The notes below the pieces were generated by a model. That model did not search any database. It was given only the letters and a program-made list of their open reading frames with translations, and was not told the origin of the DNA. A DNA stretch of 64,000 nucleotides from Patescibacteria group bacterium (lineage in GTDB: Bacteria; Patescibacteriota; Patescibacteriia; Patescibacteriales; Patescibacteriaceae): assembly GCA_030583705.1 (NCBI GenBank), contig CP129471.1, positions 548,506-612,505 on the forward strand, in the 5' to 3' direction. The translations under genes and the position numbers were made by a program. How positions within the stretch are numbered: the stretch's first letter is position 1; each line of letters begins with the position of its first letter. Below, in pieces: positions 1 to 64,000 of this stretch.

Positions 1-248
1 TTTTTAGCTTCAAAGTTATAAAGCAACTTTAAAGCCGCCCTAATCTTTTCACGCCAAGTTAAAGCTCCAAAGTAATCATAGGCTTTGGTAAAATATTTTT
101 CATTTTTATCTGGTAGATTATTAGGATGCTGGCAACAAAACTTAGCTGTTTTGACTCCTCTTTTTTCCAAAGCTTCCGCCAATTCCAAAAAATAACGCCC
201 GGCGCCGCCTTCAATAAAGTTAAACTTATGGACCAATAAGACTTTCAT
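1..248 (-). CDS. Glycosyltransferase family 4, N-terminal fragment
   Basis: The gene runs off the left edge; about 82 N-terminal residues are visible, starting MKVLLVHKFNFIEGGAGRY. A short hydrophobic strand followed by a Gly-rich 'EGGAGRYFLELAEALEKRG' stretch is typical of the donor-side Rossmann start of GT-B (GT4) glycosyltransferases, which transfer sugars from nucleotide-sugars in surface polysaccharide synthesis. It precedes a GT2 enzyme and an O-antigen-ligase-like protein on the same strand, which fits a polysaccharide cluster. The substrate cannot be read from the fragment. ATG is at 248. Confidence 0.7.
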   Translation of the reverse strand, partial: MKVLLVHKFNFIEGGAGRYFLELAEALEKRGVKTAKFCCQHPNNLPDKNEKYFTKAYDYFGALTWREKIRAALKLLYNFEAK

Positions 249-286
249 GGTTGTGTGGTTATGGTTAGTTAATTATGATTATTTAA

Positions 287-1144
287 TCATCTAATCAATA
301 AAAGCCTGAATAAAGTTATTTTAACAAAATAAAGAAAACGAACCCAGGCTCTGAATAATCTTTTCTTTGGAAAGTGTTTTTTTAAAAAATAAATCATACC
401 GTCAAGCTCTTTTTTTAACTTGGAGGCCGAACGTCTTCCACCGGAAGAAAACCCATGACTGTGTATTACTGAAACAAAAGGCAGATAAATAATTAAACGA
501 CCACTTTTCTTTATCCTATAGCAATAATCCAAATCTTCCACCCCGAAAAAGAAATTCTCATCCAGTAGCCCTATCTCTTTAATTAAACTTCTCTTAAATA
601 GTAGACAACCACCGCTAAGCCAATCCACTTTAAGGGGTGAAGTAGAAGAAGTAAAAGACAAACGATTAAAAAAATTACGATACAGTAAAAAACCGGTGGG
701 TAATATTTTACTAAGCATTAAAAAAGAAGTGGTAAAGTTCCAAGGAGTCGGAAAATAACCTGAACTTGTCTGAAAAGAACCATCAGGATAAATAAAACTT
801 GGACCAACCGCCCCGATTGAATCATTAGCTTGAAGACAATCAAGCATAGCAGTTAAAGTCTTTTTGTTAATTAGGGCATCTGAATTTAATAAAATTACAT
901 ATTCACCCAGCGCCTTTAAAAGCCCTTGATTAGCTGCTCCGGCAAAGCCAAGATTTTTTTGATTATAAATAAAATTAACTCTCTCTCCCCAAGAAGCACT
1001 AGGCCAAGAAGGCACCTCTTTTGAAGCATTATCTATTAAAACAACTTCAAAATCAAAACCCTCCGCAGCAGCCAAAAAGTCTTCCACCGCTTCGGTGGTT
1101 TTTTCTTGGGTGTTGTAGTTTATTATAATTGCGGATAACTTCAT
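287..1144 (-). CDS. Glycosyltransferase family 2 (rhamnosyltransferase-like)
   Basis: A 285-residue GT-A fold enzyme. Visible landmarks are the nucleotide-binding start (AIIINYN, IDNAS near residues 37-41), the NLGFAGAANQG loop near 64-74, the LLNSDA metal-binding region near 85-90 (family DxD position), and the acceptor-side GG plus GVEDLDYCYR stretch near 200. This layout is common in cytoplasmic enzymes that add a sugar, often rhamnose, to a lipid-linked glycan. Its ATG overlaps the stop of the upstream ligase-like gene by 4 bp (ATGA), so the two are translationally coupled. The exact sugar is not inferable. A C-terminal basic, hydrophobic tail may hold it at the membrane. Confidence 0.88.
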   Translation of the reverse strand: MKLSAIIINYNTQEKTTEAVEDFLAAAEGFDFEVVLIDNASKEVPSWPSASWGERVNFIYNQKNLGFAGAANQGLLKALGEYVILLNSDALINKKTLTAMLDCLQANDSIGAVGPSFIYPDGSFQTSSGYFPTPWNFTTSFLMLSKILPTGFLLYRNFFNRLSFTSSTSPLKVDWLSGGCLLFKRSLIKEIGLLDENFFFGVEDLDYCYRIKKSGRLIIYLPFVSVIHSHGFSSGGRRSASKLKKELDGMIYFLKKHFPKKRLFRAWVRFLYFVKITLFRLLLIR

Positions 1145-2490
1145 ACGGATTTTTTAATCTTTAAAACCGCCGCCGCTGTACCAACCAGTAACCAAAAAAT
1201 AACAGCATAAGGCGCGGTTAATAAAGTAACTTCCACCAGACCATTAAAGAAAGCGGCAATAAAGCCAGCAACTAAGGCCCAAGCTAAAGGTCGCTGATGT
1301 TTTTTTATCATTTTAACCGACATAACGATGATGGAGGTAATTAAGGCTAAATAAACACTTAAACCAATAACCCCGTAATCAACCAAGGCCTGTAAAAGAT
1401 AATTATTAACCCACTCCCGATAATCCGGACTAATTAATCTCTGGTAATACATTAACTGCTGCCCGGCACCAACCCCGAGCCAAGGATGATCCCTGATGAT
1501 TTTACTGGCTTGGCTGTATTCCTCAAACCTAAAACGAGTATTAGGGTCTTCTACTACTATAGAGAAACGATCAAAAAGACCCTCAGCATAAGGAGACAAA
1601 AAGGTATAACCCAATAAAGCAAAAGATATCAAAAAGAGTACCATGGCTAATCTTTTCTCTTTTAATTTTATAAACAAAAATAACATAGCCAGAGCCAGAC
1701 TACCGATCGCCGCCTTACTTAAAGTGGCACAAACGGCGGTAAAGCCAAGAACAAAAGATATTAACAATAAGATTCTAAGTTTATCATCGCTTTTAAGTTC
1801 AAAATAATAACCCAACATAATAGGGGTAAGTAAAGATAAAAGCGCTGCTACTAAAGCCAAGGGTCCCATAGTTACTCCAAGATAAGTTCTATCCGCAAAA
1901 AGAGCTACTGAAAAACCAACCAAATAAAGATTATGAAGAAGTTCAAGGCTCAATAAAGTAACAGTTAAAGAAAGACTGACCATAAAAACCCTTATCTTGT
2001 TAAAGCTATTTAAGAAATTAAAGGCTAAAAGATAAGCTAAAAAGCTTAAAAGAAATATCTTTATACCAGCTACATATAATTCAAAGTTTTTAATATAGAA
2101 AAAAGAGGCTAAACCAATAGCTAAATATAAAAGCATCCATAAACCAACAGAGCCGACTCTTGGGCGAAACTTGGGAAACTCAAAAATAATTCTAATTAAA
2201 AGAAGACCAGCTAAAAACAAAATGATAGCTTCGCTAATACTAGCTTCATAAACCCAATTTGGTCTTGGTTCAAAAGAAAAAAAAGACCCAAAGATTAGAC
2301 CCAAGGGTCCTAAAGATAAAATAAGCCAATCATATTTACCAAAAAAGATATAACCTAAAAGTAAACCACCTAAAACAAAACCTAAGGCAAGACTAAAGAC
2401 ACCAAAGGCAGATAAGACTAAGGCTAATAGGGCAAAAACCAGAACTAATAAGAATTTAGGCTGTTGAATAATTTCTTTAAACATAACCAT
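1141..2490 (-). CDS. O-antigen ligase / Wzy-like polytopic membrane protein
   Basis: A 449-residue very hydrophobic protein with roughly ten or more membrane segments. A longer outward loop near residues 300-360 contains RFEEYSQASKIIRDHPWLGVGAGQ. This resembles the Wzy_C / O-antigen ligase family signature, where a periplasmic loop precedes 'H-P-x-x-G-x-G'. Family members polymerise glycans or ligate them to an acceptor at the outer face of the membrane. It is co-transcribed with the following GT2 gene (4-bp overlap). As Patescibacteria generally lack lipopolysaccharide, the acceptor here is more likely a cell-wall polymer or glycoprotein; that is inference. Confidence 0.82.
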   Translation of the reverse strand: MVMFKEIIQQPKFLLVLVFALLALVLSAFGVFSLALGFVLGGLLLGYIFFGKYDWLILSLGPLGLIFGSFFSFEPRPNWVYEASISEAIILFLAGLLLIRIIFEFPKFRPRVGSVGLWMLLYLAIGLASFFYIKNFELYVAGIKIFLLSFLAYLLAFNFLNSFNKIRVFMVSLSLTVTLLSLELLHNLYLVGFSVALFADRTYLGVTMGPLALVAALLSLLTPIMLGYYFELKSDDKLRILLLISFVLGFTAVCATLSKAAIGSLALAMLFLFIKLKEKRLAMVLFLISFALLGYTFLSPYAEGLFDRFSIVVEDPNTRFRFEEYSQASKIIRDHPWLGVGAGQQLMYYQRLISPDYREWVNNYLLQALVDYGVIGLSVYLALITSIIVMSVKMIKKHQRPLAWALVAGFIAAFFNGLVEVTLLTAPYAVIFWLLVGTAAAVLKIKKSV

Positions 2491-2524
2491 ATCTTAACAT
2501 ATTTTTTAAATATTGTCAAAGAAA

Positions 2525-2553
2525 AAAGCGCAGAGATAAATCATCTGCGCTTT
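2525..2553 (-). terminator. Intrinsic terminator hairpin
   Basis: Perfect 10-bp arms (AAAGCGCAGA / TCTGCGCTTT) with a 9-nt loop lie just past the stop of the 2574-3392 gene, with A/T runs on both sides. It would end that transcript before the polysaccharide genes. Confidence 0.75.
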
Positions 2554-2573
2554 ATATTTAATTCGAAGAATTC

Positions 2574-3392
2574 TTATCCTTTGATCAAGAACATCTCATG
2601 ATCAAATCCGACTCGACCTTCGTCTCCTGTATAGTTATTATAGAGCCAACTGGGCCTCCAAATAGAACCATCAGGATTAACTTCTTCAACAATTTCAATT
2701 GCTGCGAAATTCATGTCTTGCCATCTTGGGATGGCTGATTTCGATTGAACTATATTGAATTGAAGTGCATCTTTAAGGTCTAAGTACCACCTTCCATTTT
2801 CATGCTTTTTAAATCTCCAATCCTCAAGGTCTGAAGCTTTGCGGCCATTAATCCATCCGTTACCTTTAACATCTTTATCTTGATGCTTGCCTTTACTTTC
2901 GCCGCAAGCTGCCCAAAAAGCAACTTGGTTGCTAAATTCTCGAACAGTGGCTGCGATTAATACTTCATCAACATATACCCTTAGTCCTATGGGTGAAGTG
3001 TTGGATTTCTCGTATGTAACGAGTTTCTCCTTCTCTTCTCTACTCATAGCTAAGATTATATTTACAGCTTCTTGTTGTGAATATCCTGTTCCTGAGCCAG
3101 TACCGGTTGATGTTGATTCTTCTAACTTGGTCTCTGTTTTCGTCTCTTGCTTATCTTGCTTACTTTCAGTTTCAGTAGTTTCAATTTTTTCCTGCTCGTA
3201 TTGTTGATACGTGGATGTTTCTTCAGTTACTTGAACTTCCTGCGGCTTTGGAGAAAGCAAGAGCATTATGATAACAACAAGGAAAATAGCAGCTATGCCT
3301 ATTAATACTGCCATACCAGTGTTGAATCTCTTTGGTTCTGTATTTCTAACTTCTTGATTGTTTCCCATTCCTGGGTTTTCTTTATTATCCAT
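2574..3392 (-). CDS. Membrane-anchored protein with Thr/Glu-rich linker, function unknown
   Basis: I do not recognise this 272-residue protein. It has a polar N-terminus, one clear membrane segment (about residues 26-48), then a low-complexity stalk rich in Thr, Glu, Lys and Gln (about 55-105), and a C-terminal domain rich in Trp and charged residues (about 110-272). The layout suggests a type II membrane protein presenting a soluble domain outside the cell. It lies 42 bp downstream of the secreted beta-rich protein on the same strand with no terminator between, so the two are probably one operon. A good terminator follows it. Confidence 0.6.
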   Translation of the reverse strand: MDNKENPGMGNNQEVRNTEPKRFNTGMAVLIGIAAIFLVVIIMLLLSPKPQEVQVTEETSTYQQYEQEKIETTETESKQDKQETKTETKLEESTSTGTGSGTGYSQQEAVNIILAMSREEKEKLVTYEKSNTSPIGLRVYVDEVLIAATVREFSNQVAFWAACGESKGKHQDKDVKGNGWINGRKASDLEDWRFKKHENGRWYLDLKDALQFNIVQSKSAIPRWQDMNFAAIEIVEEVNPDGSIWRPSWLYNNYTGDEGRVGFDHEMFLIKG

Positions 3393-3434
3393 TTTATTTT
3401 TTTGTTTTTGTTTTTTAAAAAATTTTTATTTGTT

Positions 3435-4316
3435 TTAAAAATTACCCATTCCTCGTACAACATTGAATACGTCAACAGATATATTAACGTTGTCTTTGTA
3501 TTCGCTTTTTTGAGGAAAGAATTCTCTACCAATAGAGAGTCTCAAAATGTCAGAGTAATTATTATAAACAGAAATTACCCCCATAGGACTATATAAATCC
3601 CTTTTATTGAAGTTCTCATGTTTATACTCTCCGCGAATTGAAAATACAATCCCCCAATTTACATCTATAGGGAAGGTCAGTAGGGAGACCTCTGAAAACA
3701 TCGAGAAGCTTCCCCTATCGTTTTTATCCGCATCAAATTGCTGAGTCTTACCATTCTGCCAAATATCACCTGAAGCCATCAGTTGGTGTTCGTAACGTAA
3801 TCCGAAATCAAGCCTATTAAAGGCCTGCCTGTTATGGAATGTCATCCACCACATTTCTCCGTATAGGAGAGTGTGTTGCGATGACTTGTGAGACATATCA
3901 TGATCAGAGACCTCCTTAATATTTAGAACCTTTCCTCCGCTAGATAGTCTAAAGATTGAGGTTCTATTTTTGGAAAGATTTCTTCGTTCCATTGTTAAAC
4001 CAATGGATCCAAAGTTTCCCTGACCCTTACCTACCCACACTTTATCTTTGCCTTCGTAGGAGTATTTAACTCCTTCAATTTTAAGGCCATAAAGGGTAGT
4101 GTTCTTTTTAATTGAGGGAGCTTGTGTTAAAGATGCAACTCCTCCAATGTAAGAACCTTTGATGATTTCCGATTCAAACTTCCCCGCAAAAGCCCATGCT
4201 TCCGCATAAGATTTTTTTGAAAAGTTATATTGGGCTTGAGTCTCTGATCCGAAAAACAATAATACCAAGATAAAAACTGTAAAAACTGTTGTAATTTTTA
4301 GTTCATTTTTTTTCAA
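3435..4316 (-). CDS. Secreted beta-rich (barrel-like) protein, function unknown
   Basis: A 293-residue protein with a typical signal peptide (MKKNELK, hydrophobic core, cleavage near ETQAQ, residues 1-29). The mature part has many short stretches of alternating polar and aromatic or hydrophobic residues (for example GLKIEGVKYSYEG, FNRLDFGLRYEHQL, VFSIRGEYKH, ILRLSIGREF) and ends in phenylalanine, a pattern seen in outer-membrane beta-barrels. I cannot name a family. The ATG has a strong Shine-Dalgarno (GGAGG), unlike most neighbours. Because Patescibacteria are thought to lack a classic outer membrane, a barrel would be odd; a soluble beta-sandwich is the alternative. Possibly acquired by transfer. 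Confidence 0.6.
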   Translation of the reverse strand: MKKNELKITTVFTVFILVLLFFGSETQAQYNFSKKSYAEAWAFAGKFESEIIKGSYIGGVASLTQAPSIKKNTTLYGLKIEGVKYSYEGKDKVWVGKGQGNFGSIGLTMERRNLSKNRTSIFRLSSGGKVLNIKEVSDHDMSHKSSQHTLLYGEMWWMTFHNRQAFNRLDFGLRYEHQLMASGDIWQNGKTQQFDADKNDRGSFSMFSEVSLLTFPIDVNWGIVFSIRGEYKHENFNKRDLYSPMGVISVYNNYSDILRLSIGREFFPQKSEYKDNVNISVDVFNVVRGMGNF

Positions 4317-4329
4317 TTTTGTTTCCTCC

Positions 4330-4379
4330 TACCTTAAAAAGGTAATTTATTTTTTAATTTTTTTGTTATATTATGTCAA
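4330..4379 (-). promoter_or_regulatory. Promoter and 5'UTR palindrome for the beta-rich protein
   Basis: A consensus -35 (TTGACA, 4379-4374) is followed 17 bp later by a weak -10 (TAAAAA). The palindrome TACCTT-AAA-AAGGTA (4344-4330) sits in the 5'UTR directly ahead of the strong GGAGG ribosome site. It could be an operator or a hairpin that gates translation. Confidence 0.45.
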
Positions 4380-4662
4380 AAAACTTTCTATTACTTTAAT
4401 CTAGAATCTTACCATGAATACTCTTGTTTTGTCAAGAGCCAGATTTAGAATATTTAAAATCTTGTAAATATTCATGATAAGAGCCTTAATTAAAGGCTTT
4501 TTTAGATAAAATACCGAATAAAGACTCTCTGTAATATTTTATCTAAAATCTAAATGCTACCTTACGATTTAATTTGCTATACTATTTTTATAATCCAACC
4601 ACCTACCTACTTAAACCAATTTACAAAATATTATGAAAAATATCTTCATACTATCTCTTGCC
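4380..4662. repeat. Intergenic region with two hairpin-forming inverted repeats
   Basis: No ORF is supported here. One hairpin (AGCCTT/AAGGCT, 4482-4498) is followed by T6 on the plus strand, so it looks like a plus-strand terminator although no plus-strand gene precedes it. Immediately after lies a perfect 13-bp inverted repeat (TTTAGATAAAATA at 4501-4513 with its complement at 4535-4547, 21-nt spacer). The second could be an operator or a long hairpin past the Wzz-like gene. Confidence 0.5.
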
Positions 4663-5703
4663 TTACAAAATATTATTCATACTACCTCTTTGGCTAAGTT
4701 TCTCTGGTTCAAGTTCTTCAACTTCTTCAAGATAACCACCTTCACCAATTTCTTGTTCATTATATTCATTGTGATCATTTCCTTGGTTGGTATTATTAAC
4801 CCTCATCTTTTCATACTGCCCATATGGAGTGTAATTTATCTTTTCCCTAAAGGCAGGCTCTACCTGAGAAAAACCTTTTTGTCCATGGAATCTAGCTAAG
4901 GCTTCTTCAGGTCTTTGGCCGGAAACTCTAACAGATCCCCTATTGTTATTGTTTTGGTTTGGTAAATCATTAGGCTGATTATTTGCTGCATAATTAAGAG
5001 CTGCATAACGATCTTCAGCTCCCACTTCCCTCATCATCTCACTAAACTCCATTCTCTGATTTAAAGAATTTGGAGTAGCTGAATAATTTCTTGGATTTCT
5101 TGGTAGAAGATAAACATAGACTAAACCAGTAACAGCACCTAAAGCCACCGCTAAAGCAGCTATTAAAGGAATATTAGGCTTAACCGGAAAGTTTGAAGTT
5201 ACCGGCTGGTCGATTAAACGAACTTTAACCGATTCTCCTGAACCATGATAAGCGCCGTGTTGAGTCATTAAGACATGGTTAACCGAACGAATAATCTTTT
5301 CCGCCTGGGCTCTGTCTGGATGATAAACCGAGATGGCAATAATACCTGAATCACTTAAACTCTTGACGTTAACGGTTTTCTTCCATTCTTTCATCTGATC
5401 CCTTGGAGTTAAACCGAAATAACTTTCTTCAACAGCAAAACCGGAGTCTAAAACTCTAACAAAGAAAGAGTTAGAAGTAACCACACTAGCTAAAACGCTG
5501 GAAAGATATTCGTTAGATTTGGAAACAGTATAAGCATCCAAGGTACGGTTATGTTCCTGCACAACCAAAACCTGCGACTTAGAGCCGTATTTAAAACGTT
5601 GCAAAGCTACTGTGCCGGCAGCTAAAACCAAAAAGACGGCGATTATCGCGTAAATCTTGTTCTTATGCAACTTAACTTGTTGGATAAACTCATGAAATTC
5701 CAT
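4663..5703 (-). CDS. Wzz-like polysaccharide chain-length / co-polymerase protein
   Basis: About 346 residues. A first membrane segment (IYAIIAVFLVLAAGTVALQ) lies near residues 20-38, then an extracellular alpha/beta domain, and a second membrane segment (IPLIAALAVALGAVTGLVYVY) that follows a Pro-rich 'FPVKPN' motif typical of Wzz/Wzc proteins. A long disordered cytoplasmic tail rich in Asn, Gln and Glu follows. Family members set glycan chain length together with a Wzy polymerase; a Wzy-like gene lies 2 kb away. I chose ATG at 5703; an upstream TTG at 5727 would add eight residues and overlaps a TTGACA box. No kinase domain is present. Confidence 0.8.
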   Translation of the reverse strand: MEFHEFIQQVKLHKNKIYAIIAVFLVLAAGTVALQRFKYGSKSQVLVVQEHNRTLDAYTVSKSNEYLSSVLASVVTSNSFFVRVLDSGFAVEESYFGLTPRDQMKEWKKTVNVKSLSDSGIIAISVYHPDRAQAEKIIRSVNHVLMTQHGAYHGSGESVKVRLIDQPVTSNFPVKPNIPLIAALAVALGAVTGLVYVYLLPRNPRNYSATPNSLNQRMEFSEMMREVGAEDRYAALNYAANNQPNDLPNQNNNNRGSVRVSGQRPEEALARFHGQKGFSQVEPAFREKINYTPYGQYEKMRVNNTNQGNDHNEYNEQEIGEGGYLEEVEELEPEKLSQRGSMNNIL

Positions 5704-5805
5704 ATAATATAAAAAAGGCTTTGTCAATAAAATTAACTTATAAATGAGAGTATGGCATATTTAATAAAAAATGTCAATAGGGTTTAAGGAAAGTCTAAAA
5801 ATAAC

Positions 5806-5832
5806 AAAAAAGCCCTATAAAAAGGCTTTTTT
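5806..5832 (-). terminator. Intrinsic terminator hairpin
   Basis: AAAAAAGCC / GGCTTTTTT arms with a 9-nt loop, just downstream of the winged-helix gene (5896-6492). Confidence 0.75.
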
Positions 5833-5895
5833 AAGAAATTACTTAACGGACTATAACTAAATCAAAAAACTAAAAAAAGATAAAAAATCAACAAA

Positions 5896-6492
5896 TTAGG
5901 GATTAAGATAGTTCATCTCATCAATCACTATTATCTTATTGCCCTCTATAACACTAAACAAGAAGACATCGGTTACCTGCCTACGATATTTAAAGTCCGC
6001 TTCACTCATTACCGTATACCTTACTTCACTTACCAGCTCTTGTTCAAGCTCACGCAACAAAGCCGCTAACTTGTTGGGTTTAAACTCTCCAACAATTAAA
6101 AGATCTACCGGTGCTTCCGGGTCGTTAAGGAACAAACCGCTTAACAAAAGAAGCTTTACTTCCCCTATTTTTCTTAGTTTTTCGGTAAATTCCGGTTCAC
6201 AAAGAATCTGCGCCTTAAGGATAAGCTCTTTTATTTCTTTAAACAAAACAAAATTTACGTTAGCTCGGTAATATTTCTTCTCGGTTTTACTTACCTGTCC
6301 TTCCCCTTCTTCCGGCACATCCCCCACTACCAAGCCAAGTACCTCTAAATTCTCAAGTTCTCGGCGCACAGCATTAAGTTGCAGATCAAGTAGTCTGGCA
6401 ATCTCTCTAACGTAATAAGAGTTCTCCGGGTTAAGCAAAAAAAGCTTTAAAAGCTTGACTCTGGCCGTAGAACCGAATAATTTAGCAATCAT
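5896..6492 (-). CDS. Winged-helix DNA-binding protein with nucleotidyltransferase-like C-terminal domain
   Basis: 198 residues. The N-terminal 75 residues form a winged helix (LFGSTARVKLLKLFLLNP, YYVREIARLLDL, NAVRRELENLEVLGLV), as in ArsR/MarR-like regulators. The C-terminal part (residues about 105-198) has the strand and helix pattern of a small nucleotidyltransferase-like domain (VKLLLLSGLFLNDPEAPVDLLIVG), but I see no intact GS-x-DxD active site, so it may act as a sensor. Such proteins are common in Patescibacteria with no known target. It is divergent from the PP2C-like gene at 6569 (76-bp shared upstream region) and could regulate it. Confidence 0.65.
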   Translation of the reverse strand: MIAKLFGSTARVKLLKLFLLNPENSYYVREIARLLDLQLNAVRRELENLEVLGLVVGDVPEEGEGQVSKTEKKYYRANVNFVLFKEIKELILKAQILCEPEFTEKLRKIGEVKLLLLSGLFLNDPEAPVDLLIVGEFKPNKLAALLRELEQELVSEVRYTVMSEADFKYRRQVTDVFLFSVIEGNKIIVIDEMNYLNP

Positions 6493-6568
6493 ATAATAAA
6501 CCTTTGATCTTTTATCTTCTTTATAGTATAGTATTATTAAGGAGGAGTCAAATAAGCTAACTAAAAAT

Positions 6569-8836
6569 ATGAGCTATAAATTGGCCCAATTAACGGTTAA
6601 TCCGCATAAGAAATCATCAGTGGTTAGTAAAATTTTCGTCAGCCAGCCCTCAGCCGAGGAAGAGCAGCTGGTTGGTCGTCTTTTTGTTTTAATGGAAATA
6701 GACGCCGCTAAGTCAGACGAATTCGCTTTAGCGGATTTTGTTGTCCGCGAGATTTATCAGAAATATTACGAAAACGAAAAATTCTTTTTACGAGATAAAG
6801 TTTCCAGCCTGAAAATAGATTATATTTTTGAAGCGGCCTTAACTAAACTTAACGCCGCTATTGCCCAGTTTCTAGAAAACGAAAAAATTAATGTACCATC
6901 AGGCAGTGTCACCATTGTTATCGGAGTGATTCATAAAAACCGTCTACTCTTTGCCCAAACCGGACAAGCTAGAGCCATGTTGGTTTATCGCCCAATCAGT
7001 AAGACGGGACAAAAGTTAGATTACTCTTTAATAGACATTACAGAAAAAACCGAAGATCCAACCCAAGAGATTGGCAATCCCAATAAGATGTTTGCCAATG
7101 TCATTAACGGTGTCGTTCCTAACCGTGGTTACTTTGTCTTTACCAATGAATCTGTCTTGGAATACTTATCCAAAAAACAATTAACCGAAGTCGTCACTAC
7201 CCTGCCACCAGCCAGTGCGGTTGAACATATTAAAAACCTCCTAGAACAAACCAACGCTTTTGTGCCCTTCTTCGGTTTAGTTATAAAAAACACGGTTGGT
7301 GAAGAAAACCTAGCTACTCCAATAGCTACATACCAAGTACCAGCCAGTAAAGCCGGGGGTAACGCTTCTTTGGAAAACCTTAACGCCACCCAAGAAAGTA
7401 CTGAAAGACTTTTAAGTCCTTCCGGCTTTATTACCCTTAAACAATGGCTTAATAAATTAAAACCAGCCTCCAGTGGTTTAACTAAAATGGCTAAGGGTAC
7501 AGCCAGGCAATTTAATGTAGCCACCGATAAACTTAGAACTGAAAGTAAAAAACTAGGTCTGAGTAAAAGACTATCCGCCACCCTCTCCTTAATCTTTTCT
7601 TCCTTAGTGGCCGGCTTACTCGCTCTTCTTAGAATCTTTAAAGATAAAGAAATAAGACAAGCTCTTTTTAATAAAATTAAAAACTTTTTCATAAGAATAC
7701 CAAAATATCTAGCCGGTCTAATCGGTCTTTTAATGAACATGTCGCTAAAATACAAAATAATTCTAGCTATCGGTTTAGTTTGCTTAGTTACCTTTTCCAT
7801 TAGCTTAATTAACGCCAATAACCAAAAAAGGTTAGAAGCAGCTATGGCGCGCGTTGAAGAAATTAACGCCAATTTTGATCAAAAAGCTGCCCAATTGGAA
7901 GCTAGCCGACTATATAATAATCACGAAGGTGGGAAAAAGATCTTAGATGAGATGTTAACCATGATTAACGAAATGCCAGAAAATTCAGATTTTGAAAAAG
8001 AAGCTAAACAAAAATTAAACGAACGTCACCAGGCTATAACAGACAGCCTGTTTAATACAGTAAGGATAGAACAACCCGAGGTTTATCTTGAGCTTGGTAA
8101 AGAAGCCCAGGGTATAGTCTCAAGACAAGGTACAATGCATATCTTACTAGGACAAATGAATATTATCGCCCAAGCAACAAACGGCACCATAGAAGAAAAA
8201 ACTTATGAAACAATAGCTAATCGTTCACTTAAGAGTGCCGGTGCTATTGGCAACAGGCTTTACCTTTATTCAGATAATGAAATCTTTTCTTATTTGCCCG
8301 GCGACCAAACCCTCCAAACTATTAATCTTGAACCAAAACCGTCTAATATAGCTGCCGCTTCCGCCTATAATAACCGCCTTTACTTAGTAGACCAAACCGC
8401 CAACCAAATATACCGCTATGATCAAAACGCTCTAACCAATAATTTCGGCTCACGTATCGCCTGGTTAAGAGAGCCAACAGACTTGGCCAACACCAACTCC
8501 ATGGGTATTAATGGACAGATTTTTGTCGCTAACCAAACACAGGTAAAAAGATTCTCTACTGGCACAGCTCAAACCTCAGCCTTGGTTTCTATTTCCCCTC
8601 CCTTAGAAGCGCCGGACAAAGTCCTTATCCCTGAAGACTCTTCCATGATTTACATACTAGAGAAAAAACACCAAAGAATTTTAGTCTATAACGACAATGG
8701 TCAACATATCTCTTCTTATGTTAGTCCAGCCTTTACTTCAGCCTCAGACATAAGTGTTGACGAGAGCCGTAGAGAAATTTACGTACTAGTAGGACAAACC
8801 ATCTACCTTATAAAAGCCCAACATTTGGCTGAATAA
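6569..8836 (+). CDS. Membrane protein with PP2C-like N-domain and extracytoplasmic beta-propeller
   Basis: 755 residues in four parts. Residues about 1-240 resemble a PP2C-type phosphatase fold (FVLMEIDAA, SVTIVIGVIHKNRLLFAQTGQARAML, GYFVFTNESVLEYL), although the metal-binding Asp pairs of active PP2C enzymes are not obvious. A low-complexity linker and basic amphipathic helices follow. A single membrane segment (IILAIGLVCLVTFSISLI) lies near 394-415. A coiled-coil stretch (about 420-510) leads to repeated strand units (about 540-755) like an NHL/YVTN beta-propeller. The design suggests a signalling or sensing protein. GGAGGA lies about 20 nt upstream of the ATG, too far for a normal ribosome site. 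Confidence 0.65.
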   Translation: MSYKLAQLTVNPHKKSSVVSKIFVSQPSAEEEQLVGRLFVLMEIDAAKSDEFALADFVVREIYQKYYENEKFFLRDKVSSLKIDYIFEAALTKLNAAIAQFLENEKINVPSGSVTIVIGVIHKNRLLFAQTGQARAMLVYRPISKTGQKLDYSLIDITEKTEDPTQEIGNPNKMFANVINGVVPNRGYFVFTNESVLEYLSKKQLTEVVTTLPPASAVEHIKNLLEQTNAFVPFFGLVIKNTVGEENLATPIATYQVPASKAGGNASLENLNATQESTERLLSPSGFITLKQWLNKLKPASSGLTKMAKGTARQFNVATDKLRTESKKLGLSKRLSATLSLIFSSLVAGLLALLRIFKDKEIRQALFNKIKNFFIRIPKYLAGLIGLLMNMSLKYKIILAIGLVCLVTFSISLINANNQKRLEAAMARVEEINANFDQKAAQLEASRLYNNHEGGKKILDEMLTMINEMPENSDFEKEAKQKLNERHQAITDSLFNTVRIEQPEVYLELGKEAQGIVSRQGTMHILLGQMNIIAQATNGTIEEKTYETIANRSLKSAGAIGNRLYLYSDNEIFSYLPGDQTLQTINLEPKPSNIAAASAYNNRLYLVDQTANQIYRYDQNALTNNFGSRIAWLREPTDLANTNSMGINGQIFVANQTQVKRFSTGTAQTSALVSISPPLEAPDKVLIPEDSSMIYILEKKHQRILVYNDNGQHISSYVSPAFTSASDISVDESRREIYVLVGQTIYLIKAQHLAE

Positions 8837-8902
8837 AAAACTTAACACCAAACTCTACCATATTAAGATTCATAAACTAATACTCATTAACCCATACTCA
8901 TT

Positions 8903-8930
8903 AAACACCTCAACCTATTGAGGTGTTTTA
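8903..8930 (+). terminator. Terminator hairpin of the AAACACCTCAA family (copy 1)
   Basis: Arms AAACACCTCAA / TTGAGGTGTTT with loop CCTA, followed by a short T run. It ends the PP2C/propeller transcript. Same arms recur at 12462 and 31291. Confidence 0.75.
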
Positions 8931-8946
8931 AAAAATTATATACTAA

Positions 8947-8972
8947 AAACACCGCCCTAAGGCGGTGTTTTA
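8947..8972 (-). terminator. Terminator of the rplJ-rplL operon
   Basis: AAACACCGCC / GGCGGTGTTT stem with a short loop, 25 bp past the rplL stop; A/T-rich on both sides so it can work in both directions between the convergent genes. Confidence 0.8.
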
Positions 8973-8996
8973 TTTTAAGAAAAAACTAGAGCTTAA

Positions 8997-9422
8997 TTAC
9001 TTTAAAGTAACTTTACCTCCAGCTGCTTCTAAAGTAGCCTTCATTTTTTCAGCATCTTCTTTCTTAACGTCTTCCTTCAGAACCTTAGGAGCTCCATCGG
9101 CAACGTCTTTAGCTTCCTTAAGACCAAGGTCAGGCATAACTTCACGCAAAGCCTTAATAACAGCGATCTTATTAGCACCAGACTCGCTTAATTCAACAGT
9201 AAAGCTATCCTTTTCTTCAGCAGCAGCTTCACCTGCACCAGCCGGACCAGCAGCCATCATCATGGCAGGAGCAGCGGCACTAACTCCGAATTTCTTTTCT
9301 AAAATCTTAACCAATTCGGCTAAGTCCAAAACAGACAATTTTTCAATAGTTCCAACCAAGGATTGAAACTTTTCAGGGACAACGACTTCTTCGCTCTCCT
9401 CGTTTTTTACTTCTTCAGTCAT
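8997..9422 (-). CDS. rplL: 50S ribosomal protein L7/L12
   Basis: 141 residues, close to the usual 120-130. The N-terminal dimerisation domain ([21 protein letters not shown]) is followed by an Ala/Gly/Met-rich hinge and a C-terminal domain with the conserved [24 protein letters not shown] region. L7/L12 forms the ribosome stalk that recruits translation GTPases. The C-terminus ends GGKVTLK as in most bacteria. The N-terminus is extended by an acidic stretch ([19 protein letters not shown]). It follows rplJ on the same strand, the classic order. Confidence 0.97.
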
Positions 9423-9487
9423 ATAAGTAAATTTAATTGGATTAATTAATGAAAACTTAAAATAAATTTAAAAACAAGTCTTAAGTC

Positions 9488-10015
9488 TTAAGAACGACTT
9501 TCTTGAATAGCGGATAAAACCCGCACCAAAGAACGCAAATTACCGGCTAAGACATTAACAAAACCGGAAACCGGTGCATTAATGGAACCGACCAATTTGG
9601 CATAAAGTTCAGGCTTGGAAGGCAGAGTGGCCAAAGCGGTAACAGCTGAAGAATCTATATAGCGACCCTCCATAATACCACCCAGTAAGGAAACCTTACC
9701 TTCGTTAGCTTTAATAAAATCAGCCAAAGCTTTAGCCGGAGCGACTTCATCGGTAAAAGAAAAAGTAACGGCTACTTGTCCGGCAAAATCCGCCGTTTCA
9801 AGACCTTCATAATTCTTTTCCTCTAAAACTCTCTTTAAAAGAGTTTTTTTAGCCGCATAATATTCTCCACCGGCTTGACGAACGGCTTCTCGGAGGTTTT
9901 CGTTTTCCTTAACCCCCAAACCGTTAAAAGCGGAGAAAATCACCGTCTTTGATTGTTCAATTTTTTCGCCCATTAAACGACTTATATCTTGTTTCTGAGC
10001 TTTTGATTTTGGCAT
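9488..10015 (-). CDS. rplJ: 50S ribosomal protein L10
   Basis: 175 residues from ATG 10015 (MPKSKAQKQDISRLMGEKIEQSK). The L10 core is visible: VIFSAFNGLGVKENENLREAVRQAGGEYYAAKKTLLKRVL, split here as FNGLGV then RQAGGEYYAAKKTL. L10 anchors L7/L12 dimers on 23S rRNA and represses its own operon. An in-frame upstream ATG at 10042 would place the start inside the leader RNA and is less likely. Co-transcribed with rplL (65-bp gap). Confidence 0.96.
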   Translation of the reverse strand: MPKSKAQKQDISRLMGEKIEQSKTVIFSAFNGLGVKENENLREAVRQAGGEYYAAKKTLLKRVLEEKNYEGLETADFAGQVAVTFSFTDEVAPAKALADFIKANEGKVSLLGGIMEGRYIDSSAVTALATLPSKPELYAKLVGSINAPVSGFVNVLAGNLRSLVRVLSAIQESRS

Positions 10016-10051
10016 ATTATTTAAAAAAATAAAAAAAATCACGACCTTTAA

Positions 10052-10136
10052 GTCCCGAAATAACCTACCAGATAAACCAAAAAGGCTTAATGGTAATAGT
10101 CTCGGCAGGGCTTATTGTTTGCCTGCTGTCTGGGAC
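10052..10136 (-). ncRNA. Ribosomal protein L10 leader (autoregulatory RNA)
   Basis: The mRNA segment begins GUCCCAGACAGCAGGC and contains GCCCUGCCGAG and a UUAAGCC run, then closes with GGGAC pairing with the opening GUCCC. These are landmarks of the known L10 leader (r-protein L10-L12 complex binding site). It sits directly between the promoter and rplJ, as expected for feedback control of the operon by the L10(L12)4 complex. Confidence 0.85.
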
Positions 10137-10142
10137 ATAACC

Positions 10143-10171
10143 ATATTATCATTGATCTTTTTTTGTGTCAA
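10143..10171 (-). promoter_or_regulatory. rplJ-rplL promoter
   Basis: TTGACA (10171-10166), 17-bp spacer, TAATAT (10148-10143). The transcript would start within a few bases of the L10 leader. Confidence 0.8.
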
Positions 10172-10188
10172 GGGGTTTTTATGATTAA

Positions 10189-11325
10189 CTAAGAGTCTTT
10201 GAGGCAACGAACGGCCATACCTAGGGTTTTACTAAGTCCATATCGATGAACTGTTGAAGCGATTGGGCCAATGGTTCTAAGCCACCCATTAGGGGTATTA
10301 AATTGAGTCGATGCCCAGAAGTAGGTATGGCTAGTCAAATAATCAAATGAACTACCATTACGCCAACCGGAAGAATTAGCCGAAAAGCCCACTAGGTCAT
10401 TTCCAGCCCCATTACCAGAACCAACTCCGACTTTCTTAAGTGATCTGCCGGCACCGTTAGTCCCGCCATTATTACCATTACCCGAATCGGCGCACCGTTG
10501 ATACGCGTCGCCTGAAGTCTCACAGATATATTGATCATTTGGACTATTTATCACCGACACGGTATATTTTTCAAGAGTATTAAATTCTTGATCTGTTGGG
10601 AGATGGAAGCCATCCGGGCAGATGCCTTGGTGCGGAGCCGGAGGGGTGCAACTGGTAGTTCGACAGATAACAGGTAGATTCAAGGCTTGATCCCAGGTGT
10701 AGAGACCGCCTCGGGCAGTGCAGTTAGCATCATCGTTATTATAACACCATTTTTCTATGATAGCCTCGTTATCCGGCATAGTGGCAGCTGAAGCTAACAT
10801 AGTACCAATATTCATATTTTCTTTCATCCAGCATTGTGAACCTATTTGAACAGTGTTGTAGACATTACCGTCTAGATCGGTAATTGGTCCTCCACAGTTA
10901 ATAACCCCTGAGTCTGTTTGGTAACTAACAGGGCCTGCTGTAAAAGAACCACTGCTACTACCTATACAACCTGAGAATTGATAGTGCCCTGGTTTATGAG
11001 CAATAGCGGTGTAGGTATAATCACTATCTGGACAGATACCATCTGTTCTAGGAGTTGGGTTATTGGGTACTTTACTCATATATACTACTCCACCTTGTTC
11101 TAGGGGTTGCCCTGGGGTAATAGATGAGGGATATGAATTATTATCTGCAAAATATAACTCTAGGGCATTAGCCATGGCTTTTAGATCATTTAATCTTTTA
11201 GCGTCTCTGGCACTAGTTCTAGAGTTACCTAGGGCTACTACTACTAAAGTAGATAATACCCCAATAATAGCTATGACTACTAGGAGTTCTATTAGGGTGA
11301 ATGCTTTTGATTTTTTATTCTTCAT
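10189..11325 (-). CDS. Type IV prepilin-like protein with C-terminal FISUMP domain (pilin A)
   Basis: 378 residues. The N-terminus carries the prepilin signal and stem (KAFTLIELLVVIAIIG, residues 7-22), with Ala instead of Gly before the Phe at the expected peptidase site. A conserved globular start (ALGNSRTSARDAKRLNDLK, ALELYFADNNSYP, VYMSKVPNNPTPR) follows. Residues about 140-378 match the Fibrobacter succinogenes major paralogous (FISUMP) domain: DLDGNVYNTVQIGSQCWMKEN, GLYTWDQALN, CPDGFHLPTDQEFNTLE, GRSLKKVG, FWASTQ and GMAVRCLK. Likely a surface-exposed minor pilin with a binding head. It starts 14 bp after the broken pilin B. Function of the head domain is inference. Confidence 0.85.
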   Translation of the reverse strand: MKNKKSKAFTLIELLVVIAIIGVLSTLVVVALGNSRTSARDAKRLNDLKAMANALELYFADNNSYPSSITPGQPLEQGGVVYMSKVPNNPTPRTDGICPDSDYTYTAIAHKPGHYQFSGCIGSSSGSFTAGPVSYQTDSGVINCGGPITDLDGNVYNTVQIGSQCWMKENMNIGTMLASAATMPDNEAIIEKWCYNNDDANCTARGGLYTWDQALNLPVICRTTSCTPPAPHQGICPDGFHLPTDQEFNTLEKYTVSVINSPNDQYICETSGDAYQRCADSGNGNNGGTNGAGRSLKKVGVGSGNGAGNDLVGFSANSSGWRNGSSFDYLTSHTYFWASTQFNTPNGWLRTIGPIASTVHRYGLSKTLGMAVRCLKDS

Positions 11326-11339
11326 ACGTAAATTATTGC

Positions 11340-12527
11340 TTATAATCCAAAACGAGCTTTTGTGGCGTTGTAGTTTTGGAGGACTTCTTCAGCAGAGAGG
11401 GCACGGTTGTAAATTTGTACTTGTGATATGTTTCCGTTAAACCATCTGGTTGAATCTAATCTACCCATAATAAGTGGTGAATCTATTATATCTGGAATAG
11501 AATCCGTCCCCTCTAATGCACCAGATACTTCTTGACCGTTCACATATAATTTAGTAGTAGAACTTATCGTTCCATTATTTTTAACAAATGCTAAATGATA
11601 CCACGTTTGAGGACTAAGAGCTGTTGTTGCTCTATACCTAACACTCCAAAAATCTAAGGCAATTCTACCACTACTCCAAGTCGTACTCAATCCTCGATTA
11701 GTTATCCCAGTTGAATTATTTCCAACGGCTGATGGGAAATTTGTTGAAAAACTAGTAGATTTCCATTTAGCAAAGTAAGATATGGTAAATTATGCATTTC
11801 CGGAAATTCCTAAATTCATAGAAGCAATACTATAATCATTCACTCCATCAAACTCCAAGCTCCCTAAATTATCACTATTAAAAGTTGGTCCGTTCACTAA
11901 CGCTCCATTATTACCACTTACACTCAAATCATACCAAGTATTACCTGAACCCGGATAAGAAGCTGGGTTGGAGGCGTCAAAATAAAAGATTAGACCATTA
12001 ACTGAACCAATTGATTGTGGCCCTGAATTATTAGTAATACTTACCCCTCCTGCTATTAAGTTGCCTTGACTAGACCCTATGCAACTAATAATTGAATAGT
12101 TTTGAGGTGAATTGGAAAGATATCTATATTCCTGGTCCGGACAATTACTATCCGTTCTTGGAATTGGGTTATTGGGTACTTTACTCATGTAGACTATCCC
12201 ACCTTGTTCTAGGGGTTGTCCTGGAGTAATAGATGCGGGATATTGATTATTATTAGCATAATATAGCTCTAGAGCATTAGCCATAGCTTTTAGATCATTT
12301 AATCTTTTAGCGTCTCTGGCACTAGTACGAGAATTACCTAGAGCTAATACTACTAGAGTAGATAATATGCCTATAATAGCTATGACTACTAGGAGCTCTA
12401 TGAGGGTGAAGGCTTTTTTATTATATAATCTACTATTTAACTTACTGCTTACCCCACTATTAAACACCTCAAATAGTTGAGGTGTTTTTTTGTTTTTTTG
12501 GTTTTCCTTGTTATCTCTATATGGCAT
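11340..12527 (-). pseudogene. Prepilin with LamG-like domain interrupted by an in-frame TAA (pilin B)
   Basis: Two reading segments (12527-11790 and 11787-11340) lie in the same frame and are separated only by one TAA codon at 11792-11790. Translated through, the product (about 395 residues) is prepilin stem (KKAFTLIELLVVIAIIG), pilin globular start nearly identical to pilins A and C, then a concanavalin/LamG-like domain (LEFDGVNDYSIASM before the stop; WYHLAFVKNNG, KLYVNGQEV, ISQVQIYNRALSAEEV after it). The domain is cut in its first third, so the truncated product would not fold. Either a nonsense mutation, a sequencing error, or read-through. The 37-residue leader before the stem is unusually long and contains a hairpin. 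Confidence 0.8.
12462..12487. repeat. AAACACCTCAA-family hairpin (copy 2) within the pilin B start
   Basis: Arms AAACACCTCAA / TTGAGGTGTTT with loop ATAG, followed by T7 and more T runs on the plus strand. It overlaps codons 14-22 of pilin B as annotated. It has the form of a plus-strand terminator but no plus-strand gene precedes it closely. Confidence 0.6.
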
Positions 12528-12588
12528 GATGATATGGTTGAGATTATTAATGATTTTTTATTTATATAATTCTATATACCTATATATT

Positions 12589-12597
12589 ATTATACCA
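12589..12597 (-). promoter_or_regulatory. Extended -10 promoter for pilin B/A
   Basis: TGGTATAAT (extended -10) on the minus strand about 60 bp upstream of the pilin B ATG; no good -35 at 17 bp. Pilins B and A would be one transcript. Confidence 0.45.
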
Positions 12598-12639
12598 CAT
12601 AATACTTTTCAATAAAATAACCTTACATGCCAAATAAAA

Positions 12640-13665
12640 TCAATCCAAATACTTAGCCTTAGCAGATAAATGTTCTTCGTAGGTGGCACTAAAAACCGTT
12701 TCTCCGGTATCTGGTCTACTTAGGAAATAATTATAATCTGTTATAATTGGTTGCACCGCTGCTCTAAGGGCTACTAATCCCGGATTTGAAACCGGTCCAG
12801 GTGGTAATCCCGGATGAAGGTAGGTGTTATAAGGCGAAGGAGTTTGGGTGTCTTCATAACTGTATTGAGGTTTATTAACTCCCAAGATATACGCTAAAGA
12901 AGCACAAGACTGCAGAGCCTGCCCTGATCTTATTCTGTTCAAAAATACTCCTGAAACAATCTTCATATCCTCTTCTCCCCTAACCTCTTTTTCTATTAAA
13001 GAAGCCATGATTATTGTTTCATGAAGAGATCTGTTTAAGTTTTGAGACAAAGAGATAATTTCATTGTCATCAATTTTACGCTGAAAATTATCCAACATTT
13101 TTTCCACTAAATCTTCCACCGAAAAATCTTTATACATAATATAGGTATCGGGAAAAAGATAACCTTCTAAAGTAGCCTCTGGTGGTAAAAGCGCAATAAA
13201 GGGCTGAGTCTTTAGTCTGGCCGGTAAATCCTTAATCTTTACCTGAGACAAATTAAGAAATTCGTCATTTAACAAATAACCCTGAGCCTTAATTTCCTCA
13301 TTAGCCTCTTTAATGGTTAGACCCTCTCTAACTAAGACTTTTGATTCATTACTTAAGATTTTTCCAGCTGTTAACTTGGCGATTAAAAGCCTGGTAGATA
13401 AACCAGGTTCAATCTCATACGCTCCGGCCTGAATAACTTTATCTTTATTAAGTTTAAAATATATCTTAAAAGCCAAAGATGAGCTGATAAGTTTTTCTTC
13501 TTTAAGAATCTTGGCGGTACTACTAATGCCTTGGCCTTTAGGGATAGAAAAGAATACCGCCTCATTATTACGAGAGTCAGTGGTCATAGCCGTATTATAC
13601 CAAGCCCAAGCAGACAAGGAGCCGGAAACTATTAAAAATAAAATTACCAAAAAAGCTTTTTTCAT
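12640..13665 (-). CDS. mltG: Endolytic murein transglycosylase MltG (YceG-like)
   Basis: 341 residues, the usual length. An N-terminal membrane segment (FLVILFLIVSGSLSAWAWY) is followed by a LysM-like region (FFSIPKGQGISSTAKIL) and the catalytic domain with LEGYLFPDTY and ASLIEKEVRGEEDMKIVSGVFLNRI, which holds the catalytic Glu of the family. MltG cleaves nascent peptidoglycan strands at the outer face of the membrane and sets glycan length. The family Pro-Asp motif after LQS reads LQSCASLAYILG here, slightly divergent. It shows that this organism builds peptidoglycan. Confidence 0.92.
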   Translation of the reverse strand: MKKAFLVILFLIVSGSLSAWAWYNTAMTTDSRNNEAVFFSIPKGQGISSTAKILKEEKLISSSLAFKIYFKLNKDKVIQAGAYEIEPGLSTRLLIAKLTAGKILSNESKVLVREGLTIKEANEEIKAQGYLLNDEFLNLSQVKIKDLPARLKTQPFIALLPPEATLEGYLFPDTYIMYKDFSVEDLVEKMLDNFQRKIDDNEIISLSQNLNRSLHETIIMASLIEKEVRGEEDMKIVSGVFLNRIRSGQALQSCASLAYILGVNKPQYSYEDTQTPSPYNTYLHPGLPPGPVSNPGLVALRAAVQPIITDYNYFLSRPDTGETVFSATYEEHLSAKAKYLD

Positions 13666-13765
13666 ATTTTTCCATCTTAATCTTAAAACTTATAATTTTT
13701 AAACCCCTAAATCCCTAAACTTAGAATCTTTTAAATAATCATTAAGGATAAAGCTATTGTGATTA

Positions 13766-14842
13766 TTACAGATAACCATCCAAAGAAGGGTCTTTTTTTA
13801 TTCTGTCAATTACTTCCTTTAAGGCCGGCGATTTATCAAGATCACAAATCAATAAAGCATCATCCGTGTCTATAACCGCCAGATTCTCTACTCCCTCTAA
13901 TACTATCAATTTTTCAGGGTTTTGGCTAATCACTAAATTATTTTTGGCCTGTCCGGTTATTAACTTAGCTAAAACCGTATTATCCTCATTATCAGAGCCT
14001 AAAACCCTTTTAACGGCCGGCCAAGTACCAACATCGCTCCATAAAAGATTATCTGAAACCGTCATAACCAAACTCTCCACCTTATTAGTAATAGCCGACT
14101 CAACGGAAATCGGAGATAGCTGGGCATACAAAGATTCTGCTCTACTTTTTTCTTCTCCAGAGACTAGCAAACTACAAACTTCATACATAGTTGGCTGTTC
14201 TTTCTTAAAGAGCTCAGCAATTCTTCCCAGGCGCCAAACATACATGCCGGTATGCCAAAAATAATCCCCTGTACCAATTAACTCAAGACATTTTTCATAA
14301 TCTGGTTTTTCAACCATCCCCCCGACTTTATGAATTTGGGTTTTCCCTTCTTTATTTAAAACTCCACCGGAACAAAGATAACTATAGCCAATCTCCGGAT
14401 ATTCTGGTTTAACCGCCGGAGTTATTATGTCATCAGGGTTCTTTTTAAGATGTTCAGCCGCGGACGATAGAGTCTCTCGCCAAGCAGCGGGGTTACCAAT
14501 ATAATCGTCTGAAGGAATTGAGGCGATAATTTCATCTTCACCTAAAATTTTTAAAAGATAACAAACCTCCAAACACATCGCCGGTCCGGTATTACGAGTA
14601 GATGGCTCGGATAAGATATTAAACAAAGGAAAATTTGGTAAGATTTTTTGCAGATCTTCAACCAAATCAGCACGAGTGGAGATAAAAACACTGGATAAGG
14701 GGGCTAAGTCGCCAATTCTGTCCAAAGTATTTTCAAGCATGGTTAAACCTCCAAGGAGTTTAATAAACTGCTTGGGTCTATTTTGTCTTGAAAGTGGCCA
14801 TAAGCGGCTACCTGGCCCGCCAGCTCGGATAACTATATTCAT
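13766..14842 (-). CDS. manC: Mannose-1-phosphate guanylyltransferase
   Basis: 358 residues from ATG 14842 (MNIVIRAGGPGSRLWPLSRQ). The GTP-binding signature AGGxGSRLWPLSRxxxPKQF is present with Arg before AGG instead of Leu. EKPD, PSDDYI and FWHTGMYVW correspond to the sugar-phosphate and metal site regions. It makes GDP-mannose for surface glycans. There is no phosphomannose isomerase domain, so it is the single-function type. A longer in-frame start at 14953 adds a hydrophobic AT-rich leader without support and is rejected. Confidence 0.92.
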   Translation of the reverse strand: MNIVIRAGGPGSRLWPLSRQNRPKQFIKLLGGLTMLENTLDRIGDLAPLSSVFISTRADLVEDLQKILPNFPLFNILSEPSTRNTGPAMCLEVCYLLKILGEDEIIASIPSDDYIGNPAAWRETLSSAAEHLKKNPDDIITPAVKPEYPEIGYSYLCSGGVLNKEGKTQIHKVGGMVEKPDYEKCLELIGTGDYFWHTGMYVWRLGRIAELFKKEQPTMYEVCSLLVSGEEKSRAESLYAQLSPISVESAITNKVESLVMTVSDNLLWSDVGTWPAVKRVLGSDNEDNTVLAKLITGQAKNNLVISQNPEKLIVLEGVENLAVIDTDDALLICDLDKSPALKEVIDRIKKDPSLDGYL

Positions 14843-14968
14843 AAAGGATATTGTACAACAATAACCAAATTCTTGCCAGTTTTGTTTAAAAAAGATATTA
14901 TAATAGATAAAGAAAGGCAATATTTTAAAAAATATTATCTTTAATAAAATCATTATTAATTTGCCAAT

Positions 14969-15403
14969 ATGTCTTTAATTTATCTGTTAGTTCCCTTAGC
15001 AGCAGTCCTGATCGCCCAAGTTAGTAAATTCTTTATTAAGAATAATAATCTTAAACTAAACTGGAAGAATCTAATGGCCTACTCTGGTATGCCCTCCAGC
15101 CATGCAGCCATAACAACTTCTTTGGCAACTATTATCGGGCTTGGTGAAGGTATCGGTTCTCCGATTTTTGCTGTGGCCGTCCTTTTAGCCTTACTGTCAA
15201 TCAGGGACGCGGTTGGTATAAGACAATACATAGGTAAACAGGGTGAAGTTATTAACGAATTAGTTGAAGACTTAGAAGAAGATAATTTGGTAGATAATCA
15301 ATACCCGACTCTTTTGGAAAAAGTCGGGCATACACCTAAACAATTAATCGCTGGTACAATCCTGGGAATAGCAGTCGGTATCTTGGGAGGATTTTTTATA
15401 TAA
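14969..15403 (+). CDS. Divergent PAP2-family membrane protein (DUF212, YuiD-like)
   Basis: 144 residues with three to four membrane segments and the family landmarks MAYSGMPSSHAAITTSLAT and a following RDAVGIRQYIGKQGEVINELVEDL, closing with EKVGHTPKQLIAGTILGIAVG. PSSH resembles the PAP2 phosphatase motif 2, but the flanking Lys-Arg and second His motifs are reduced (GHTPKQ matches the last). Possibly an isoprenoid or lipid phosphatase at the membrane; activity unproven for this family. Divergent from manC. Confidence 0.85.
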   Translation: MSLIYLLVPLAAVLIAQVSKFFIKNNNLKLNWKNLMAYSGMPSSHAAITTSLATIIGLGEGIGSPIFAVAVLLALLSIRDAVGIRQYIGKQGEVINELVEDLEEDNLVDNQYPTLLEKVGHTPKQLIAGTILGIAVGILGGFFI

Positions 15404-15439
15404 TGGCTTTATAACAAATAAATAAATTAACAAATTGAA

Positions 15440-16777
15440 TTAATAACTACCAACCGGGATTGCTATTTGACAAACCCCTTGATTACTACATGATTGTCCG
15501 CTAGGGCAATTACCATTATTAGTGCCACAAAAACCTCCACAACCGTCTCCCCCACAATTACGGTTGGTACAATTCGGGAAACAACTGTCACCTGTCTGAC
15601 AAATCTCACCACCCGAGGCTACACCTTTAAAATAACCTGATTCCCCTAAAGAACAAAATTTAAAATTATTGTTGTTTACCGGGGTAGTGAAAAATTCATA
15701 ATAATAAGCTTTACTGTCTACTGGTAATTCTAGAGGACTATGTTGCCCGGCAAACCTCTTATTAGTTTCATCCCAACAAGTTATTGGGTTAAAGCTTTCT
15801 CCACAAGGACCAAGTTGGTTAACCGGATCACCGGGAACGGAGCCGCCTATGGTATTGGCTAAAGTCGTTGTCCAACTGGGCCAAGTGGAAACCGTCTTGT
15901 TGGTCAAATACGTTCCAGATTCAAGTCTGGGATAGTGTTTATTTCTTTCGCCATAAGCTTCAATTCTATCTTTCATTAAACGCAAGTCGGAAAGTCTTTT
16001 AACATCTCTAATAACCGCAGATTTTTTATTTAAACAAAACTCCCCCAAAGGACAATCTGAACTTAATAAACAACCCTGCTCTGAGGTTTCACTACAAAAA
16101 CCATGTAGCTCGCAAGTTCCTGAAGATGTAGCAGTTTGGGAGCCAACAACACAATCACTATCCTGTTTACAACCCTTTAGATGATCGTTACTGCAAGTTT
16201 TAACGTTATAATTAAACTTCCAAAACTGTAAAAGTTGGCCGAAAATATCGGTGGTGGCAACTTCCGGATTTTGGTTATGGGAGATAACGTAAATGTTGGT
16301 ATATATTTCCGGAATGTTTGAATCAATACAAGTAAGACTGCTTTGAGCGTTAGTGGGACTTACAAAATAATCCAAAAAGTTCTTTTTCCCATTCTTATCT
16401 CCATCTAAGAAACCTTGACTAGCGCTACAGTCTGCATTAGTTTTACAAATCTTTAAGGTATTACCGCATCTTTTAACTTCCACCGCATTAGCAGCGTTAA
16501 CATAGATCGTTCTCCCATCACGTACCGCCTCATAACCATCTACGATAAAAGACTGGGGCGCTCCTTTAATGGCAATATTTCTATCATACCACTGCAAAGG
16601 TCCGTGATGCTCCGGATTAGGTACAACCCTTAAACCAATAGCATCTCTTGAAACAATTTCATTACCACTGCCAGAACCTCCGATTATTCCTCCTTGAGCA
16701 CTAACCGAATTAGTTAACCAAAATAATAAAGAAAAAACAAATAAGCTTAAAAAGATTAAAGAATGGTGAAATTTCAT
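15440..16777 (-). CDS. Secreted cysteine-rich protein
   Basis: 445 residues from ATG 16777 with a clear signal peptide (LIFLSLFVFSLLFWLTNSVSAQG). The mature protein has about 35 Cys. Segments such as CKTNADC, CKQDSDCVVG, CLLSSDCPLGEFC repeat a 'C-x-x-x-x-D-C' theme, and the C-terminus (CFPNCTNRNCGGDGCGGFCG) is a disulfide-knot-like tail. A pilin-like piece (IRDVKRLSDLRLMKDRIEAYGERNKHYP, near residue 255) resembles the globular start of the prepilins. An extension to 16966 overlaps fpg and is rejected. Likely folded by the DsbA/DsbB pair in this window. No known function. Confidence 0.7.
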   Translation of the reverse strand: MKFHHSLIFLSLFVFSLLFWLTNSVSAQGGIIGGSGSGNEIVSRDAIGLRVVPNPEHHGPLQWYDRNIAIKGAPQSFIVDGYEAVRDGRTIYVNAANAVEVKRCGNTLKICKTNADCSASQGFLDGDKNGKKNFLDYFVSPTNAQSSLTCIDSNIPEIYTNIYVISHNQNPEVATTDIFGQLLQFWKFNYNVKTCSNDHLKGCKQDSDCVVGSQTATSSGTCELHGFCSETSEQGCLLSSDCPLGEFCLNKKSAVIRDVKRLSDLRLMKDRIEAYGERNKHYPRLESGTYLTNKTVSTWPSWTTTLANTIGGSVPGDPVNQLGPCGESFNPITCWDETNKRFAGQHSPLELPVDSKAYYYEFFTTPVNNNNFKFCSLGESGYFKGVASGGEICQTGDSCFPNCTNRNCGGDGCGGFCGTNNGNCPSGQSCSNQGVCQIAIPVGSY

Positions 16778-16953
16778 AAGCTTAAAATTAAAAATAATTA
16801 CAATCAAAATTGATATATTATTATCTGTTATTATAAATAACTTAACTATATCTATATTATATCTATTTTTATTATACCATATCAGGCGAAAAAAGCGCAA
16901 TAACCTAACCTTTTTAAAATATTTTATTATATCTTTTTCTTTTTCCAGTGTCT

Positions 16954-17811
16954 TTATTTTTGGCAATTATCGCACCAATGAGTCCCCCGTCCAGCTACCT
17001 TGTCTTTTAGAATTTTAGCCGAACATTGCCTACATTCTAAACCTGATCGTCCATAGACCTTAAGGTAATTAATAAACTTACCTTTAAGTCCAGCCGCATC
17101 CGTATAGTCTCTAAAGGTTGTACCTCGATGTTTAATGGATAGTCTTAAAATATAGACAGTCGCTTGATATATTTTCTTTATCTCTTCTTTTGCAAGAGAA
17201 GCAACTTTGCGTGCCGGTTTAACCTTGGCTTTAAAAAGTATTTCATCGGCATAGATATTACCTATTCCAACAAAATGTTTTTGTTCAAGTAAAGCGGCTT
17301 TAATATTTAAACCGGCTCGGCGTTTTAAAATTGCAGCGAAAAAACTTAAAGTAAAGCCTTGTTCTAAAGGTTCTTGTCCGGTTCTTTTATCCAGTTCAAT
17401 AAACTCATTTTTATCCAAAAGCTTAAGCCAACCGAATTTTCTTACATCATTAAAATAAAGTTTACCTTTATTTAAAGTAATTTCTAAAACAGTATGCTTA
17501 TTAGGTACTTGTACTCCAGTGGAGATGATAGGATGACCACCAGCTACTAAAGATCGTCCACTAAGATAGATAAGTTGCCCAGTCATTTTAAGGTGAACCA
17601 AGAGATAATGTTTATCAAAATCAAAAACCACCATCTTGGCCCGACGAAAAACTCTTTTTAGCTTTTTCTTATAAAGAATTTTACGCAACGATACTAAGGG
17701 AGTTTTAACTACCTTATGCCCTCCCAATATTTTAATTTCTTTAACACTTAAACCAACCAAGCTTTTATTAAGATCTTGGGCAATGGTTTCAACTTCCGGT
17801 AATTCTGGCAT
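16954..17811 (-). CDS. mutM: Formamidopyrimidine-DNA glycosylase
   Basis: 285 residues, the normal size. It begins MPELPEVETI, giving the catalytic N-terminal Pro2 and Glu3. Further family features are LLVHLKMTGQL with the conserved Lys, the H2TH region (GIGNIYADEILFKAKVKP), and a C-terminal zinc finger (CRQC ... CDNC) carrying GRGTHWC. It removes 8-oxoguanine and opens the backbone by beta,delta-elimination. Confidence 0.96.
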   Translation of the reverse strand: MPELPEVETIAQDLNKSLVGLSVKEIKILGGHKVVKTPLVSLRKILYKKKLKRVFRRAKMVVFDFDKHYLLVHLKMTGQLIYLSGRSLVAGGHPIISTGVQVPNKHTVLEITLNKGKLYFNDVRKFGWLKLLDKNEFIELDKRTGQEPLEQGFTLSFFAAILKRRAGLNIKAALLEQKHFVGIGNIYADEILFKAKVKPARKVASLAKEEIKKIYQATVYILRLSIKHRGTTFRDYTDAAGLKGKFINYLKVYGRSGLECRQCSAKILKDKVAGRGTHWCDNCQK

Positions 17812-17873
17812 AGCGTTTATCTAAGTTCTAAACTTTTCCTAGTTAATTTCTTTGTTAATTTCTTATTATCTTA

Positions 17874-18854
17874 TTATCTTTTTCTCTTTATGCGTAATAG
17901 ACCATTTTGTGAACCAGCCTGAGCAATAACCGAAGAAGCGTTACGAGCGGCCAGCTTAAGAGCTTTGGAGATATCCCCATGGTAAAGCTCTAGACCCGAG
18001 ACAAAGCCCGAACCAAAAGAATCTCCAACACCGGTAGTATCGGTAATTTTCTTCGGCTTAATAGCCTCTTGCCGATAGACCCTACGCCCATCATAGGCAT
18101 AAGCTCCTTTGGCACCGTCGGTAATAATACAAATTTGCGGACCATAAGAAGAAAGTATCTTTAAAAGAGTCGGCAAGGAAGAAGAAGCGTTAACTTTCTC
18201 CTTTCTTTTTTTATCCGATAAAAGCAACTCAAGAGCCTCGTCTTTATTAAGGCTTAAAATTTCGATTTGTTGAAGATAGGGTTTTAAAACAGCGTAACCG
18301 GCTTGTAGTTGTTCACGTCCAGGATTCCAAAAGACTTTGTTGGAGGCGGAAAAAAGTAAAGGTAAAAGCTTTCGCCAACCACCGGATAAAGAAGTAAGAT
18401 AGGTACGCTTAGCTAAAGATAGTAATTTAGCTTCTCTTTTACCTATCTTTAAATCTCCGTTAACTCCTCGGTAGGTAAAAACTACGTGTTCCTTATCTGG
18501 AGCGATTAAGATAAAAGAAACTCCGGACAAACCCTGTTTAACAATCTCTACTCGACTTTCTATTTTGTAAAGCTTAAAATTATCTAAAATCTTTTTACCT
18601 CTCTCGTCTTTTCCTACAGTGGTAATAACCGCGGTTTTAAGACTTAGGCAGCTAGCACCAACCGAGACATTGGAGGCTCCCCCACCGCAACTAAAATTAA
18701 GCTCTTTAACCCCGATCTTGGCCCCATATTCAAAGCCGATCAGTTTCTGCCGTAATAGATCACCAGGATTATCTACTAATACGGCGTCATCTACGGTAAA
18801 AAAGATATCTTCGGTGGCTCCGCCCACCACCACTAGGTCATAACGTTTTGGCAT
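17874..18854 (-). CDS. PfkB-family carbohydrate kinase
   Basis: 326 residues. Signature 1 region (CGGGASNVSVGASCLSLKTAVITTVGKDERG, near 55-85, here as GGGASNVSVG then GKDERG) and signature 2 (DTTGVGDSFGSGFVSGL, near 270) with the catalytic Asp are intact. Family members phosphorylate sugars or nucleosides (ribokinase, adenosine kinase, fructokinase); substrate cannot be told here. It is 62 bp downstream-oriented of nothing obvious; the tRNA-Gln lies upstream on the other strand. Confidence 0.9.
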   Translation of the reverse strand: MPKRYDLVVVGGATEDIFFTVDDAVLVDNPGDLLRQKLIGFEYGAKIGVKELNFSCGGGASNVSVGASCLSLKTAVITTVGKDERGKKILDNFKLYKIESRVEIVKQGLSGVSFILIAPDKEHVVFTYRGVNGDLKIGKREAKLLSLAKRTYLTSLSGGWRKLLPLLFSASNKVFWNPGREQLQAGYAVLKPYLQQIEILSLNKDEALELLLSDKKRKEKVNASSSLPTLLKILSSYGPQICIITDGAKGAYAYDGRRVYRQEAIKPKKITDTTGVGDSFGSGFVSGLELYHGDISKALKLAARNASSVIAQAGSQNGLLRIKRKR

Positions 18855-19002
18855 AATGATATTATAAAAAATTAGTCGGCAAAAGCCTTTGCCTAATATC
18901 CATCATTATAGCAGACTTTGACAAAAAGATAAAAACAACTTATACTCTGGAGGAGAAAGTTGGTTTTAAAAAAACCATACTTTAATTTAAAAAAATCAAT
19001 TT

Positions 19003-19073
19003 TCGAGGGTCGTCTAATGGTAGGACTCCAGGTTTTGGTCCTGGCTATCGGGGTTCGAATCCCTGCCCTCGAG
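19003..19073 (+). tRNA. tRNA-Gln (UUG anticodon)
   Basis: A 7-bp acceptor stem (TCGAGGG / CCCTCGA), D-arm GTC-TAATGGTA-GGAC, anticodon stem CCAGG/CCTGG enclosing TTTTGGT with anticodon TTG, and T-arm CGGGG-TTCGAAT-CCCTG. The discriminator is G73 and CCA is not encoded (GCA follows). The A/U-rich first pair fits tRNA-Gln. Confidence 0.96.
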
Positions 19074-19108
19074 CAGATTATTATTAATGTATAAACAGTT
19101 ATTAGAGT

Positions 19109-19786
19109 TTACATTAAACCCATTAAATCCTTAGCCGCTAAAGCTGCCTCTTTACGAAAAAAAGCTTTAACTTTGAGCCAATCGGCTTTAAAATTAATTA
19201 CAGGATCAGGATCATGATCAGCGTCATTAAAATAAACCAAACTCTTTAAAATATGATGGTAGTTATGAGCCACCGAGGGGTATTGTTTAGGTAAACGCCT
19301 TATTGTATTACCTAATGGTTCTATATTTTGAGCACACCAATAAAGATCAAAAAAATCTCTTTTACGACCTCGTTGAGCCAGAGCTACAATTTTCATAACG
19401 GCAACGTCTTGTTTGTCTAAAACTTTAATAAAACCATGTTTCAAAAAAGACTGTTTGGCAATAAAAAGCGGGTATGAAATAAAACTTACTTTAGCTTTAA
19501 ATAAAGTACCATATACAGTTCCTTTATCTTCAACTTCGGTAGACCATTGAGAATTCTTGGAAAAATACTCAATAACTTCTTTTTCTTTAAAATCTTTATC
19601 AATAAAAAAATCCAAATCTACCGATTTTCTATGCCCCGCCTGAAGAGCCAAGGCCGTTCCTCCGGCTAGATACCAACCGGTTCTTTTTTTAAACCATAAA
19701 TCTTTTGACAAAAAATCAAGAGCTGTCTTAGTGCTCTTTGGCAAAGTATTATAATACCAATTTATTTTTTTAGCAGCAGAGTCCAT
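19109..19786 (-). CDS. Nucleotidyltransferase-like AbiEii-type protein
   Basis: 225 residues. LAGGTALALQAGHRKSVDLDFFID (shown here in part: LAGGTALALQ and SVDLDFF) is the GG-x-DxD nucleotidyltransferase core of the AbiEii/AbiGii toxin family; KQDVAVMKIVALAQRGRKRDFFDLYW, including the conserved Lys-x-RDFxD pattern, follows. AbiEii proteins are toxins in type IV-like toxin-antitoxin or abortive-infection systems. The gene overlaps its upstream partner by 25 bp, so the two are translationally linked. Function in defence is inferred from the family. Confidence 0.85.
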   Translation of the reverse strand: MDSAAKKINWYYNTLPKSTKTALDFLSKDLWFKKRTGWYLAGGTALALQAGHRKSVDLDFFIDKDFKEKEVIEYFSKNSQWSTEVEDKGTVYGTLFKAKVSFISYPLFIAKQSFLKHGFIKVLDKQDVAVMKIVALAQRGRKRDFFDLYWCAQNIEPLGNTIRRLPKQYPSVAHNYHHILKSLVYFNDADHDPDPVINFKADWLKVKAFFRKEAALAAKDLMGLM

Positions 19787-19986
19787 AAAGCTTTGGTTTT
19801 AGGTCTTATTGATCTCGATTTGCTAATCACCTTGCGCAATAAGGTTTTATCATAAAATTTAAAAGCCCATCTAACTTCTTCGTCTCGGCCAAAATCAGCT
19901 ATACGCTCAATAACATATTGGGCGTTTTTGCTGGGATTTATCTTTTTGGGATCAACATCCCAAAATAAAGATTGTCTTAGTTTCAT
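19762..19986 (-). CDS. Small partner protein of the AbiEii-type gene (DUF6922-like)
   Basis: 74 residues from ATG 19986 (MKLRQSLFWDVDPKKINPSKN). The FWDVDPxxI opening, YVIERIADFGRDEEVRW and a final basic helix are typical of small proteins encoded directly upstream of AbiEii-like nucleotidyltransferases, taken to be antitoxin or regulator. The predicted start of transcription is within a few bases of the ATG, so the mRNA is nearly leaderless. An in-frame start at 20004 lies in the -10 region and is rejected. Confidence 0.7.
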   Translation of the reverse strand: MKLRQSLFWDVDPKKINPSKNAQYVIERIADFGRDEEVRWAFKFYDKTLLRKVISKSRSIRPKTKALWTLLLKK

Positions 19987-19994
19987 ATATATAC

Positions 19995-20023
19995 AGTATA
20001 GCAAAAAATTGATAAAAAATCAA
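19995..20023 (-). promoter_or_regulatory. Promoter of the AbiEii-type pair with inverted repeat
   Basis: TTGATT (20023-20018), 17-bp spacer, TATACT (20000-19995). TTGAT-AAAAA-ATCAA (20009-20023) covers the -35 and could be the operator for autoregulation. Confidence 0.6.
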
Positions 20024-20224
20024 CACAATAAAAAACCATAAAATAATTTTAATAATCAAAAAAGCAGACCAATTAAAATCAATCTGCTCTTAAATTTCAT
20101 TATTTGCCGAATAATAAAAATTAATTATGTCACTTTTATAACTCTTTAAAGACTCCTTTCGTGAAATATAGACATTAGAAGAAACAAAGCGACAAGGTAT
20201 ATCTTAACTTACCTATTTAAACAA

Positions 20225-20263
20225 AAAACACCCCGCCGAGCCAAAGCTCTGACGAGGTGTTTT
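20225..20263 (-). terminator. Terminator of the cold-shock gene
   Basis: Outer arms AAAACACC / GGTGTTTT with an inner GC-rich stem (GAGC/GCTC), 12 bp past the csp stop. Confidence 0.75.
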
Positions 20264-20275
20264 AAGACGCTAATA

Positions 20276-20473
20276 TTAAGCGAGTTTGACATTAACCGCG
20301 TTTGGTCCCTTTTCGGACTGCTCAACTTCGTAGCTGACAGCATCGCCTTCCTGAAGGTCATTGAATTGGACACCTACCAAGCTATTGCTATGGAAGAATA
20401 AGTCCTTTTCCTGGCCCTCAGAAGAGATGAAACCAAAACCCTTATCGGTCAATTTTTTAATTGTACCTTGCAT
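20276..20473 (-). CDS. cspA: Cold-shock domain protein
   Basis: 65 residues, the normal single-domain length. RNP1 (KGFGFISSEG) and RNP2-like (LFFHSNSL) motifs bind single-stranded RNA; the start MQGTIKKLTDKGFGFI is characteristic. It probably acts as an RNA chaperone. The 5'UTR is about 88 nt, typical of csp genes whose leader RNA controls translation. Confidence 0.95.
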   Translation of the reverse strand: MQGTIKKLTDKGFGFISSEGQEKDLFFHSNSLVGVQFNDLQEGDAVSYEVEQSEKGPNAVNVKLA

Positions 20474-20567
20474 GGATTTATCAAGAAAAATGAATAAAAT
20501 TGTAAGGTGTGATAGATATTTAATTGAATCGACTAACTCACAAACGTCATATACGCATTACTATTAT

Positions 20568-20596
20568 AGTATAGCACTAATATTTTTTTGTGTCAA
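20568..20596 (-). promoter_or_regulatory. Cold-shock gene promoter
   Basis: TTGACA (20596-20591), 17-bp spacer, TATACT (20573-20568), giving an 88-nt leader ahead of the ATG at 20473. Confidence 0.75.
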
Positions 20597-20655
20597 TAGG
20601 GTTAGCTAAATTCAAGCTTGTGCCTAATACGTTACTGTGCTAACCTAACACCACT

Positions 20656-22200
20656 ATGCATAAAGGTATCTTTTTCAATCTAATAGTAATTATAGGTCTA
20701 ATTCTACTGACCTCTAATAACGGTGCCGTTTCCTCGGCCCAGGCTCAAACCTCAAACACATCAGTTCGTTCTATTGTGTTTCCGGTTTTAGGTTCTTCTT
20801 CATATGGAAATGACTTCGGCGATGGGCGTTCCAGTGGACGCACACACGAAGGTAATGATATTTTTGCTCCAAAAATGCGCCCGTTATTGGCGGCTGTAGA
20901 CGGCACTGTCCAATGGGTGCAATATCCACAACCTGAATGGGGCTATGCCATTTCTTTGCGTGACGCTGATGGTTGGCAATATTGGTATCTTCACGTTAAC
21001 AACGACACACCCGGTACCGACGACGGACTTGGTGGCGGGCTTTACGCCTATGCGCCTGATGTCATTAACGGGGCTACTGTCAAAGCCGGACAAGTTATCG
21101 GTTGGGTGGGAGATAGCGGTAACGCCGAAAGTACATCGCCCCACCTTCATTTTGAAATTCACGCTCCAGATCGTTCGGTGATTAACCCTTATGAAAGTCT
21201 AAGAGCAGCTACTAGAGTAACCACACCTGTCCCTGCCCCTATACAATCATATGAAATCGTACCGTATGGAGAATTTAAGGGTGGCGCTTCAATCGCTTCC
21301 GGTAATTTCGGTAATGGAGGCACTCTAGTAACAGGCGCTGGACCTGGTGGTGGTCCGCACGTAAAAGTTTTTAATAATGATAAATTAGTGATCGCCGACT
21401 TTTTTCCTTATCCTACGGCTTTTAGAGGTGGGGTAAATGTCGCTGCTGGTGATATTGACGGAGATGGTATTGATGAAATAATTACCGGTGCCGGACCGGG
21501 CGGTGGTCCACATGTTAGAATCTTAGGTACCAACGGCGAACCACGCGGTAGCTTTATGGCTTATCCCAATGCTTTTCGTGGCGGAGTACGAGTAGCGGTC
21601 GCTGATATTGATGGCGATGGTAAGGCGGAAATTATTACTGGTGCAGGACCTGGCGGTGGTCCGCATGTGCGAGTTTTTAAAGCAGACGGCACTCCCCTAA
21701 CCGGCTTTATGGCATATGACAAAAGTTTTCGTGGCGGTATTGATGTAGCAGTAGTTCCCGCTAGCTCACAATCTCCAGCTAGAATAATTACCTCACCATT
21801 AATTGGTGGAGGACCACACATAAGGACTTTTGATATTAACGGTAATCCGGACACTTCATTCTTTGCATATGATCAAGGCTTTCGCGGTGGTGTTAAAATT
21901 TCTGTAATTAATACAAGTTCAACTTTTCAATCAGCAGGATCATATCAGATTGTAACTGTGCCAGCCTCCAAAGGCGACCCTCATATCCGTGTCTTTACTC
22001 CCCAGGGCATGGAAGTTCGTGAGGCCACGGCTTTTGAATCATGGTGGAGAGGTGGCTATGAAGTAGACGCAGATAAGAATGGCACCATCCGACTTACCTC
22101 CAGCGGTCGTCGAGCTTCAGTACGAACGGTGGTTAATCAGAGTTTTAATTTTAATCAAGGAACCCAGGGAACCGAAGGTGGTTGGAGGTACCGAAGATAG
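20656..22200 (+). CDS. Secreted M23-family peptidase with FG-GAP-like repeats
   Basis: 514 residues with a signal peptide (about 1-30, ending SSAQAQ). The LytM/M23 zinc peptidase domain (about 35-175) has its first metal ligands in THEGNDIFAP, and its second His motif in HLHFEIH; the Asp of the first motif is present (HEGND). Residues about 195-450 carry five repeats built on 'GAGPGGGPHVRVF...FMAY...FRGGVxVAxxDIDGDG', with Ca-binding DxDGDG loops as in FG-GAP/VCBS propellers. It likely cleaves peptidoglycan cross-links or a peptide outside the cell, with the propeller as substrate or cell-binding part. Confidence 0.85.
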   Translation: MHKGIFFNLIVIIGLILLTSNNGAVSSAQAQTSNTSVRSIVFPVLGSSSYGNDFGDGRSSGRTHEGNDIFAPKMRPLLAAVDGTVQWVQYPQPEWGYAISLRDADGWQYWYLHVNNDTPGTDDGLGGGLYAYAPDVINGATVKAGQVIGWVGDSGNAESTSPHLHFEIHAPDRSVINPYESLRAATRVTTPVPAPIQSYEIVPYGEFKGGASIASGNFGNGGTLVTGAGPGGGPHVKVFNNDKLVIADFFPYPTAFRGGVNVAAGDIDGDGIDEIITGAGPGGGPHVRILGTNGEPRGSFMAYPNAFRGGVRVAVADIDGDGKAEIITGAGPGGGPHVRVFKADGTPLTGFMAYDKSFRGGIDVAVVPASSQSPARIITSPLIGGGPHIRTFDINGNPDTSFFAYDQGFRGGVKISVINTSSTFQSAGSYQIVTVPASKGDPHIRVFTPQGMEVREATAFESWWRGGYEVDADKNGTIRLTSSGRRASVRTVVNQSFNFNQGTQGTEGGWRYRR

Positions 22201-22213
22201 TAAACTCATTACC

Positions 22214-22903
22214 CTACTCTTCAGCTCTGGATTGCACTGATTTATTTACCGAATGAAAACCTAAGAGAACAAAAACTAAAAAGCTACCTATAACTATACC
22301 GCTAACATTAAGACCGAGCATACTTGCATAATAAACAAAAGCCGGCCAATCTCCTTGAGCTAACCAAATACCCATTAAACTTAAGGGTGGAACCAAGGTA
22401 ACGGCCACCGAAACACCAGGTAAAGCCTCAGAAACCTCTCGACGACACCAAGCAAAAGCTCCGGCTGCTCCGGAAGCTATAGCCACCATGGCATATAACA
22501 ACATAACTTTTTCGCTTCTATCAAAAACAGAGGTTATATTTTCGTTGGAAAAAATCATTGACATAAGACCGCTAACAAGAATAACCATAAGAAATGAAGA
22601 GATTATTAAAAGCAGTACCCGCCAAAGAGGCCTAATATGTCCGGTAGCTAACACTAGACCAATTATTAATAAAGGCGTTAAAAGAGGTGCCACTAACATG
22701 CCACCAATAGTAATCGCTGAATTATTCAATAAAACACCGGCCGAAACAATAACTGCTGATAGGCCCAATAAAACAAAATAAACCGAAACAGACCTAAGAT
22801 GAGAAAAAAGCTCATCAACCGTCCTGTAACGATCTCTCCGACTAATAGTTAAAATATCCGGAGACCTTTTATGAAAAAAAGAAAAAAAATTACCTAAAAA
22901 CAT
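22214..22903 (-). CDS. DUF389-family membrane protein
   Basis: 229 residues with six or so membrane segments and family landmarks DELFSHLRSVSVYFVLLGLSAVI, NNSAITIGGMLVAPLLTPLL (cut here to SAITIGGMLVAPLLTP) and GVSVAVTLVPPLSLMGIWLA. DUF389 proteins are predicted inner-membrane proteins without an assigned substrate. Stand-alone gene; no partner visible. Confidence 0.85.
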   Translation of the reverse strand: MFLGNFFSFFHKRSPDILTISRRDRYRTVDELFSHLRSVSVYFVLLGLSAVIVSAGVLLNNSAITIGGMLVAPLLTPLLIIGLVLATGHIRPLWRVLLLIISSFLMVILVSGLMSMIFSNENITSVFDRSEKVMLLYAMVAIASGAAGAFAWCRREVSEALPGVSVAVTLVPPLSLMGIWLAQGDWPAFVYYASMLGLNVSGIVIGSFLVFVLLGFHSVNKSVQSRAEE

Positions 22904-23028
22904 AAAAAACTTATTATTAAACTTATTAAAAAAGATAATTTTATTAAAAAATTATAGCTTTATTAAAACACCATGTACTTATACTTTAATTATAGCAAAT
23001 AAAAAAAATTAAATAAACAATCTTAAAA

Positions 23029-23070
23029 TTAGTTAACTATTTGGTTAACTAAGAAAAAGTATGTTATAAT
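23029..23070 (+). promoter_or_regulatory. Promoter and operator of the P-type ATPase gene
   Basis: Extended -10 TGTTATAAT (23062-23070) with -35 TTGGTT (23041-23046). A perfect 9-bp inverted repeat (TTAGTTAAC ... GTTAACTAA, 6-nt spacer, 23029-23052) covers the -35, so a dimeric repressor bound there would block transcription. The regulator is not identified. Confidence 0.65.
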
Positions 23071-23107
23071 AAAAATATATAAAATATTTATTTTTAAATA
23101 ATAAACA

Positions 23108-25756
23108 ATGCAGTACCCTCAAGGTTTAACCGTACGTGAAGCCACTCGCTTGTTGGAAAAATTCGGACCAAACGAAATAAAAGACGTAGCCCCGATTTCT
23201 CCCCTGCGTATTCTTTTTAGGCAAATCAGCAAGAACTTTATCGTCTATCTCTTAGCTGGCGCTGCTATTGCCTCTTTTGCTGTTGGTAAAACAACCACCG
23301 GCTACATGATTAGCCTTATTATATTAATAATCGTCATTACCGGTTTTCTTCAAGAATTTAAAGCCGAAAAAGCCGTTAAAGCTCTTAAAAAACTAATTAT
23401 GGCTATGACTATTGTAGTTAGAGATGGCCATGAACAAGAAATACCTTCTGGAGAAATCGTACCAGGAGATATTATTGTTTTACGAACCGGAGAAAAAATA
23501 CCAGCCGACGCTTTGCTCTTAGAGCAAACCGAACTAAGAGTTAATGAAGCTGTTTTAACTGGTGAATCAATTGATGTTAAAAAAGAAATAGCCGAAAAAG
23601 ACAATAAAGGCATTGAAAATAAGCATAAGATCTTCATGGGCACTTATATCTCCAATGGTAAGTGTATCGCCAAAGTACTAGAAACCGGCATGCGTACCGA
23701 ATTCGGTAAAATTGCCGGTCTAATATCTGAAACAGAAAAAGAATTACCTCTCCAAAAAAAGGTTAATAACATTGCCCGGTATATGGTTTTTGTCGCCCTT
23801 GGCGCTTCTTTAACCGTTGGCTTGATTATGGTCAGTCGTTCTTTGCCCTTAGGCTCAGAAGCTGTTACTGATATAGTTATTGTTATGATCGCTTTAGCTG
23901 TTTCGGCCTTTCCAGAAGCTTTTCCAGTAGTCTTAATGTCTACTCTAGCCCGTGGTGCATATAACATGGCCAAAGAAAACGCCATTGTTAACCGTATGTC
24001 CATTATTGAAACTCTGGGTGAGACTACGGTTATTTGTTCAGATAAAACTGGCACTATTACCACCGGAGAAATGACTGTCCAAAAGATTATTTTAAGTCAA
24101 GCACAAATTGAAGTAAGTGGGGTAGGGTTTCAAAGTGAGGGAGGTTTTATTTTTAAAAAAAACCAACAAAAGATTCTAGCTGAAAAAGATTTACAGTTGG
24201 CTCTTAGGGCTGCGGTAATTTGTAATGATGCTTCATTAAAAAGAGTTGGTGAAAACCAAGAGTACAGGATTATTGGTACGCCTACCGAAGGCTCTTTATT
24301 GATTGCCGGCGCTAAAGCTGAGATTTTCCAAAATGATTTACCAGATAAACGTCTATCTGAAATACCTTTTAACTCGGAAAGAAAAATGATGTCCGTCACA
24401 GTAGAAGAAGAAGGAAAGACTATAATTTACGCCAAAGGAGCCCCGGAAGCGCTTTATGAACAATGCGATAGATATCTAGACAACGGAGAAGTTAAGCCCT
24501 TTAATCGCCAAGCGCAAAACACTTTTAAACGCCTAGCGGCGCGACTAACCGCTAAACGCTACCGAGTAATAGCCGTGGCTTATTCCCCTACTTTAATGAA
24601 AATAAAAAATAAAAAAACTAAACAGGAATGTTTAGTTGAGGATAATAAACTTATTTTAGTCGGACTTTTTGCCTTAGAGGATCCACCTAGAGAAAATGTA
24701 GCCAAAGCCCTTGAACAATGTCGTCAAGCCGGTATTAAAGTGAAGATGATTACTGGTGATAATCCGGAGACCGCCAAAGCCATTGGCCAAGAAATAGGTT
24801 TGATCGGAGAGATCATGACTGGTGCTGAAATTGATAAACTAACCGACGCTGCCCTAATTAAAGCGGTAAAAAAGATCGCTATCTTTGCCCGTGTTAGACC
24901 TGAACATAAACTAAGGATAGTTAAAGCTCTTAAAAAGAATAAAGAAATAGTTACCATGACCGGCGATGGTGTTAATGATGCACCGGCTCTAAAAGAGGCA
25001 CATATTGGGGTAGCGATGGGTAAAAACGGTACTGACGTTTCGCGTGCCGTGGCTGATTTGGTATTAAAAGACGATAACTTTGAAACCATTGTCTCGGCCA
25101 TTAAAACCGGCAGGACTATCTACAGTAATATCCAGAAGTTTATCACCTTACAAATTTCTCTTAATTACGGAGAGATTATGATAATCATTCTAGCTATCGC
25201 CCTAGGGCTACCACTGCCTTTAATAGCTCTACAAATCCTTTTCATGAATATGATAACCGACAATCTCTCGGCTATCTCCTTAGGCTTTAATCCAGCCTCA
25301 AAAGACGCTATGGACAAACCCCCTAGACGCAATGCCAGTCTTTTAAACAAGAGCTTAATTAAACTGATCTTTATCGCCGGTACAACTATTGGGGGTATAG
25401 CTTTAGCTGTTTTCTATATTACCCTAAACATAACAGATGACTTAAATACGGCCAGAACCACCACTATGGTAGCTTTAATCTTTTTGGAAATTGCCAATGC
25501 CTTTAACTTCCGTTCCTTTAGGCAACCAGTACACCGAGCCAGTCTTTTCCGTAATCCATATTTAGTCTATGCTTCCCTCTTCTCAATTACCACTACCTTA
25601 ATATTGGTTAATACACCTTTTGGTAAAGTCTTTGAACTAATACCACTTACCTGGCCGATCTGGTTAACCTTAGCCGGTATAGCCCTAATAATTATTATAC
25701 TTTTTGATACCATGAAACTAACTAGTCACAAAAAGGAAGGGTTGGCTTTAAATTAA
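23108..25756 (+). CDS. P-type cation-transporting ATPase (P2-type, Ca/Na/K-like)
   Basis: 882 residues. The N-terminal cation-ATPase region (LTVREATRLLEKFGPNEI), actuator TGES (VLTGESIDVKK), phosphorylation site CSDKTGTITTGEM with Asp near 311, nucleotide-binding region (FNSERKMMSV) and hinge [20 protein letters not shown] are all intact. The TM4 motif reads FPEAFPVVL rather than PEGLP, so the ion is unclear; Ca2+ or another cation export is likely. The C-terminal block of about six membrane segments is complete. An inverted repeat covers its promoter. Confidence 0.93.
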   Translation: MQYPQGLTVREATRLLEKFGPNEIKDVAPISPLRILFRQISKNFIVYLLAGAAIASFAVGKTTTGYMISLIILIIVITGFLQEFKAEKAVKALKKLIMAMTIVVRDGHEQEIPSGEIVPGDIIVLRTGEKIPADALLLEQTELRVNEAVLTGESIDVKKEIAEKDNKGIENKHKIFMGTYISNGKCIAKVLETGMRTEFGKIAGLISETEKELPLQKKVNNIARYMVFVALGASLTVGLIMVSRSLPLGSEAVTDIVIVMIALAVSAFPEAFPVVLMSTLARGAYNMAKENAIVNRMSIIETLGETTVICSDKTGTITTGEMTVQKIILSQAQIEVSGVGFQSEGGFIFKKNQQKILAEKDLQLALRAAVICNDASLKRVGENQEYRIIGTPTEGSLLIAGAKAEIFQNDLPDKRLSEIPFNSERKMMSVTVEEEGKTIIYAKGAPEALYEQCDRYLDNGEVKPFNRQAQNTFKRLAARLTAKRYRVIAVAYSPTLMKIKNKKTKQECLVEDNKLILVGLFALEDPPRENVAKALEQCRQAGIKVKMITGDNPETAKAIGQEIGLIGEIMTGAEIDKLTDAALIKAVKKIAIFARVRPEHKLRIVKALKKNKEIVTMTGDGVNDAPALKEAHIGVAMGKNGTDVSRAVADLVLKDDNFETIVSAIKTGRTIYSNIQKFITLQISLNYGEIMIIILAIALGLPLPLIALQILFMNMITDNLSAISLGFNPASKDAMDKPPRRNASLLNKSLIKLIFIAGTTIGGIALAVFYITLNITDDLNTARTTTMVALIFLEIANAFNFRSFRQPVHRASLFRNPYLVYASLFSITTTLILVNTPFGKVFELIPLTWPIWLTLAGIALIIIILFDTMKLTSHKKEGLALN

Positions 25757-25770
25757 AATACAAATAAAAA

Positions 25771-25818
25771 ACGCAGATTCTTTATGATTTTTAAAAATCA
25801 TCATAAAGAATTCTGCGT
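25771..25818. terminator. Bidirectional terminator between convergent genes
   Basis: A long imperfect stem (ACGCAGATTCTTTATGAT / ATCATAAAGAATTCTGCGT with a small bulge), with A-rich 5' flank and a T-rich loop, between the ATPase and the 397-residue gene. Confidence 0.65.
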
Positions 25819-25828
25819 AAAGATAGAA

Positions 25829-27022
25829 CTACATTTTTACCGCAAGCGCAACGTTAATTTTGACATTAGCGGCATTACAAACGGCATATAAACTTTTTAA
25901 TTTTTTTTCTCCATCAGAGATAGTCTCATTTAAAAATAGAGAATAAACTCTGTTAGAAATTTCGGAAGGATCGATACCGGTTTTATTACAAATATCCAGT
26001 ATTGTTGAAAACTTTTTGAATAAATCATCGTTTCCCCTGCTGATACTAAAAGCTAGATTATTAATTAATATATCTTTTAAAGAAACAGGATTCAACATCG
26101 TCTTTTCTTTATTTGCGGGATGATAAGCCGACATATTGGAAGATTGGAAACCAATCTCTTTTAAATCATCCTCAAGACATTTAAAGTGGGTATAACTACA
26201 ACTATCTACTTGCAACTCAAAGCCGTTGCAGAAAACCTTTTCTTTACATATAGTACATGAGTTCTTTGCCATTTCCGCTTCAACGGACTTTTTATAATCT
26301 CTTAGCTTATAAAACTTTTGGTGATCAATGTAAGGTTTTGAAGTGACTACTGCGACCTGAGAATTCTTGAGCTTGAAATTAAATCTCTCGGCTGCTGCTA
26401 AAAGCTGCCGAACATGACATATCTCAATATTTGTCATATTGACCGATTTTTTTATAATTTCCATATTAGCACCAATGGGTTTAATATTAGAAAAATTATC
26501 AGCCAAAGCTAAGTAATCCATGATAACTTTAGAAACTTCCTTTTCTTTCGAAAAAAGAAACATGCCAAAGTTCTTTGACATTGCCATGTAGAGACCAAAC
26601 TTATTCTTTAAGAAATTAAGAAAATAATTCCTTGTATCCTGGTCCTCCACATACAACATATTAAATCCAAAACTATGTCTTTCAAAAATTCTGTTCTTTA
26701 AGAACCCATAGAACGGTAAATAAGAAGCGCCCTCTTTAGCAAAAAGACCTAAGGGCTTCCCTTCACAATTATTTTTCAATATGGCTGTAGCAATACTTAC
26801 TAGGAACAATTTTTCAAAGACTTTTTTATCTTCTTTAAAAAATTCCTTAACAACCTCTTGAAAGAAGAGTCTTTGTCCCGGTACACAATCATTTAAACAA
26901 TTAACTAATTTAAAACGGTCCATGTAATAAAAATTGGCAAGACCGTTTAAACTTACTCCATTTAAATTATTTACTCCCTTTAAATTACTTACTTCCCTTG
27001 AAACATTTGAATGGTGTTTCAT
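25829..27022 (-). CDS. Unknown protein with a Cys/His zinc-finger-like segment
   Basis: I do not recognise this 397-residue, mostly helical protein. Near residues 265-300 a cluster C-x2-C ... C ... C-x4-H-x2-C (CTICKEKVFCNGF, then CSYTHFKCLED) looks like a treble-clef or RING-type zinc site. Repeats of short Asn/Leu/Lys helices lie at the ends. The N-terminus (SNLKGVNNLNGVSLNGLANF) is a short repeat. No signal peptide or membrane segment, so cytoplasmic. It shares the strand with the next small gene and the CooC-like ATPase. Confidence 0.5.
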   Translation of the reverse strand: MKHHSNVSREVSNLKGVNNLNGVSLNGLANFYYMDRFKLVNCLNDCVPGQRLFFQEVVKEFFKEDKKVFEKLFLVSIATAILKNNCEGKPLGLFAKEGASYLPFYGFLKNRIFERHSFGFNMLYVEDQDTRNYFLNFLKNKFGLYMAMSKNFGMFLFSKEKEVSKVIMDYLALADNFSNIKPIGANMEIIKKSVNMTNIEICHVRQLLAAAERFNFKLKNSQVAVVTSKPYIDHQKFYKLRDYKKSVEAEMAKNSCTICKEKVFCNGFELQVDSCSYTHFKCLEDDLKEIGFQSSNMSAYHPANKEKTMLNPVSLKDILINNLAFSISRGNDDLFKKFSTILDICNKTGIDPSEISNRVYSLFLNETISDGEKKLKSLYAVCNAANVKINVALAVKM

Positions 27023-27095
27023 TTTTTCTCCTTGTTTATTTAATTTTTTAAGACCATAAAGATCATTTAATCACTTTTAAAAAATTTTGTCAAGT

Positions 27096-27123
27096 AAAAA
27101 AGACCCTTATTTTAAGGGTCTTT
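27096..27123 (-). terminator. Intrinsic terminator hairpin
   Basis: AAAGACCCTT / AAGGGTCTTT with a 4-nt loop, just past the stop of the 127-residue gene. Confidence 0.75.
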
Positions 27124-27139
27124 ATGTATACACTTTCAA

Positions 27140-27523
27140 CTAACAATCTCTTAATTCTGGCGACTGAGCAAGAAGTTGGGATTTAAAAGAACTAAAATCT
27201 TTAAGAAGAGAGCCTTCTTTAGCTGCCCCAACAGCGTGGCAGTTTCTGAAAGCCAAATTAATTTCATATTTATTCTCAAATGATTGCCTAATAGCGTCAG
27301 AGGCCATAATTCTAAGAATTTGACCTCTAAGATTATCGGAAATACTTGGAGGATTAAAAACTTCAAGCTTGCCAGTTTTAGAGGCTTTCTTACACAAAGA
27401 GACTATGGTCTCTCCGCCTTCAGGCAAAGAGTTGCAAACTTCCTTAACAATCATTTCTGGGGTAACTTCAAGCTCCCCATTTTTAACGGCTTCCACCGTT
27501 GATTTTTCAAAGTTCAATGACAT
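27140..27523 (-). CDS. Small hypothetical protein
   Basis: 127 residues, acidic, helical; MSLNFEKSTVEAVKNGELEV at the start. No recognisable domain. Soluble, without signal peptide. Terminator follows, and the CooC-like gene lies 70 bp upstream on the same strand, so it may be on that transcript. Confidence 0.5.
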   Translation of the reverse strand: MSLNFEKSTVEAVKNGELEVTPEMIVKEVCNSLPEGGETIVSLCKKASKTGKLEVFNPPSISDNLRGQILRIMASDAIRQSFENKYEINLAFRNCHAVGAAKEGSLLKDFSSFKSQLLAQSPELRDC

Positions 27524-27593
27524 TTTTTTATTTTTAAAATTTTTAAAATTTTTTTATCTGTTGAAATTTTCCCATTCAACCGTCGATTATCTT

Positions 27594-28553
27594 TTAATAA
27601 CCGGCGGTCATACGCGAAACTTCTTGAGTTAAATCAAATTCCGGATCAATTTGTTCGGTTAAATCTTTACCCAAAGAATCATTAGCCCAGCTTAAACAAT
27701 TTTTTTGATGAAAATAAATACTTTGTTTATAAAAAAGCTCCCAATCTTTAACCCTTTCATCAAGCTTGTCTTTTATAACTTCTAAAACCTCTTGATTATC
27801 TTTTTCCAATTCATTGATTTTAATAGCTTCTCCTCTTTCCATTTTTTTAACCATTATTGAGCGAGGGAAAAAAGCCAAAATATTATCAATGTTTTTTTCC
27901 GCAAAAAGCCGGTCTTCTGAATCTTCAACCTTATTAACTACCACTGCCAAAGGAACATTGTAAAGATGTGCGTATTTTTCATACTGACGATAAACCGCCA
28001 AAGATTGTTCTGTTGATTCAGCTATAAAAACCGTTAAATCAAACTTAGTAAAAAGACCTGAAGCAAAAGCATCTGCGCCAGCTGTCATATCAACGATAAT
28101 ATATTCATCTTGATTATCAATAAAATGATTTAAAATTATTTCCACTAAGCCAGTTTTGGAATGATAACACTTAACTCCTATATCATCATCTTCAAAATCA
28201 CCAGTATCCGCAAAATAAAGGCTGCCTGATTTTACAGTAAAATTATTTAAAAAACCAAAATCTTTTTTAAAAGAAATTAATTGTGAACCTCTCCCTGGTG
28301 GAGTGGTTTTAATCATCAGATCAGACGATTTAATAAAGAGATTTTCTCCTCTGAAGAAATTCTTTAGCTCTTCGGCTCGTTCAAATAAAGGCTGGGAAAC
28401 TTGTTCTTCTAGTCTCAGTAATTTCCCCAACTGCTGATTAATATCAGCGTCAATGACCAAAACCGGTAAAGACTTAGAAGATAAAAATTTAGCAAAAAGA
28501 TAAGAAAAAGTTGTCTTGCCAGACCCACCCTTACCAACAAAAGCAATTCTCAT
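27594..28553 (-). CDS. CooC/MinD-like P-loop ATPase
   Basis: 319 residues. It opens with a deviant Walker A (MRIAFVGKGGSGKTTFSYLF) carrying the signature Lys of the MinD/ParA/SIMIBI group, and LVIDADINQQLGKLL follows. VDMTAGADAFASGLF is the Walker B/switch region. Closest in style are CooC-type proteins that insert metals (nickel) into enzymes, but no target enzyme is visible. Its promoter region contains the same palindrome as the Fur-family gene, which suggests metal control. A functional link to metal homeostasis is inference. Confidence 0.8.
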   Translation of the reverse strand: MRIAFVGKGGSGKTTFSYLFAKFLSSKSLPVLVIDADINQQLGKLLRLEEQVSQPLFERAEELKNFFRGENLFIKSSDLMIKTTPPGRGSQLISFKKDFGFLNNFTVKSGSLYFADTGDFEDDDIGVKCYHSKTGLVEIILNHFIDNQDEYIIVDMTAGADAFASGLFTKFDLTVFIAESTEQSLAVYRQYEKYAHLYNVPLAVVVNKVEDSEDRLFAEKNIDNILAFFPRSIMVKKMERGEAIKINELEKDNQEVLEVIKDKLDERVKDWELFYKQSIYFHQKNCLSWANDSLGKDLTEQIDPEFDLTQEVSRMTAGY

Positions 28554-28585
28554 ATAATATTAAAAAATTAATACTTATATAATAC

Positions 28586-28598
28586 GCAACTAAGTTGT
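28586..28598 (-). promoter_or_regulatory. Fur-type operator copy upstream of the CooC-like gene
   Basis: GCAACT-A-AGTTGT is the palindrome of the Fur-family promoter (29897-29909) with one mismatch in the last base. It lies 33 bp upstream of the ATG, next to AT-rich promoter-like sequence. Confidence 0.6.
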
Positions 28599-28670
28599 CT
28601 ATATTTTAAGCATGTTTACAGGCCCTCTTATCTAATAAAAGGACCTATAAACCTTAATAAATAACGCTAA

Positions 28671-29348
28671 TTAATGTCCGTATTCAAAAATCTCCAGATG
28701 ACCGAAAATTAAGAATAAACCGATCATCACCGCTGCCCCAATTACCAAATAAAGGGTCTTAAAGGCTTTCTCCTGTGAAGGGTTAAGTCCTTCGCTAGTT
28801 ACTCTTAGGTAAACTTCTTTAAGCAACAAGAAGCTAACATATGTTAAGGAGCCGGCTGCTAAAGCTCCCCCAGCTTGAACCACTTCTTCGGAGAATTGTA
28901 AAAGAGTGGTTAAGAAGCCGGCTATAATAATTGTTCCAAAGGTATAGATAATCTTTACCCAAGCAATTTTTCTACTATCTCCCTGTCGACGTAGAAATTG
29001 GTAACCAATGACTTTATGAATAACATCATGCAGCATAATACCCAAAGCTACTAAAAGTCCGAACTCCCAACTTACCATAATCGCCAAACCAATAATAAAA
29101 CCATCGGTAATGTTATGAATATGCAAAAAGGTTAGGAACTGATTACCCAAACCCTTAACCGGAGTTAAAAACTTATGCAAAAGATACTGAAAGACAATAC
29201 CAAAGATAATGAAAAGAATAATCATCATTAAAGAGATTTCTCTTTCTTCAAAGATCTCAGGCACAGTATGAAAAAGCAAATTAGCCACCACCATACCCAC
29301 TAAGAAGGACATAAGGTAACGCCAATTATTTTTAGGTGTTGTTTCCAT
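28671..29348 (-). CDS. ZIP-family metal transporter
   Basis: 225 residues with about seven membrane segments. Metal-site motifs HIHNITDGFIIGLA and HDVIHKV correspond to the HNxxDG and HExPHxxG motifs of ZIP proteins, the second with Asp-Val-Ile instead of Glu-x-Pro. A His-containing loop between segments is short. ZIP proteins import zinc or iron into the cytoplasm. The gene follows the Fur-type regulator by 55 bp on the same strand, so it is probably in that operon; zinc is the likeliest ion (inference). Confidence 0.85.
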   Translation of the reverse strand: METTPKNNWRYLMSFLVGMVVANLLFHTVPEIFEEREISLMMIILFIIFGIVFQYLLHKFLTPVKGLGNQFLTFLHIHNITDGFIIGLAIMVSWEFGLLVALGIMLHDVIHKVIGYQFLRRQGDSRKIAWVKIIYTFGTIIIAGFLTTLLQFSEEVVQAGGALAAGSLTYVSFLLLKEVYLRVTSEGLNPSQEKAFKTLYLVIGAAVMIGLFLIFGHLEIFEYGH

Positions 29349-29403
29349 AGGATTAAATAAAATTAAAAGTTAAAGTTATTAATTAATAATAAATGAATAA
29401 TAA

Positions 29404-29853
29404 TTAAGCGCACGACTTCTGGCATAATCTACATAAACCGAAAAACTCCAGACTGTGCTTTTCTATAACAAAATTAGTTTCTTTCATAATCTTTTTTTCT
29501 AAAAGACAAACATCTCCTTCAGCGTAAACATCTTCAACAATTTTACAAGAACGACAAACCAAGTGATGGTGATGCGGCAGCCCGGCAATCTCGTAATATG
29601 TTTTATCATCATCAAAATAAATATCAACGATAACGCCTTGCTTTAGTAAAAAATTAAGCTCACGGTACACGGTAGTCTTATTAACCTCAATTCCCTTTTT
29701 TTTCAAATAAACCAAGAGTTCAACCGCATCAATGGGCTTTTTAAGTTTATTTAAATAACCGATCAGCTCTTGTCTGACCTTGGTTTTTTTATAACCACGC
29801 TCGCTTAACTCATGGATAATCTCAGCACTGGATTTATTATTAGTTACTGTCAT
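29404..29853 (-). CDS. Fur-family metal-responsive regulator (Zur-like)
   Basis: 149 residues. A winged helix (KTKVRQELIGYLNKLKKPIDAVELL, split as KTKVRQELIG and IDAVELLVYL) and the metal domain with HHHHLVCRSC (residues 94-103) and CRLCQ (141-145), which give the two structural CxxC pairs. It represses genes when loaded with metal. It lies upstream of a ZIP importer, so a zinc or iron uptake regulator is most likely. Its own promoter carries a perfect palindrome in the spacer, consistent with autoregulation. Confidence 0.93.
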   Translation of the reverse strand: MTVTNNKSSAEIIHELSERGYKKTKVRQELIGYLNKLKKPIDAVELLVYLKKKGIEVNKTTVYRELNFLLKQGVIVDIYFDDDKTYYEIAGLPHHHHLVCRSCKIVEDVYAEGDVCLLEKKIMKETNFVIEKHSLEFFGLCRLCQKSCA

Positions 29854-29889
29854 ATTGACTTATTAACACCTTACTTAAATTATCTAACC

Positions 29890-29918
29890 AGTATAAGCAA
29901 CTTAGTTGCGTTTGTCAA
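29890..29918 (-). promoter_or_regulatory. Fur-type gene promoter with operator in the spacer
   Basis: TTGACA (29918-29913), 17-bp spacer, TATACT (29895-29890). The spacer contains the perfect palindrome GCAACT-T-AGTTGC (29897-29909), so a dimer bound there occludes RNA polymerase. Confidence 0.8.
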
Positions 29919-30075
29919 TAGATAGTTTTAAAGCTTATATTGAATAAAAAGAATACGCCAACCGGGTGGCGTATTTAAGTTAAAAATATACAAGATTAAT
30001 TTATGTAATTAATCTTTAAAACAAAAATTAGAAGATAAATGTCTTTTAGAGTTAGAGATATAATGTAATATATAT

Positions 30076-31176
30076 TTAATCAATTAAACCAAGTGTATAT
30101 ATACTCTCTTGCTCTTCTGTTGTCACTACCCTTTGATATATACGAAACTCACTAATATGTCCGTTAAACATATATGTTGTGCTATGCCCCCAACCAATTC
30201 TAATAGGATTAGCGGATGATTGAAAAGGAGTTGTTCTATTTGCCTCTAATACCTGCACTCCATTAACATATAATCTTTGTTTACCTTCAGCTTGGCTGTA
30301 TGTATAACCAATCAGCATCCATTCATTTGTATTAATGACACTGCCTGAAGTATTAGTTCCTCCAATACTGGAATTCTGTAAGTAGAGAGGTCTAGAACTT
30401 CCCGCACCATTAACCATAATGCGACCTGGATCATGACCGTTTCCATTCCAAAATATTCCCGAATAACCTCCAGAATGATTCCCATTCCATTTTATCCAAG
30501 CTAAAATTGAAACCTCAGTTAACCCACCCATAGGAATTAAACCAACATTAACACTTTCACTAACATTTCCTGAGAACAATAAAGAGTGCCCATTCCCCGA
30601 AGGAGTGTCGGTTGACCAGAGTGACTGAGTATCAATATTAATAGTTCCATGACGTTCATTGCCACTCGTGTCAAAAGCTGTACTACCACTCCCTTCATTA
30701 AACTGCCACCAACCAATTAAACCAGAGTTGCCTATGCCTCCTTGGGGGCTAGCTGTATGTATACCGGCTTTAAGAGAACCAATATCTGAGCCCAAACAAA
30801 AACCAATAGCGTATGATGCACCATTTAGATTAACAACATATGAATATTCACTATCCGGACAATCCCCATCAGTTCTTGGGGTTGGGTTATTGGGTACTTT
30901 ACTCATATATACTACTCCACCTTGTTCTAGGGGTTGTCCTGGGGTAATAGAAGCGGGATATGAGTTATTATCTGCAAAATATAACTCTAGAGCATTAGCC
31001 ATAGCTTTTAGATCATTTAGTCTTTTAGCGTCTCTGGCACTAGTTCTAGAGTTACCTAGGGCTACTACTACTAGAGTAGATAATATACCTATAATAGCTA
31101 TAACCACTAATAATTCTATTAGGGTGAAGGCTTTATGAGTCTGATTTATAGATTTTTTATAACTCAAATAAGTCAT
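30076..31176 (-). CDS. Type IV prepilin-like protein with LamG/concanavalin domain (pilin C)
   Basis: 366 residues. The prepilin stem KAFTLIELLVVIAIIGIL and pilin start (RTSARDAKRLNDLK, ALELYFADNNSYPASI, VYMSKVPNNPTPR) are almost identical in DNA to pilins A and B. Residues about 150-366 form a LamG/concanavalin-like sandwich: GLIGWWQFNEGSGSTAFDTSGN, ILAWIKWNGN, KQRLYVNGVQVLEAN and ISEFRIYQRVVTTEE. Likely an exposed minor pilin for binding glycans or surfaces. It sits alone, 19 kb from the other two. Its promoter carries an inverted repeat in the spacer. Confidence 0.85.
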   Translation of the reverse strand: MTYLSYKKSINQTHKAFTLIELLVVIAIIGILSTLVVVALGNSRTSARDAKRLNDLKAMANALELYFADNNSYPASITPGQPLEQGGVVYMSKVPNNPTPRTDGDCPDSEYSYVVNLNGASYAIGFCLGSDIGSLKAGIHTASPQGGIGNSGLIGWWQFNEGSGSTAFDTSGNERHGTINIDTQSLWSTDTPSGNGHSLLFSGNVSESVNVGLIPMGGLTEVSILAWIKWNGNHSGGYSGIFWNGNGHDPGRIMVNGAGSSRPLYLQNSSIGGTNTSGSVINTNEWMLIGYTYSQAEGKQRLYVNGVQVLEANRTTPFQSSANPIRIGWGHSTTYMFNGHISEFRIYQRVVTTEEQESIYTLGLID

Positions 31177-31203
31177 GTAATGACATCTTATAATAATATC
31201 ATT

Positions 31204-31232
31204 ATTATAGCATTTATAATGCTAGCTCGCAA
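31204..31232 (-). promoter_or_regulatory. Pilin C promoter with inverted repeat
   Basis: TTGCGA (31232-31227), 17-bp spacer, TATAAT (31209-31204). The palindrome AGCATT-TAT-AATGCT (31209-31223) fills the spacer and touches the -10, so it is a good operator candidate. Confidence 0.65.
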
Positions 31233-31290
31233 TAAAAAAGTGGTTGACTTTAAGAAAATATCGAAATTATAGGTAGGATGACATAAGAAT

Positions 31291-31316
31291 AAACACCTCA
31301 ACTAGTTGAGGTGTTT
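31291..31316. repeat. AAACACCTCAA-family palindrome (copy 3)
   Basis: Arms AAACACCTCAA / TTGAGGTGTTT with loop CTAG make a perfect 26-bp palindrome. It lies past the cupredoxin stop and probably terminates the copper operon. Confidence 0.7.
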
Positions 31317-31347
31317 GATTGCTCAGTAAAATAAAGGCTTAAAATGA

Positions 31348-31764
31348 CTAGGCCTCAATAAAATTAACAGTAAAAGAATACATACCGCCCATAGTACACA
31401 TACCAACCAAACTATCTCCGGCTTTTTGTACCGGTATCTCAATTTCCGTTAAACCAGTGGCTGGTAACTGTTGGCGGTAATTAATGGAAGGAATAGTAAA
31501 AGCAGCGGAACAGTCATAGGTTGAATTGGTTTCTATTTCCAGCCTTGTTGGCATACCGGCTTTGGCAACAATCTTTTTCGGAGTGTAACCTACCTTGGCT
31601 AAAACCCTAATAACCTGCTCACCGTTTTCTTCGCTCACAACCTCGGAAATTGCCTGCTCTCCTCCAAAAGAATATACTTTACCCTCTTGGGACGATCTAC
31701 TTGAAAAAAACCAAACAGCCAAAACCGCTACTGCCGCTACAATGATCAAAGTCTTATTATTCAT
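31348..31764 (-). CDS. Membrane-anchored cupredoxin-like protein
   Basis: 138 residues with an N-terminal membrane anchor (LIIVAAVAVLAVWFF). The beta-sandwich runs IRVLAKVGYTPKKIVAKAGMPTRLEIETNS and ends with VGMCTMGGMYSF, a C-x-M-x-x-M motif resembling the copper ligand end of cupredoxins; DCSAAFTIP gives a second Cys. It is the last gene of the csoR-copA operon, so it likely binds copper outside the membrane or passes it on. The classic His ligands are not evident, so a Cys/Met site is more likely. Confidence 0.75.
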   Translation of the reverse strand: MNNKTLIIVAAVAVLAVWFFSSRSSQEGKVYSFGGEQAISEVVSEENGEQVIRVLAKVGYTPKKIVAKAGMPTRLEIETNSTYDCSAAFTIPSINYRQQLPATGLTEIEIPVQKAGDSLVGMCTMGGMYSFTVNFIEA

Positions 31765-31784
31765 ATTTTTTAATTGTAATAAAT

Positions 31785-32888
31785 TTAAAATAAAGTAAGT
31801 GGTTTAATTATACCAAAAACCGCCAAAATACCCAAGAGGGCATATAAACCAAGCCCCACTACCACAATACCCGAAGTCTTAAAGAATAACGAACCATATT
31901 TACTTGAGGCTAAAGAAAAAGATGCAAAAGACAGAGTAGATAGAACTGGTAGGGTACCAAGGGCGAACAAACCCATAATTAAAGCGCCTTGCAAAGGTGA
32001 AGAGCTGGCTAGGGCCAAAATCTGCATGGATTGGGTAAAACCACAAGGCAAGAAAAAGGTACCAGCTCCAACAATAAAGGGCGAAAAAGATCCAGAGCTT
32101 CTTTTGGTAATGGAACGAAAAATCTTATCAGGCAAAGTCATAAAGCGATGATGACCTGAACCCTTAAAGACTTCTAATAGATTAAGCCCAACAATAATCA
32201 TTACCAAAGCCGCTAACATACCCAAAAAAGAGGTTACCTCATGACTAACGGAAAAAGCTTCTCCCACCAAACCAAGTAGAGCTCCTAAAACAATAAAGGA
32301 CAAAAGTCGCCCAATATGAAACATAAAAGCAGATTGTTTTTTAGCCCCAACTTTAGCGGCGTTAGCGGATAAAGATAAAACCAAACCTCCCACTACTGCC
32401 AGACAACTAGATAAAGAGGCAATTAAGCCAAGCAGGAAGGCGGTAGATAGATTAAAAGACTCACCAGTAGAAAAATCTAGAATCCCTGAACGCTGAAAAA
32501 TAACAAAACCAAATAAAATAAAACAACCTAAAAGAAAAGCTTGGAGTAGAGTTGTTTGTTTTCTTTTCCGCGCTTCTACTGTTATATTCTCTTCTATCTT
32601 ACTTCCTTCTTCTCCCCTTCCTTCTTCTCCCCTTCCTTCTTCTCTTTCTCTTCCTTCTTCTCCTTCTTCTTGTGAGTAAAGACTATAACCATGAACTTTT
32701 AATTGACCCTGCCAATCTTCCAAGAGATCTTTTTGTTCACGACTAAAGTCTCCTTCCACATGTAGTAAATTAGTTTTTAAACTAACTTCAGCTTTAATGG
32801 TTTCTTTATCTTCTCCAATAATATCTTCAATTATTAGACGGCAAGCGGCACAATGCATGCCTTGTATTTTAAAACTATGTTTTTGCAT
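31785..32888 (-). CDS. HMA domain fused to TauE/SafE-type membrane protein
   Basis: 367 residues. An N-terminal heavy-metal-associated domain (FKIQGMHCAACRLIIEDII) with the CxxC copper site is followed by an acidic, repetitive linker (EEGREREEGRGEEGRGEEG, about 78-105) and a block of about six membrane segments (residues 118-367: SSCLAVVGGLVLSLSA, FFLPCGFTQSMQILALA). The latter resembles the UreH/DsbD-like 'sulfite exporter' family. It may move copper or electrons across the membrane and is encoded between copA and the cupredoxin. Overlaps no gene; 20-bp gap to the cupredoxin. Confidence 0.8.
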   Translation of the reverse strand: MQKHSFKIQGMHCAACRLIIEDIIGEDKETIKAEVSLKTNLLHVEGDFSREQKDLLEDWQGQLKVHGYSLYSQEEGEEGREREEGRGEEGRGEEGSKIEENITVEARKRKQTTLLQAFLLGCFILFGFVIFQRSGILDFSTGESFNLSTAFLLGLIASLSSCLAVVGGLVLSLSANAAKVGAKKQSAFMFHIGRLLSFIVLGALLGLVGEAFSVSHEVTSFLGMLAALVMIIVGLNLLEVFKGSGHHRFMTLPDKIFRSITKRSSGSFSPFIVGAGTFFLPCGFTQSMQILALASSSPLQGALIMGLFALGTLPVLSTLSFASFSLASSKYGSLFFKTSGIVVVGLGLYALLGILAVFGIIKPLTLF

Positions 32889-32927
32889 ATTGTTGATTAA
32901 ATAATAATACCATAACTGTCTTAAGAA

Positions 32928-35210
32928 TTAAACATTTTTTTTGCGATAAACCATCCTTAGAGAATTACCAACCACCAAAACACTGGAAGCGGCCATAGCT
33001 CCACCGGCTAAAGCTGGATTAAGTATAATTCCGAGAAACGGATAAAGAATCCCGGCAGCTATTGGAATACCGGCCGTATTGAACAAAAATGCCCAAAAAA
33101 GATTTTGTCTAATTGTTCTTTTGGTTTGTTTAGATAGAGCAATAGCCTCAGATAGTTTACCAAGATCTCCATGAAGAATGGTCAGATCGGCTGTAAAGAT
33201 AGCGGTGTCTGTACCGGTAGACATAGCAATACCCACATCAGCCGCCGCCAAAGCCGGAGCATCGTTAACTCCATCACCCGCCATGGCCACTAAACCTTCT
33301 TTCTTATCTTTAAGACTATTAATTAACACTTGCTTATCTTCCGGCAAAAGCCCTGCCTGATAATTATCTAGACCAATTTCTTTGGCCACCCAGGCCGCTG
33401 TTGATTCTCTATCTCCTGTAGCAAGGAATAACTCTATCCCCTGTGCTTGCAAGGAAGCTACCGCCTCTTTAGCTGAGTCTTTTATCTTATCACCAATCAT
33501 AAAGTAGGCCAAAATATTTTTCTCATCAGATAATATTACCGGAGTTTGGGTAAGATAAGTATCATTATTAATAATCTCTTCTTGAGGTTTTAAATTAATT
33601 TGTTCTTCTATAAAAAGCGGACTACCGATCAAATATCTAGAATCTTCTATATAAGCTTCCGCTCCCTTACCTCGGTGAATAGTAAAATCTTTTAAAGCTA
33701 AATTATCTGGAGCACCTTTTTCCTCTCCATATTGCATAATCGCCCGCGCTAGAGGATGCCCAGCTGAAGCTTCCAGGGAAGAGGCTAAGGAAAGAATACG
33801 TGAATCACTTAAAGTTGAAACATTGATAAAATTCATTACCTCAGGCCGCCCAACAGTTAGGGTGCCAGTTTTGTCAAAAACTATTTTCTTTACTGCCGAA
33901 AGCTTTTCTAAAGCCTCAGCGTTTTTAATTAAAATTCCCCGCCCAGCTCCTCGTCCTACTCCAACCACCATAGCCGTTGGAGTGGCTAAACCTAAAGCAC
34001 AAGGACAAGCAATAACCAAGACCCCGACAAAACAAGCCAGACCTAAAGCTAAGGCAGATGAAAAATCCATAAAGCGCGGACCAATTAATAACCAAGCGGC
34101 TAAGGATAACAAAGCAATCACCACTACAATAGGCACAAAGACCGCAGAAATCTTATCCACCAATTTTTGAATCGGTGCCCGACTGTTCTGGGCTTTTGTT
34201 ACTAAAGAAATAACCTGGGCTAAAAAGCCGGCTTGCCCAAGAGCTGAGGTTTTAATTATTAAACGACCGTCTTGATTAATTGTTCCGCCTACCACCTTTT
34301 CTCCCTCCTTTTTCTCCACTGGCATAGCCTCCCCAGTAATCATCGCCTCATCCACAAAGGATTGACCTTCTAAAACAACTCCGTCTAAAGGTATTTTTTC
34401 TCCAGCCGAAACTACTATTATTTCCCCTATTACAACCTCAGACAAAGGCAAAGTCATTGTTTTTCCATCGCGTTGTACCGTAGCTTCTTTGGCTTGAAGA
34501 GAAATTAAAGAGCGTAAAGCCAAGCCGGTTTTGGCTTTAGCCCGACGTTCAAGATAGGCTCCAAGAGTTACAAAACCAATTACCACAATGGTAACATCAT
34601 AATACATAACCTCAACGTCTAAATAGGGTGCCAGACTACTTTTAAAAGCGCTTAAGATAAAACTGTATAAAAAAGCGGCCGTAGTACCAAGACCGATCAA
34701 GGAGGTCATATCCGCTCGCCCATGACGCAAAAAACGCCATAGACCGGCCAAATAAGGCAGACCTATAACAAATAACATATAAAAGGCCAAAATAGGCATG
34801 AGGTGATGAATAAAGCCCTTTAAAGGATCCTCAGGCATAGCCCAGAGTCCATAAGAGGCTCCAATCTCCCAAGCCATAACCACTATACTGATAACGATAA
34901 TCGGCCAAGAGATCATTACTTTTTTTCTTAAATCAAGTAATTCTTTATCAGCCTCATCTTTATCAGCCTCATCTTTATCCTTAGAAGAGTTATCTTCACT
35001 ACCACCTTCTTTAACTAAAGAATAGCCCAAGTCTTTAAGATTAGCATTAAGTTTCTCATACCCAACCTCGCCTTTAATCGTCATACTTTCAGTAGCATAA
35101 GAGACTTCAACCTCATTAACTCCGGGAAGTTTTTTTAACGATCGCTCAATTAAAGAAGAACAAGAAGCACAGTGCATGCCTTTTACTTGGTAGCTTTTTG
35201 AATCGTTCAT
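32928..35210 (-). CDS. copA: Copper-exporting P1B-type ATPase
   Basis: 760 residues, typical for one HMA domain. The N-terminal HMA domain has GMHCASCSS; the actuator [10 protein letters not shown], the TM6 copper-site motif [10 protein letters not shown] (near 400), the phosphorylation site [10 protein letters not shown] (near 445), HPLA, and [19 protein letters not shown] are all present. It pumps Cu+ out of the cytoplasm. A Lys/Asp/Ser-rich linker with a repeated [12 protein letters not shown] follows the HMA domain. It is the second gene of the CsoR operon. Confidence 0.96.
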
Positions 35211-35247
35211 ATAATTAATTTAGTTAGTTTAAAAATAGTAAAGAGAA

Positions 35248-35511
35248 TTAAACAGAGAGATTATAAATCTTTAAAAGCTCTTTAACGGTCTGCTCTTTGT
35301 TCTCTTTTAACTTCATAGCTAAACAACCATCCAAGTGTCCGGCTAAAAGTTCCTTTTTTAAAGACTTAATCAAACCGCCAACACTGTCCGCTTGTTGGAT
35401 AATGGCAGGACAGTACTCACCATCTTCAATCATAGCGGCCACTTTGGCCATAGTGCCTTGGGCTTGCTTAGCCAAAAGCAAAGCTTTTTTACCATGAGTT
35501 ACTTTTTTCAT
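35248..35511 (-). CDS. csoR: CsoR-family copper-sensing repressor
   Basis: 87 residues, the usual size for the DUF156 four-helix family. Copper ligands C34 (EYCPAIIQQ), H59 and C63 (HLDGC) match the Cys-His-Cys triad of CsoR, so copper rather than formaldehyde or nickel is likely. It heads the operon csoR-copA-HMA/TauE-cupredoxin. A palindrome overlaps its promoter. Confidence 0.93.
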   Translation of the reverse strand: MKKVTHGKKALLLAKQAQGTMAKVAAMIEDGEYCPAIIQQADSVGGLIKSLKKELLAGHLDGCLAMKLKENKEQTVKELLKIYNLSV

Positions 35512-35543
35512 AAAAAATCTTTAAAGACCTTAAGCTGGTCTAT

Positions 35544-35578
35544 ACCTATAGTATAGGCTATAGGTTAAAATTAAGCAA
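35544..35578 (-). promoter_or_regulatory. Copper operon promoter with CsoR-type operator
   Basis: TTGCTT (35578-35573), 17-bp spacer, TATACT (35555-35550). A perfect 8-bp inverted repeat ACCTATAG ... CTATAGGT with a 6-bp centre (35544-35565) overlaps the -10. Confidence 0.75.
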
Positions 35579-35582
35579 GAGA

Positions 35583-35608
35583 AAAGCCGCCTTTGTAAAA
35601 GCGGCTTT
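35583..35608 (-). terminator. Intrinsic terminator upstream of the copper operon
   Basis: AAAGCCGC / GCGGCTTT hairpin with a 10-nt loop. It ends the transcript of the 126-residue gene and insulates the copper operon promoter. Confidence 0.75.
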
Positions 35609-35646
35609 AAAATTTTAAGACTCAGAGGGTTTTTTAATTTTGAATA

Positions 35647-36027
35647 TTAAAGATCTAGATAAATTTTATTTTTTAAAAAATCCATCAGATCATAAGCTTT
35701 CCCGAATTGGGGAAATCTTATATTAAGAATTAAAGATAGAAAAATAACATTTTTATCTTTAAGTTCTGTAAAGTCTGCAGTAAAATCATGACCCTTGTTT
35801 AATTCTCCGGCTAAGACCAAAATTACATCATATTGATCATAATCAGAAGAATCAATTTCTTGCTCCTCTTCTTTCATCTCAATCTTAACATGATAGCTGT
35901 TTTTTACTGTGATTAGATGTTGTAAAATATCATCTATTTTGTTTTGTCTAAAATGCTGGTTAGTAATAATCAGCACCTTTTTTTCTTTTTCTTTTCTCTC
36001 TTTCTTTTGTGTTTTTTCACCTTCCAT
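35647..36027 (-). CDS. Small hypothetical Rossmann-like protein
   Basis: 126 residues. A highly basic/acidic N-terminus (KTQKKERKEKEKK) leads into a strand KVLIITNQHF, then QYDVILVLAGELN and KNVIFLSLILN, the alternating beta/alpha pattern of a small Rossmann or receiver-like fold. No catalytic motif is recognisable. No membrane segment. Divergent from lexA with a 169-bp shared upstream region. Confidence 0.5.
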   Translation of the reverse strand: MEGEKTQKKERKEKEKKVLIITNQHFRQNKIDDILQHLITVKNSYHVKIEMKEEEQEIDSSDYDQYDVILVLAGELNKGHDFTADFTELKDKNVIFLSLILNIRFPQFGKAYDLMDFLKNKIYLDL

Positions 36028-36118
36028 TTTCTTTTTTATATTTTTTAAATTTTTAATTTGCTCTTAAATAGAAACATAAATAAAGAAAAAAGGCAATAGT
36101 ATTTTGATCCATCTTGGC

Positions 36119-36166
36119 TTATCCACAACCCTACCTCTTGACAAGATATATATAATTTGCTAAGAT
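36119..36166 (+). promoter_or_regulatory. lexA promoter and adjacent DnaA-box-like site
   Basis: TTGACA (36138-36143), 17-bp spacer, TAAGAT (36161-36166). TTATCCACA (36119-36127), a perfect DnaA-box sequence, lies 10 bp upstream of the -35. TATATATA runs flank the promoter on both sides and could hold the LexA operator; not resolved. Confidence 0.6.
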
Positions 36167-36196
36167 GTATATATAATATATATAAATAATAAATAT

Positions 36197-36847
36197 ATGA
36201 AAAAACTAACAGAAAAACAAAAGAATGTGCTTGATTATATTACGGGGTATATAAAAGAACATGGTATCTCCCCTACTATTGAAGAGATAAGGCTTAAATT
36301 GGGCTTTCTTTCCATTAGATCAGTAAGTCAGTATTTGGATGCCCTGCAGAGTAAAGGCTATATTAATAAAACCGCTAAACCAAGAAGTATACGGATTATT
36401 GATCAGAATAATAACAATAAAGCTGAAACTGTTTTAGTACCTCTTTTAGGTATGGCTTCCTGTGGTACTCCGGCTTTTTATGCGGATAACAATATTGAAG
36501 GCTATATGCCGGTTGATGCGAAATTACTTAAAGGAAGTATTAAAGAACACTTTCTTCTAAAGACTTCCGGTAATTCCATGAACAAAGCCGGTATTAATGA
36601 TAATGAATTGGTTTTAATTAGGAAAAAAGATTATTATGAATCAGGAGAAAGAGTGGTAGCAGTCGTGGATGATAAGGCCACTATTAAAAAACTTCATAAA
36701 GGAGACCAAGCCGTTATCCTTTCCCCGGTTTCTACCGACAAATCCCATAAACCGATTATGGCTACAGAAGCCGCTATTTGCGGTGAAGTAATCTGTGCTG
36801 TCCCCTTCTTTACCGATGTACAAGGTAACCTAAGTTATTTTGCATAA
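36197..36847 (+). CDS. lexA: LexA-type SOS repressor
   Basis: 216 residues. The N-terminal winged helix (KLTEKQKNVLDYITGYIKEHGISPTIEEI cut: LTEKQKNVLDYI, GISPTIEEI) matches LexA_DNA_bind. The peptidase domain has Ser127 (SGNSM) and Lys160 (VVDDKATIK), so autocleavage is expected. The cleavage site reads LLGMASC-G90 with Cys89-Gly90 where most LexA have Ala-Gly. It represses DNA-damage genes until RecA promotes self-cleavage. A terminator follows. The Cys-Gly bond resembles UmuD and some phage repressors. Confidence 0.93.
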   Translation: MKKLTEKQKNVLDYITGYIKEHGISPTIEEIRLKLGFLSIRSVSQYLDALQSKGYINKTAKPRSIRIIDQNNNNKAETVLVPLLGMASCGTPAFYADNNIEGYMPVDAKLLKGSIKEHFLLKTSGNSMNKAGINDNELVLIRKKDYYESGERVVAVVDDKATIKKLHKGDQAVILSPVSTDKSHKPIMATEAAICGEVICAVPFFTDVQGNLSYFA

Positions 36848-36857
36848 ATAAAAAAAT

Positions 36858-36885
36858 ACTCCCTAACAGATGTTAGGGAGTTTTA
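36858..36885 (+). terminator. lexA terminator
   Basis: ACTCCCTAAC / GTTAGGGAGT hairpin followed by TTTATTTT. Confidence 0.85.
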
Positions 36886-36914
36886 TTTTAAAATATGTTT
36901 TTATAAAATCTATA

Positions 36915-37073
36915 TTATTCCTCCTTTTCTTCAAAAAGAGAAACATTATCTTTTTTGTGCCAATGTCCTAGGCACGTTTTTATATAATAATGTGTTTTTT
37001 TGGCTTTTATCTTTTGATCAAAAGTTAAAAGCAATTTTTTTAAGGTAAGAACTGTTAAATCTACTTTTTTCAT
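36915..37073 (-). CDS. Small basic peptide (52 residues), hypothetical
   Basis: Reads MKKVDLTVLTLKKLLLTFDQ..., ends in VSLFEEKEE then stop. It contains a CLGHWHKK segment with Cys and His that might bind metal. AAGAAG lies just upstream of the ATG. No homology recognised; the coding call rests on a clean frame with a purine-rich ribosome site. Tail-to-tail with lexA. Confidence 0.4.
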   Translation of the reverse strand: MKKVDLTVLTLKKLLLTFDQKIKAKKTHYYIKTCLGHWHKKDNVSLFEEKEE

Positions 37074-37239
37074 TTTTTTCTTCTTTTAAAAATACTACGT
37101 ATACGAAAACGTTTTTCTAATCAACCTCTATTTAAACTCCCCTCATGAGTTTAAAGTTCAACCAAGTACCACTCCCTGGCTTAATAAAAAAACAGAGGGG
37201 AATCTTAAAGAATCGATCAATAATTGCTTGGAACCCTTA

Positions 37240-37371
37240 TTAACCCTTTTTGTAATTTGAGGGGTTACTATGGGCTCCGTTTATAACCTTGTTTTTTATA
37301 TTGGTAATTTTCCTCACCTCTTGAGGTTTGTACTTTTTACTTCCTAAAGATTTTGAACTTTTTTTAGACAT
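37240..37371 (-). CDS. Small basic peptide (43 residues), hypothetical
   Basis: Reads MSKKSSKSLGSKKYKPQEVRK and ends YKKG. Strongly basic and hydrophilic. No ribosome site is visible, so support is weak. It lies in an 800-bp region otherwise free of genes, which also holds the 52-residue ORF. Confidence 0.3.
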   Translation of the reverse strand: MSKKSSKSLGSKKYKPQEVRKITNIKNKVINGAHSNPSNYKKG

Positions 37372-37581
37372 TAATTTATTTTTTTGATTTCTTAAAAATA
37401 CGAAGCCTCGTTTTCTTTAATGTACAAAAATATAAAACTAGAAACTGTCCATTGTTACTCCTTTTTAATTAACGGAAAAAAACTACCATATATACTAATT
37501 ATCATATAAATCATAATCAGGCAAGTGGATAACAAAAGCTGACCTTTTTTTCCAAAACAAAGGTTTTTAGCTGTCTAAACA

Positions 37582-37615
37582 AAACCACGGCTCCCCTATG
37601 GGTAAGCCGTGGTTT
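37582..37615 (-). terminator. HU gene terminator
   Basis: AAACCACGGCT / AGCCGTGGTTT stem, 36 bp past the HU stop. Confidence 0.8.
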
Positions 37616-37650
37616 GTTGGGCCAAAATAATCTGGCTCTTTAAGAAAATC

Positions 37651-37923
37651 TTAAAGAACAGCGTCTTTGGCAGACTTAGAGAGACGGAACTTTACTACCG
37701 TCTTGGCCGGGATCTGGATTTGTTCACCAGTGGCCGGGTTGCGACCCATGCGAGCCTGGCGACGCACCTTTACCATTTTACCAAGACCCGGCAAGGTAAA
37801 TTCGCCGTTGCTCTTAACCTCGCTGTAGGCCATGTCGGTCAAAATATTCATAAAATTGACGACATCCTTTTTAGCAAGGCCTGTCTTAGAAGCCAAAGCT
37901 TCCATTAGTTGGGACTTTGTCAT
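37651..37923 (-). CDS. hup: HU-family DNA-binding protein
   Basis: 90 residues from ATG 37923 (MTKSQLMEALASKTGLAKKDV), the standard HU length. The beta-arm region GEFTLPGLGKMVKVRRQARMGRNPATGEQI (cut: LPGLGKMVKVRRQARMG, RNPATGEQI) holds the conserved RNPxTGE motif. It compacts and bends DNA. An upstream in-frame start at 37959 lacks support. Own promoter and terminator. Confidence 0.95.
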   Translation of the reverse strand: MTKSQLMEALASKTGLAKKDVVNFMNILTDMAYSEVKSNGEFTLPGLGKMVKVRRQARMGRNPATGEQIQIPAKTVVKFRLSKSAKDAVL

Positions 37924-37973
37924 AAATCCTAATAAGTTAGTAAGCAAAAGGCTAAACACCTTTCTTAATTACC

Positions 37974-38034
37974 ATTATACAGCAAAATGAACAAAACGGC
38001 AATAAAATAAAGGGTTTTAGCAAGAGCTTGCTAA
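37974..38034 (-). promoter_or_regulatory. HU promoter with upstream inverted repeat
   Basis: TTGCCG (38002-37997), 17-bp spacer, TATAAT (37979-37974). TTAGCAAG-AG-CTTGCTAA (38017-38034) lies 15 bp upstream of the -35 and is a possible activator or repressor site. Confidence 0.65.
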
Positions 38035-38212
38035 GTATCCTTTTCTTGACAATACCAATTTTTTGTTATCATTAACCTATATAATAAAAAATAGCTAATA
38101 TTAGGTGGTTTTTAACAGAAAATAGGATAAAATAAAGCTTTTTTGTTAAATTAACAACTAGTCATGAAAAAAATCCCTTCTTCTACTTAAAAGTTTTCAA
38201 CATGCCATATTA

Positions 38213-41128
38213 TCAATTACCGGCTAATTCAAGTATCTGTTCTGGCGTTAAAACACCCTCATAAATACGTAAATCATCAATCGCAAACCTATCCCATGTC
38301 TCATAAATAAAGAGACGATCTAAAGGTAGCCATGGCCAAACAACTAAATAGTCAATATAAGGTTGTCCATTAAAATAAACCGTTAAAGTCATCTCTTGTG
38401 CATCATAAACCAACCCCATATGAATCCAGGCGTAATAAGCTAGTGGTCTGTTTAAGAAAAAGGCATAATTATTTATCTTGGCATAGATATTGCCATAACC
38501 CCCTTGTAAACCAAAGTGCCCATCTAGTAGACTACTATATAAACTAACACCACCTTGTCCGGAAAAACCCGGCATACTGTGTCGCCAAAAAGACAGAGAG
38601 ACTGAACGACTGTTTAAGCTTGGTATTGATATATCATAATTATGGACTCCTTGCACCATTAAAAGACCTTGACTATACCGACCAGTCGTTAGAGCGGCTT
38701 GGGGAATAATCACTCCCCCGACCTTATCAACAGCCAAGGTTCCGCTATCTTCAAAATCCCAGTAATGTAATAGCTTAGCTGGCTTAAAGCTTGGTTGTTC
38801 AACCACTGGCGGAATTTGCTGATTAAATAAAGCCGCTACTTCTTCTTTAGCTAAGGCTCTGTCCCAAATGCCAATCTCATCAACTAACCAAGCGCCAACT
38901 CCTCCATACATGTTCATTGTCATCTTAACAATCTCGCCAGACAGTGCGCCAGACAGCGGATATTTTTTAACCAACTGTCCATTAAGATACCAAGCTATAT
39001 AATTATGACCAAAAACAAAGGTCATTAAATTCCAATCTCTATTTTCCGGATAAAGTCTGCCTATACTCGGCCATGACCCATTATGGATATATAAAACATT
39101 ATGGCCGGAAAAATGAGTACCTGCCAAAACTTCTTCATTCTCATCAAAAAAGTAAAAACCATTTTGGGCAATACCATTAACGTCTTTGGAGTAAAAGGAG
39201 AAGGTTAATTCCGGACTATTAAGTGTAAGTGGTATGGTGGTGGAAGTCTTTTGTTCATAATAATTATACTCCAAAGCACAATCCCACTTACCAACTGCCC
39301 ATAAGGTATCTGGTAAAACATCTTCAATTAAACTATCCCGAGGCTCACCAACGCATTCCGAGAAATGCCAAAGTCGTTTAAGACCCCTGTTTAAATCTAC
39401 TGTCCGACTACCTAAAAGATGATTAGCTTTGGGCTCTTGGCTAAAGACAGTCGGCTCATCATAGCTTAAATGATCAATAACCGTGTTATTATAAAACAAC
39501 CTAAGCTCTCCTTCCGTGTTAGGTATAACCGGTGAAACATAATAACGATCAGCTACAACAAAGTTCTCGCTATATCCTGGACCGGCAATTAAGAAAAAAG
39601 AGTGAGGTTCAAGGATAACATAATTAAGAGAAGCACCTGAAGCTAAAGTATTCCAAAAACTTAAATCAAGACGCTTAGCCTGTACCGCTAAACCACTTAG
39701 ACTAATCGGCTTATTGGACTGATTATAAATCTCCAAGTATTCTCCTCCATCAAGGCCAGTGCCATAGGCGGTAATTAATAAAGAGCCGAGCTTAGGAGAC
39801 TCAGGCGGACCATTATAAACAATTTCTTCTTCCTCAACCTCATCTACCTGTTCATTATCTTCTCCTTGTTGTTCTTCATCGCCGTTTTCTTCTTCTACCC
39901 CATTCCCTTCTTCACTACCTTGCCCACCCCCATTATCTTCTTCATTACCTCCTTCTTGTTCAGAGTCCTCTTCTTCAGATGAAGAATTACCTGATCCCGA
40001 CCCTCCTCCTATACCAGGTAAACTAGGCCACCAAGGCTGGCTTGGTATGTTTATATTACCAATTAACCCATCTACCGCCTGCCTAGCTGGATCTGGTAAT
40101 AGAGCAATGGCTCCTTCCACTAAACCGGGTATTATCGGTAGAGGAATAAAATTATTACCAGGCTGAGTAATTCTCTCTATCACCTCTCCTACGGCTTCTC
40201 GTCCGCGGTTAACTGTTTCATTAACCGCGTCATTGATCGCCTCATTAATAATTTCCCCTGGAGTTGGAGGCTCTGAACCAACGTTATCAAAAAAGAGCTC
40301 TAACAAACGAACACCGTAGGAAATCATCATGGGAGAGATTTCATGCCAATAGGCTTCATGAATATCTTCGGTTAAAATAAGTTCATCTGTCCTTATATTA
40401 TAACGAGCTAGGGGTCGTGAGCCATCGAATAATATATCCCCTCTTACCGTTATCCGATTAAAAGGTTCTCTAAAATCAGAACCGTCAATCGTGTCTTTAC
40501 TAAAAAAACGACGATTAACCCAAGTAGCTAAAGAGGCTATGCAGTCTCGGTAATCGCTACAATCAGGCAAAGGCGGTAAGGGCTCTTTCATTGGTGGACG
40601 ATTAAACTTAAGCCATTGTTCAAAAGGATCCCCCTCCGCATGCTGATCATTTCTTACATGAGCCGGCACCGCCGAATCTTGTAGAAGATGTAAAACATGT
40701 CCCAAACAAGTATGAGCCTTAGCTAAATTATTATCCCTTAAAGCTCGCCTGGCGGTTGGCCAAGAACAATCGCCAGTAATTGGTTCAAGTCTTTGTCTGG
40801 AAGGCGAAGAAGCCCAAAAAGGCGAAGGCCAGCCCAGACTAATACCCAAGATAGACAAACCTTTTTTAGATAAAGGATTAAAAAAATGATTAAGCGGCCG
40901 AGAAACTGGTACATCTTCGCGACTACTGCCATGCGCCAACCAAGCGATGGCGGTAGCGTCCAGACTATTATCCGGATGACGATCGTTATAAGCATAAGCT
41001 ACTGCCCTAGAAAGTGCCGGATGGACCCCATAGGTGTCAAAAGCTTTGGTAGATATTGGCCAAAAAGACATGACCAGAAAAAGCCCAACACCCAAAAACC
41101 AAACTTTGGCTAAGAATATTTTTAACAT
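38213..41128 (-). CDS. Large secreted protein: phospholipase C/S1-like domain, lamin-tail domain, two LamG domains
   Basis: 971 residues with a signal peptide (about 1-27). Residues about 30-300 look like the zinc phospholipase C / S1-P1 nuclease fold: HPALSRAVAYAYND, WLAHGSSREDVP, NHFFNPL, LGHVLHLLQDSAVPAHVRND, with several His and Asp in the expected helical places. An acidic Gly/Glu/Ser linker (about 370-430) follows. A lamin-tail domain (KLGSLLITAYGTGLDGGEYLEIYNQS, cut: GGEYLEIYNQSNKPISLSG) is at about 440-545. Two LamG-like modules (about 590-770 and 785-970) end the protein. Likely a surface or secreted hydrolase that binds host or matrix material. Catalysis is inferred. Confidence 0.75.
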   Translation of the reverse strand: MLKIFLAKVWFLGVGLFLVMSFWPISTKAFDTYGVHPALSRAVAYAYNDRHPDNSLDATAIAWLAHGSSREDVPVSRPLNHFFNPLSKKGLSILGISLGWPSPFWASSPSRQRLEPITGDCSWPTARRALRDNNLAKAHTCLGHVLHLLQDSAVPAHVRNDQHAEGDPFEQWLKFNRPPMKEPLPPLPDCSDYRDCIASLATWVNRRFFSKDTIDGSDFREPFNRITVRGDILFDGSRPLARYNIRTDELILTEDIHEAYWHEISPMMISYGVRLLELFFDNVGSEPPTPGEIINEAINDAVNETVNRGREAVGEVIERITQPGNNFIPLPIIPGLVEGAIALLPDPARQAVDGLIGNINIPSQPWWPSLPGIGGGSGSGNSSSEEEDSEQEGGNEEDNGGGQGSEEGNGVEEENGDEEQQGEDNEQVDEVEEEEIVYNGPPESPKLGSLLITAYGTGLDGGEYLEIYNQSNKPISLSGLAVQAKRLDLSFWNTLASGASLNYVILEPHSFFLIAGPGYSENFVVADRYYVSPVIPNTEGELRLFYNNTVIDHLSYDEPTVFSQEPKANHLLGSRTVDLNRGLKRLWHFSECVGEPRDSLIEDVLPDTLWAVGKWDCALEYNYYEQKTSTTIPLTLNSPELTFSFYSKDVNGIAQNGFYFFDENEEVLAGTHFSGHNVLYIHNGSWPSIGRLYPENRDWNLMTFVFGHNYIAWYLNGQLVKKYPLSGALSGEIVKMTMNMYGGVGAWLVDEIGIWDRALAKEEVAALFNQQIPPVVEQPSFKPAKLLHYWDFEDSGTLAVDKVGGVIIPQAALTTGRYSQGLLMVQGVHNYDISIPSLNSRSVSLSFWRHSMPGFSGQGGVSLYSSLLDGHFGLQGGYGNIYAKINNYAFFLNRPLAYYAWIHMGLVYDAQEMTLTVYFNGQPYIDYLVVWPWLPLDRLFIYETWDRFAIDDLRIYEGVLTPEQILELAGN

Positions 41129-41156
41129 AAGAAAGAGTTAATAATTAAACTGAGGG

Positions 41157-41648
41157 CTAAAGCTCACTAATCTGCCAAACCGAGGGAGAGAGCTTAATAA
41201 ACCTTATTTGCAACGTTCGTCTTCCGGCTTCAAGATAAACTCTTTGGCCAGCTATCTCGCGTTCTTCGTCTTGTAAAAGGTCATAATCATATTCATAAAC
41301 AGCGGTTTCTTCGCAAATATTTTCATAATCACAAGGCTGGCGATAAAGCTCTCGTAAAATTGGTTTGTCACTAATTTGTCTTTCACGCCATTCTTCGTTA
41401 GTTAAAAGTTCTTTATAATAATCTCTTTTCTCACGAGAAATATATTTAAGGGCTGTTTTAAGATCATTGTCCTTAAGAGCCGAGGAAAAAGCCTCATAAG
41501 CTTCTTGGGGCGAGGAGCTTACCGGATAAAAACGAGCTTCATATAGATAGGGGGCGAATAATAAATACGAGCGATAATAAGAAAATAGCCAAAAGGCGAA
41601 AAACAGGCTTAATAATAAGCCTCCCCATAAAATAAAGGATTTTTTCAT
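41157..41648 (-). CDS. Membrane-anchored small protein (NTF2/DUF4878-like)
   Basis: 163 residues with an N-terminal membrane segment (WGGLLLSLFFAFWLFSYY) and a soluble domain: SPQEAYEAFSSALKDNDLKTALKYISRE, cut here as SPQEAYEAFSSALKDNDL, is the helix-hairpin entry of NTF2-like/DUF4878 lipoproteins. CDYENICE holds two Cys. Function unknown. It is 28 bp upstream of the large secreted protein and on the same strand, so probably co-transcribed. Confidence 0.6.
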   Translation of the reverse strand: MKKSFILWGGLLLSLFFAFWLFSYYRSYLLFAPYLYEARFYPVSSSPQEAYEAFSSALKDNDLKTALKYISREKRDYYKELLTNEEWRERQISDKPILRELYRQPCDYENICEETAVYEYDYDLLQDEEREIAGQRVYLEAGRRTLQIRFIKLSPSVWQISEL

Positions 41649-41681
41649 AAGAAAAAATTAATAATAAAGGAGGAAAATAAA

Positions 41682-41706
41682 AAACACCCTCACGAGGAGG
41701 GTGTTT
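41682..41706 (-). terminator. Intrinsic terminator hairpin
   Basis: AAACACCCT / AGGGTGTTT with a 7-nt loop, past the stop of the zinc-ribbon protein gene. Confidence 0.75.
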
Positions 41707-41731
41707 AAGTTTTAGTTATTACTTAAAGGAT

Positions 41732-42679
41732 TTATTCATCCTTAGAAAAATTCTTGGTCCAAAACTCAATACTACGCATGGCTTTATAACCATCGCCTGG
41801 ACGACCCATGAAATAACGCTTTCCGTCCGATGGACTTACATACCAAGCTTCGTTATTACCATCTACTTGTAAAAGTATTCTACCTTTTTGGCTATCCGCA
41901 AAACCTTGGTCAATAGGCAAACTCTCACCTGGTATTAAAGGATTAAACCCGGCTAGAATTTCTTCTTTATCACTATAACCATCACCATCGGTATCGGGAT
42001 TATTGGGGTCTGTACCAAAAGAAGCTTCAACTTCATCAGATAAACCGTCACCGTCCGAATCAAGACCAACATCCAAGTTAGAATCAGCTACCGGAATACG
42101 CATAAGATCAGCCGAGCTCATACCAGAGCCTAATTCAAGAATTAAGTTATACACATTAGCATCAGCTGCGGAAAGAGCTAAACGACATTCACCAAGATCT
42201 TGTCCGGCATTGGCTTGAAGTTCAATCTCCTGTCTATATTGGGTGGCTTTAAGATCCAACTCGGTCTGCAAAACCGAAGATCTCTCCAAGGCCTCAGCAG
42301 CTTTTTCTTGAGCCGAAGCAACTTCCTGTGTTTTACTCGTAAGGTTAGCTTGTAAGTCACTAACTTCTTTCATTAACTTTGCGTTATTATTACCAGTAAT
42401 AACAGTTAAACCAATAGCTCCCAGCACCACTACAATTAACAAAGCATAAAAAAGCCAACGTTGCCAATGGCGTTTCTTAACTTCACGATGCACTGCTTCA
42501 TGATGTTCGGCGTGTGGTACGCCACTTGGTACCGGATTAGCCCCAACTGGAGAGGCTACCGGGTTAGTCGGTTGTTCAAACATAGGTTTTTCGTTAGATG
42601 ATTGAGCTACCGCTTGACCGCAAAACGGACAAACGGCTGTATTATTTAAAATTAGCTTTTGACAATTTGGACATCTCAT
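41732..42679 (-). CDS. Zinc-ribbon membrane protein with coiled coil and thrombospondin-type-3 Ca repeats
   Basis: 315 residues. A cytoplasmic N-terminal zinc ribbon (CPNCQKLILNNTAVCPFCGQ, four Cys) is followed by a basic segment with His-rich stretch, one membrane segment (RWLFYALLIVVVLGAIGLTVI, about 72-92), a coiled coil (about 95-165), and Ca-binding repeats of the thrombospondin type 3 kind (DSDGDGLSDEVEASFGTDP and DTDGDGYSDKEEILAG). The C-terminus (WYVSPSDGKRYFMGRPGDGYKAMR) resembles a domain also present in S-layer-like proteins of this group. Probably a cell-envelope scaffold. Confidence 0.75.
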   Translation of the reverse strand: MRCPNCQKLILNNTAVCPFCGQAVAQSSNEKPMFEQPTNPVASPVGANPVPSGVPHAEHHEAVHREVKKRHWQRWLFYALLIVVVLGAIGLTVITGNNNAKLMKEVSDLQANLTSKTQEVASAQEKAAEALERSSVLQTELDLKATQYRQEIELQANAGQDLGECRLALSAADANVYNLILELGSGMSSADLMRIPVADSNLDVGLDSDGDGLSDEVEASFGTDPNNPDTDGDGYSDKEEILAGFNPLIPGESLPIDQGFADSQKGRILLQVDGNNEAWYVSPSDGKRYFMGRPGDGYKAMRSIEFWTKNFSKDE

Positions 42680-42735
42680 AAATTAATTATAGCACAACTT
42701 ATTAAAAATTGCCAAATAGTCTTATAGGATAAGAA

Positions 42736-43329
42736 TTAGGTGGTCGCGTCAACTCGCTTAACTGACTCAAATTCCTTTTCAAGCCTACGGTTAAAAACAT
42801 CGTTCTGATCATGAATAATGTTAACTAAATCACCTACACGTTCACGCATAAAACCACCCGCTAATCCGGTTAACTCACCAACTTCTTCAGAGAGCTTGTC
42901 AAATCGGCGATCCATTTCTTGTCTAACTTGAACAAACCCGTCTTTCATTTCTTGTCTAATCTCAAAAATATCCTGTTTCGTCTCTTGTCTTAATTCAGCT
43001 ATAGCTCGCTCGTTGCGATCAAAACGCTTATAAACTTCCGCACGAAAATCACTCATTTCAGCACGAAAAGCAACGAATGATTTCGCCATATCAACCACCA
43101 TAGCGGTTAAAGAAGAGACTGAGTCTTCAAGAGATGAAACAGAAGCCCTAAGAGAAGAAACCGAAGTTTCAAGAGATGAAACAGAAGTTTCAAGGGAAGA
43201 AACAGAAGTTTCAAGGGAAGAAACAGAAATTTCAAGAGAAGAAACAGAAGTTTCAAGGGAAGAAACAGAAGTTTCAAGGGAAGAAACAGAAGTTTCAAGG
43301 GTGGAGAGACTTACTGATGGTATACTCAT
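42736..43329 (-). CDS. Coiled-coil protein with a 7-residue tandem repeat
   Basis: 197 residues. The first 85 residues are about ten copies of a heptad-like repeat (S-L-E-T-S-V-S), encoded by near-identical 21-bp units; the rest is a long heptad coiled coil (FRAEMSDFRAEVYKRFDRNERAIAELRQE, cut: FRAEVYKRFDRNERAI) with a hydrophobic stripe, similar to bacterial coiled-coil fibre or DUF1640-type proteins. No signal peptide. Likely an oligomeric rod. The repeats may vary by slippage. Confidence 0.6.
   Translation of the reverse strand: MSIPSVSLSTLETSVSSLETSVSSLETSVSSLEISVSSLETSVSSLETSVSSLETSVSSLRASVSSLEDSVSSLTAMVVDMAKSFVAFRAEMSDFRAEVYKRFDRNERAIAELRQETKQDIFEIRQEMKDGFVQVRQEMDRRFDKLSEEVGELTGLAGGFMRERVGDLVNIIHDQNDVFNRRLEKEFESVKRVDATT
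43141..43308. repeat. 21-bp tandem repeats inside the coiled-coil gene
   Basis: About eight units of GTTTCAAGGGAAGAAACAGA with minor changes (plus-strand orientation). Each encodes seven residues, so gain or loss of units keeps the frame. Confidence 0.8.
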
Positions 43330-43515
43330 AAAAGTACATTACTAATAACCGAGGGAGATTATCTTAACCTATAATAATATAGAGGAGGGGGATAAGAAGA
43401 TTATAGCAAAAAATATTAAGATAAGGCAAATAATTTATAACGCTCTTTCTTCTTTATGGATTAAATGTTTTAAGATTAAAAAACCTTTTATAAAACCCTT
43501 ATAAATAAAGCAGTT

Positions 43516-43541
43516 AAACCCGCCAGGCGGTTGGCGGGTTT
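43516..43541. repeat. AAACCCGCCA-family hairpin (copy 1)
   Basis: Arms AAACCCGCCA / TGGCGGGTTT with loop GGCGGT, then TATTTTT. It lies in an intergenic gap of 302 bp (43330-43631) between the coiled-coil gene and the toxin-antitoxin pair. Same arms at 45056. Confidence 0.7.
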
Positions 43542-43594
43542 ATTTTTAACAACCTCATTAAAATATATAAAATAATATCTAATAAAGTTCTCTC

Positions 43595-43623
43595 TTGACT
43601 AACTGTTACACTTTTGATACACT
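43595..43623 (+). promoter_or_regulatory. Promoter of the RelB/RelE-like pair
   Basis: TTGACT (43595-43600), 17-bp spacer, TACACT (43618-43623). TACACT also occurs as a direct repeat in the spacer (43608-43613). The ATG at 43632 lies about 8 bp past the -10, so the mRNA is effectively leaderless. Confidence 0.7.
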
Positions 43624-43631
43624 ATTAATAT

Positions 43632-43853
43632 ATGACAACCGTTAAAACTAGAATCAATATAACCACAGAACCTGAGGTGGAAAAAGCCCTAAAAAATGCC
43701 GCTAAAAAAGACGGTATACCTGTTGCTGCCAAAGCAGCTCAATTAATACAAATGGGGCTTATGCTGGAAGAAGATATTGCCCTTGCCTCCCTGGCGGACA
43801 GCCGTCGCTTTAAGAAATCTTCTCTAATAACCCATGAACAAGCCTGGCTTTAA
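43632..43853 (+). CDS. RelB-like antitoxin
   Basis: 73 residues. TTVKTRINITTEPEVEKALKNAAKK forms a ribbon-helix-helix start; a toxin-binding tail follows (SRRFKKSSLITHEQAWL). It would bind its own promoter and neutralise the toxin. It overlaps the toxin gene by 20 bp. Confidence 0.8.
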   Translation: MTTVKTRINITTEPEVEKALKNAAKKDGIPVAAKAAQLIQMGLMLEEDIALASLADSRRFKKSSLITHEQAWL

Positions 43854-44118
43854 AATTCTCTATCATCCTTTGGTCGTTAAGAACGATATCCCGAAATTAT
43901 CAAAAACAGAAAAAAACAAAATTAAACAAGCTATAGAAAATAAACTGATTAATTATCCACAAATATACGGCCAACCGCTAAGGGGAACTCTTAAACATTA
44001 CTGGAAGCTGAGAATCGGCGACTGGCGAATTATTTATATCATAAAAAGCAACACAGTGATTATCCTTCTTATCGCTCACCGCGGAATTGTTTATAAAGAA
44101 GCTAAAAAAAGACTCTAA
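43834..44118 (+). CDS. RelE/ParE-like toxin
   Basis: 94 residues. KILYHPLVVKNDIPKLSKTEKNKIKQAIENKL (cut: KILYHPLVVKNDIPKL) and YWKLRIGDWRIIYIIKSNTVIIL with the basic C-terminal IAHRGIVYKEAKKR are the RelE/ParE fold: the Arg/Lys residues in WKLRIGDWRIIY and HRG match the mRNA-interferase or gyrase-inhibiting surface. Typically a ribosome-dependent mRNase. Translationally coupled to the antitoxin. Confidence 0.85.
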   Translation: MNKPGFKILYHPLVVKNDIPKLSKTEKNKIKQAIENKLINYPQIYGQPLRGTLKHYWKLRIGDWRIIYIIKSNTVIILLIAHRGIVYKEAKKRL

Positions 44119-44153
44119 AAAAATATTCCAATCTTTCTTAATCTTTCTTATAA

Positions 44154-44177
44154 AAACAGCCCCCTAAAGGGCTGTTT
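44154..44177 (+). terminator. Terminator of the toxin-antitoxin pair
   Basis: AAACAGCCC / GGGCTGTTT hairpin 36 bp past the toxin stop. Confidence 0.8.
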
Positions 44178-44245
44178 GGTTATATAATCATTATCTTAAA
44201 TTGTTTATCAATAAAACAATAAAATTAACCCAACTACCTATTTAA

Positions 44246-44485
44246 TTATTCAATGGTAGTGGTTAAACCATTAGGTTCAATAGGGATATCAAGATCTTCG
44301 TCATCTTCATCCTCCCCTGTTTCCGCACCTTCAATAGTAGTGGTTAGTCCACTGGGTTCAATCGGGATATCGTTTATAGAGTTTTCATCTTCATTATCTG
44401 CCCTAACTATTGTAACGCCTAAAAGCATTACCAGAGATAAAACAACAGCCAAAGAGGCTTTAACTAAAGAAAAATAGCCTTTCAT
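44246..44485 (-). CDS. Short secreted peptide with internal duplication
   Basis: 79 residues with a signal peptide (LVKASLAVVLSLVMLLGVTIVRA). The mature part contains DIPIEPSGLTTTIE and, after an acidic spacer, DIPIEPNGLTTTIE, a direct duplication. No known family. No terminator follows, and the STAS-like gene is 31 bp upstream on the same strand, so they may be co-transcribed. Confidence 0.55.
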   Translation of the reverse strand: MKGYFSLVKASLAVVLSLVMLLGVTIVRADNEDENSINDIPIEPSGLTTTIEGAETGEDEDDEDLDIPIEPNGLTTTIE

Positions 44486-44516
44486 GTATTTTGATATTAA
44501 TAATTATTTTTTATAA

Positions 44517-44798
44517 TTAATCTCCTGAAACATTCCAAACATGTTGAGAAAGAAAATCCAGAGTGTATTTTACTGATAGATTATCCTTGTTAATGAACTC
44601 AACTCTATTGGGATATTGAGATAATAATGGAGCGATAAACTCATCAGCCCAACTCGGAGTCAAAACTTTAACTCCGGCAAAATCAAGGGTAATTTCTCCC
44701 TGTTTAGGGATTTCTCTGGTTTTAAAAACCAGGGCCGCCTCCCTGCCTATTAATCTTGAAAGGAGCATATCTCCGAATTTTACAATCATGATATTCAT
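44517..44798 (-). CDS. STAS-like protein (DUF4325)
   Basis: 93 residues. MNIMIVKFGDMLLSRLIGREAALV, then GEITLDFAGVKVLTPSWADEFI, matches the STAS-like DUF4325 family, small proteins often linked to signalling or phage defence contexts. The transcript would begin at the ATG (-10 at 44805-44810), so it is probably leaderless. Three helically spaced repeats lie upstream of its -35. Confidence 0.8.
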   Translation of the reverse strand: MNIMIVKFGDMLLSRLIGREAALVFKTREIPKQGEITLDFAGVKVLTPSWADEFIAPLLSQYPNRVEFINKDNLSVKYTLDFLSQHVWNVSGD

Positions 44799-44804
44799 AT
44801 TTTT

Positions 44805-44833
44805 ATGATACTATATTTATAATAGATAGACAA
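44805..44833 (-). promoter_or_regulatory. STAS-like gene promoter
   Basis: TTGTCT (44833-44828), 17-bp spacer, TATCAT (44810-44805). TSS falls at or next to the ATG. Confidence 0.65.
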
Positions 44834-44842
44834 CTTTTGGAA

Positions 44843-44927
44843 AACCTTATACATTTCGTCAAATATCTCTCAAAAATACTAATAAATACCCCAAGCCTTA
44901 TACAAAATATAGCAAACCTTATACATT
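44843..44927. repeat. Three direct CCTTATAC repeats upstream of the STAS-like promoter
   Basis: CCTTATAC at 44845, 44896 and 44917 (first and third in the longer form AACCTTATACATT). Spacings of 51 and 21 bp are close to five and two helical turns, so a protein could contact all three on one face of the DNA. Confidence 0.55.
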
Positions 44928-44958
44928 ATCGAAAAACTTCAACCACAACGCATATTTT

Positions 44959-44985
44959 CAGTTGTCCGATTTTTGCGGACAACTG
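44959..44985. repeat. Perfect 10-bp inverted repeat (hairpin)
   Basis: CAGTTGTCCG / CGGACAACTG with a 7-nt loop (ATTTTTG), no following T run, so an operator or RNA hairpin rather than a terminator. The 496-bp gap 44799-45295 holds this, the direct repeats and the hairpin at 45056 but no gene I can support. Confidence 0.6.
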
Positions 44986-45055
44986 GCCATTTAATCTACT
45001 TTGTTTAATTAAGTAAGAAGTGTATATCAAAAAAGCCTTGATTTTAAAGGACTTA

Positions 45056-45081
45056 AACCCGCCAACCGGCTGGCGGGTTTA
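45056..45081. repeat. AAACCCGCCA-family hairpin (copy 2)
   Basis: Arms AAACCCGCCA / TGGCGGGTTT with loop ACCGGC, then TAATTG. The same arms occur at 43516 with another loop. Confidence 0.7.
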
Positions 45082-45204
45082 ATTGATTTAAGAATAAAAA
45101 AACAATAAATAATATTTATATGTATAAAGATAGACATATAAAGGAACATCCATATTAACTCACACCAATACACCTCACCTACCAAATAAAAATATTCTCA
45201 TATA

Positions 45205-45239
45205 CCAAAAACCCCTCCTTTTTAAGGGAGGGGTTTTGG
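45205..45239 (-). terminator. Terminator of the S-layer-like gene
   Basis: CCAAAAACCCCTCC / GGGAGGGGTTTTGG with a T/A-rich loop; about 57 bp past the stop. Confidence 0.75.
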
Positions 45240-45295
45240 TTAGTTAAGTTTAAGAGGTTATCAAAAACTAAACTATCTGCGAAATTCTTTCAGGG

Positions 45296-47629
45296 CTAGT
45301 TAATAGCCTCGAAAGGAGTGGCAGCTTTGTTGCCTAGGTTAAAGGTGTATGAATTGATGGTCGGAGCAACTCCTCCACCAATAGCACCGTTTGTAACTTC
45401 GTCAACAGTCCACTCAATGTTTTGAAGCAAAGCGCGAACCTGTTTAGCCTGGGTCTGGTTAGTTCCTATTACAGTAATAGTAAACGTACCAGTCTGACCA
45501 GCAGCAATTCTAAACAAAGCCTCACCGTCATAAACAGCACCAGTGTAACCACCGGCACCAGTTACGGCTTCAACCTCTGAACCACTTGAGGTAGTGATAG
45601 TACCTGATTGGCTAGCCAATTCAGCACCTGCTGAATATTCAATAAGGTAGATAACGTCAACATCACCAGCGGCAGCTCCAGCAGCTAATACGATATCAGC
45701 AGGAGCACGGTTAATGTAAACATCTCTATCACCAAAGGCTTCAACATCAACCTTCCAGGTAAACTGGGCAATATCATTGAAGTTACCATCAACATTAGTT
45801 ATGGTAGTAGTAGCTTCGTTAACAGTTACCATAATACCTCTTGAGCGAAGTTCATGGGTCTGAGAAGTAGCTGAAACAGATTTGATAATATCATCCTCGT
45901 CATGACCATTAGCGTCAGTTCCCTTAAAGTTAGCTGCATTAACAACTACATTTAAGTTAGTGCCTTCCACATAACGAACACCTTCATTTGTGTCAAACAA
46001 GTCAACTTTAACAGTGAAAGTCTTAGTTTGGTTGGCAGCTAAGGCGATGTTCATGTTGTTAAACAAGGTAACACCTCCATTAGGAACGGTCTTAACACTT
46101 CTTTCAGTAGAACCTTCATATAGGTAAGCTCTGCGGATAACACTGTTTTCAGCAGTAGTACCAGCAGGATCACCAGTAGTAAAGGTTACCTGAAGATCAT
46201 TAACGGTCATAGCAACACCGTTCTTTTCCTTCATGGTGAAGGTGTAAACAGAAACTCCGTTAGTGTCTGAAGTTTCGCTTACTTCAACGATAGCAGCATC
46301 AATCTGAGGGTTGGCAGTTCTAACTTCCAAAGAAGCTTTCTTAATACCACCAACAGTGAACTGTTCTTCAAGAGCAGTTGCATTAGCAGCTAAGGCTGGA
46401 GCTGATTGGTTCATAGTCAAACCAGATTCATCAAGAATTCTGATGTCTCCAAGTTCAAGATTCCAAACAGCGGTCTTGTCATTTGAGTCAATGTTATTAT
46501 GCATTGAAACAGCAACAGAAACCTTAGTGGTTGCATTAGAAGCCAAGACAGAGCTTAGGCCACTGAAACGCATACGGTATTCAACAGTAGCGTTTGAACC
46601 AGCATTACCAATGTTAGTACCGGCAGCAAAAGAGCTGGACCAGTTAGCACTTGAATCAGCATTCATAGTACCAACAACAGCTCCATTAACCATCAAAGAT
46701 ACATTCTTGAAATAATTCCAAGGACGTACTGAGTGAGTTCCTGGGTTGCTTACAGAAAACCAAACATCGGCAGTCTGCAACATCAAAGGACCATCATTGC
46801 TCAATTCAACATCAGTAGCGTAGATTTCTACATTGCTTTGTGCTTCAAGAGCTTCGGTCTTATTACGTGAACCTAGGGAAATATTATCAATAGTACCTTG
46901 GGTTCCTCCGTTTTGATTAAATCCTGGGTCAACTTGACCAGGGGCAGCTTGCGCAGTGTTAGTTATATCAGCTTCTGCACCGGTAATATCAGAACCCATT
47001 GGGCTCATAGAGAATCCGGAAGGAGCGGTTACAACATGGTCAAAGCTGAAGCGGTTGGCATAAAATGCATTTTCGCCAGCAACTTTGCGGAATTGTGAAC
47101 CAGTGTAGTAGTAAACATCTGGGCTACCGGCTGCCTTTACTAACTGACCACCAGTGTACTGGCCGTTAGGCTTTTGTCCACCCATGGTGTAGTTGTTAAA
47201 GAAGCTGTCAGCAACGTCAACTACCATGCCAGCCCAGTTAGGACCGTACATGCTAATAGCTTCCTGCTCGCTGGAGATGTGGTAGATCGTTCTGTCCATA
47301 CCTACAGCATAAGTCTTAGGATCACTGGTGATCTTCATCAACTTAGTTCCAGGGCGGATAGTAACGTTGGAAGTCAAAGTGTAGTTTGACATTTCAGCCT
47401 GTGAAACTACTTGCACATTATTAAAGTCACGGTACCACGTAAAGTATACACTTGAGTGTGGGAAAGCGTGACGGTTGCTGCCGTTTACATAGTAAACAGC
47501 TGAATCGGTTGACAGTTTGATCAAGTCACCTGTTGAGGCGGCTTTGGCTGATGGAGCGGCCATACCGCTCATAGTTACAACCATCATGACTGCCATGACG
47601 AAAGCAAAAGTTTTTCTTACAATATTCAT
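45296..47629 (-). CDS. S-layer-like abundant secreted protein
   Basis: 777 residues from ATG 47629 (MNIVRKTFAFVMAVMMVV), signal peptide to about 30 (AAPSAKAAS). Residues about 35-190 form a domain with repeated 'AVYYVNGSNRHAFPH', 'TYAVGMDRTIYHI' and 'DVYYYTGSQFRKV' strands. Several beta-sandwich (Ig-like) domains rich in Thr, Ser, Ala and Asn follow. Codon choice is more GC-rich than neighbours and there is a strong terminator, as for highly expressed genes. This layout is typical of putative S-layer proteins of Patescibacteria. Upstream lies a long structured leader and an ECF sigma factor. Confidence 0.75.
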   Translation of the reverse strand: MNIVRKTFAFVMAVMMVVTMSGMAAPSAKAASTGDLIKLSTDSAVYYVNGSNRHAFPHSSVYFTWYRDFNNVQVVSQAEMSNYTLTSNVTIRPGTKLMKITSDPKTYAVGMDRTIYHISSEQEAISMYGPNWAGMVVDVADSFFNNYTMGGQKPNGQYTGGQLVKAAGSPDVYYYTGSQFRKVAGENAFYANRFSFDHVVTAPSGFSMSPMGSDITGAEADITNTAQAAPGQVDPGFNQNGGTQGTIDNISLGSRNKTEALEAQSNVEIYATDVELSNDGPLMLQTADVWFSVSNPGTHSVRPWNYFKNVSLMVNGAVVGTMNADSSANWSSSFAAGTNIGNAGSNATVEYRMRFSGLSSVLASNATTKVSVAVSMHNNIDSNDKTAVWNLELGDIRILDESGLTMNQSAPALAANATALEEQFTVGGIKKASLEVRTANPQIDAAIVEVSETSDTNGVSVYTFTMKEKNGVAMTVNDLQVTFTTGDPAGTTAENSVIRRAYLYEGSTERSVKTVPNGGVTLFNNMNIALAANQTKTFTVKVDLFDTNEGVRYVEGTNLNVVVNAANFKGTDANGHDEDDIIKSVSATSQTHELRSRGIMVTVNEATTTITNVDGNFNDIAQFTWKVDVEAFGDRDVYINRAPADIVLAAGAAAGDVDVIYLIEYSAGAELASQSGTITTSSGSEVEAVTGAGGYTGAVYDGEALFRIAAGQTGTFTITVIGTNQTQAKQVRALLQNIEWTVDEVTNGAIGGGVAPTINSYTFNLGNKAATPFEAIN

Positions 47630-48066
47630 ACAATAAATCATTTAAAAGTTTATTTGGTTCAACGTTATCACATCAATCGGAATCCCGCTTCCCCGCATCA
47701 ATGAAAATAAATTCATTAGAGCCGGAGAGTAAACATGCATGGGACATTCACACTCCGTAATCAACAAGAGTTTTATTCTCATTGATACGGAGAAAAGCTT
47801 AATTGATGTAAGCTCGTCATGTTTATGTAAATAAACAAATTAACCGCATAAACCTTTGGGGTTTATAAGTTGATTCGTTAAACGAATCAAGCACGGCTAC
47901 TCATTAAATTAATGAGCATCGACCTTTGAAGGCCGCACTGCCGAAACTTTTAACCGAAGTTAAAGAGTCGGTCTTTCTCCTTGGTACAAGTACCGCGGAT
48001 ATCGGAAATCATTTTGGCGTGGAGGGCGAACAATTAAGTCCGCCGCCAAAACGAGTTTCCGATACC
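47630..48066 (-). ncRNA. Long structured leader or ncRNA ahead of the S-layer-like gene
   Basis: A 437-nt segment without ORF made of at least nine successive stems. Clearest are TATCGGAAA/TTTCCGATA with TTTTGGCG/CGCCAAAA inside and a nested arm; GGTAC/GTACC; CTTTAAC-UUCG-GTTAAA(A)G with a UUCG tetraloop; CTCATTAA/TAATGAG; TTGATTCGTT/AACGAATCAA; ATAAACC/GGTTTAT; GTTTAT/ATAAAC; AGCTTA/TAAGCT; and CTCCGTA/TACGGAG. No Rfam class is recognised by eye. It is either the S-layer mRNA leader (stability or translation control) or a separate RNA. Confidence 0.7.
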
Positions 48067-48070
48067 AGCA

Positions 48071-48889
48071 CTACTGCCCGCTGCTTTGGATTTTAATGTT
48101 TTTTAATTTTTCAATAGCTTCCGCATACTGAGCACTGTCAAAAAGATTCTCAATCTCATCTAAAGCTGCCTTAACCGAAGCATCTACGGTAGCTGCGGCG
48201 GCAATTTCACTGGCAATTATAACATCACCATCGCCTTGCTCCGCTTTCTCCCCTTCTAATGTCTTTGCTTCCTCACTACCAACCGCTGTCGCTGTACCGG
48301 TTACAGATAATTCTTGATTTTTATTAATTCCAGGCTTAAGACCACCAACCGCTTCTTGCTTGGCTTCTTTTTCTTCCAACTTAACTAATCTTTCTCTAGC
48401 AGAAGACAATTCTTGTTTAAAACTGCGAGAAAGGTTTTCCATTCTCGGATCTTGAGTAGCGCCTTCTATAACTTCTCCATTTTTTTCTTCTCTATTCATT
48501 AACTCAATCATTTCAATAGCTCTTCTTTCTGCAAAGTTAATAGATAGCTTAGCTTTTTCTCTTTCAGATAAAGTAGCAGCCAACCTAGCTCTCTCGCCAG
48601 CTGTCTTAGCCATATATAGAGGATCACCGGGTGTACTGTTTTTAGAGAAAGTTATTGCCGAACCAGCCAACGCAAAAAAAGCGACGATCATCATAGCGAC
48701 CGGCACCGGTTGACTTAAACGGCTAAACAACAAAGAGAAGCGAGCTCCCATGCCCAACTTAACCGCCTCAAAAGCTTCACCATTGGAAATCTGGCAGCTT
48801 AAAAGCTCACGATTTTTATCCACCCAAGACTTCTCCGGCTTAGTGGCCGATAGAGAAGAAAGAGCTTTGGTAAAATCTTTATCTAACAT
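48071..48889 (-). CDS. DUF5667-domain membrane protein (possible anti-sigma factor)
   Basis: 272 residues. One membrane segment (VAMMIVAFFALAGSAITF, about 65-83) follows a short cytoplasmic region; the extracytoplasmic part opens STPGDPLYMAKTAGERARLAATLSEREKAKL, cut here as TPGDPLYMAKTAGERARLA, the DUF5667 signature. Downstream of the ECF sigma gene (52-bp gap), the position of an anti-sigma factor. Long helical and Glu/Lys-rich tail. Confidence 0.75.
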   Translation of the reverse strand: MLDKDFTKALSSLSATKPEKSWVDKNRELLSCQISNGEAFEAVKLGMGARFSLLFSRLSQPVPVAMMIVAFFALAGSAITFSKNSTPGDPLYMAKTAGERARLAATLSEREKAKLSINFAERRAIEMIELMNREEKNGEVIEGATQDPRMENLSRSFKQELSSARERLVKLEEKEAKQEAVGGLKPGINKNQELSVTGTATAVGSEEAKTLEGEKAEQGDGDVIIASEIAAAATVDASVKAALDEIENLFDSAQYAEAIEKLKNIKIQSSGQ

Positions 48890-48941
48890 GTTGTTGTTTT
48901 AATAAGTAAAATGTTTGTAAAATTTTTATTCTTTTTGAAAA

Positions 48942-49514
48942 TTAACTTTTAACCAGTTTACGAAGAGCCTCTAAAGATCTGTGTACTAGGACTCTTACAT
49001 TACCGGATGTCTTATCTAGAATATTCGCTATCTCGGCAATAGATAATTCGTTAATAAATCGCATAATGACAATTTCCCGATACTCGTCTTTAAGTTGAGG
49101 GAGAGTCTCTTCTACTAATTGTCTAAAGTCTACCCCGTCCTGAAGTTTTAATCTTGGATCAACTACGACCTGGCTCGGTAAGTTCTCTTCATTCTCAACC
49201 ATAGCTTCTAAAGAGACAGACTCTTGTTTGGAAGTCTTACGGTAGTGATCTATTACAGTGTTACGAGCTATCTTATAAAGTAGAGGCTTAAGGGTGTCCT
49301 GGTCATCATCTAAGTTACCTTCATAGACATAGTTCCAAGCTTTTAGAAAGACCAAAGAAGTTAAATCCTCGGCCGTCTCCCTACCCCGCACTTTATAATA
49401 GACAAAGCGATATATCTGGTCAATGTACAAGTTGTAGGCTTCAATAAAAGCCTGTTTGTCTTTATACTTTCGTAGTCTGGTAAACAGGGCTTCCTCGCCA
49501 CCGAATATGGTCAT
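48942..49514 (-). CDS. ECF-type RNA polymerase sigma factor
   Basis: 190 residues. Region 2 (YIDQIYRFVYYKVRGRETAEDLTSLVFLKAW, cut: YKVRGRETAEDLTSLVFLKA) and region 4 (LPQLKDEYREIVIMRFINELSIAEIANIL, cut: YREIVIMRFINELSIAEIA) are intact. It directs polymerase to its own regulon, likely envelope genes. Followed by the DUF5667 gene and the S-layer-like gene on the same strand. Confidence 0.92.
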   Translation of the reverse strand: MTIFGGEEALFTRLRKYKDKQAFIEAYNLYIDQIYRFVYYKVRGRETAEDLTSLVFLKAWNYVYEGNLDDDQDTLKPLLYKIARNTVIDHYRKTSKQESVSLEAMVENEENLPSQVVVDPRLKLQDGVDFRQLVEETLPQLKDEYREIVIMRFINELSIAEIANILDKTSGNVRVLVHRSLEALRKLVKS

Positions 49515-49599
49515 ATAGGCTTACGTTATTAGTATACGTAAAAAAAATAAAAGCGTTACACTAACCCTTTTAAAGAAACATAACGCTGATTAATACACC

Positions 49600-49745
49600 T
49601 GAAATAATAACATATTATAATATAAATAGCAATACTGGTTTTAATTTAAAATTTAAAAAAGCAAGTATAAAAACCTTAAAACCTTATCCTACTTATCCCC
49701 TGTTTTCTGATGCACTTAAATTATGGTAACTGTGGATAATTATGA
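49600..49745. other. AT-rich intergenic tract with DnaA-box-like sites
   Basis: The 469-bp gap 49515-49983 has no supported gene besides the HTH promoter. An AT-only-like stretch (about 49600-49680) is followed by TTATCCTAC (49685), TTATCCCCT (49694) and a perfect reverse DnaA box TGTGGATAA (49731-49739). Could be a minor DnaA-binding region; no dnaA/dnaN context. Confidence 0.35.
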
Positions 49746-49879
49746 ATAAGCAGCGGTTTAGAAAATCCTGTTTTTTAGATTAAAGTATATAATTCAATAA
49801 AGACTTTAAGTAACTCCTCCATAAAGGGGTTTTTTAATTATTCATCTTTTAAATGATCTTTAAAATGGGATAATTAACT

Positions 49880-49978
49880 TAAGTCCAAACAGGCCTGGAC
49901 TTATCTTTAAAAATAGTTTATGATGTTATTAACTTAAAGGAGCCTATCCTAACTTAAGTCCAGGTCAGTTTGGACTTA
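49880..49978 (+). promoter_or_regulatory. Promoter with two identical operators for the HTH gene
   Basis: Operator 1 (49880-49903) and operator 2 (49955-49978) are both TAAGTCCA-8nt-TGGACTTA. The promoter is TGGACT (49896-49901), 17-bp spacer, TATGAT (49919-49924); operator 1 covers the -35 and operator 2 lies between the ribosome site and ATG 49984. Centre spacing is 75 bp. Confidence 0.8.
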
Positions 49979-49983
49979 AAAAT

Positions 49984-50268
49984 ATGATTAAAGAATCTAA
50001 CCAAGAAAAAGAATTAGAAATAAAGCCTATTTGGGTCTCTGTTTCAGAGGCAGCCAAACTGGCTGGCGTTGGGGATAAAACCATTCGCCGAGCTATTGAT
50101 GCCGCTACTGTCACCTTTAGGGTTGTTCATAATCGTTATTCCATTGAAGTAGAATCTTTGCTTGAATTTTTAAACTCAAGTACCAAGCTAAAAAATAAAC
50201 TTAACAAACAAGGTATAGGCAGATACGTAGAGCTGTGGAAAACTAAGAGTAATACACAGGGTAAGTAA
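49984..50268 (+). CDS. Excisionase-like helix-turn-helix DNA-binding protein
   Basis: 94 residues. PIWVSVSEAAKLAGVGDKTIRRAID is the HTH_17/MerR-like winged helix seen in excisionases and small regulators; YSIEVESLLEFL follows. It very likely binds the two TAAGTCCA palindromes at its own promoter. No integrase gene lies nearby, so a regulator is more likely than a recombination directionality factor. Confidence 0.75.
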   Translation: MIKESNQEKELEIKPIWVSVSEAAKLAGVGDKTIRRAIDAATVTFRVVHNRYSIEVESLLEFLNSSTKLKNKLNKQGIGRYVELWKTKSNTQGK

Positions 50269-50389
50269 AGAAGGTAAATAAAAAACTCCGCCACTTAAAC
50301 AAACGTGGCGAAGTCCGGAGGATACTCAACTTATATAAAAGGAAAGAGCAAGGAAAAGAACTATTAAATACCTAGTTTCTTTTTTTTAT

Positions 50390-51004
50390 TTAAATTTCTT
50401 GAAGCTTGATTTCGTACTTACCATAATTAGGATCTTTCTTGCGGTAATGCATACGCGGTAAGTAACCATTGATCTCGTTCTTAATAATTCCAACAAGATC
50501 ACTTAAATTAACCTTGGCTAAGCTGTTAATAACCAAAGACTTAATTAAGTAAATAGCATCAGTGGGAATTTCCCTTTCATCAAAATAAGGGATTAGATCA
50601 CTCTCAATGAGTGTCAATGAACCCACGCTATCTAGTACAAAGAAATTCTTTATTCTATGCTTTGGTATAATTAATATATTAACCACATGTCCTCCTTCTT
50701 CATGTGGGGTATAGTTAATATCCTCAGCTATTAATTCCTCATAGAGACCGGAAGTGTCTGATCTTAATGAACCCTCAAATGGCCACTCAAAGATTCTTAT
50801 CTTTGATACCCTGTCATCAACATAGACAGAGTCGGTGCTTCTTACATTATAAAGTCTATAAGAATCAACCTGTTTGGCTTGATATTGAAACATTAAAATA
50901 CTTATAAGATTGATTCCTCTCGGGAATGACAATCCCACAAAAACACCTAAGGCAAAACCGAAAAATAATACACAGGTAAAAACAAAGAATTTTTTACTTT
51001 TCAT
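50390..51004 (-). CDS. Membrane-anchored hypothetical protein
   Basis: 204 residues with an N-terminal signal anchor (FFVFTCVLFFGFALGVFVGL) and a soluble extracytoplasmic domain of mixed alpha/beta type. No motif recognised. AGGG ribosome site just upstream (GGGAGAGTTTAAAATG). It heads a run of small membrane-protein genes on the minus strand. Confidence 0.5.
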   Translation of the reverse strand: MKSKKFFVFTCVLFFGFALGVFVGLSFPRGINLISILMFQYQAKQVDSYRLYNVRSTDSVYVDDRVSKIRIFEWPFEGSLRSDTSGLYEELIAEDINYTPHEEGGHVVNILIIPKHRIKNFFVLDSVGSLTLIESDLIPYFDEREIPTDAIYLIKSLVINSLAKVNLSDLVGIIKNEINGYLPRMHYRKKDPNYGKYEIKLQEI

Positions 51005-51116
51005 TTTAAACTCTCCCTTTAAATTTAAATGAACGTTTTAATTACTTTAATACTGCCCCCATTGTAGGGGTTTGTCAAGTAAGGGTAAAAAAGGGGTAAG
51101 AGAAAGTAAATAAAAA

Positions 51117-51145
51117 AACGTCACCCTAAAAAACAAGGTGACGTT
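51117..51145 (-). terminator. Terminator of the 52-residue membrane peptide
   Basis: AACGTCACC / GGTGACGTT hairpin just past its stop. Confidence 0.75.
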
Positions 51146-51152
51146 AAAGTTA

Positions 51153-51311
51153 CTAAAAATGAGCTACAGATTCCTTGAAATTGTTAGTTAAGAAACTAAG
51201 TATGAAACTACCGGCTTCATACACTCCATAGCCAATTAATCCAACAATAATCCAAGAAGACGCTATTACAGCAATAACGTAAAAAGTATTTAATACTAAT
51301 TTCATCGTCAT
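51153..51311 (-). CDS. Small single-span membrane peptide (52 residues)
   Basis: MTMKLVLNTFYVIAVIASSW continues through one hydrophobic segment with GYGVYEAGSF and ends ESVAHF. AGGAG lies 10 nt before the ATG, and a terminator follows, so it is a compact gene of its own. Family unknown. Confidence 0.55.
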   Translation of the reverse strand: MTMKLVLNTFYVIAVIASSWIIVGLIGYGVYEAGSFILSFLTNNFKESVAHF

Positions 51312-51497
51312 AACTTTTATTCTCCTATTTTATTTGAAATTATTAAATTATTAAAAGAACTATATTTATCCTCATTAAACTCTTTTTATTTTAATTTGTC
51401 AAGAGCTGTACGATTGCATAGTTAGGGTTACCTTTTTTCTAGGTAATATATAAAGAATTAAATAAATAACCGCACCTGTGGAAGATGCGGTATAGAT

Positions 51498-51623
51498 TCA
51501 GATATTCCTGCAAAGAACTGCCAAAGCAGGAAAAGACACAAATAACATGGATAATGTAAAATAGAAGAACCCTAAAAAAACCACCGGTTTCTTATGAATT
51601 AATTTTATTAACTTATTCTTCAT
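51498..51623 (-). CDS. Small membrane peptide (41 residues)
   Basis: MKNKLIKLIHKKPVVFLGFF continues through a hydrophobic core and ends in LCRNI. GAGAGG ribosome site 7 nt upstream. ACCGCA/TGCGGT hairpin follows (51472-51492). Probably an inserted or secreted peptide; unknown role. Confidence 0.45.
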   Translation of the reverse strand: MKNKLIKLIHKKPVVFLGFFYFTLSMLFVSFPALAVLCRNI

Positions 51624-51744
51624 TTTCTACCTCTCTTTTTTTATTTTACTCTTGTTTTGTTTTAGAAAAAGATTTTAAAAAAAGATAATAAAGTAAATAT
51701 TTACTTCAATTTAAATCATACATGATCATGCTTCAGAAAAAACA

Positions 51745-52350
51745 TTAGAAATTATCTTGAAGTAATTTCTTGTTTTTTACTGTATTTTTTTTAATAAGAT
51801 CCTTTAAGTGAATCTTATCCGCAAAATCCAAAAAATGATTTAAATAAATAATGAACCTTGCGGCGGATAAACTCATTATAGCCAGTAACAAAAATATTAA
51901 CCAAGGTCCATCTATAAAGTGCTTTGCCAAAAAGAAGGCGGCTATTATAGACATCTGGCAAAATGTTATAATCTTACTACCCGGAGCTATAAAATGCTCC
52001 TTTTTAGCTCTTCTAATTAATGAAGAAAAGATAAATCCCAAAACTTCAAAAATCAAAAGTGCAATAAAGACAAATGGACTAATTGGCCAAAAGACCAGAA
52101 GTAGCAATTTATCTCTAATGGGATCAAGAATCTCCCCTAAGCTACTCTTTTGATTAAAATATCTAGCAGCTTTGCCATCATAATAGTCAGATAAACCGAC
52201 TAGAATAAGGAAAACAAACGTATGAAGATATTGACCAATACTAGAAAAGTGAATAGCAGCTAGTACAAATAAAATACCAAAGACCGTAATAAGGTTAGCC
52301 CAGGTTAGGCTTTCCCCTAAGCCTTTTTTTGAATAATTTTGGGTAATCAT
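51745..52350 (-). CDS. CDP-alcohol phosphatidyltransferase family protein
   Basis: 201 residues with about five membrane segments. The signature D-G-x2-A-R-x8-G-x3-D-x3-D reads DYYDGKAARYFNQKSSLGEILDPIRD (split: DGKAARYFNQ and GEILDPIRD), giving the full metal and catalytic set. Members transfer an alcohol headgroup such as glycerol-3-phosphate to CDP-diacylglycerol (PgsA) or related substrates. Patescibacteria often lack full lipid synthesis, so this enzyme may remodel acquired lipids; that is speculative. Confidence 0.88.
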   Translation of the reverse strand: MITQNYSKKGLGESLTWANLITVFGILFVLAAIHFSSIGQYLHTFVFLILVGLSDYYDGKAARYFNQKSSLGEILDPIRDKLLLLVFWPISPFVFIALLIFEVLGFIFSSLIRRAKKEHFIAPGSKIITFCQMSIIAAFFLAKHFIDGPWLIFLLLAIMSLSAARFIIYLNHFLDFADKIHLKDLIKKNTVKNKKLLQDNF

Positions 52351-52441
52351 TTTTTCTCCCTTTAGATTTTTTTAAACTTTTTTTAAATGTTCAATTTAAC
52401 TTAAAAGTATAACTATTTCCTATAAATGTCAATAAACAGCA

Positions 52442-52465
52442 AAAAAGCCCCTATTGGGGCTTTTT
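52442..52465 (-). terminator. rpmB terminator
   Basis: AAAAAGCCCC / GGGGCTTTTT with a 4-nt loop, about 100 bp past the rpmB stop. Confidence 0.7.
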
Positions 52466-52565
52466 ATATATTAACATTGGGTTATTAATATTGGGATATT
52501 AATAATTGAGATATTCAGACTGACGGTTCTTTTAAAAAACCTTAACTCTATCCTTAACCCTATCC

Positions 52566-52802
52566 TTATTTCTTAGCAGCTACTTCCTCTAAATCATAAG
52601 CCAAGCCTTCCTTGTCCCATTTTTTCAGAGTCTTAATAGCGCGAGCAGACAAAGTCAAAGTATGAGTTAAACCGGTTTTAGGGTTAACCACCTTTTTAGT
52701 CTGCAAATTAGGTTTAAAGCGGCGCTTAGTTCTTCTATTAGAATGGCTTTTATTAAAGCCGGAAGAAGCTTTGCTGCCAGTTAGTTGACACTGTGTTGCC
52801 AT
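52566..52802 (-). CDS. rpmB: 50S ribosomal protein L28
   Basis: 78 residues. CQLTGSKASSGFNKSHSNRRTKRRFKPNLQ, cut: SGFNKSHSNRRTKRRFKPN, is the L28 signature with the basic rRNA-binding strand; LTLSARAIKTLKKWD ends the domain. The usual zinc-binding Cys set is reduced to a single N-terminal Cys, as in many bacteria. Own promoter. Confidence 0.95.
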   Translation of the reverse strand: MATQCQLTGSKASSGFNKSHSNRRTKRRFKPNLQTKKVVNPKTGLTHTLTLSARAIKTLKKWDKEGLAYDLEEVAAKK

Positions 52803-52831
52803 AAAAATTCATTAAATTAAACAATAAAATC

Positions 52832-52860
52832 ATTATCTCTTAAAATATGAGGTCTGTCAA
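52832..52860 (-). promoter_or_regulatory. rpmB promoter
   Basis: TTGACA (52860-52855), 17-bp spacer, GATAAT (52837-52832). Confidence 0.75.
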
Positions 52861-52972
52861 GGGTATAAGATAAAAGCCTATCTAAAGAATTAAAAGGCTA
52901 TTTATTTCTTAATTTTACCTTTACCTTAGTTTATAGTTGATAGTTTATACTAAACTATCAACTATAAACCTC

Positions 52973-54151
52973 CTACCCCCTATTATACCTACCTGCCCAA
53001 AGATTAAGCTTAATATAGAGTAGATCTTTTAGGGTAATTAAACCGTCTTTAATCGGCCTTAAACGGCTATTGGGAGAGTTAAGCCAGTCAACGGGTACTT
53101 CCACTAGACTATAACCCAAATTCTTAGCCACCACCAAAACCTCCATGTCAAAACCGAAGCGTTTAACCTTTTGAAAGGAAAAAATATCTTTAGCTGCCTC
53201 AGAGCGAAAAAGCTTAAAACCGCACTGCGTATCACTAACCAAGTCGTCTAGTAAGAACAAATTGATCAGTTTATTGCCCAACCTACCTAACCAAATACGG
53301 TATATGGGTTGTTTAATCTTAACACTAGAACTATCTAAATAACGAGAACCGATTACCAGATCAGCCTTATGTTCTTTTTGGGCTTGCCAAAGCTTATCCA
53401 ACTCAGTTATCGGAGTGGAATTATCCGCATCAGTAAAGAGAATAAAACGCCCGGTAGCTTCTTCAACTCCGGCTCGCACCGCCGCTCCCTTACCGCGGTT
53501 ACTTGGTAACCTAATTACCCTAAGGGAAACAAAGCGAGACTTCATCATTTCGGCTATAATCGCTGTTTTATCTTGACTCCCATCATCCACCACAATAACC
53601 TCAAAAGAAAAATCTTTACCTAAAAGATATTCTTGTATAGCTGTTAAGGTTTTACCTAGTCTTTCTTCTTCGTTATAGCTCGGTATAACAATAGATAATT
53701 CCGGACCAGTCTGTTCACTCCCTGAAACCTTAGCTCCTGTCTTAAAAGTCCAAAGCCTGTTAGCTAAAAAGTTCCAGGCCACCACTAAGACCGAAGTAAT
53801 AATTTTAGCGGCAATATACCAAATGGCCAAAAGATAAACAAACAAATACATGCTTAATAAAGTTAAGCCCAAGCCAACTAAAGAAACAATTAAGAATTTA
53901 ATAAAAAGTTTTTTGTAGTTCTTAGAAGGATGCCGAAAGGTCCAAAACTTGTTTAAAATAAAATTATTAATCACCGCCAGTATAAAGGCTAAAGAAGCAG
54001 CCAAAAGTACTGGTAAAAAAAAGAACTCCACTAATAAGTAGAGAGAGACAAGATCAATTAGAGTCCCAGAAAGGCCAACAATGGCATACTTAACAAAAGG
54101 CTTACCATGGTCGTTAAAAAAATTACTAAAAAAGTTCAGCTGCTTATTCAT
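52973..54151 (-). CDS. GtrA-like membrane domain fused to GT2 glycosyltransferase
   Basis: 392 residues. Residues about 1-145 form four membrane segments with KYAIVGLSGTLIDLVSLYLL and FWTFRHPSKNYKK, the GtrA flippase-like fold. Residues about 155-392 are a GT2 domain of the dolichyl-phosphate sugar type: SIVIPSYNEEERLGKTL, VVDDGSQDKT, NRGKGAAVRAGVEEATG, FTDADNSTP (DxD), DTQCGFKLFRSEA. The fusion would make and flip polyprenyl-linked sugars, for example glucose for surface glycans. Usually these are separate or adjacent genes, in either order. Confidence 0.9.
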   Translation of the reverse strand: MNKQLNFFSNFFNDHGKPFVKYAIVGLSGTLIDLVSLYLLVEFFFLPVLLAASLAFILAVINNFILNKFWTFRHPSKNYKKLFIKFLIVSLVGLGLTLLSMYLFVYLLAIWYIAAKIITSVLVVAWNFLANRLWTFKTGAKVSGSEQTGPELSIVIPSYNEEERLGKTLTAIQEYLLGKDFSFEVIVVDDGSQDKTAIIAEMMKSRFVSLRVIRLPSNRGKGAAVRAGVEEATGRFILFTDADNSTPITELDKLWQAQKEHKADLVIGSRYLDSSSVKIKQPIYRIWLGRLGNKLINLFLLDDLVSDTQCGFKLFRSEAAKDIFSFQKVKRFGFDMEVLVVAKNLGYSLVEVPVDWLNSPNSRLRPIKDGLITLKDLLYIKLNLWAGRYNRG

Positions 54152-54158
54152 AAGCCAA

Positions 54159-54815
54159 CTAATCTATCTTATACCAAAGAGGCTTGCCGGTCGGCAGTTC
54201 AAGATAAGGAATTTGTTCGTCTGAGATATTTTCCAGATGTTTAACCAAGGCTCGTAAACTATTACCATGAGCCACTACCATTACTTTCTCCCCTCTCCTT
54301 AGAGCCGGACGAATAACTCGACGCCAATAAGGGATAACACGTAAATAAGTGTCTTTTAAAGATTCAGTGCGAGGCATTTGCTTTTTGGTTAAACCACAAG
54401 CTTCAGCAGAGATCTGCTTGACTAAACCTTTAGACGACATAGGAGGTGGAGTAGCTTCATAACCACGACGCCATTGATGAATTTGTTCATCCCCTAACTT
54501 AGCAGCTAAAGCTTTCTTATTCTTACCCTGTAAAGCTCCATAATGTCTTTCGTTTAAGCGCCAATCATAGGTAATGGGTAACCACATCATATCCATTGCC
54601 TCTAAAGACAACCAAGCGGTTTTAATAGCTCGGTTTAAAACTGAGGTAAAAACTCTATCTGGCTTAAAACCACGACGACGTAAAAGTTGTCCGGCTCGCC
54701 TGGCCTCAGCCTCTCCGTATTCGGTTAAACCAACATCAACCCAGCCGGTAAAGATACCTTTTTTATTCCATGGACTTTCTCCATGACGGATTAAAACCAG
54801 ATTATGATCAGACAT
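54159..54815 (-). CDS. gpmA: 2,3-bisphosphoglycerate-dependent phosphoglycerate mutase
   Basis: 218 residues. The catalytic RHGE motif (VLIRHGESPWN) with FTGWVDVGLTEYG, NERHYGALQGKNK, and the second His (VMVVAHGNSLRAL) are intact. It interconverts 3- and 2-phosphoglycerate in glycolysis. Only 7 bp separate it from the GtrA-GT2 gene downstream, so they are co-transcribed. Confidence 0.95.
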   Translation of the reverse strand: MSDHNLVLIRHGESPWNKKGIFTGWVDVGLTEYGEAEARRAGQLLRRRGFKPDRVFTSVLNRAIKTAWLSLEAMDMMWLPITYDWRLNERHYGALQGKNKKALAAKLGDEQIHQWRRGYEATPPPMSSKGLVKQISAEACGLTKKQMPRTESLKDTYLRVIPYWRRVIRPALRRGEKVMVVAHGNSLRALVKHLENISDEQIPYLELPTGKPLWYKID

Positions 54816-54923
54816 AAAACAATAAAATAAGACTTAAAAACAAAAAACAAGCTAATTACATTATAACATGGCAGGGAAAAGAAGGGAAATGAAATAAATA
54901 AAGAACAATAGACTACTTTTAAT

Positions 54924-54951
54924 TTGACAAAAAAACAAAAAACTATATAAT
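54924..54951 (+). promoter_or_regulatory. Promoter of the small RNA
   Basis: TTGACA (54924-54929), 16-bp spacer, TATAAT (54946-54951), both consensus. Confidence 0.75.
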
Positions 54952-54956
54952 AAAGA

Positions 54957-55028
54957 GATAAAGGTTCCACTCTGCTAATAAGAGCCCTCGGGCTCTTCCG
55001 AAAGGATAGGCGGAGTGGTCGTTTTTTT
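54957..55028 (+). ncRNA. Compact three-way-junction small RNA (about 72 nt)
   Basis: A 9-bp closing stem (CCACTCTGC 54967-54975 with GCGGAGTGG 55010-55018, one G-U) encloses a 7-bp hairpin AAGAGCC-CTCG-GGCTCTT and a mini-hairpin CC-GAAA-GG with a GNRA loop. GTCGTTTTTTT directly follows as a terminator tail. It is flanked by genes on the other strand and has its own strong promoter, so it is an independent RNA gene. Class not recognised. Confidence 0.7.
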
Positions 55029-55058
55029 ATAATGATTATTTAATAATATAACATTAAA

Positions 55059-55694
55059 TTAATCTAAAAATAAAAAATTCTTAATCTGCCCATTAATCTC
55101 TTTAAGAGGCCTCTCTTCTCCTCTTTCCACATAAACGAACCCAGCCCAACTGCAATAATCAACTATTTGACAATTAATATCAGCTTCGCTTCTATGAAAA
55201 TAAATATAAAATCTTCTCCGAAACCTCCTCTTTAAATAATTTTTTAAATTCTTTAAAATACTTTCATGTTTCTGCCTTGTGAATATTTTACCCAAAACCA
55301 CAATTATTGAATCTAAATTTTTATCAATATCATATCTATAGTAAATATTATCCAAGAGTTTTTTTGAAATTATCTTATAAAACTCTTCATCTGTTAAAAA
55401 TTTATTATCAAATAATCCTTTCTTAACTGCCACTATGTCAATTTCCATATCATCCAAGTTTTTAATAAGATTAAAAACCCTATCCCTCACAAACTGCCTA
55501 TCTTCCGTCGCATGAAAAAATTCTTGATCATTACCCTTATTCAATAATTCATATTTAAGGTTAATAAACTTATCTCGACTATAAAAAGGGTGTTTTGTTG
55601 TTATTGAAGTTAAAATAAAATGCCTTGTTCCTTTGTGAGAAAAATCAAAGTTACCTGATTCATCAATAAAAATATACAGGGAATTATTTTTCAT
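55059..55694 (-). CDS. DUF3800-family protein
   Basis: 211 residues. The opening SLYIFIDESGNFDFSHKGTRHFILTSI, cut: YIFIDESGNFDF, with the Asp-Glu-Ser-Gly motif is the DUF3800 signature, and FHATEDRQFVRDRVF and VKKGLF continue it. DUF3800 is an RNase H-like fold family of unknown role, often in mobile or defence contexts. Own terminator region on the other side of the 55719 hairpin. Confidence 0.85.
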   Translation of the reverse strand: MKNNSLYIFIDESGNFDFSHKGTRHFILTSITTKHPFYSRDKFINLKYELLNKGNDQEFFHATEDRQFVRDRVFNLIKNLDDMEIDIVAVKKGLFDNKFLTDEEFYKIISKKLLDNIYYRYDIDKNLDSIIVVLGKIFTRQKHESILKNLKNYLKRRFRRRFYIYFHRSEADINCQIVDYCSWAGFVYVERGEERPLKEINGQIKNFLFLD

Positions 55695-55718
55695 ATATTT
55701 AATTTAAATTATTAAAAA

Positions 55719-55750
55719 CAAAGAACCCTCTATGTTAAGAGGGTTCTTTG
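55719..55750 (-). terminator. Intrinsic terminator hairpin
   Basis: CAAAGAACCCTC / GAGGGTTCTTTG with an 8-nt loop between the DUF3800 start and the 148-residue gene; ends the latter's transcript. Confidence 0.75.
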
Positions 55751-55777
55751 TTTAAAAAAAGTAAGATGAAAACTAAA

Positions 55778-56224
55778 TTAAATGTCTTCTTTGCCAAAAT
55801 TAAGTGGTCCAAAATTTGTCATTTTCCATTTCTCACACACTAATTCGGGAGTAACTTTAATAAAAACAACATCATCAAAATCAGGCTCTTCTTTCCAATA
55901 GTCATAGGACTGCATATTTATTTTAAAAATACCAGGTTTTAAATTTGGATAGTTACGAGAAAAAGCTCCCACAAAGTTCTTAATAAACTTCTCATCTTCA
56001 TTATTATTAAAAAGTAAGACCGTCTTATGCTCTTTCTTAAATTGATTCTTCATTGGAAAAAAGGCCCACTCACTGTCGTCCTCATTAAGGAAATCACTTA
56101 ACACCAAATCTCCCTCTTGAGGAGTCACTACAACGTCTTCGTTGTACTCAAAGGTGTCCTCTAAGGTATTCTCATTATTATCATCATGAGAGTTCTCAAA
56201 ATTTAGCCCTGGCTCAGTGTACAT
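55778..56224 (-). CDS. Acidic hypothetical protein
   Basis: 148 residues, N-terminal 60 highly acidic and disordered, then a compact alpha/beta part (KTVLLFNNNEDEKFIKNFVG, GIFKINMQSYDYW, VVFIKVTPELVC). No family recognised. No membrane segment. Confidence 0.5.
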   Translation of the reverse strand: MYTEPGLNFENSHDDNNENTLEDTFEYNEDVVVTPQEGDLVLSDFLNEDDSEWAFFPMKNQFKKEHKTVLLFNNNEDEKFIKNFVGAFSRNYPNLKPGIFKINMQSYDYWKEEPDFDDVVFIKVTPELVCEKWKMTNFGPLNFGKEDI

Positions 56225-56348
56225 ATATTTATGATTAATATTAATATATTTATTATTATATATAATCTAGCAAAAAAATGCTATATATGTACAATTATAT
56301 CGTCAAAATCACCTTCTCTCGGGGTAATATATAAAGAATTAAATAAAA

Positions 56349-56371
56349 AACCCGACTTTACATGCCGGGTT
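56349..56371 (-). terminator. Terminator of the small membrane-protein pair
   Basis: AACCCG / CGGGTT hairpin just past the stop of the 87-residue gene. Confidence 0.6.
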
Positions 56372-56375
56372 AAAA

Positions 56376-56639
56376 CTAAAAAATTATCATCAAAGTACCT
56401 ATCTCTACCGTTAAATAGACAGTCCATAAAAGAAACTGTCGGTAGGTAGAAGATAAAATATTCTCACTTTTTAAAATGTACAACACTAATGTTATACAAA
56501 TTCCCGCTAAAGCAAGGGTTAAAAAGCTATCCGCCATCCTTTCTCCACCAATAATAAAGATTGTTAATAAAGTTGTGGAGTAAAGAACAAGAAAAATAGA
56601 TAAACCTATTGCCACTTTATTTCTTGCTGCTCTTCTCAT
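56376..56639 (-). CDS. Small three-span membrane protein
   Basis: 87 residues with three hydrophobic segments (VAIGLSIFLVLYSTTLL, FLTLALAGICITLVLYIL, FLLWTVYLTVEIGTLMII). It overlaps the preceding gene by 4 bp, so the pair is one translational unit. Family unknown. Confidence 0.55.
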   Translation of the reverse strand: MRRAARNKVAIGLSIFLVLYSTTLLTIFIIGGERMADSFLTLALAGICITLVLYILKSENILSSTYRQFLLWTVYLTVEIGTLMIIF

Positions 56640-56977
56640 ATCATCCCTCTGCCTGCGAAGTAAAAAGATAATATGATACCGGCTATAATAGACAATGAAT
56701 AATATATTATTTTTTTCACTGTTAATTTACCCGCAGCCTTGCTGTAAAGAAAAACCCAAGTAGCAATCGATCCAACAAGAAATAGAAAAACTGCTAAATG
56801 ATCTGCTTTGGAAAAATCAAAGAAGAAATCATTTATTTGCATATTCCCCAAAAAAGCTATTAGGACAAAAATTACTATGCCTTTAATTATTTCGGGGCAT
56901 TCCTTTTTTTCTCCTTGCTTATTCTTTTCTCTTTCTTCAATCCTTCCTTTCTCTATTATCATTTTTTTAGTTATCAT
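56636..56977 (-). CDS. Small membrane protein
   Basis: 113 residues from ATG 56977 (MITKKMIIEKGRIEERE), chosen because GGGAGG lies 7 nt upstream; an upstream GTG would start inside that ribosome site. A basic-acidic N-terminus is followed by three hydrophobic segments (KGIVIFVLIAFLGNMQI, LAVFLFLVGSIATWVFLY, IIYYSLSIIAGIILSFYF). No family recognised. First gene of the pair. Confidence 0.55.
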   Translation of the reverse strand: MITKKMIIEKGRIEEREKNKQGEKKECPEIIKGIVIFVLIAFLGNMQINDFFFDFSKADHLAVFLFLVGSIATWVFLYSKAAGKLTVKKIIYYSLSIIAGIILSFYFAGRGMI

Positions 56978-57230
56978 CTTTTTTCCTCCCACCCTCTCGG
57001 GTATTTTTATTTTGAAATTTTATTTTTTATAATAACAATTTTAATAATTTTTAAAAAACATTTTAGATAACCTTAAATAAATCACAAATAACTTAGATTG
57101 TCAAGACAATTGCTGAATTAAAACTTAAAGTGCAATTAATCTAACACTCATAACAAAAAAATCTAAAGTTTTAGGTTATCCTTAATTAAAAAACTTGACC
57201 CAAAAAAACTGAGGCTATAAACTAAGATAT

Positions 57231-57812
57231 ATGATCTTAACTGACAAACTACAAAAAGCCATTAATCTTTGTGCAGAACTCCATCATGGACAAATGCGTA
57301 AAGGCAGAAAATTGCCTTATGTTGTTCATTTATTCAGTGTAGCCATTATAGTTAGCGAATATACAGACAATGAAGATCTCATTATTGCCGCCTTATTACA
57401 CGATGTTTTTGAGGATACCCAAGGATATAACGAAGAAGATATGAATAAAGATTTTGGACCAAGAGTTGTTGCTTGCGTTAAAACCCTAACAGAAGATAAA
57501 GATCTACCCTGGATGGAAAGAAAAAAAGATTACCTTGAGCGGGTTATAGCTTCTGACAAAGAAAATTTTTTAATCTGTGTAGCGGATAAAATCCACAACT
57601 TAAATTCCATTAATCGCGCTTATCTTAAAGAAGTAGCCGGCCAACACCAAGATTCTGAAGCTCGCTTTAAAAGAACTAAAGATTTCTACCTCACAATAGC
57701 CAAAGCGGCCTCCCAAAAATTAGGAGACCACCCAATCGTTTCTCGCCTTGAAGAAGCTTATCTTAGGGCAGAAAAAACTTTTAACGAATATTTAAAAGAA
57801 TTAGGGATTTAG
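57231..57812 (+). CDS. HD-domain (p)ppGpp hydrolase-like protein (small alarmone hydrolase)
   Basis: 193 residues. The RelA/SpoT-type HD core is visible: HHGQMRKGRKLPYVVHLFSVA, cut: GQMRKGRKLPYVVHLFSVA, LLHDVFEDT (HDxxED), and LICVADKIHNLNSI. This resembles single-domain alarmone hydrolases (MESH1/SAH type). It would degrade (p)ppGpp or a related metabolite; no synthetase domain is present. Its 3' end overlaps dsbA by 12 bp in convergent orientation. Confidence 0.85.
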   Translation: MILTDKLQKAINLCAELHHGQMRKGRKLPYVVHLFSVAIIVSEYTDNEDLIIAALLHDVFEDTQGYNEEDMNKDFGPRVVACVKTLTEDKDLPWMERKKDYLERVIASDKENFLICVADKIHNLNSINRAYLKEVAGQHQDSEARFKRTKDFYLTIAKAASQKLGDHPIVSRLEEAYLRAEKTFNEYLKELGI

Positions 57813-58451
57813 AGCTCTTTCTATTTGAGCGGTAATCTCCTCATAGCTTGGTGAACTTATTCTTAAACCATTAACATAAAACTGTGGGGTACCAGTTACT
57901 CCAGCAGCTCGGCCGTCTGACATATCTCTATTAATAACCGCCATGTGCTTATTACTCTTTAGAGCTTCAGAAAATTCTTCAACATTAAGCTCAAGTTCTC
58001 TAGCATAGCCTTCAAAGATCTCTAAAACCTCATTGCGAGTCTTAACTCTGGGAATTGAGCTCCCCCACTCGTCTTGGTTTAAAAAAAGTAAATCATGCAT
58101 TTCCCAAAACTTACCCTGATCCCCGGCTGCTTCAACCACCTGGGCAGCTGTTTGGGCATGGCTATGACCGGCTAAAGGAAAATGACGAAAAACCACTTTA
58201 ACATTATTAGGATAATCTTCTAAAAGTTTGTCCTTTAAAACAGCAGCACTGCGGCAAGCCGGACATTGAAAATCCGCAAATTCAGTAACCGTTACACTAG
58301 CTTCTGCATCACCTTTAAAATAAGCGCCGGAACGTTCTTCCAACAAAGGATTAACCTGCTCAGCCGGTGAAGAAGCAAACTTAAACAACAAAAGACCAAA
58401 GGCAATGGCGCCCAAGGCAATAGCTAAAATTATCTTTATTTCTTTAGTCAT
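57801..58451 (-). CDS. dsbA: DsbA-like thiol:disulfide oxidoreductase (thioredoxin fold)
   Basis: 216 residues with an N-terminal membrane anchor (IILAIALGAIAFGLLLFKF) and a thioredoxin-fold domain containing C63-P-A-C66 (FADFQCPACRS). GVTGTPQFYVNG carries the cis-Pro. Family role is oxidation of Cys pairs in exported proteins. Encoded next to dsbB (41-bp gap), the classic pair. Confidence 0.9.
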   Translation of the reverse strand: MTKEIKIILAIALGAIAFGLLLFKFASSPAEQVNPLLEERSGAYFKGDAEASVTVTEFADFQCPACRSAAVLKDKLLEDYPNNVKVVFRHFPLAGHSHAQTAAQVVEAAGDQGKFWEMHDLLFLNQDEWGSSIPRVKTRNEVLEIFEGYARELELNVEEFSEALKSNKHMAVINRDMSDGRAAGVTGTPQFYVNGLRISSPSYEEITAQIERALNP

Positions 58452-58492
58452 ATTTTTATAATTATTTTTAAAATTATTTTAATCTCTTTAAA

Positions 58493-58939
58493 CTATCTAA
58501 TAAGATCAAATAAAGAGCGGTTTTGTTTTTTATAAAGAAAGAGTAAGGCGATTATAACCAAAAAAGCTATTAAAGACAAAACCGGTAAGGTTATAAAACC
58601 AAAAGACCAACTTACTTGGGCACAAGGTACTCCCACCTGACAAGCCTCCAAAACAACCGGGAAAACTCCGGAGCTGATCAGGACATGATAAAAAGCCACT
58701 AAGGCTCCAAAAATTGGGAAAGCGATGGCATAATGGAAAACCTTATGATCCTTTAAGATAATCCCAACAGCTAAAATAACCGCCAAAGGGTAAAGAGCTA
58801 AGCGTTGGTACCAACATAAGACACAAGGTGCTAGACCAGCTACCTCACTAGCATATAAACTACCAATAAGTCCCAAAAGAACGATTCCTAAAGACAAATA
58901 AAGAGCATTATGCTTTAGCCATTTAATAATTTTTTTCAT
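58493..58939 (-). CDS. dsbB: DsbB/BdbC-like disulfide bond formation protein
   Basis: 148 residues with four membrane segments. First loop C39-V-L-C42 (APCVLCWYQR) and second loop C101/C107 (ACQVGVPCA) form the two Cys pairs of DsbB, which re-oxidises DsbA and passes electrons to quinone. Upstream of dsbA on the same strand. Confidence 0.92.
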   Translation of the reverse strand: MKKIIKWLKHNALYLSLGIVLLGLIGSLYASEVAGLAPCVLCWYQRLALYPLAVILAVGIILKDHKVFHYAIAFPIFGALVAFYHVLISSGVFPVVLEACQVGVPCAQVSWSFGFITLPVLSLIAFLVIIALLFLYKKQNRSLFDLIR

Positions 58940-59039
58940 AAAAAATATTTTAAAAATACCTTATCTATATAAAAAGTATAACATTATGTAAAAAATATAG
59001 CAATGAAAAAGACCCCGCCAAAATGGTATAAATAAAAAA

Positions 59040-60116
59040 CTATTTAAAATAATTATTAACGGCATCTTCAAACTGCTCAATGAATATCCTCTTAGAATAA
59101 GAGAGATTATTCATCTCATAAAATAATATAACCGCTTTTCTGTACTCTTCAATATCCACGATTCTATAAGAAAGCGGAATTGAATTATGCGCCAACAAGA
59201 TAGCATTAGAAATCATACGAGAAGCTCTCTTATTACCATCTTCAAAAATTTGGATATAAGCGATAAGAATTGAAGCTAAAAAAGCTTTCTCAAAAAAAGA
59301 CTCTTTTTTGTTGATCAAATCAACCATGCCTTGCATAGCAACTTTAATTTGATGATCATTGTCTAGGGGCTTATACTTTGTACCAGTAATGCCAACCGGC
59401 GATTTTCTAATATTTTTAGAAACTCCAAGTTTTTTTGTTAGAACAAAATGAATGTATTCAATATCAGAACAATGTAATTTTTTAAAACGTTCCTTATTCT
59501 GCATCGCCTCGTTAAAAGCGTCTTTATGATTAAGAATCATTTGAGTCTCTTCTTTAGTCTTACCTTCTCCAATAACATTATTTTTAATCAATGCTTCAGT
59601 TCCTAAAAGAGAGTAAGTATTTCCCTCTATGGCTGAAGATTTCCAGGAAAACTCAATCATTATTCTTTCAAATTCTTTATTAATAAGAGTCTGGCTATCA
59701 TATCTTGATAAATTTCTAACAAATTCCTCTTGCAATTTCTCTAATTTTTCTTTTTCTTCGAATGTAAAAATGTCGTTTTCAAGAACAATAAAAATATCAA
59801 AATTAAAACTTTCTCTTATCTGTCTTTTTAAATAAGGAGTTTCAAAATATTCTTTAATATTAACCGGCAGGAATAGCTTATTAATCTCAGTAACAACATA
59901 GACCGTACTTCGTCCTAATCCTCTTTTTAATATAAACCCTTGTTGTTGTAAATAACTCAAATCTCTTTGTAGAGTTGTCCTTTCTATTGAATCCCCAAGG
60001 AAATCCAAAATTTCAGAGTTAGAAGCAATATCTTTGCTCTTTATAAAATCAATAACTTTTTGTTGCCTAATCTGCTTCTTGTTCATAGTTTTTATTACAG
60101 TGCTTAATTGCTGCAT
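59040..60116 (-). CDS. Fic-family protein with N-terminal winged helix and atypical active site
   Basis: 358 residues. Residues about 15-76 are a winged helix (QKVIDFIKSKDIASNSEILDFL, cut: VIDFIKSKDIASNSEILDFL). The Fic domain carries the inhibitory helix motif SSAIEGN (160-166), but the catalytic loop reads Q289-I-F-E-D-G-N-K-R297, with Gln and Ile where HPF is expected, so AMPylation by the usual mechanism seems unlikely. Start: ATG 60116 (weak AAGG) or ATG 60086 (MNKKQIRQQ); the first lies in a promoter-region repeat. It may act as a DNA-binding regulator of itself. Confidence 0.8.
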   Translation of the reverse strand: MQQLSTVIKTMNKKQIRQQKVIDFIKSKDIASNSEILDFLGDSIERTTLQRDLSYLQQQGFILKRGLGRSTVYVVTEINKLFLPVNIKEYFETPYLKRQIRESFNFDIFIVLENDIFTFEEKEKLEKLQEEFVRNLSRYDSQTLINKEFERIMIEFSWKSSAIEGNTYSLLGTEALIKNNVIGEGKTKEETQMILNHKDAFNEAMQNKERFKKLHCSDIEYIHFVLTKKLGVSKNIRKSPVGITGTKYKPLDNDHQIKVAMQGMVDLINKKESFFEKAFLASILIAYIQIFEDGNKRASRMISNAILLAHNSIPLSYRIVDIEEYRKAVILFYEMNNLSYSKRIFIEQFEDAVNNYFK

Positions 60117-60193
60117 TTAAAATACCTTATTGCTGCATTTTATTACTAATTTTACAAAAAGTCAAGTAAAAATACAAATTTATTGCTGCATTT
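60107..60193. promoter_or_regulatory. Fic gene promoter with three ATTGCTGCATTT repeats
   Basis: TTGACT (60165-60160), 17-bp spacer, TAAAAT (60142-60137) on the minus strand. ATTGCTGCATTT occurs at 60107, 60129 and 60182, 22 and 53 bp apart (about two and five turns), the middle one overlapping the -10. The core TGCTGCA is nearly palindromic; likely sites for the Fic protein's winged helix. Confidence 0.65.
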
Positions 60194-60345
60194 TATTTGT
60201 ACTATAAGACATCCATATTCCCACCAAACTTTCTTTTAAAAATTATCTTATAGCTCTACAAAAATTAGAGCCAGTTTAACCCTATAAAATGCACTATTTA
60301 TGTAAAAGATAATTTTATTACAAATATTTTAGAACTATTTCCTAT

Positions 60346-60556
60346 AAAAAAAGACCCCGCCAAAATGAAGGGTCGTATCATGCAGAGAGCAATCTTTATG
60401 ATAAATGGCGGGGTAAAACCGAGGGTGGTGTGCAGAGACAAGCATCAGATGATACAAGATTTTCCTTACTCATTAGAGTAAGTACTTGTTTAACCTTATA
60501 AGGTCATGATCCGGTTGCTCCGCACACTTCTCAAAAAAATAATCAAAGAACTTATA
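60346..60556 (-). ncRNA. Structured RNA C (about 211 nt)
   Basis: A 13-bp irregular stem joins GTGTGCGGAG (60527-60518) with CTCTGCACAC (60437-60428), enclosing a further hairpin ACTTACTC/GAGTAAG. A second module ends in the terminator ACCCCGCC/GGCGGGGT followed by T7 (60414-60346). A boxA-like AAGTTCTTTGATT (60553-60541) is at the 5' end. No ORF. Class unknown. Confidence 0.65.
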
Positions 60557-60562
60557 TTTTAT

Positions 60563-60591
60563 ATTATACACCATAGAAAAATGTTTGTCAA
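60563..60591 (-). promoter_or_regulatory. Promoter of RNA C
   Basis: TTGACA (60591-60586), 17-bp spacer, TATAAT (60568-60563), exact consensus. A DnaA-box sequence TTATCCACA (60598-60606) lies just upstream. Confidence 0.85.
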
Positions 60592-60631
60592 TAGTAGTTA
60601 TCCACAAGCTAATTAAACAAAAAGACAAAAT

Positions 60632-60855
60632 AAAAAAAGCCATCAGCAGGGCTTTTTTAGGTAAATACGTTTTTTTCTCGTTTTTTTGTTTTTTTCGATT
60701 GTAAGACTACCGTGCTGATGGACTTTATAATAAAAGGAAAAGATTATTTGCGGGGCTGTTTGCCCTAGTTAGAATTTTAACAAAATCCACCCGGCAAACT
60801 TTGGCCTAATCTCCCTCTTCTTACTTCTTAAAAAACTACAAAAGAACTCATATTG
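60632..60855 (-). ncRNA. Structured RNA B (about 220 nt)
   Basis: GTTTGCC/GGCAAAC inside AGATTA/TAATCT forms a central stem; a long-range CCATCAGCA/TGCTGATGG stem (60721-60713 with 60648-60640) closes the 3' module. It ends at AAAAAGCC/GGCTTTTT with a T run (60632-60659). GAGTTCTTTT (60849-60840) at the 5' end is boxA-like. No ORF. Confidence 0.6.
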
Positions 60856-60861
60856 AATTTA

Positions 60862-60890
60862 AATATAGTCCTTTTAAAAATATTTGTCAA
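60862..60890 (-). promoter_or_regulatory. Promoter of RNA B
   Basis: TTGACA (60890-60885), 17-bp spacer, TATATT (60867-60862). The IS481-type element ends only about 15 bp upstream. Confidence 0.75.
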
Positions 60891-60904
60891 GAGATCGCTG
60901 TGTC

Positions 60905-61780
60905 TCATGTCAAATGCGACATAGTGAATTCCTTGGGGGTTTGCATATTTAGCCCCATGTGAGGCCGTTTGTTAAGATAATAGTCTAAAAACTCCTCTAC
61001 TCTCTTTTGTACCATAGGCAAGTCTTTTTTACGATATCTCCAGTACCCCAGACACTCTTTTCTTAAAGTACCATTAAATTTTTCAATGAAGGCCTGGTCG
61101 TTCTTCTTGTAAGGTCGTGAGGTACGAATAAAGATGCCTCTTTGTCTAGCTTCGGTGTCCCAATGATCTTGAAACTCCGGACCACCGTCTCGTTGAATCT
61201 TGTCTACTGTACCAAACCATTGGAGTTGTTTTTGGAGGGCCTCTTTCCCAGCTAAAGATGTGAGGTTGTCTTGGATCACTACACAGGACTCTTTAGTGAA
61301 GATATCTATGGCAGTGAAAGCAAAGAGTTCTCCCAAGACTACGGTGTCTACTTGAATCACTTCTCTTGGTTTTTCGGCCTTTAAAACCGGCCCTCGTCTC
61401 TGGTATTTCTTCCATTTACTACGTAATTGGTACTTTTCTCCCAGGATGCGGTAAATGGTACTCACCCCTACAGACAAACCATGGTCTCTTTGCAGGATAT
61501 AGCGTATCTTTTGACCGCAGCAATTTCTATATTCTTCACGAATAGTTAAAACCTTGGCTTTAAGGGCTGGATTTACCTTACGGTTACGTCGACCTCGTTT
61601 AGCATTTTGGTAACTTGCAAGGAACTGGTGAAAGCCCATTTCCTTAATTCCGGCCAGCCAACGATACACGGTGGCGCGGTGCAGACCCAATTTAGCTGGA
61701 ATCTTTTCCGGGCTTACCCCGCTGCCATAGAGTTGCCAACAAACGTGAATTGGGGTTATCCTATCTATGAAATGTGACAT
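60905..61780 (-). CDS. IS481-family transposase
   Basis: 291 residues. N-terminal helix-turn-helix (KLGLHRATVYRWLAGIKEMG), then a DDE integrase core with D145 (VIQVDTVV), D198 (QRDGGPEF) and E233 (QAFIEKFNGTLR), and RPHMGLNMQTPKEF near the end. All catalytic residues are present, so it may be active. It begins MSHF and ends MSHLT, both encoded by copies of the terminal-repeat motif. Confidence 0.93.
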   Translation of the reverse strand: MSHFIDRITPIHVCWQLYGSGVSPEKIPAKLGLHRATVYRWLAGIKEMGFHQFLASYQNAKRGRRNRKVNPALKAKVLTIREEYRNCCGQKIRYILQRDHGLSVGVSTIYRILGEKYQLRSKWKKYQRRGPVLKAEKPREVIQVDTVVLGELFAFTAIDIFTKESCVVIQDNLTSLAGKEALQKQLQWFGTVDKIQRDGGPEFQDHWDTEARQRGIFIRTSRPYKKNDQAFIEKFNGTLRKECLGYWRYRKKDLPMVQKRVEEFLDYYLNKRPHMGLNMQTPKEFTMSHLT

Positions 61781-61831
61781 AGTGTTTCTTTAGTGATTTA
61801 GACCTCTAAAGTATATCACTATGTCGCATTT
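60905..61831 (-). mobile_element. IS481-type insertion sequence
   Basis: Terminal inverted repeat core AAATGCGACATAGTGA at 60912-60927 and inverted at 61816-61831; a third near-copy (AAATGTGACATAGTG) lies inside at 61767-61781 over the transposase start. Exact ends and target-site duplication not determined. Confidence 0.75.
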
Positions 61832-61889
61832 TTAATTAGAATACAGCGGAGATTTGGAAAAAGCCTAACTGACTTGAAAAGAATAAGAC

Positions 61890-62451
61890 AAAAATAAAAA
61901 CAGGAGAAAATTAAATTGCCTATCCCCTAAAAATTTTTCGGCAACTTTTTCTCCTGTATAAATATAGGGTCCGTACCTCGGAGACCGCAAGTCATTGAAT
62001 GACAAGTCATCAGATAGACTGAACAGTTCGGACCCTAAAATCATAGATCGGTCTCTCCACTCTCGGAGAAGATAATTAGCCCCAGGTTCCTCAAGCATGC
62101 TTTCTTGAAACCCAGAAAAGAGAATTATATATAACCTGATATGAACCATGCTTACAAGTTATGGCACTCAATAAATCGGAGTGCGTTTCGCAAGCAGACA
62201 AACCTTAAGTCTGTCTTTCGTTTTTAATTCCACCACCTTAGATGACGGCTAAAAACAAAAAGGTGATCAGATTAATTCCTCCGTAGCGCGTAAGTTTCTG
62301 CGGCTAAGCACACCGAGATAATATGCCTTACCAATATCTTGATAAACAAATAGCACAAGTCGATGCCTACGGGACCCTGTGACGAATTAAACAATCACAA
62401 AATCGTGGACCGATCTATTATTAAAATCTTTTTCTTTTTCTTTAAAGAGCT
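61890..62451 (-). ncRNA. Large structured RNA A (about 560 nt)
   Basis: Long-range pairs GGGTCCCGTA (62377-62368) with TACGGACCC (61975-61967), one bulge, and ATAGATCGGTC (62418-62408) with GACCGATCTAT (62053-62043), which cross like a pseudoknot. Local hairpins include GCACTC/GAGTGC, CAGAC/GTCTG, AAGCATG/CATGCTT and CTCC/GGAG. The terminator is ACAGGAGAAAA/TTTTCTCCTGT (61957-61900) then TTTTTATTTT. The 94-codon frame inside looks spurious. 5' end carries GCTCTTTAAAG, boxA-like. Class unknown. Confidence 0.7.
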
Positions 62452-62457
62452 GCCTGA

Positions 62458-62485
62458 ACTATAGCAAAATACAGCAATTAGTCAA
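62458..62485 (-). promoter_or_regulatory. Promoter of RNA A
   Basis: TTGACT (62485-62480), 16-bp spacer, TATAGT (62463-62458). Confidence 0.7.
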
Positions 62486-62692
62486 GGGGTAATAAATATT
62501 AAATGAAAGATTAATAAAGATTTAAAAGAACAAAAACAACAAAACTTAACTAATTTTTGGCTTGCTATTGAAAAAAAAGCTAATCACAGTAATAATACAA
62601 GTAATATCTCTTTTGTTGTATTTTAACCTTTTATTAATCCTTTACTCTTTTATCCCCTATTCTTAGTATATTTCTTTAATCCATCTATCCTT

Positions 62693-63670
62693 ATGTCTTT
62701 ATCTTTCTGGCACAAACTGAAAAAACCTTTTTTTGTTCTAGCTCCTATGGCTAATGTTACTGATGCAGCCTTTAGGAAGATTATTGCCAAATACGGCAAG
62801 CCTGATGTTTTTTATACTGAATTTGTTTCAGCTAACGGTTTGGCTTCAGCCGGCCGAGAAGCTCTAATGATAGATCTTAAATATGATCCAAGTGAGAACC
62901 CGATTATAGCCCAGTTCTTTACAGATAACCCGGAGAATATGCATAAAGCCGCCCAACTTGCTTATGAGCTTGGTTTTGCCGGAATAGACATTAACATGGG
63001 TTGCCCGGATAAGAATGTTATGAAACAAGGAGCTGGTGCTTGTTTAATTAAAAAACCCCAATTAGCTCGTGAATTAATTAAAGCCGCTAAAGAAGGTGGA
63101 CAAGGCTTGCCGGTTTCTGTTAAAACCAGAATCGGTGATACTAAAAACGAACTTAAAACCTGGTTAAGCGAGCTCTTAACCGAAGAACCAGCCACTATTA
63201 TTATCCATTGTCGTACCAGAAAAGAAATGTCCAAAGTACCGGCTCGTTGGGAACACGTTAAAGAGGCGGTAGAAATAGCCAAGGGTTCAAATACTTTAAT
63301 TGTCGGTAACGGAGATGTTAATAATCTTAAAGAAGCCGAAAAAAAAGTAGCCCAAACCGGTTGCGACGGAGTTATGCTCGGGAGAGCAATTTTTGGTAAT
63401 CCCTGGCTTTTTAATAAAAAGATATTAATAGAAGATATACCTATTCCAAAAAGACTATCTGTTATGCTTGAGCACACCGAACTTTTTGAAAAACTCTTAG
63501 GACAACATAGGTCTTTTCATATTATGCGTAAACACTATAAAGCCTATGCCAATGGTTTTAAAGAAGCTAAAGAATTACGCATTGCCTTAATGTCCACCGA
63601 AAATGCCAAAGAAGTAAAAGAGGTGGTTAAAAAGTTTTTAAAAGACAAAGATTTAAAAGACTTAACTTAA
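62693..63670 (+). CDS. dus: tRNA-dihydrouridine synthase
   Basis: 325 residues. FMN-binding TIM barrel with LAPMANVTDAAFRKII, the catalytic Cys in DINMGCPDKNVMKQGAGA, VKTRIG, and GNGDVNNLKEA ... GCDGVMLGRA. It reduces uridines in the tRNA D-loop. Position just before a HIT-family gene is common in this group. Confidence 0.95.
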   Translation: MSLSFWHKLKKPFFVLAPMANVTDAAFRKIIAKYGKPDVFYTEFVSANGLASAGREALMIDLKYDPSENPIIAQFFTDNPENMHKAAQLAYELGFAGIDINMGCPDKNVMKQGAGACLIKKPQLARELIKAAKEGGQGLPVSVKTRIGDTKNELKTWLSELLTEEPATIIIHCRTRKEMSKVPARWEHVKEAVEIAKGSNTLIVGNGDVNNLKEAEKKVAQTGCDGVMLGRAIFGNPWLFNKKILIEDIPIPKRLSVMLEHTELFEKLLGQHRSFHIMRKHYKAYANGFKEAKELRIALMSTENAKEVKEVVKKFLKDKDLKDLT

Positions 63671-63681
63671 ATTGACAATAA

Positions 63682-63690
63682 TGGTATAAT
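63682..63690 (+). promoter_or_regulatory. Extended -10 promoter for the HIT gene
   Basis: TGGTATAAT; no -35 at normal distance, although a TTGACA lies at 63672. Confidence 0.45.
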
Positions 63691-63722
63691 AGAAAATAAC
63701 TCTCACTATTAAACTAACCTCT

Positions 63723-64000
63723 ATGCGTCCTTCACTTTTTGAAAAAATTATTGCCAGAGAAATCCCCGCTGAAATCGTTTATGAAGATGAAGTAGTTATC
63801 GCCTTCATGGATATTAAGCCTCTTCACCCAGGACATATTTTAGTAGTCCCTAAAGATTATGAAGATTATATCTTTGATTTAAGTGATGAGAAATACACCG
63901 AGCTTTTATTAAAAGCTAAGAAATTATCTGCTCCCCTAAAAAGAGCCTCAGGGGCCAAAAGAATTGGTATGGTAGTGGAAGGTTTTGGTGTTAATCATGT
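63723..64000 (+). CDS. HIT-family protein, N-terminal part
   Basis: The gene runs off the right edge. 92 residues are seen: FEKIIAREIPAEIVYEDEVVIAFMDIKPLHPGHILVVPK, cut: IPAEIVYEDEVVIAFMDIKP and HPGHILVVPK, the HIT fold start. The His-x-His-x-His site would follow outside the window. HIT proteins hydrolyse nucleotide phosphoramidates or Ap4A-type substrates. Confidence 0.88.
   Translation, partial: MRPSLFEKIIAREIPAEIVYEDEVVIAFMDIKPLHPGHILVVPKDYEDYIFDLSDEKYTELLLKAKKLSAPLKRASGAKRIGMVVEGFGVNH

Follow-up and report, generated by a model that had tools for sequence, protein, structure and literature searches.

What kind of element occupies the long gap in front of the S-layer-like gene at this locus, and does it act on that gene? 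The window, meaning the whole 64,000-nucleotide stretch analysed, comes from a tiny uncultured bacterium with a genome of 870 kb on a single contig. In cells that have an S-layer, its proteins rank among the most abundant. The literature searched contains neither a control mechanism for an S-layer gene in the Candidate Phyla Radiation nor a description of an RNA of the kind reported here in these bacteria.

Gene order at the S-layer-like locus

The genes and the gap between them are arranged as follows.

45296-47629, minus strand: S-layer-like gene, encoding a secreted surface protein of 777 codons before the stop
47630-48070, minus strand: whole leader or intercistronic RNA, from the DUF5667 gene to the S-layer-like gene
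48071-48889, minus strand: DUF5667 gene, the neighbour on the upstream side (Pfam PF18915, 36.3 bits)
48942-49514, minus strand: gene for an ECF-type sigma factor, same order in the operon

The start codon of the S-layer-like gene is most probably the ATG at 47629, as relatives begin at the same MN.VRK. The gap is therefore 441 nt long; the first-pass annotation had recognized a real region but gave it 437 nt (47630-48066). The S-layer-like protein matches no Pfam family or NCBIfam domain at threshold and has no relative in the PDB. Its label is putative and rests on its size, a signal-peptide-like start, and the reading of the first-pass annotation, rather than on a curated S-layer domain. 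At ~777 residues it is shorter than most full-length relatives (~1130-1300), and it may be C-terminally shortened or a member of a shorter type. Two other proteins are encoded nearby on the minus strand. The one at 42736-43329 carries about nine tandem SSLETSV heptapeptide repeats, perhaps forming a coiled coil, and the other (44246-44485) is small and secreted-looking, with the segment DIPIEPxGLTTTIE present twice.

The upstream DNA of S-layer-like genes was compared across the order to which the genome belongs, Candidatus Falkowbacteria. The N-terminal alignment of the protein matches 89 of 111 genomes of this order, in about 20 families. The gene is also found in other orders of the class, with 119 of 192 genomes positive in an even draw that included nine of the own order. 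In nearly all orthologs, the equivalent of the leader is a gap of ~300-900 nt that follows a gene on the same strand. Immediately upstream lies a DUF5667-like gene in 55 of 71 loci and, in a further 14, a methyltransferase that is itself preceded by DUF5667, giving 69 loci with a same-strand operon partner directly upstream. In the 14 loci where the SAM-dependent methyltransferase lies between DUF5667 and the leader (e.g., L025 1885-2646, L026 2250-3062, L027, and L028), the leader keeps company with the S-layer gene and not with DUF5667.

Fold and conserved modules of the leader

The minus strand of the leader folds at -156 kcal/mol, compared with a shuffled mean of -101 (z -11.2, reached by 0 of 100 shuffles), and the plus strand gives a z of -5.4. 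Under a simpler shuffling scheme, the leader reaches -8.75; none of 31 other stretches of the window goes below -5.4. The structured gap claimed by the first-pass annotation is thus present. The minimum free energy (MFE) structure has 11 hairpin loops, in keeping with the earlier count of at least nine stems, and the UUCG-capped hairpin and large first domain described then both exist. The picture of a row of local stems holds in part: the stems are there, but conserved helices P4, P5, and P6 are long-range. Conserved P2 and P4 are missing from the MFE structure of the own sequence and were revealed by comparison only. The elements of narrow distribution are:

48000-48064, minus strand: domain 1, a long hairpin that begins 6 nt past the DUF5667 stop; two relatives in the genus carry large analogous hairpins, without sequence conservation
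47983-47994, minus strand: small hairpin GGUACUUGUACC, in this genome only
47947-47965, minus strand: UUCG-capped hairpin, in the position held in other families by P1 (CCGC-AUUA-GCGG type); absent from the MFE structure
47870-47890, minus strand: 9-bp palindromic hairpin in the spacer between modules M1 and M2, matched by similar hairpins only in the two relatives from the genus

Repeats of the kind CGCAATGACA are seen just upstream of the conserved RNA in L072, L091, and L106.

The conserved part of the leader is composed of two modules in the fixed order M1-M2-ATG. Module M1 is made up of two helices and a bulge.

47890-47939, minus strand: module M1, with P2 (47932-47939 with 47890-47897), a bulge with AAGGUCGA, and hairpin P3
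47919-47926, minus strand: invariant bulge AAGGUCG(A)
47898-47918, minus strand: hairpin P3, 9 bp, loop AUU

The AAGGUCG bulge is one-sided, as the opposite strand usually has no unpaired base. The motif is found in 66 of 76 ortholog leaders of the order (~1.6 expected from shuffles), and its reverse complement never occurs. All 20 leaders sampled outside the order but within the class carry it as well, 67-225 nt ahead of the start codon, where 0.34 would be expected. In a set of 34 sequences, each of the 13 M1 pairs shows changes in both partners. Covariation in M1 reaches 0.997; shuffles give 0.287, and sliding the partner strand gives no more than 0.248. The absolute values are biased toward structure because the rows were registered by a pairing-seeking parser. 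For the same reason, the chimera test is the more independent control: the native P2 partner pairs better than one from another family in 1627 of 1880 comparisons. Plain MAFFT alignments of M1 were out of register and were left out of the statistics, and alignment A7 was N-padded for helix register.

Module M2 is larger and lies closer to the start codon.

47667-47811, minus strand: module M2, matched by covariance model R1 at 98.7 bits (E 6.6e-21 in the own genome)
47848-47857, minus strand: P4 5' strand, partner of 47644-47653, closing the M2 domain; not in the own MFE structure
47644-47653, minus strand: P4 3' strand, from the test of native against cross-family pairing
47802-47811, minus strand: P5 5' strand, partner of 47668-47677
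47774-47794, minus strand: P6 5' strand "a", 21 bp with "c"
47689-47709, minus strand: P6 3' strand "c", partner of "a"
47753-47765, minus strand: strand "b", a possible competitor for "a"
47727-47753, minus strand: hairpin P8, loop UCCCAUGC
47670-47690, minus strand: conserved box AAGCGGGAUUCCGAUUGAUGU, which contains P7 (47678-47687, GAUU loop) and the greater part of the P5 3' strand

In the M2 consensus, P5 pairs GUAAAUCRRY with RYYGAUUUGC, and P7 is CGG-GAUU-CCG. P6 extends up to ~20 bp, P8 is often present with the loop CCCAUGC, and P4 is the outer closing helix. The box, AGCGGGAUUCCGRYYGAUUU with mismatches allowed, is found in 68 of 79 leaders. Across 52 sequences, 95.4% of M2 pair cells are paired, double changes number 111 compared with 31.6 in shuffles, and 7 of the 10 P5 pairs change on both sides. 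The covariation of M2 is 0.441, falling to 0.147 or less with the partner slid by one to three columns. Cross-family chimeras weaken M2 from -32.9 to -22.8 kcal/mol, and the native combination is better in 1618 of 1740 comparisons. The P4 strands, which mostly flank M2 at comparable distances, pair better with their own partner than with one from another family in 2296 of 2936 comparisons. P2, P3, and P5 covary strongly, while P4 and P6 pair inside one leader and not across families.

Taken together, it is well supported from sequence comparison that the leader is a conserved structured RNA whose pairs are kept by compensatory changes across some 20 families. The first-pass annotation had named a lack of conserved pairs in relatives as grounds for giving up its proposal; the comparison was run, and conserved, covarying pairs were found instead.

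Distribution of the two modules

Searches of the window and 20 relatives against Rfam 15 at the gathering threshold returned nothing except one tRNA elsewhere, and permissive searches of the leader gave chance-level matches only. Membership of a known Rfam family is rejected at both settings. With conserved, covarying pairs and no Rfam 15 match, the undescribed ncRNA class raised by the first-pass annotation stands as an undescribed conserved structured RNA. A purely passive stabilizer, another of its three options, is less likely because AAGGUCG is invariant though unpaired.

M2 is restricted to Ca. Falkowbacteria and is absent from leaders of other orders of the class. Model R1, built on M2, finds at most one sense-strand match per genome. 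Apart from two near-chance hits, the matches all fall inside the order, and about 350 further genomes of the class yield nothing convincing. The E-values of R1 and R2 are rough, and the genomes are mostly metagenome-assembled. An exact scan for the box in all GTDB genomes gave 41 contigs, where those outside Patescibacteria score ~22 bits or less with one exception. This exception is a contig binned as Planctomycetota (isolate Prado159; L196 141-266, minus strand) with an M2 match of 106.7 bits, probably a mis-binned Falkowbacteria contig. Viral contigs do not contain the exact box, and viral carriage is rejected on that ground.

Model R2 is built on M1 and finds the element of the own genome at E 0.0097. 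In a blind search of the class, R2 matches lie just upstream of S-layer genes in G135, G164, G176, G200, and G233, and are otherwise about as many as expected by chance, the model being short and insensitive. Outside the class, the R2 search of the phylum stays at chance level. Spread beyond the class is therefore rejected, given this result and the near-chance R1 matches outside the order.

All sense-strand elements located in the order lie just upstream of an S-layer start, on the same strand. Three sampled S-layer-like paralogs of the order (L105, L133, and L134) have no M1 or M2 leader; AAGGUCG occurs in none of the three and in no antisense position. In the loci examined, the RNA is linked exclusively to the orthologous S-layer gene.

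Function and comparison with known systems

The position and strand of the RNA upstream of one gene are constant, and a terminator-like site between M2 and the ATG is seen in 0 of 68 leaders (0.3 expected). The RNA and the S-layer gene should therefore share a transcript, and the intrinsic terminator of an attenuator is likewise found before the gene in 0 of 68. In L221 and L222, from other orders, the upstream stop codon is ~30-40 nt before M1, which leaves little room for a promoter. Together with the structure that begins 6 nt after the DUF5667 stop in the window, this points to a promoter inside the upstream gene or to an intercistronic RNA.

The reading that fits best, and is probably correct, is a cis-acting leader or intercistronic RNA of an ECF sigma-DUF5667-(methyltransferase)-S-layer operon that sets the translation or stability of the S-layer mRNA. 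The leader would be transcribed as part of this mRNA, and S-layer yield would be set post-transcriptionally, with the downstream segment stabilized and ribosome access gated. The AAGGUCG bulge between two covarying helices would most likely be a protein-binding site, and the bound protein would plausibly give feedback from S-layer supply. M2 may be a later addition in the Falkowbacteria order, forming what looks like a compact tertiary domain, with long-range helices, directly ahead of the ribosome-binding region. For the final gene of a regulator operon, needed in large excess, an element that boosts stability and governs translation would be natural at this site.

A more far-reaching version is tentative. 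It proposes a new large RNA class, with an ancestral M1 and an order-specific M2, that would sense S-layer synthesis or export directly (through the S-layer protein, the DUF5667 protein, or the ribosome), couple the ECF sigma operon to coat assembly, and assemble into an ordered particle of RNA or RNP. It is unlikely that the leader yields an independent large noncoding RNA resembling OLE, ROOL, or GOLLD, one that is transcribed together with the S-layer mRNA or released from it by cleavage and works in trans or as a scaffold. The length of ~350-450 nt, the many covarying helices, and the invariant unpaired bases would suit it, but not the confinement of the order's sense-strand elements to the site before the S-layer start, the missing terminator, or the paralogs without the element. 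Quite unlikely is a passive stabilizer, whose hairpins would protect an abundant S-layer mRNA in its 5' part or mark a product of intercistronic cleavage. This reading draws on the unusually stable S-layer mRNAs of other bacteria (PMC8056022), the intercistronic position before a highly expressed last gene, and lineage-specific extra hairpins such as domain 1. Against it, passive hairpins have no need for an invariant bulged 7-mer or a 21-nt box conserved over some 20 families.

A metabolite riboswitch with M1 or M2 as its aptamer is improbable. In its favour are invariant loop bases between covarying helices and, in certain lineages, strand b as a second partner for strand a. Against it are the single, non-metabolic target gene, the missing terminator, the lack of an Rfam riboswitch match, and the behaviour of the alternative helix, which is not general: pairing goes beyond shuffles for a:b in only 13 of 50 leaders and for a:c in 31. 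Exchange between a:b and a:c, striking in the own family, is rejected as a general claim. Mutually exclusive helices are not generally conserved over the 50 leaders, and a switching fold that would conceal the ribosome site was not demonstrated. A lineage-specific switch, with b competing against c for a, may exist, confined to the own family and a handful of others. Pairing of UUAGYGY with the P1 loop as a pseudoknot reaches p<0.05 in only 12 of 41 cases and is a lead.

A conserved small ORF or leader peptide is very improbable. It would use an SD-like GGAGG and a CCCAUG start in the P8 loop and run toward the box, readable as SGIPVDL. Starts of the CC(C)AUG type do occur in 27 of 68 M2 interiors (7.8 expected), but only 8 of the 27 have an SD-like sequence, and the peptides, of 5-93 residues, share neither sequence, frame, nor stop position. 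The ORF is rejected because its peptides are unconserved, as is the coding reading of the box, where changes follow P5 and P7 pairing with no conserved frame downstream. A chance or DNA-level feature (repeat, mobile element, or composition) can be set aside almost entirely. Dense inverted repeats, and REP-like repeats upstream in some relatives, would favour it, but the element is single-copy in its own genome, its motif is strand-specific, the exact box is missing from viral contigs, and the covariation includes G-U pairs. Covariation and linkage refute it.

The leader most likely controls the amount of coat protein made, judging from conservation and position. Throughout the order it is conserved in front of one gene, its core recurs in other orders of the class, and Rfam has no entry for this large structured family. 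Concrete handles on it are two covariance models, specific invariant bases, and one predicted binding site.

Several known systems resemble the leader in part. Work on 5' stem-loops was reportedly published by Emory in 1992 and is cited in a review (PMC8056022). According to that review, S-layer mRNAs are unusually stable in other bacteria. The leader shares with them an S-layer gene, an mRNA expected to be abundant and long-lived, and structure at the 5' side. It differs in its many conserved helices and invariant unpaired sequence, and is not known to be linked to them in sequence or structure. OLE, ROOL, and GOLLD are likewise hundreds of nucleotides long with an intricate conserved fold. 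Unlike them, the leader has no Rfam match and is probably cis-acting, as it invariably accompanies a single protein-coding gene, without an intervening terminator. Riboswitches and attenuators are also structured 5' leaders in cis, whereas the present leader has no terminator, general alternative helix, or metabolic target. Leaders of the ribosomal-protein type are protein-binding autoregulatory leaders. Like the present leader, they have a short, invariant bulge that is flanked by covarying helices and precedes the regulated gene; here the target is a surface protein, a 150-nt M2 is added, and the binding partner is a predicted one.
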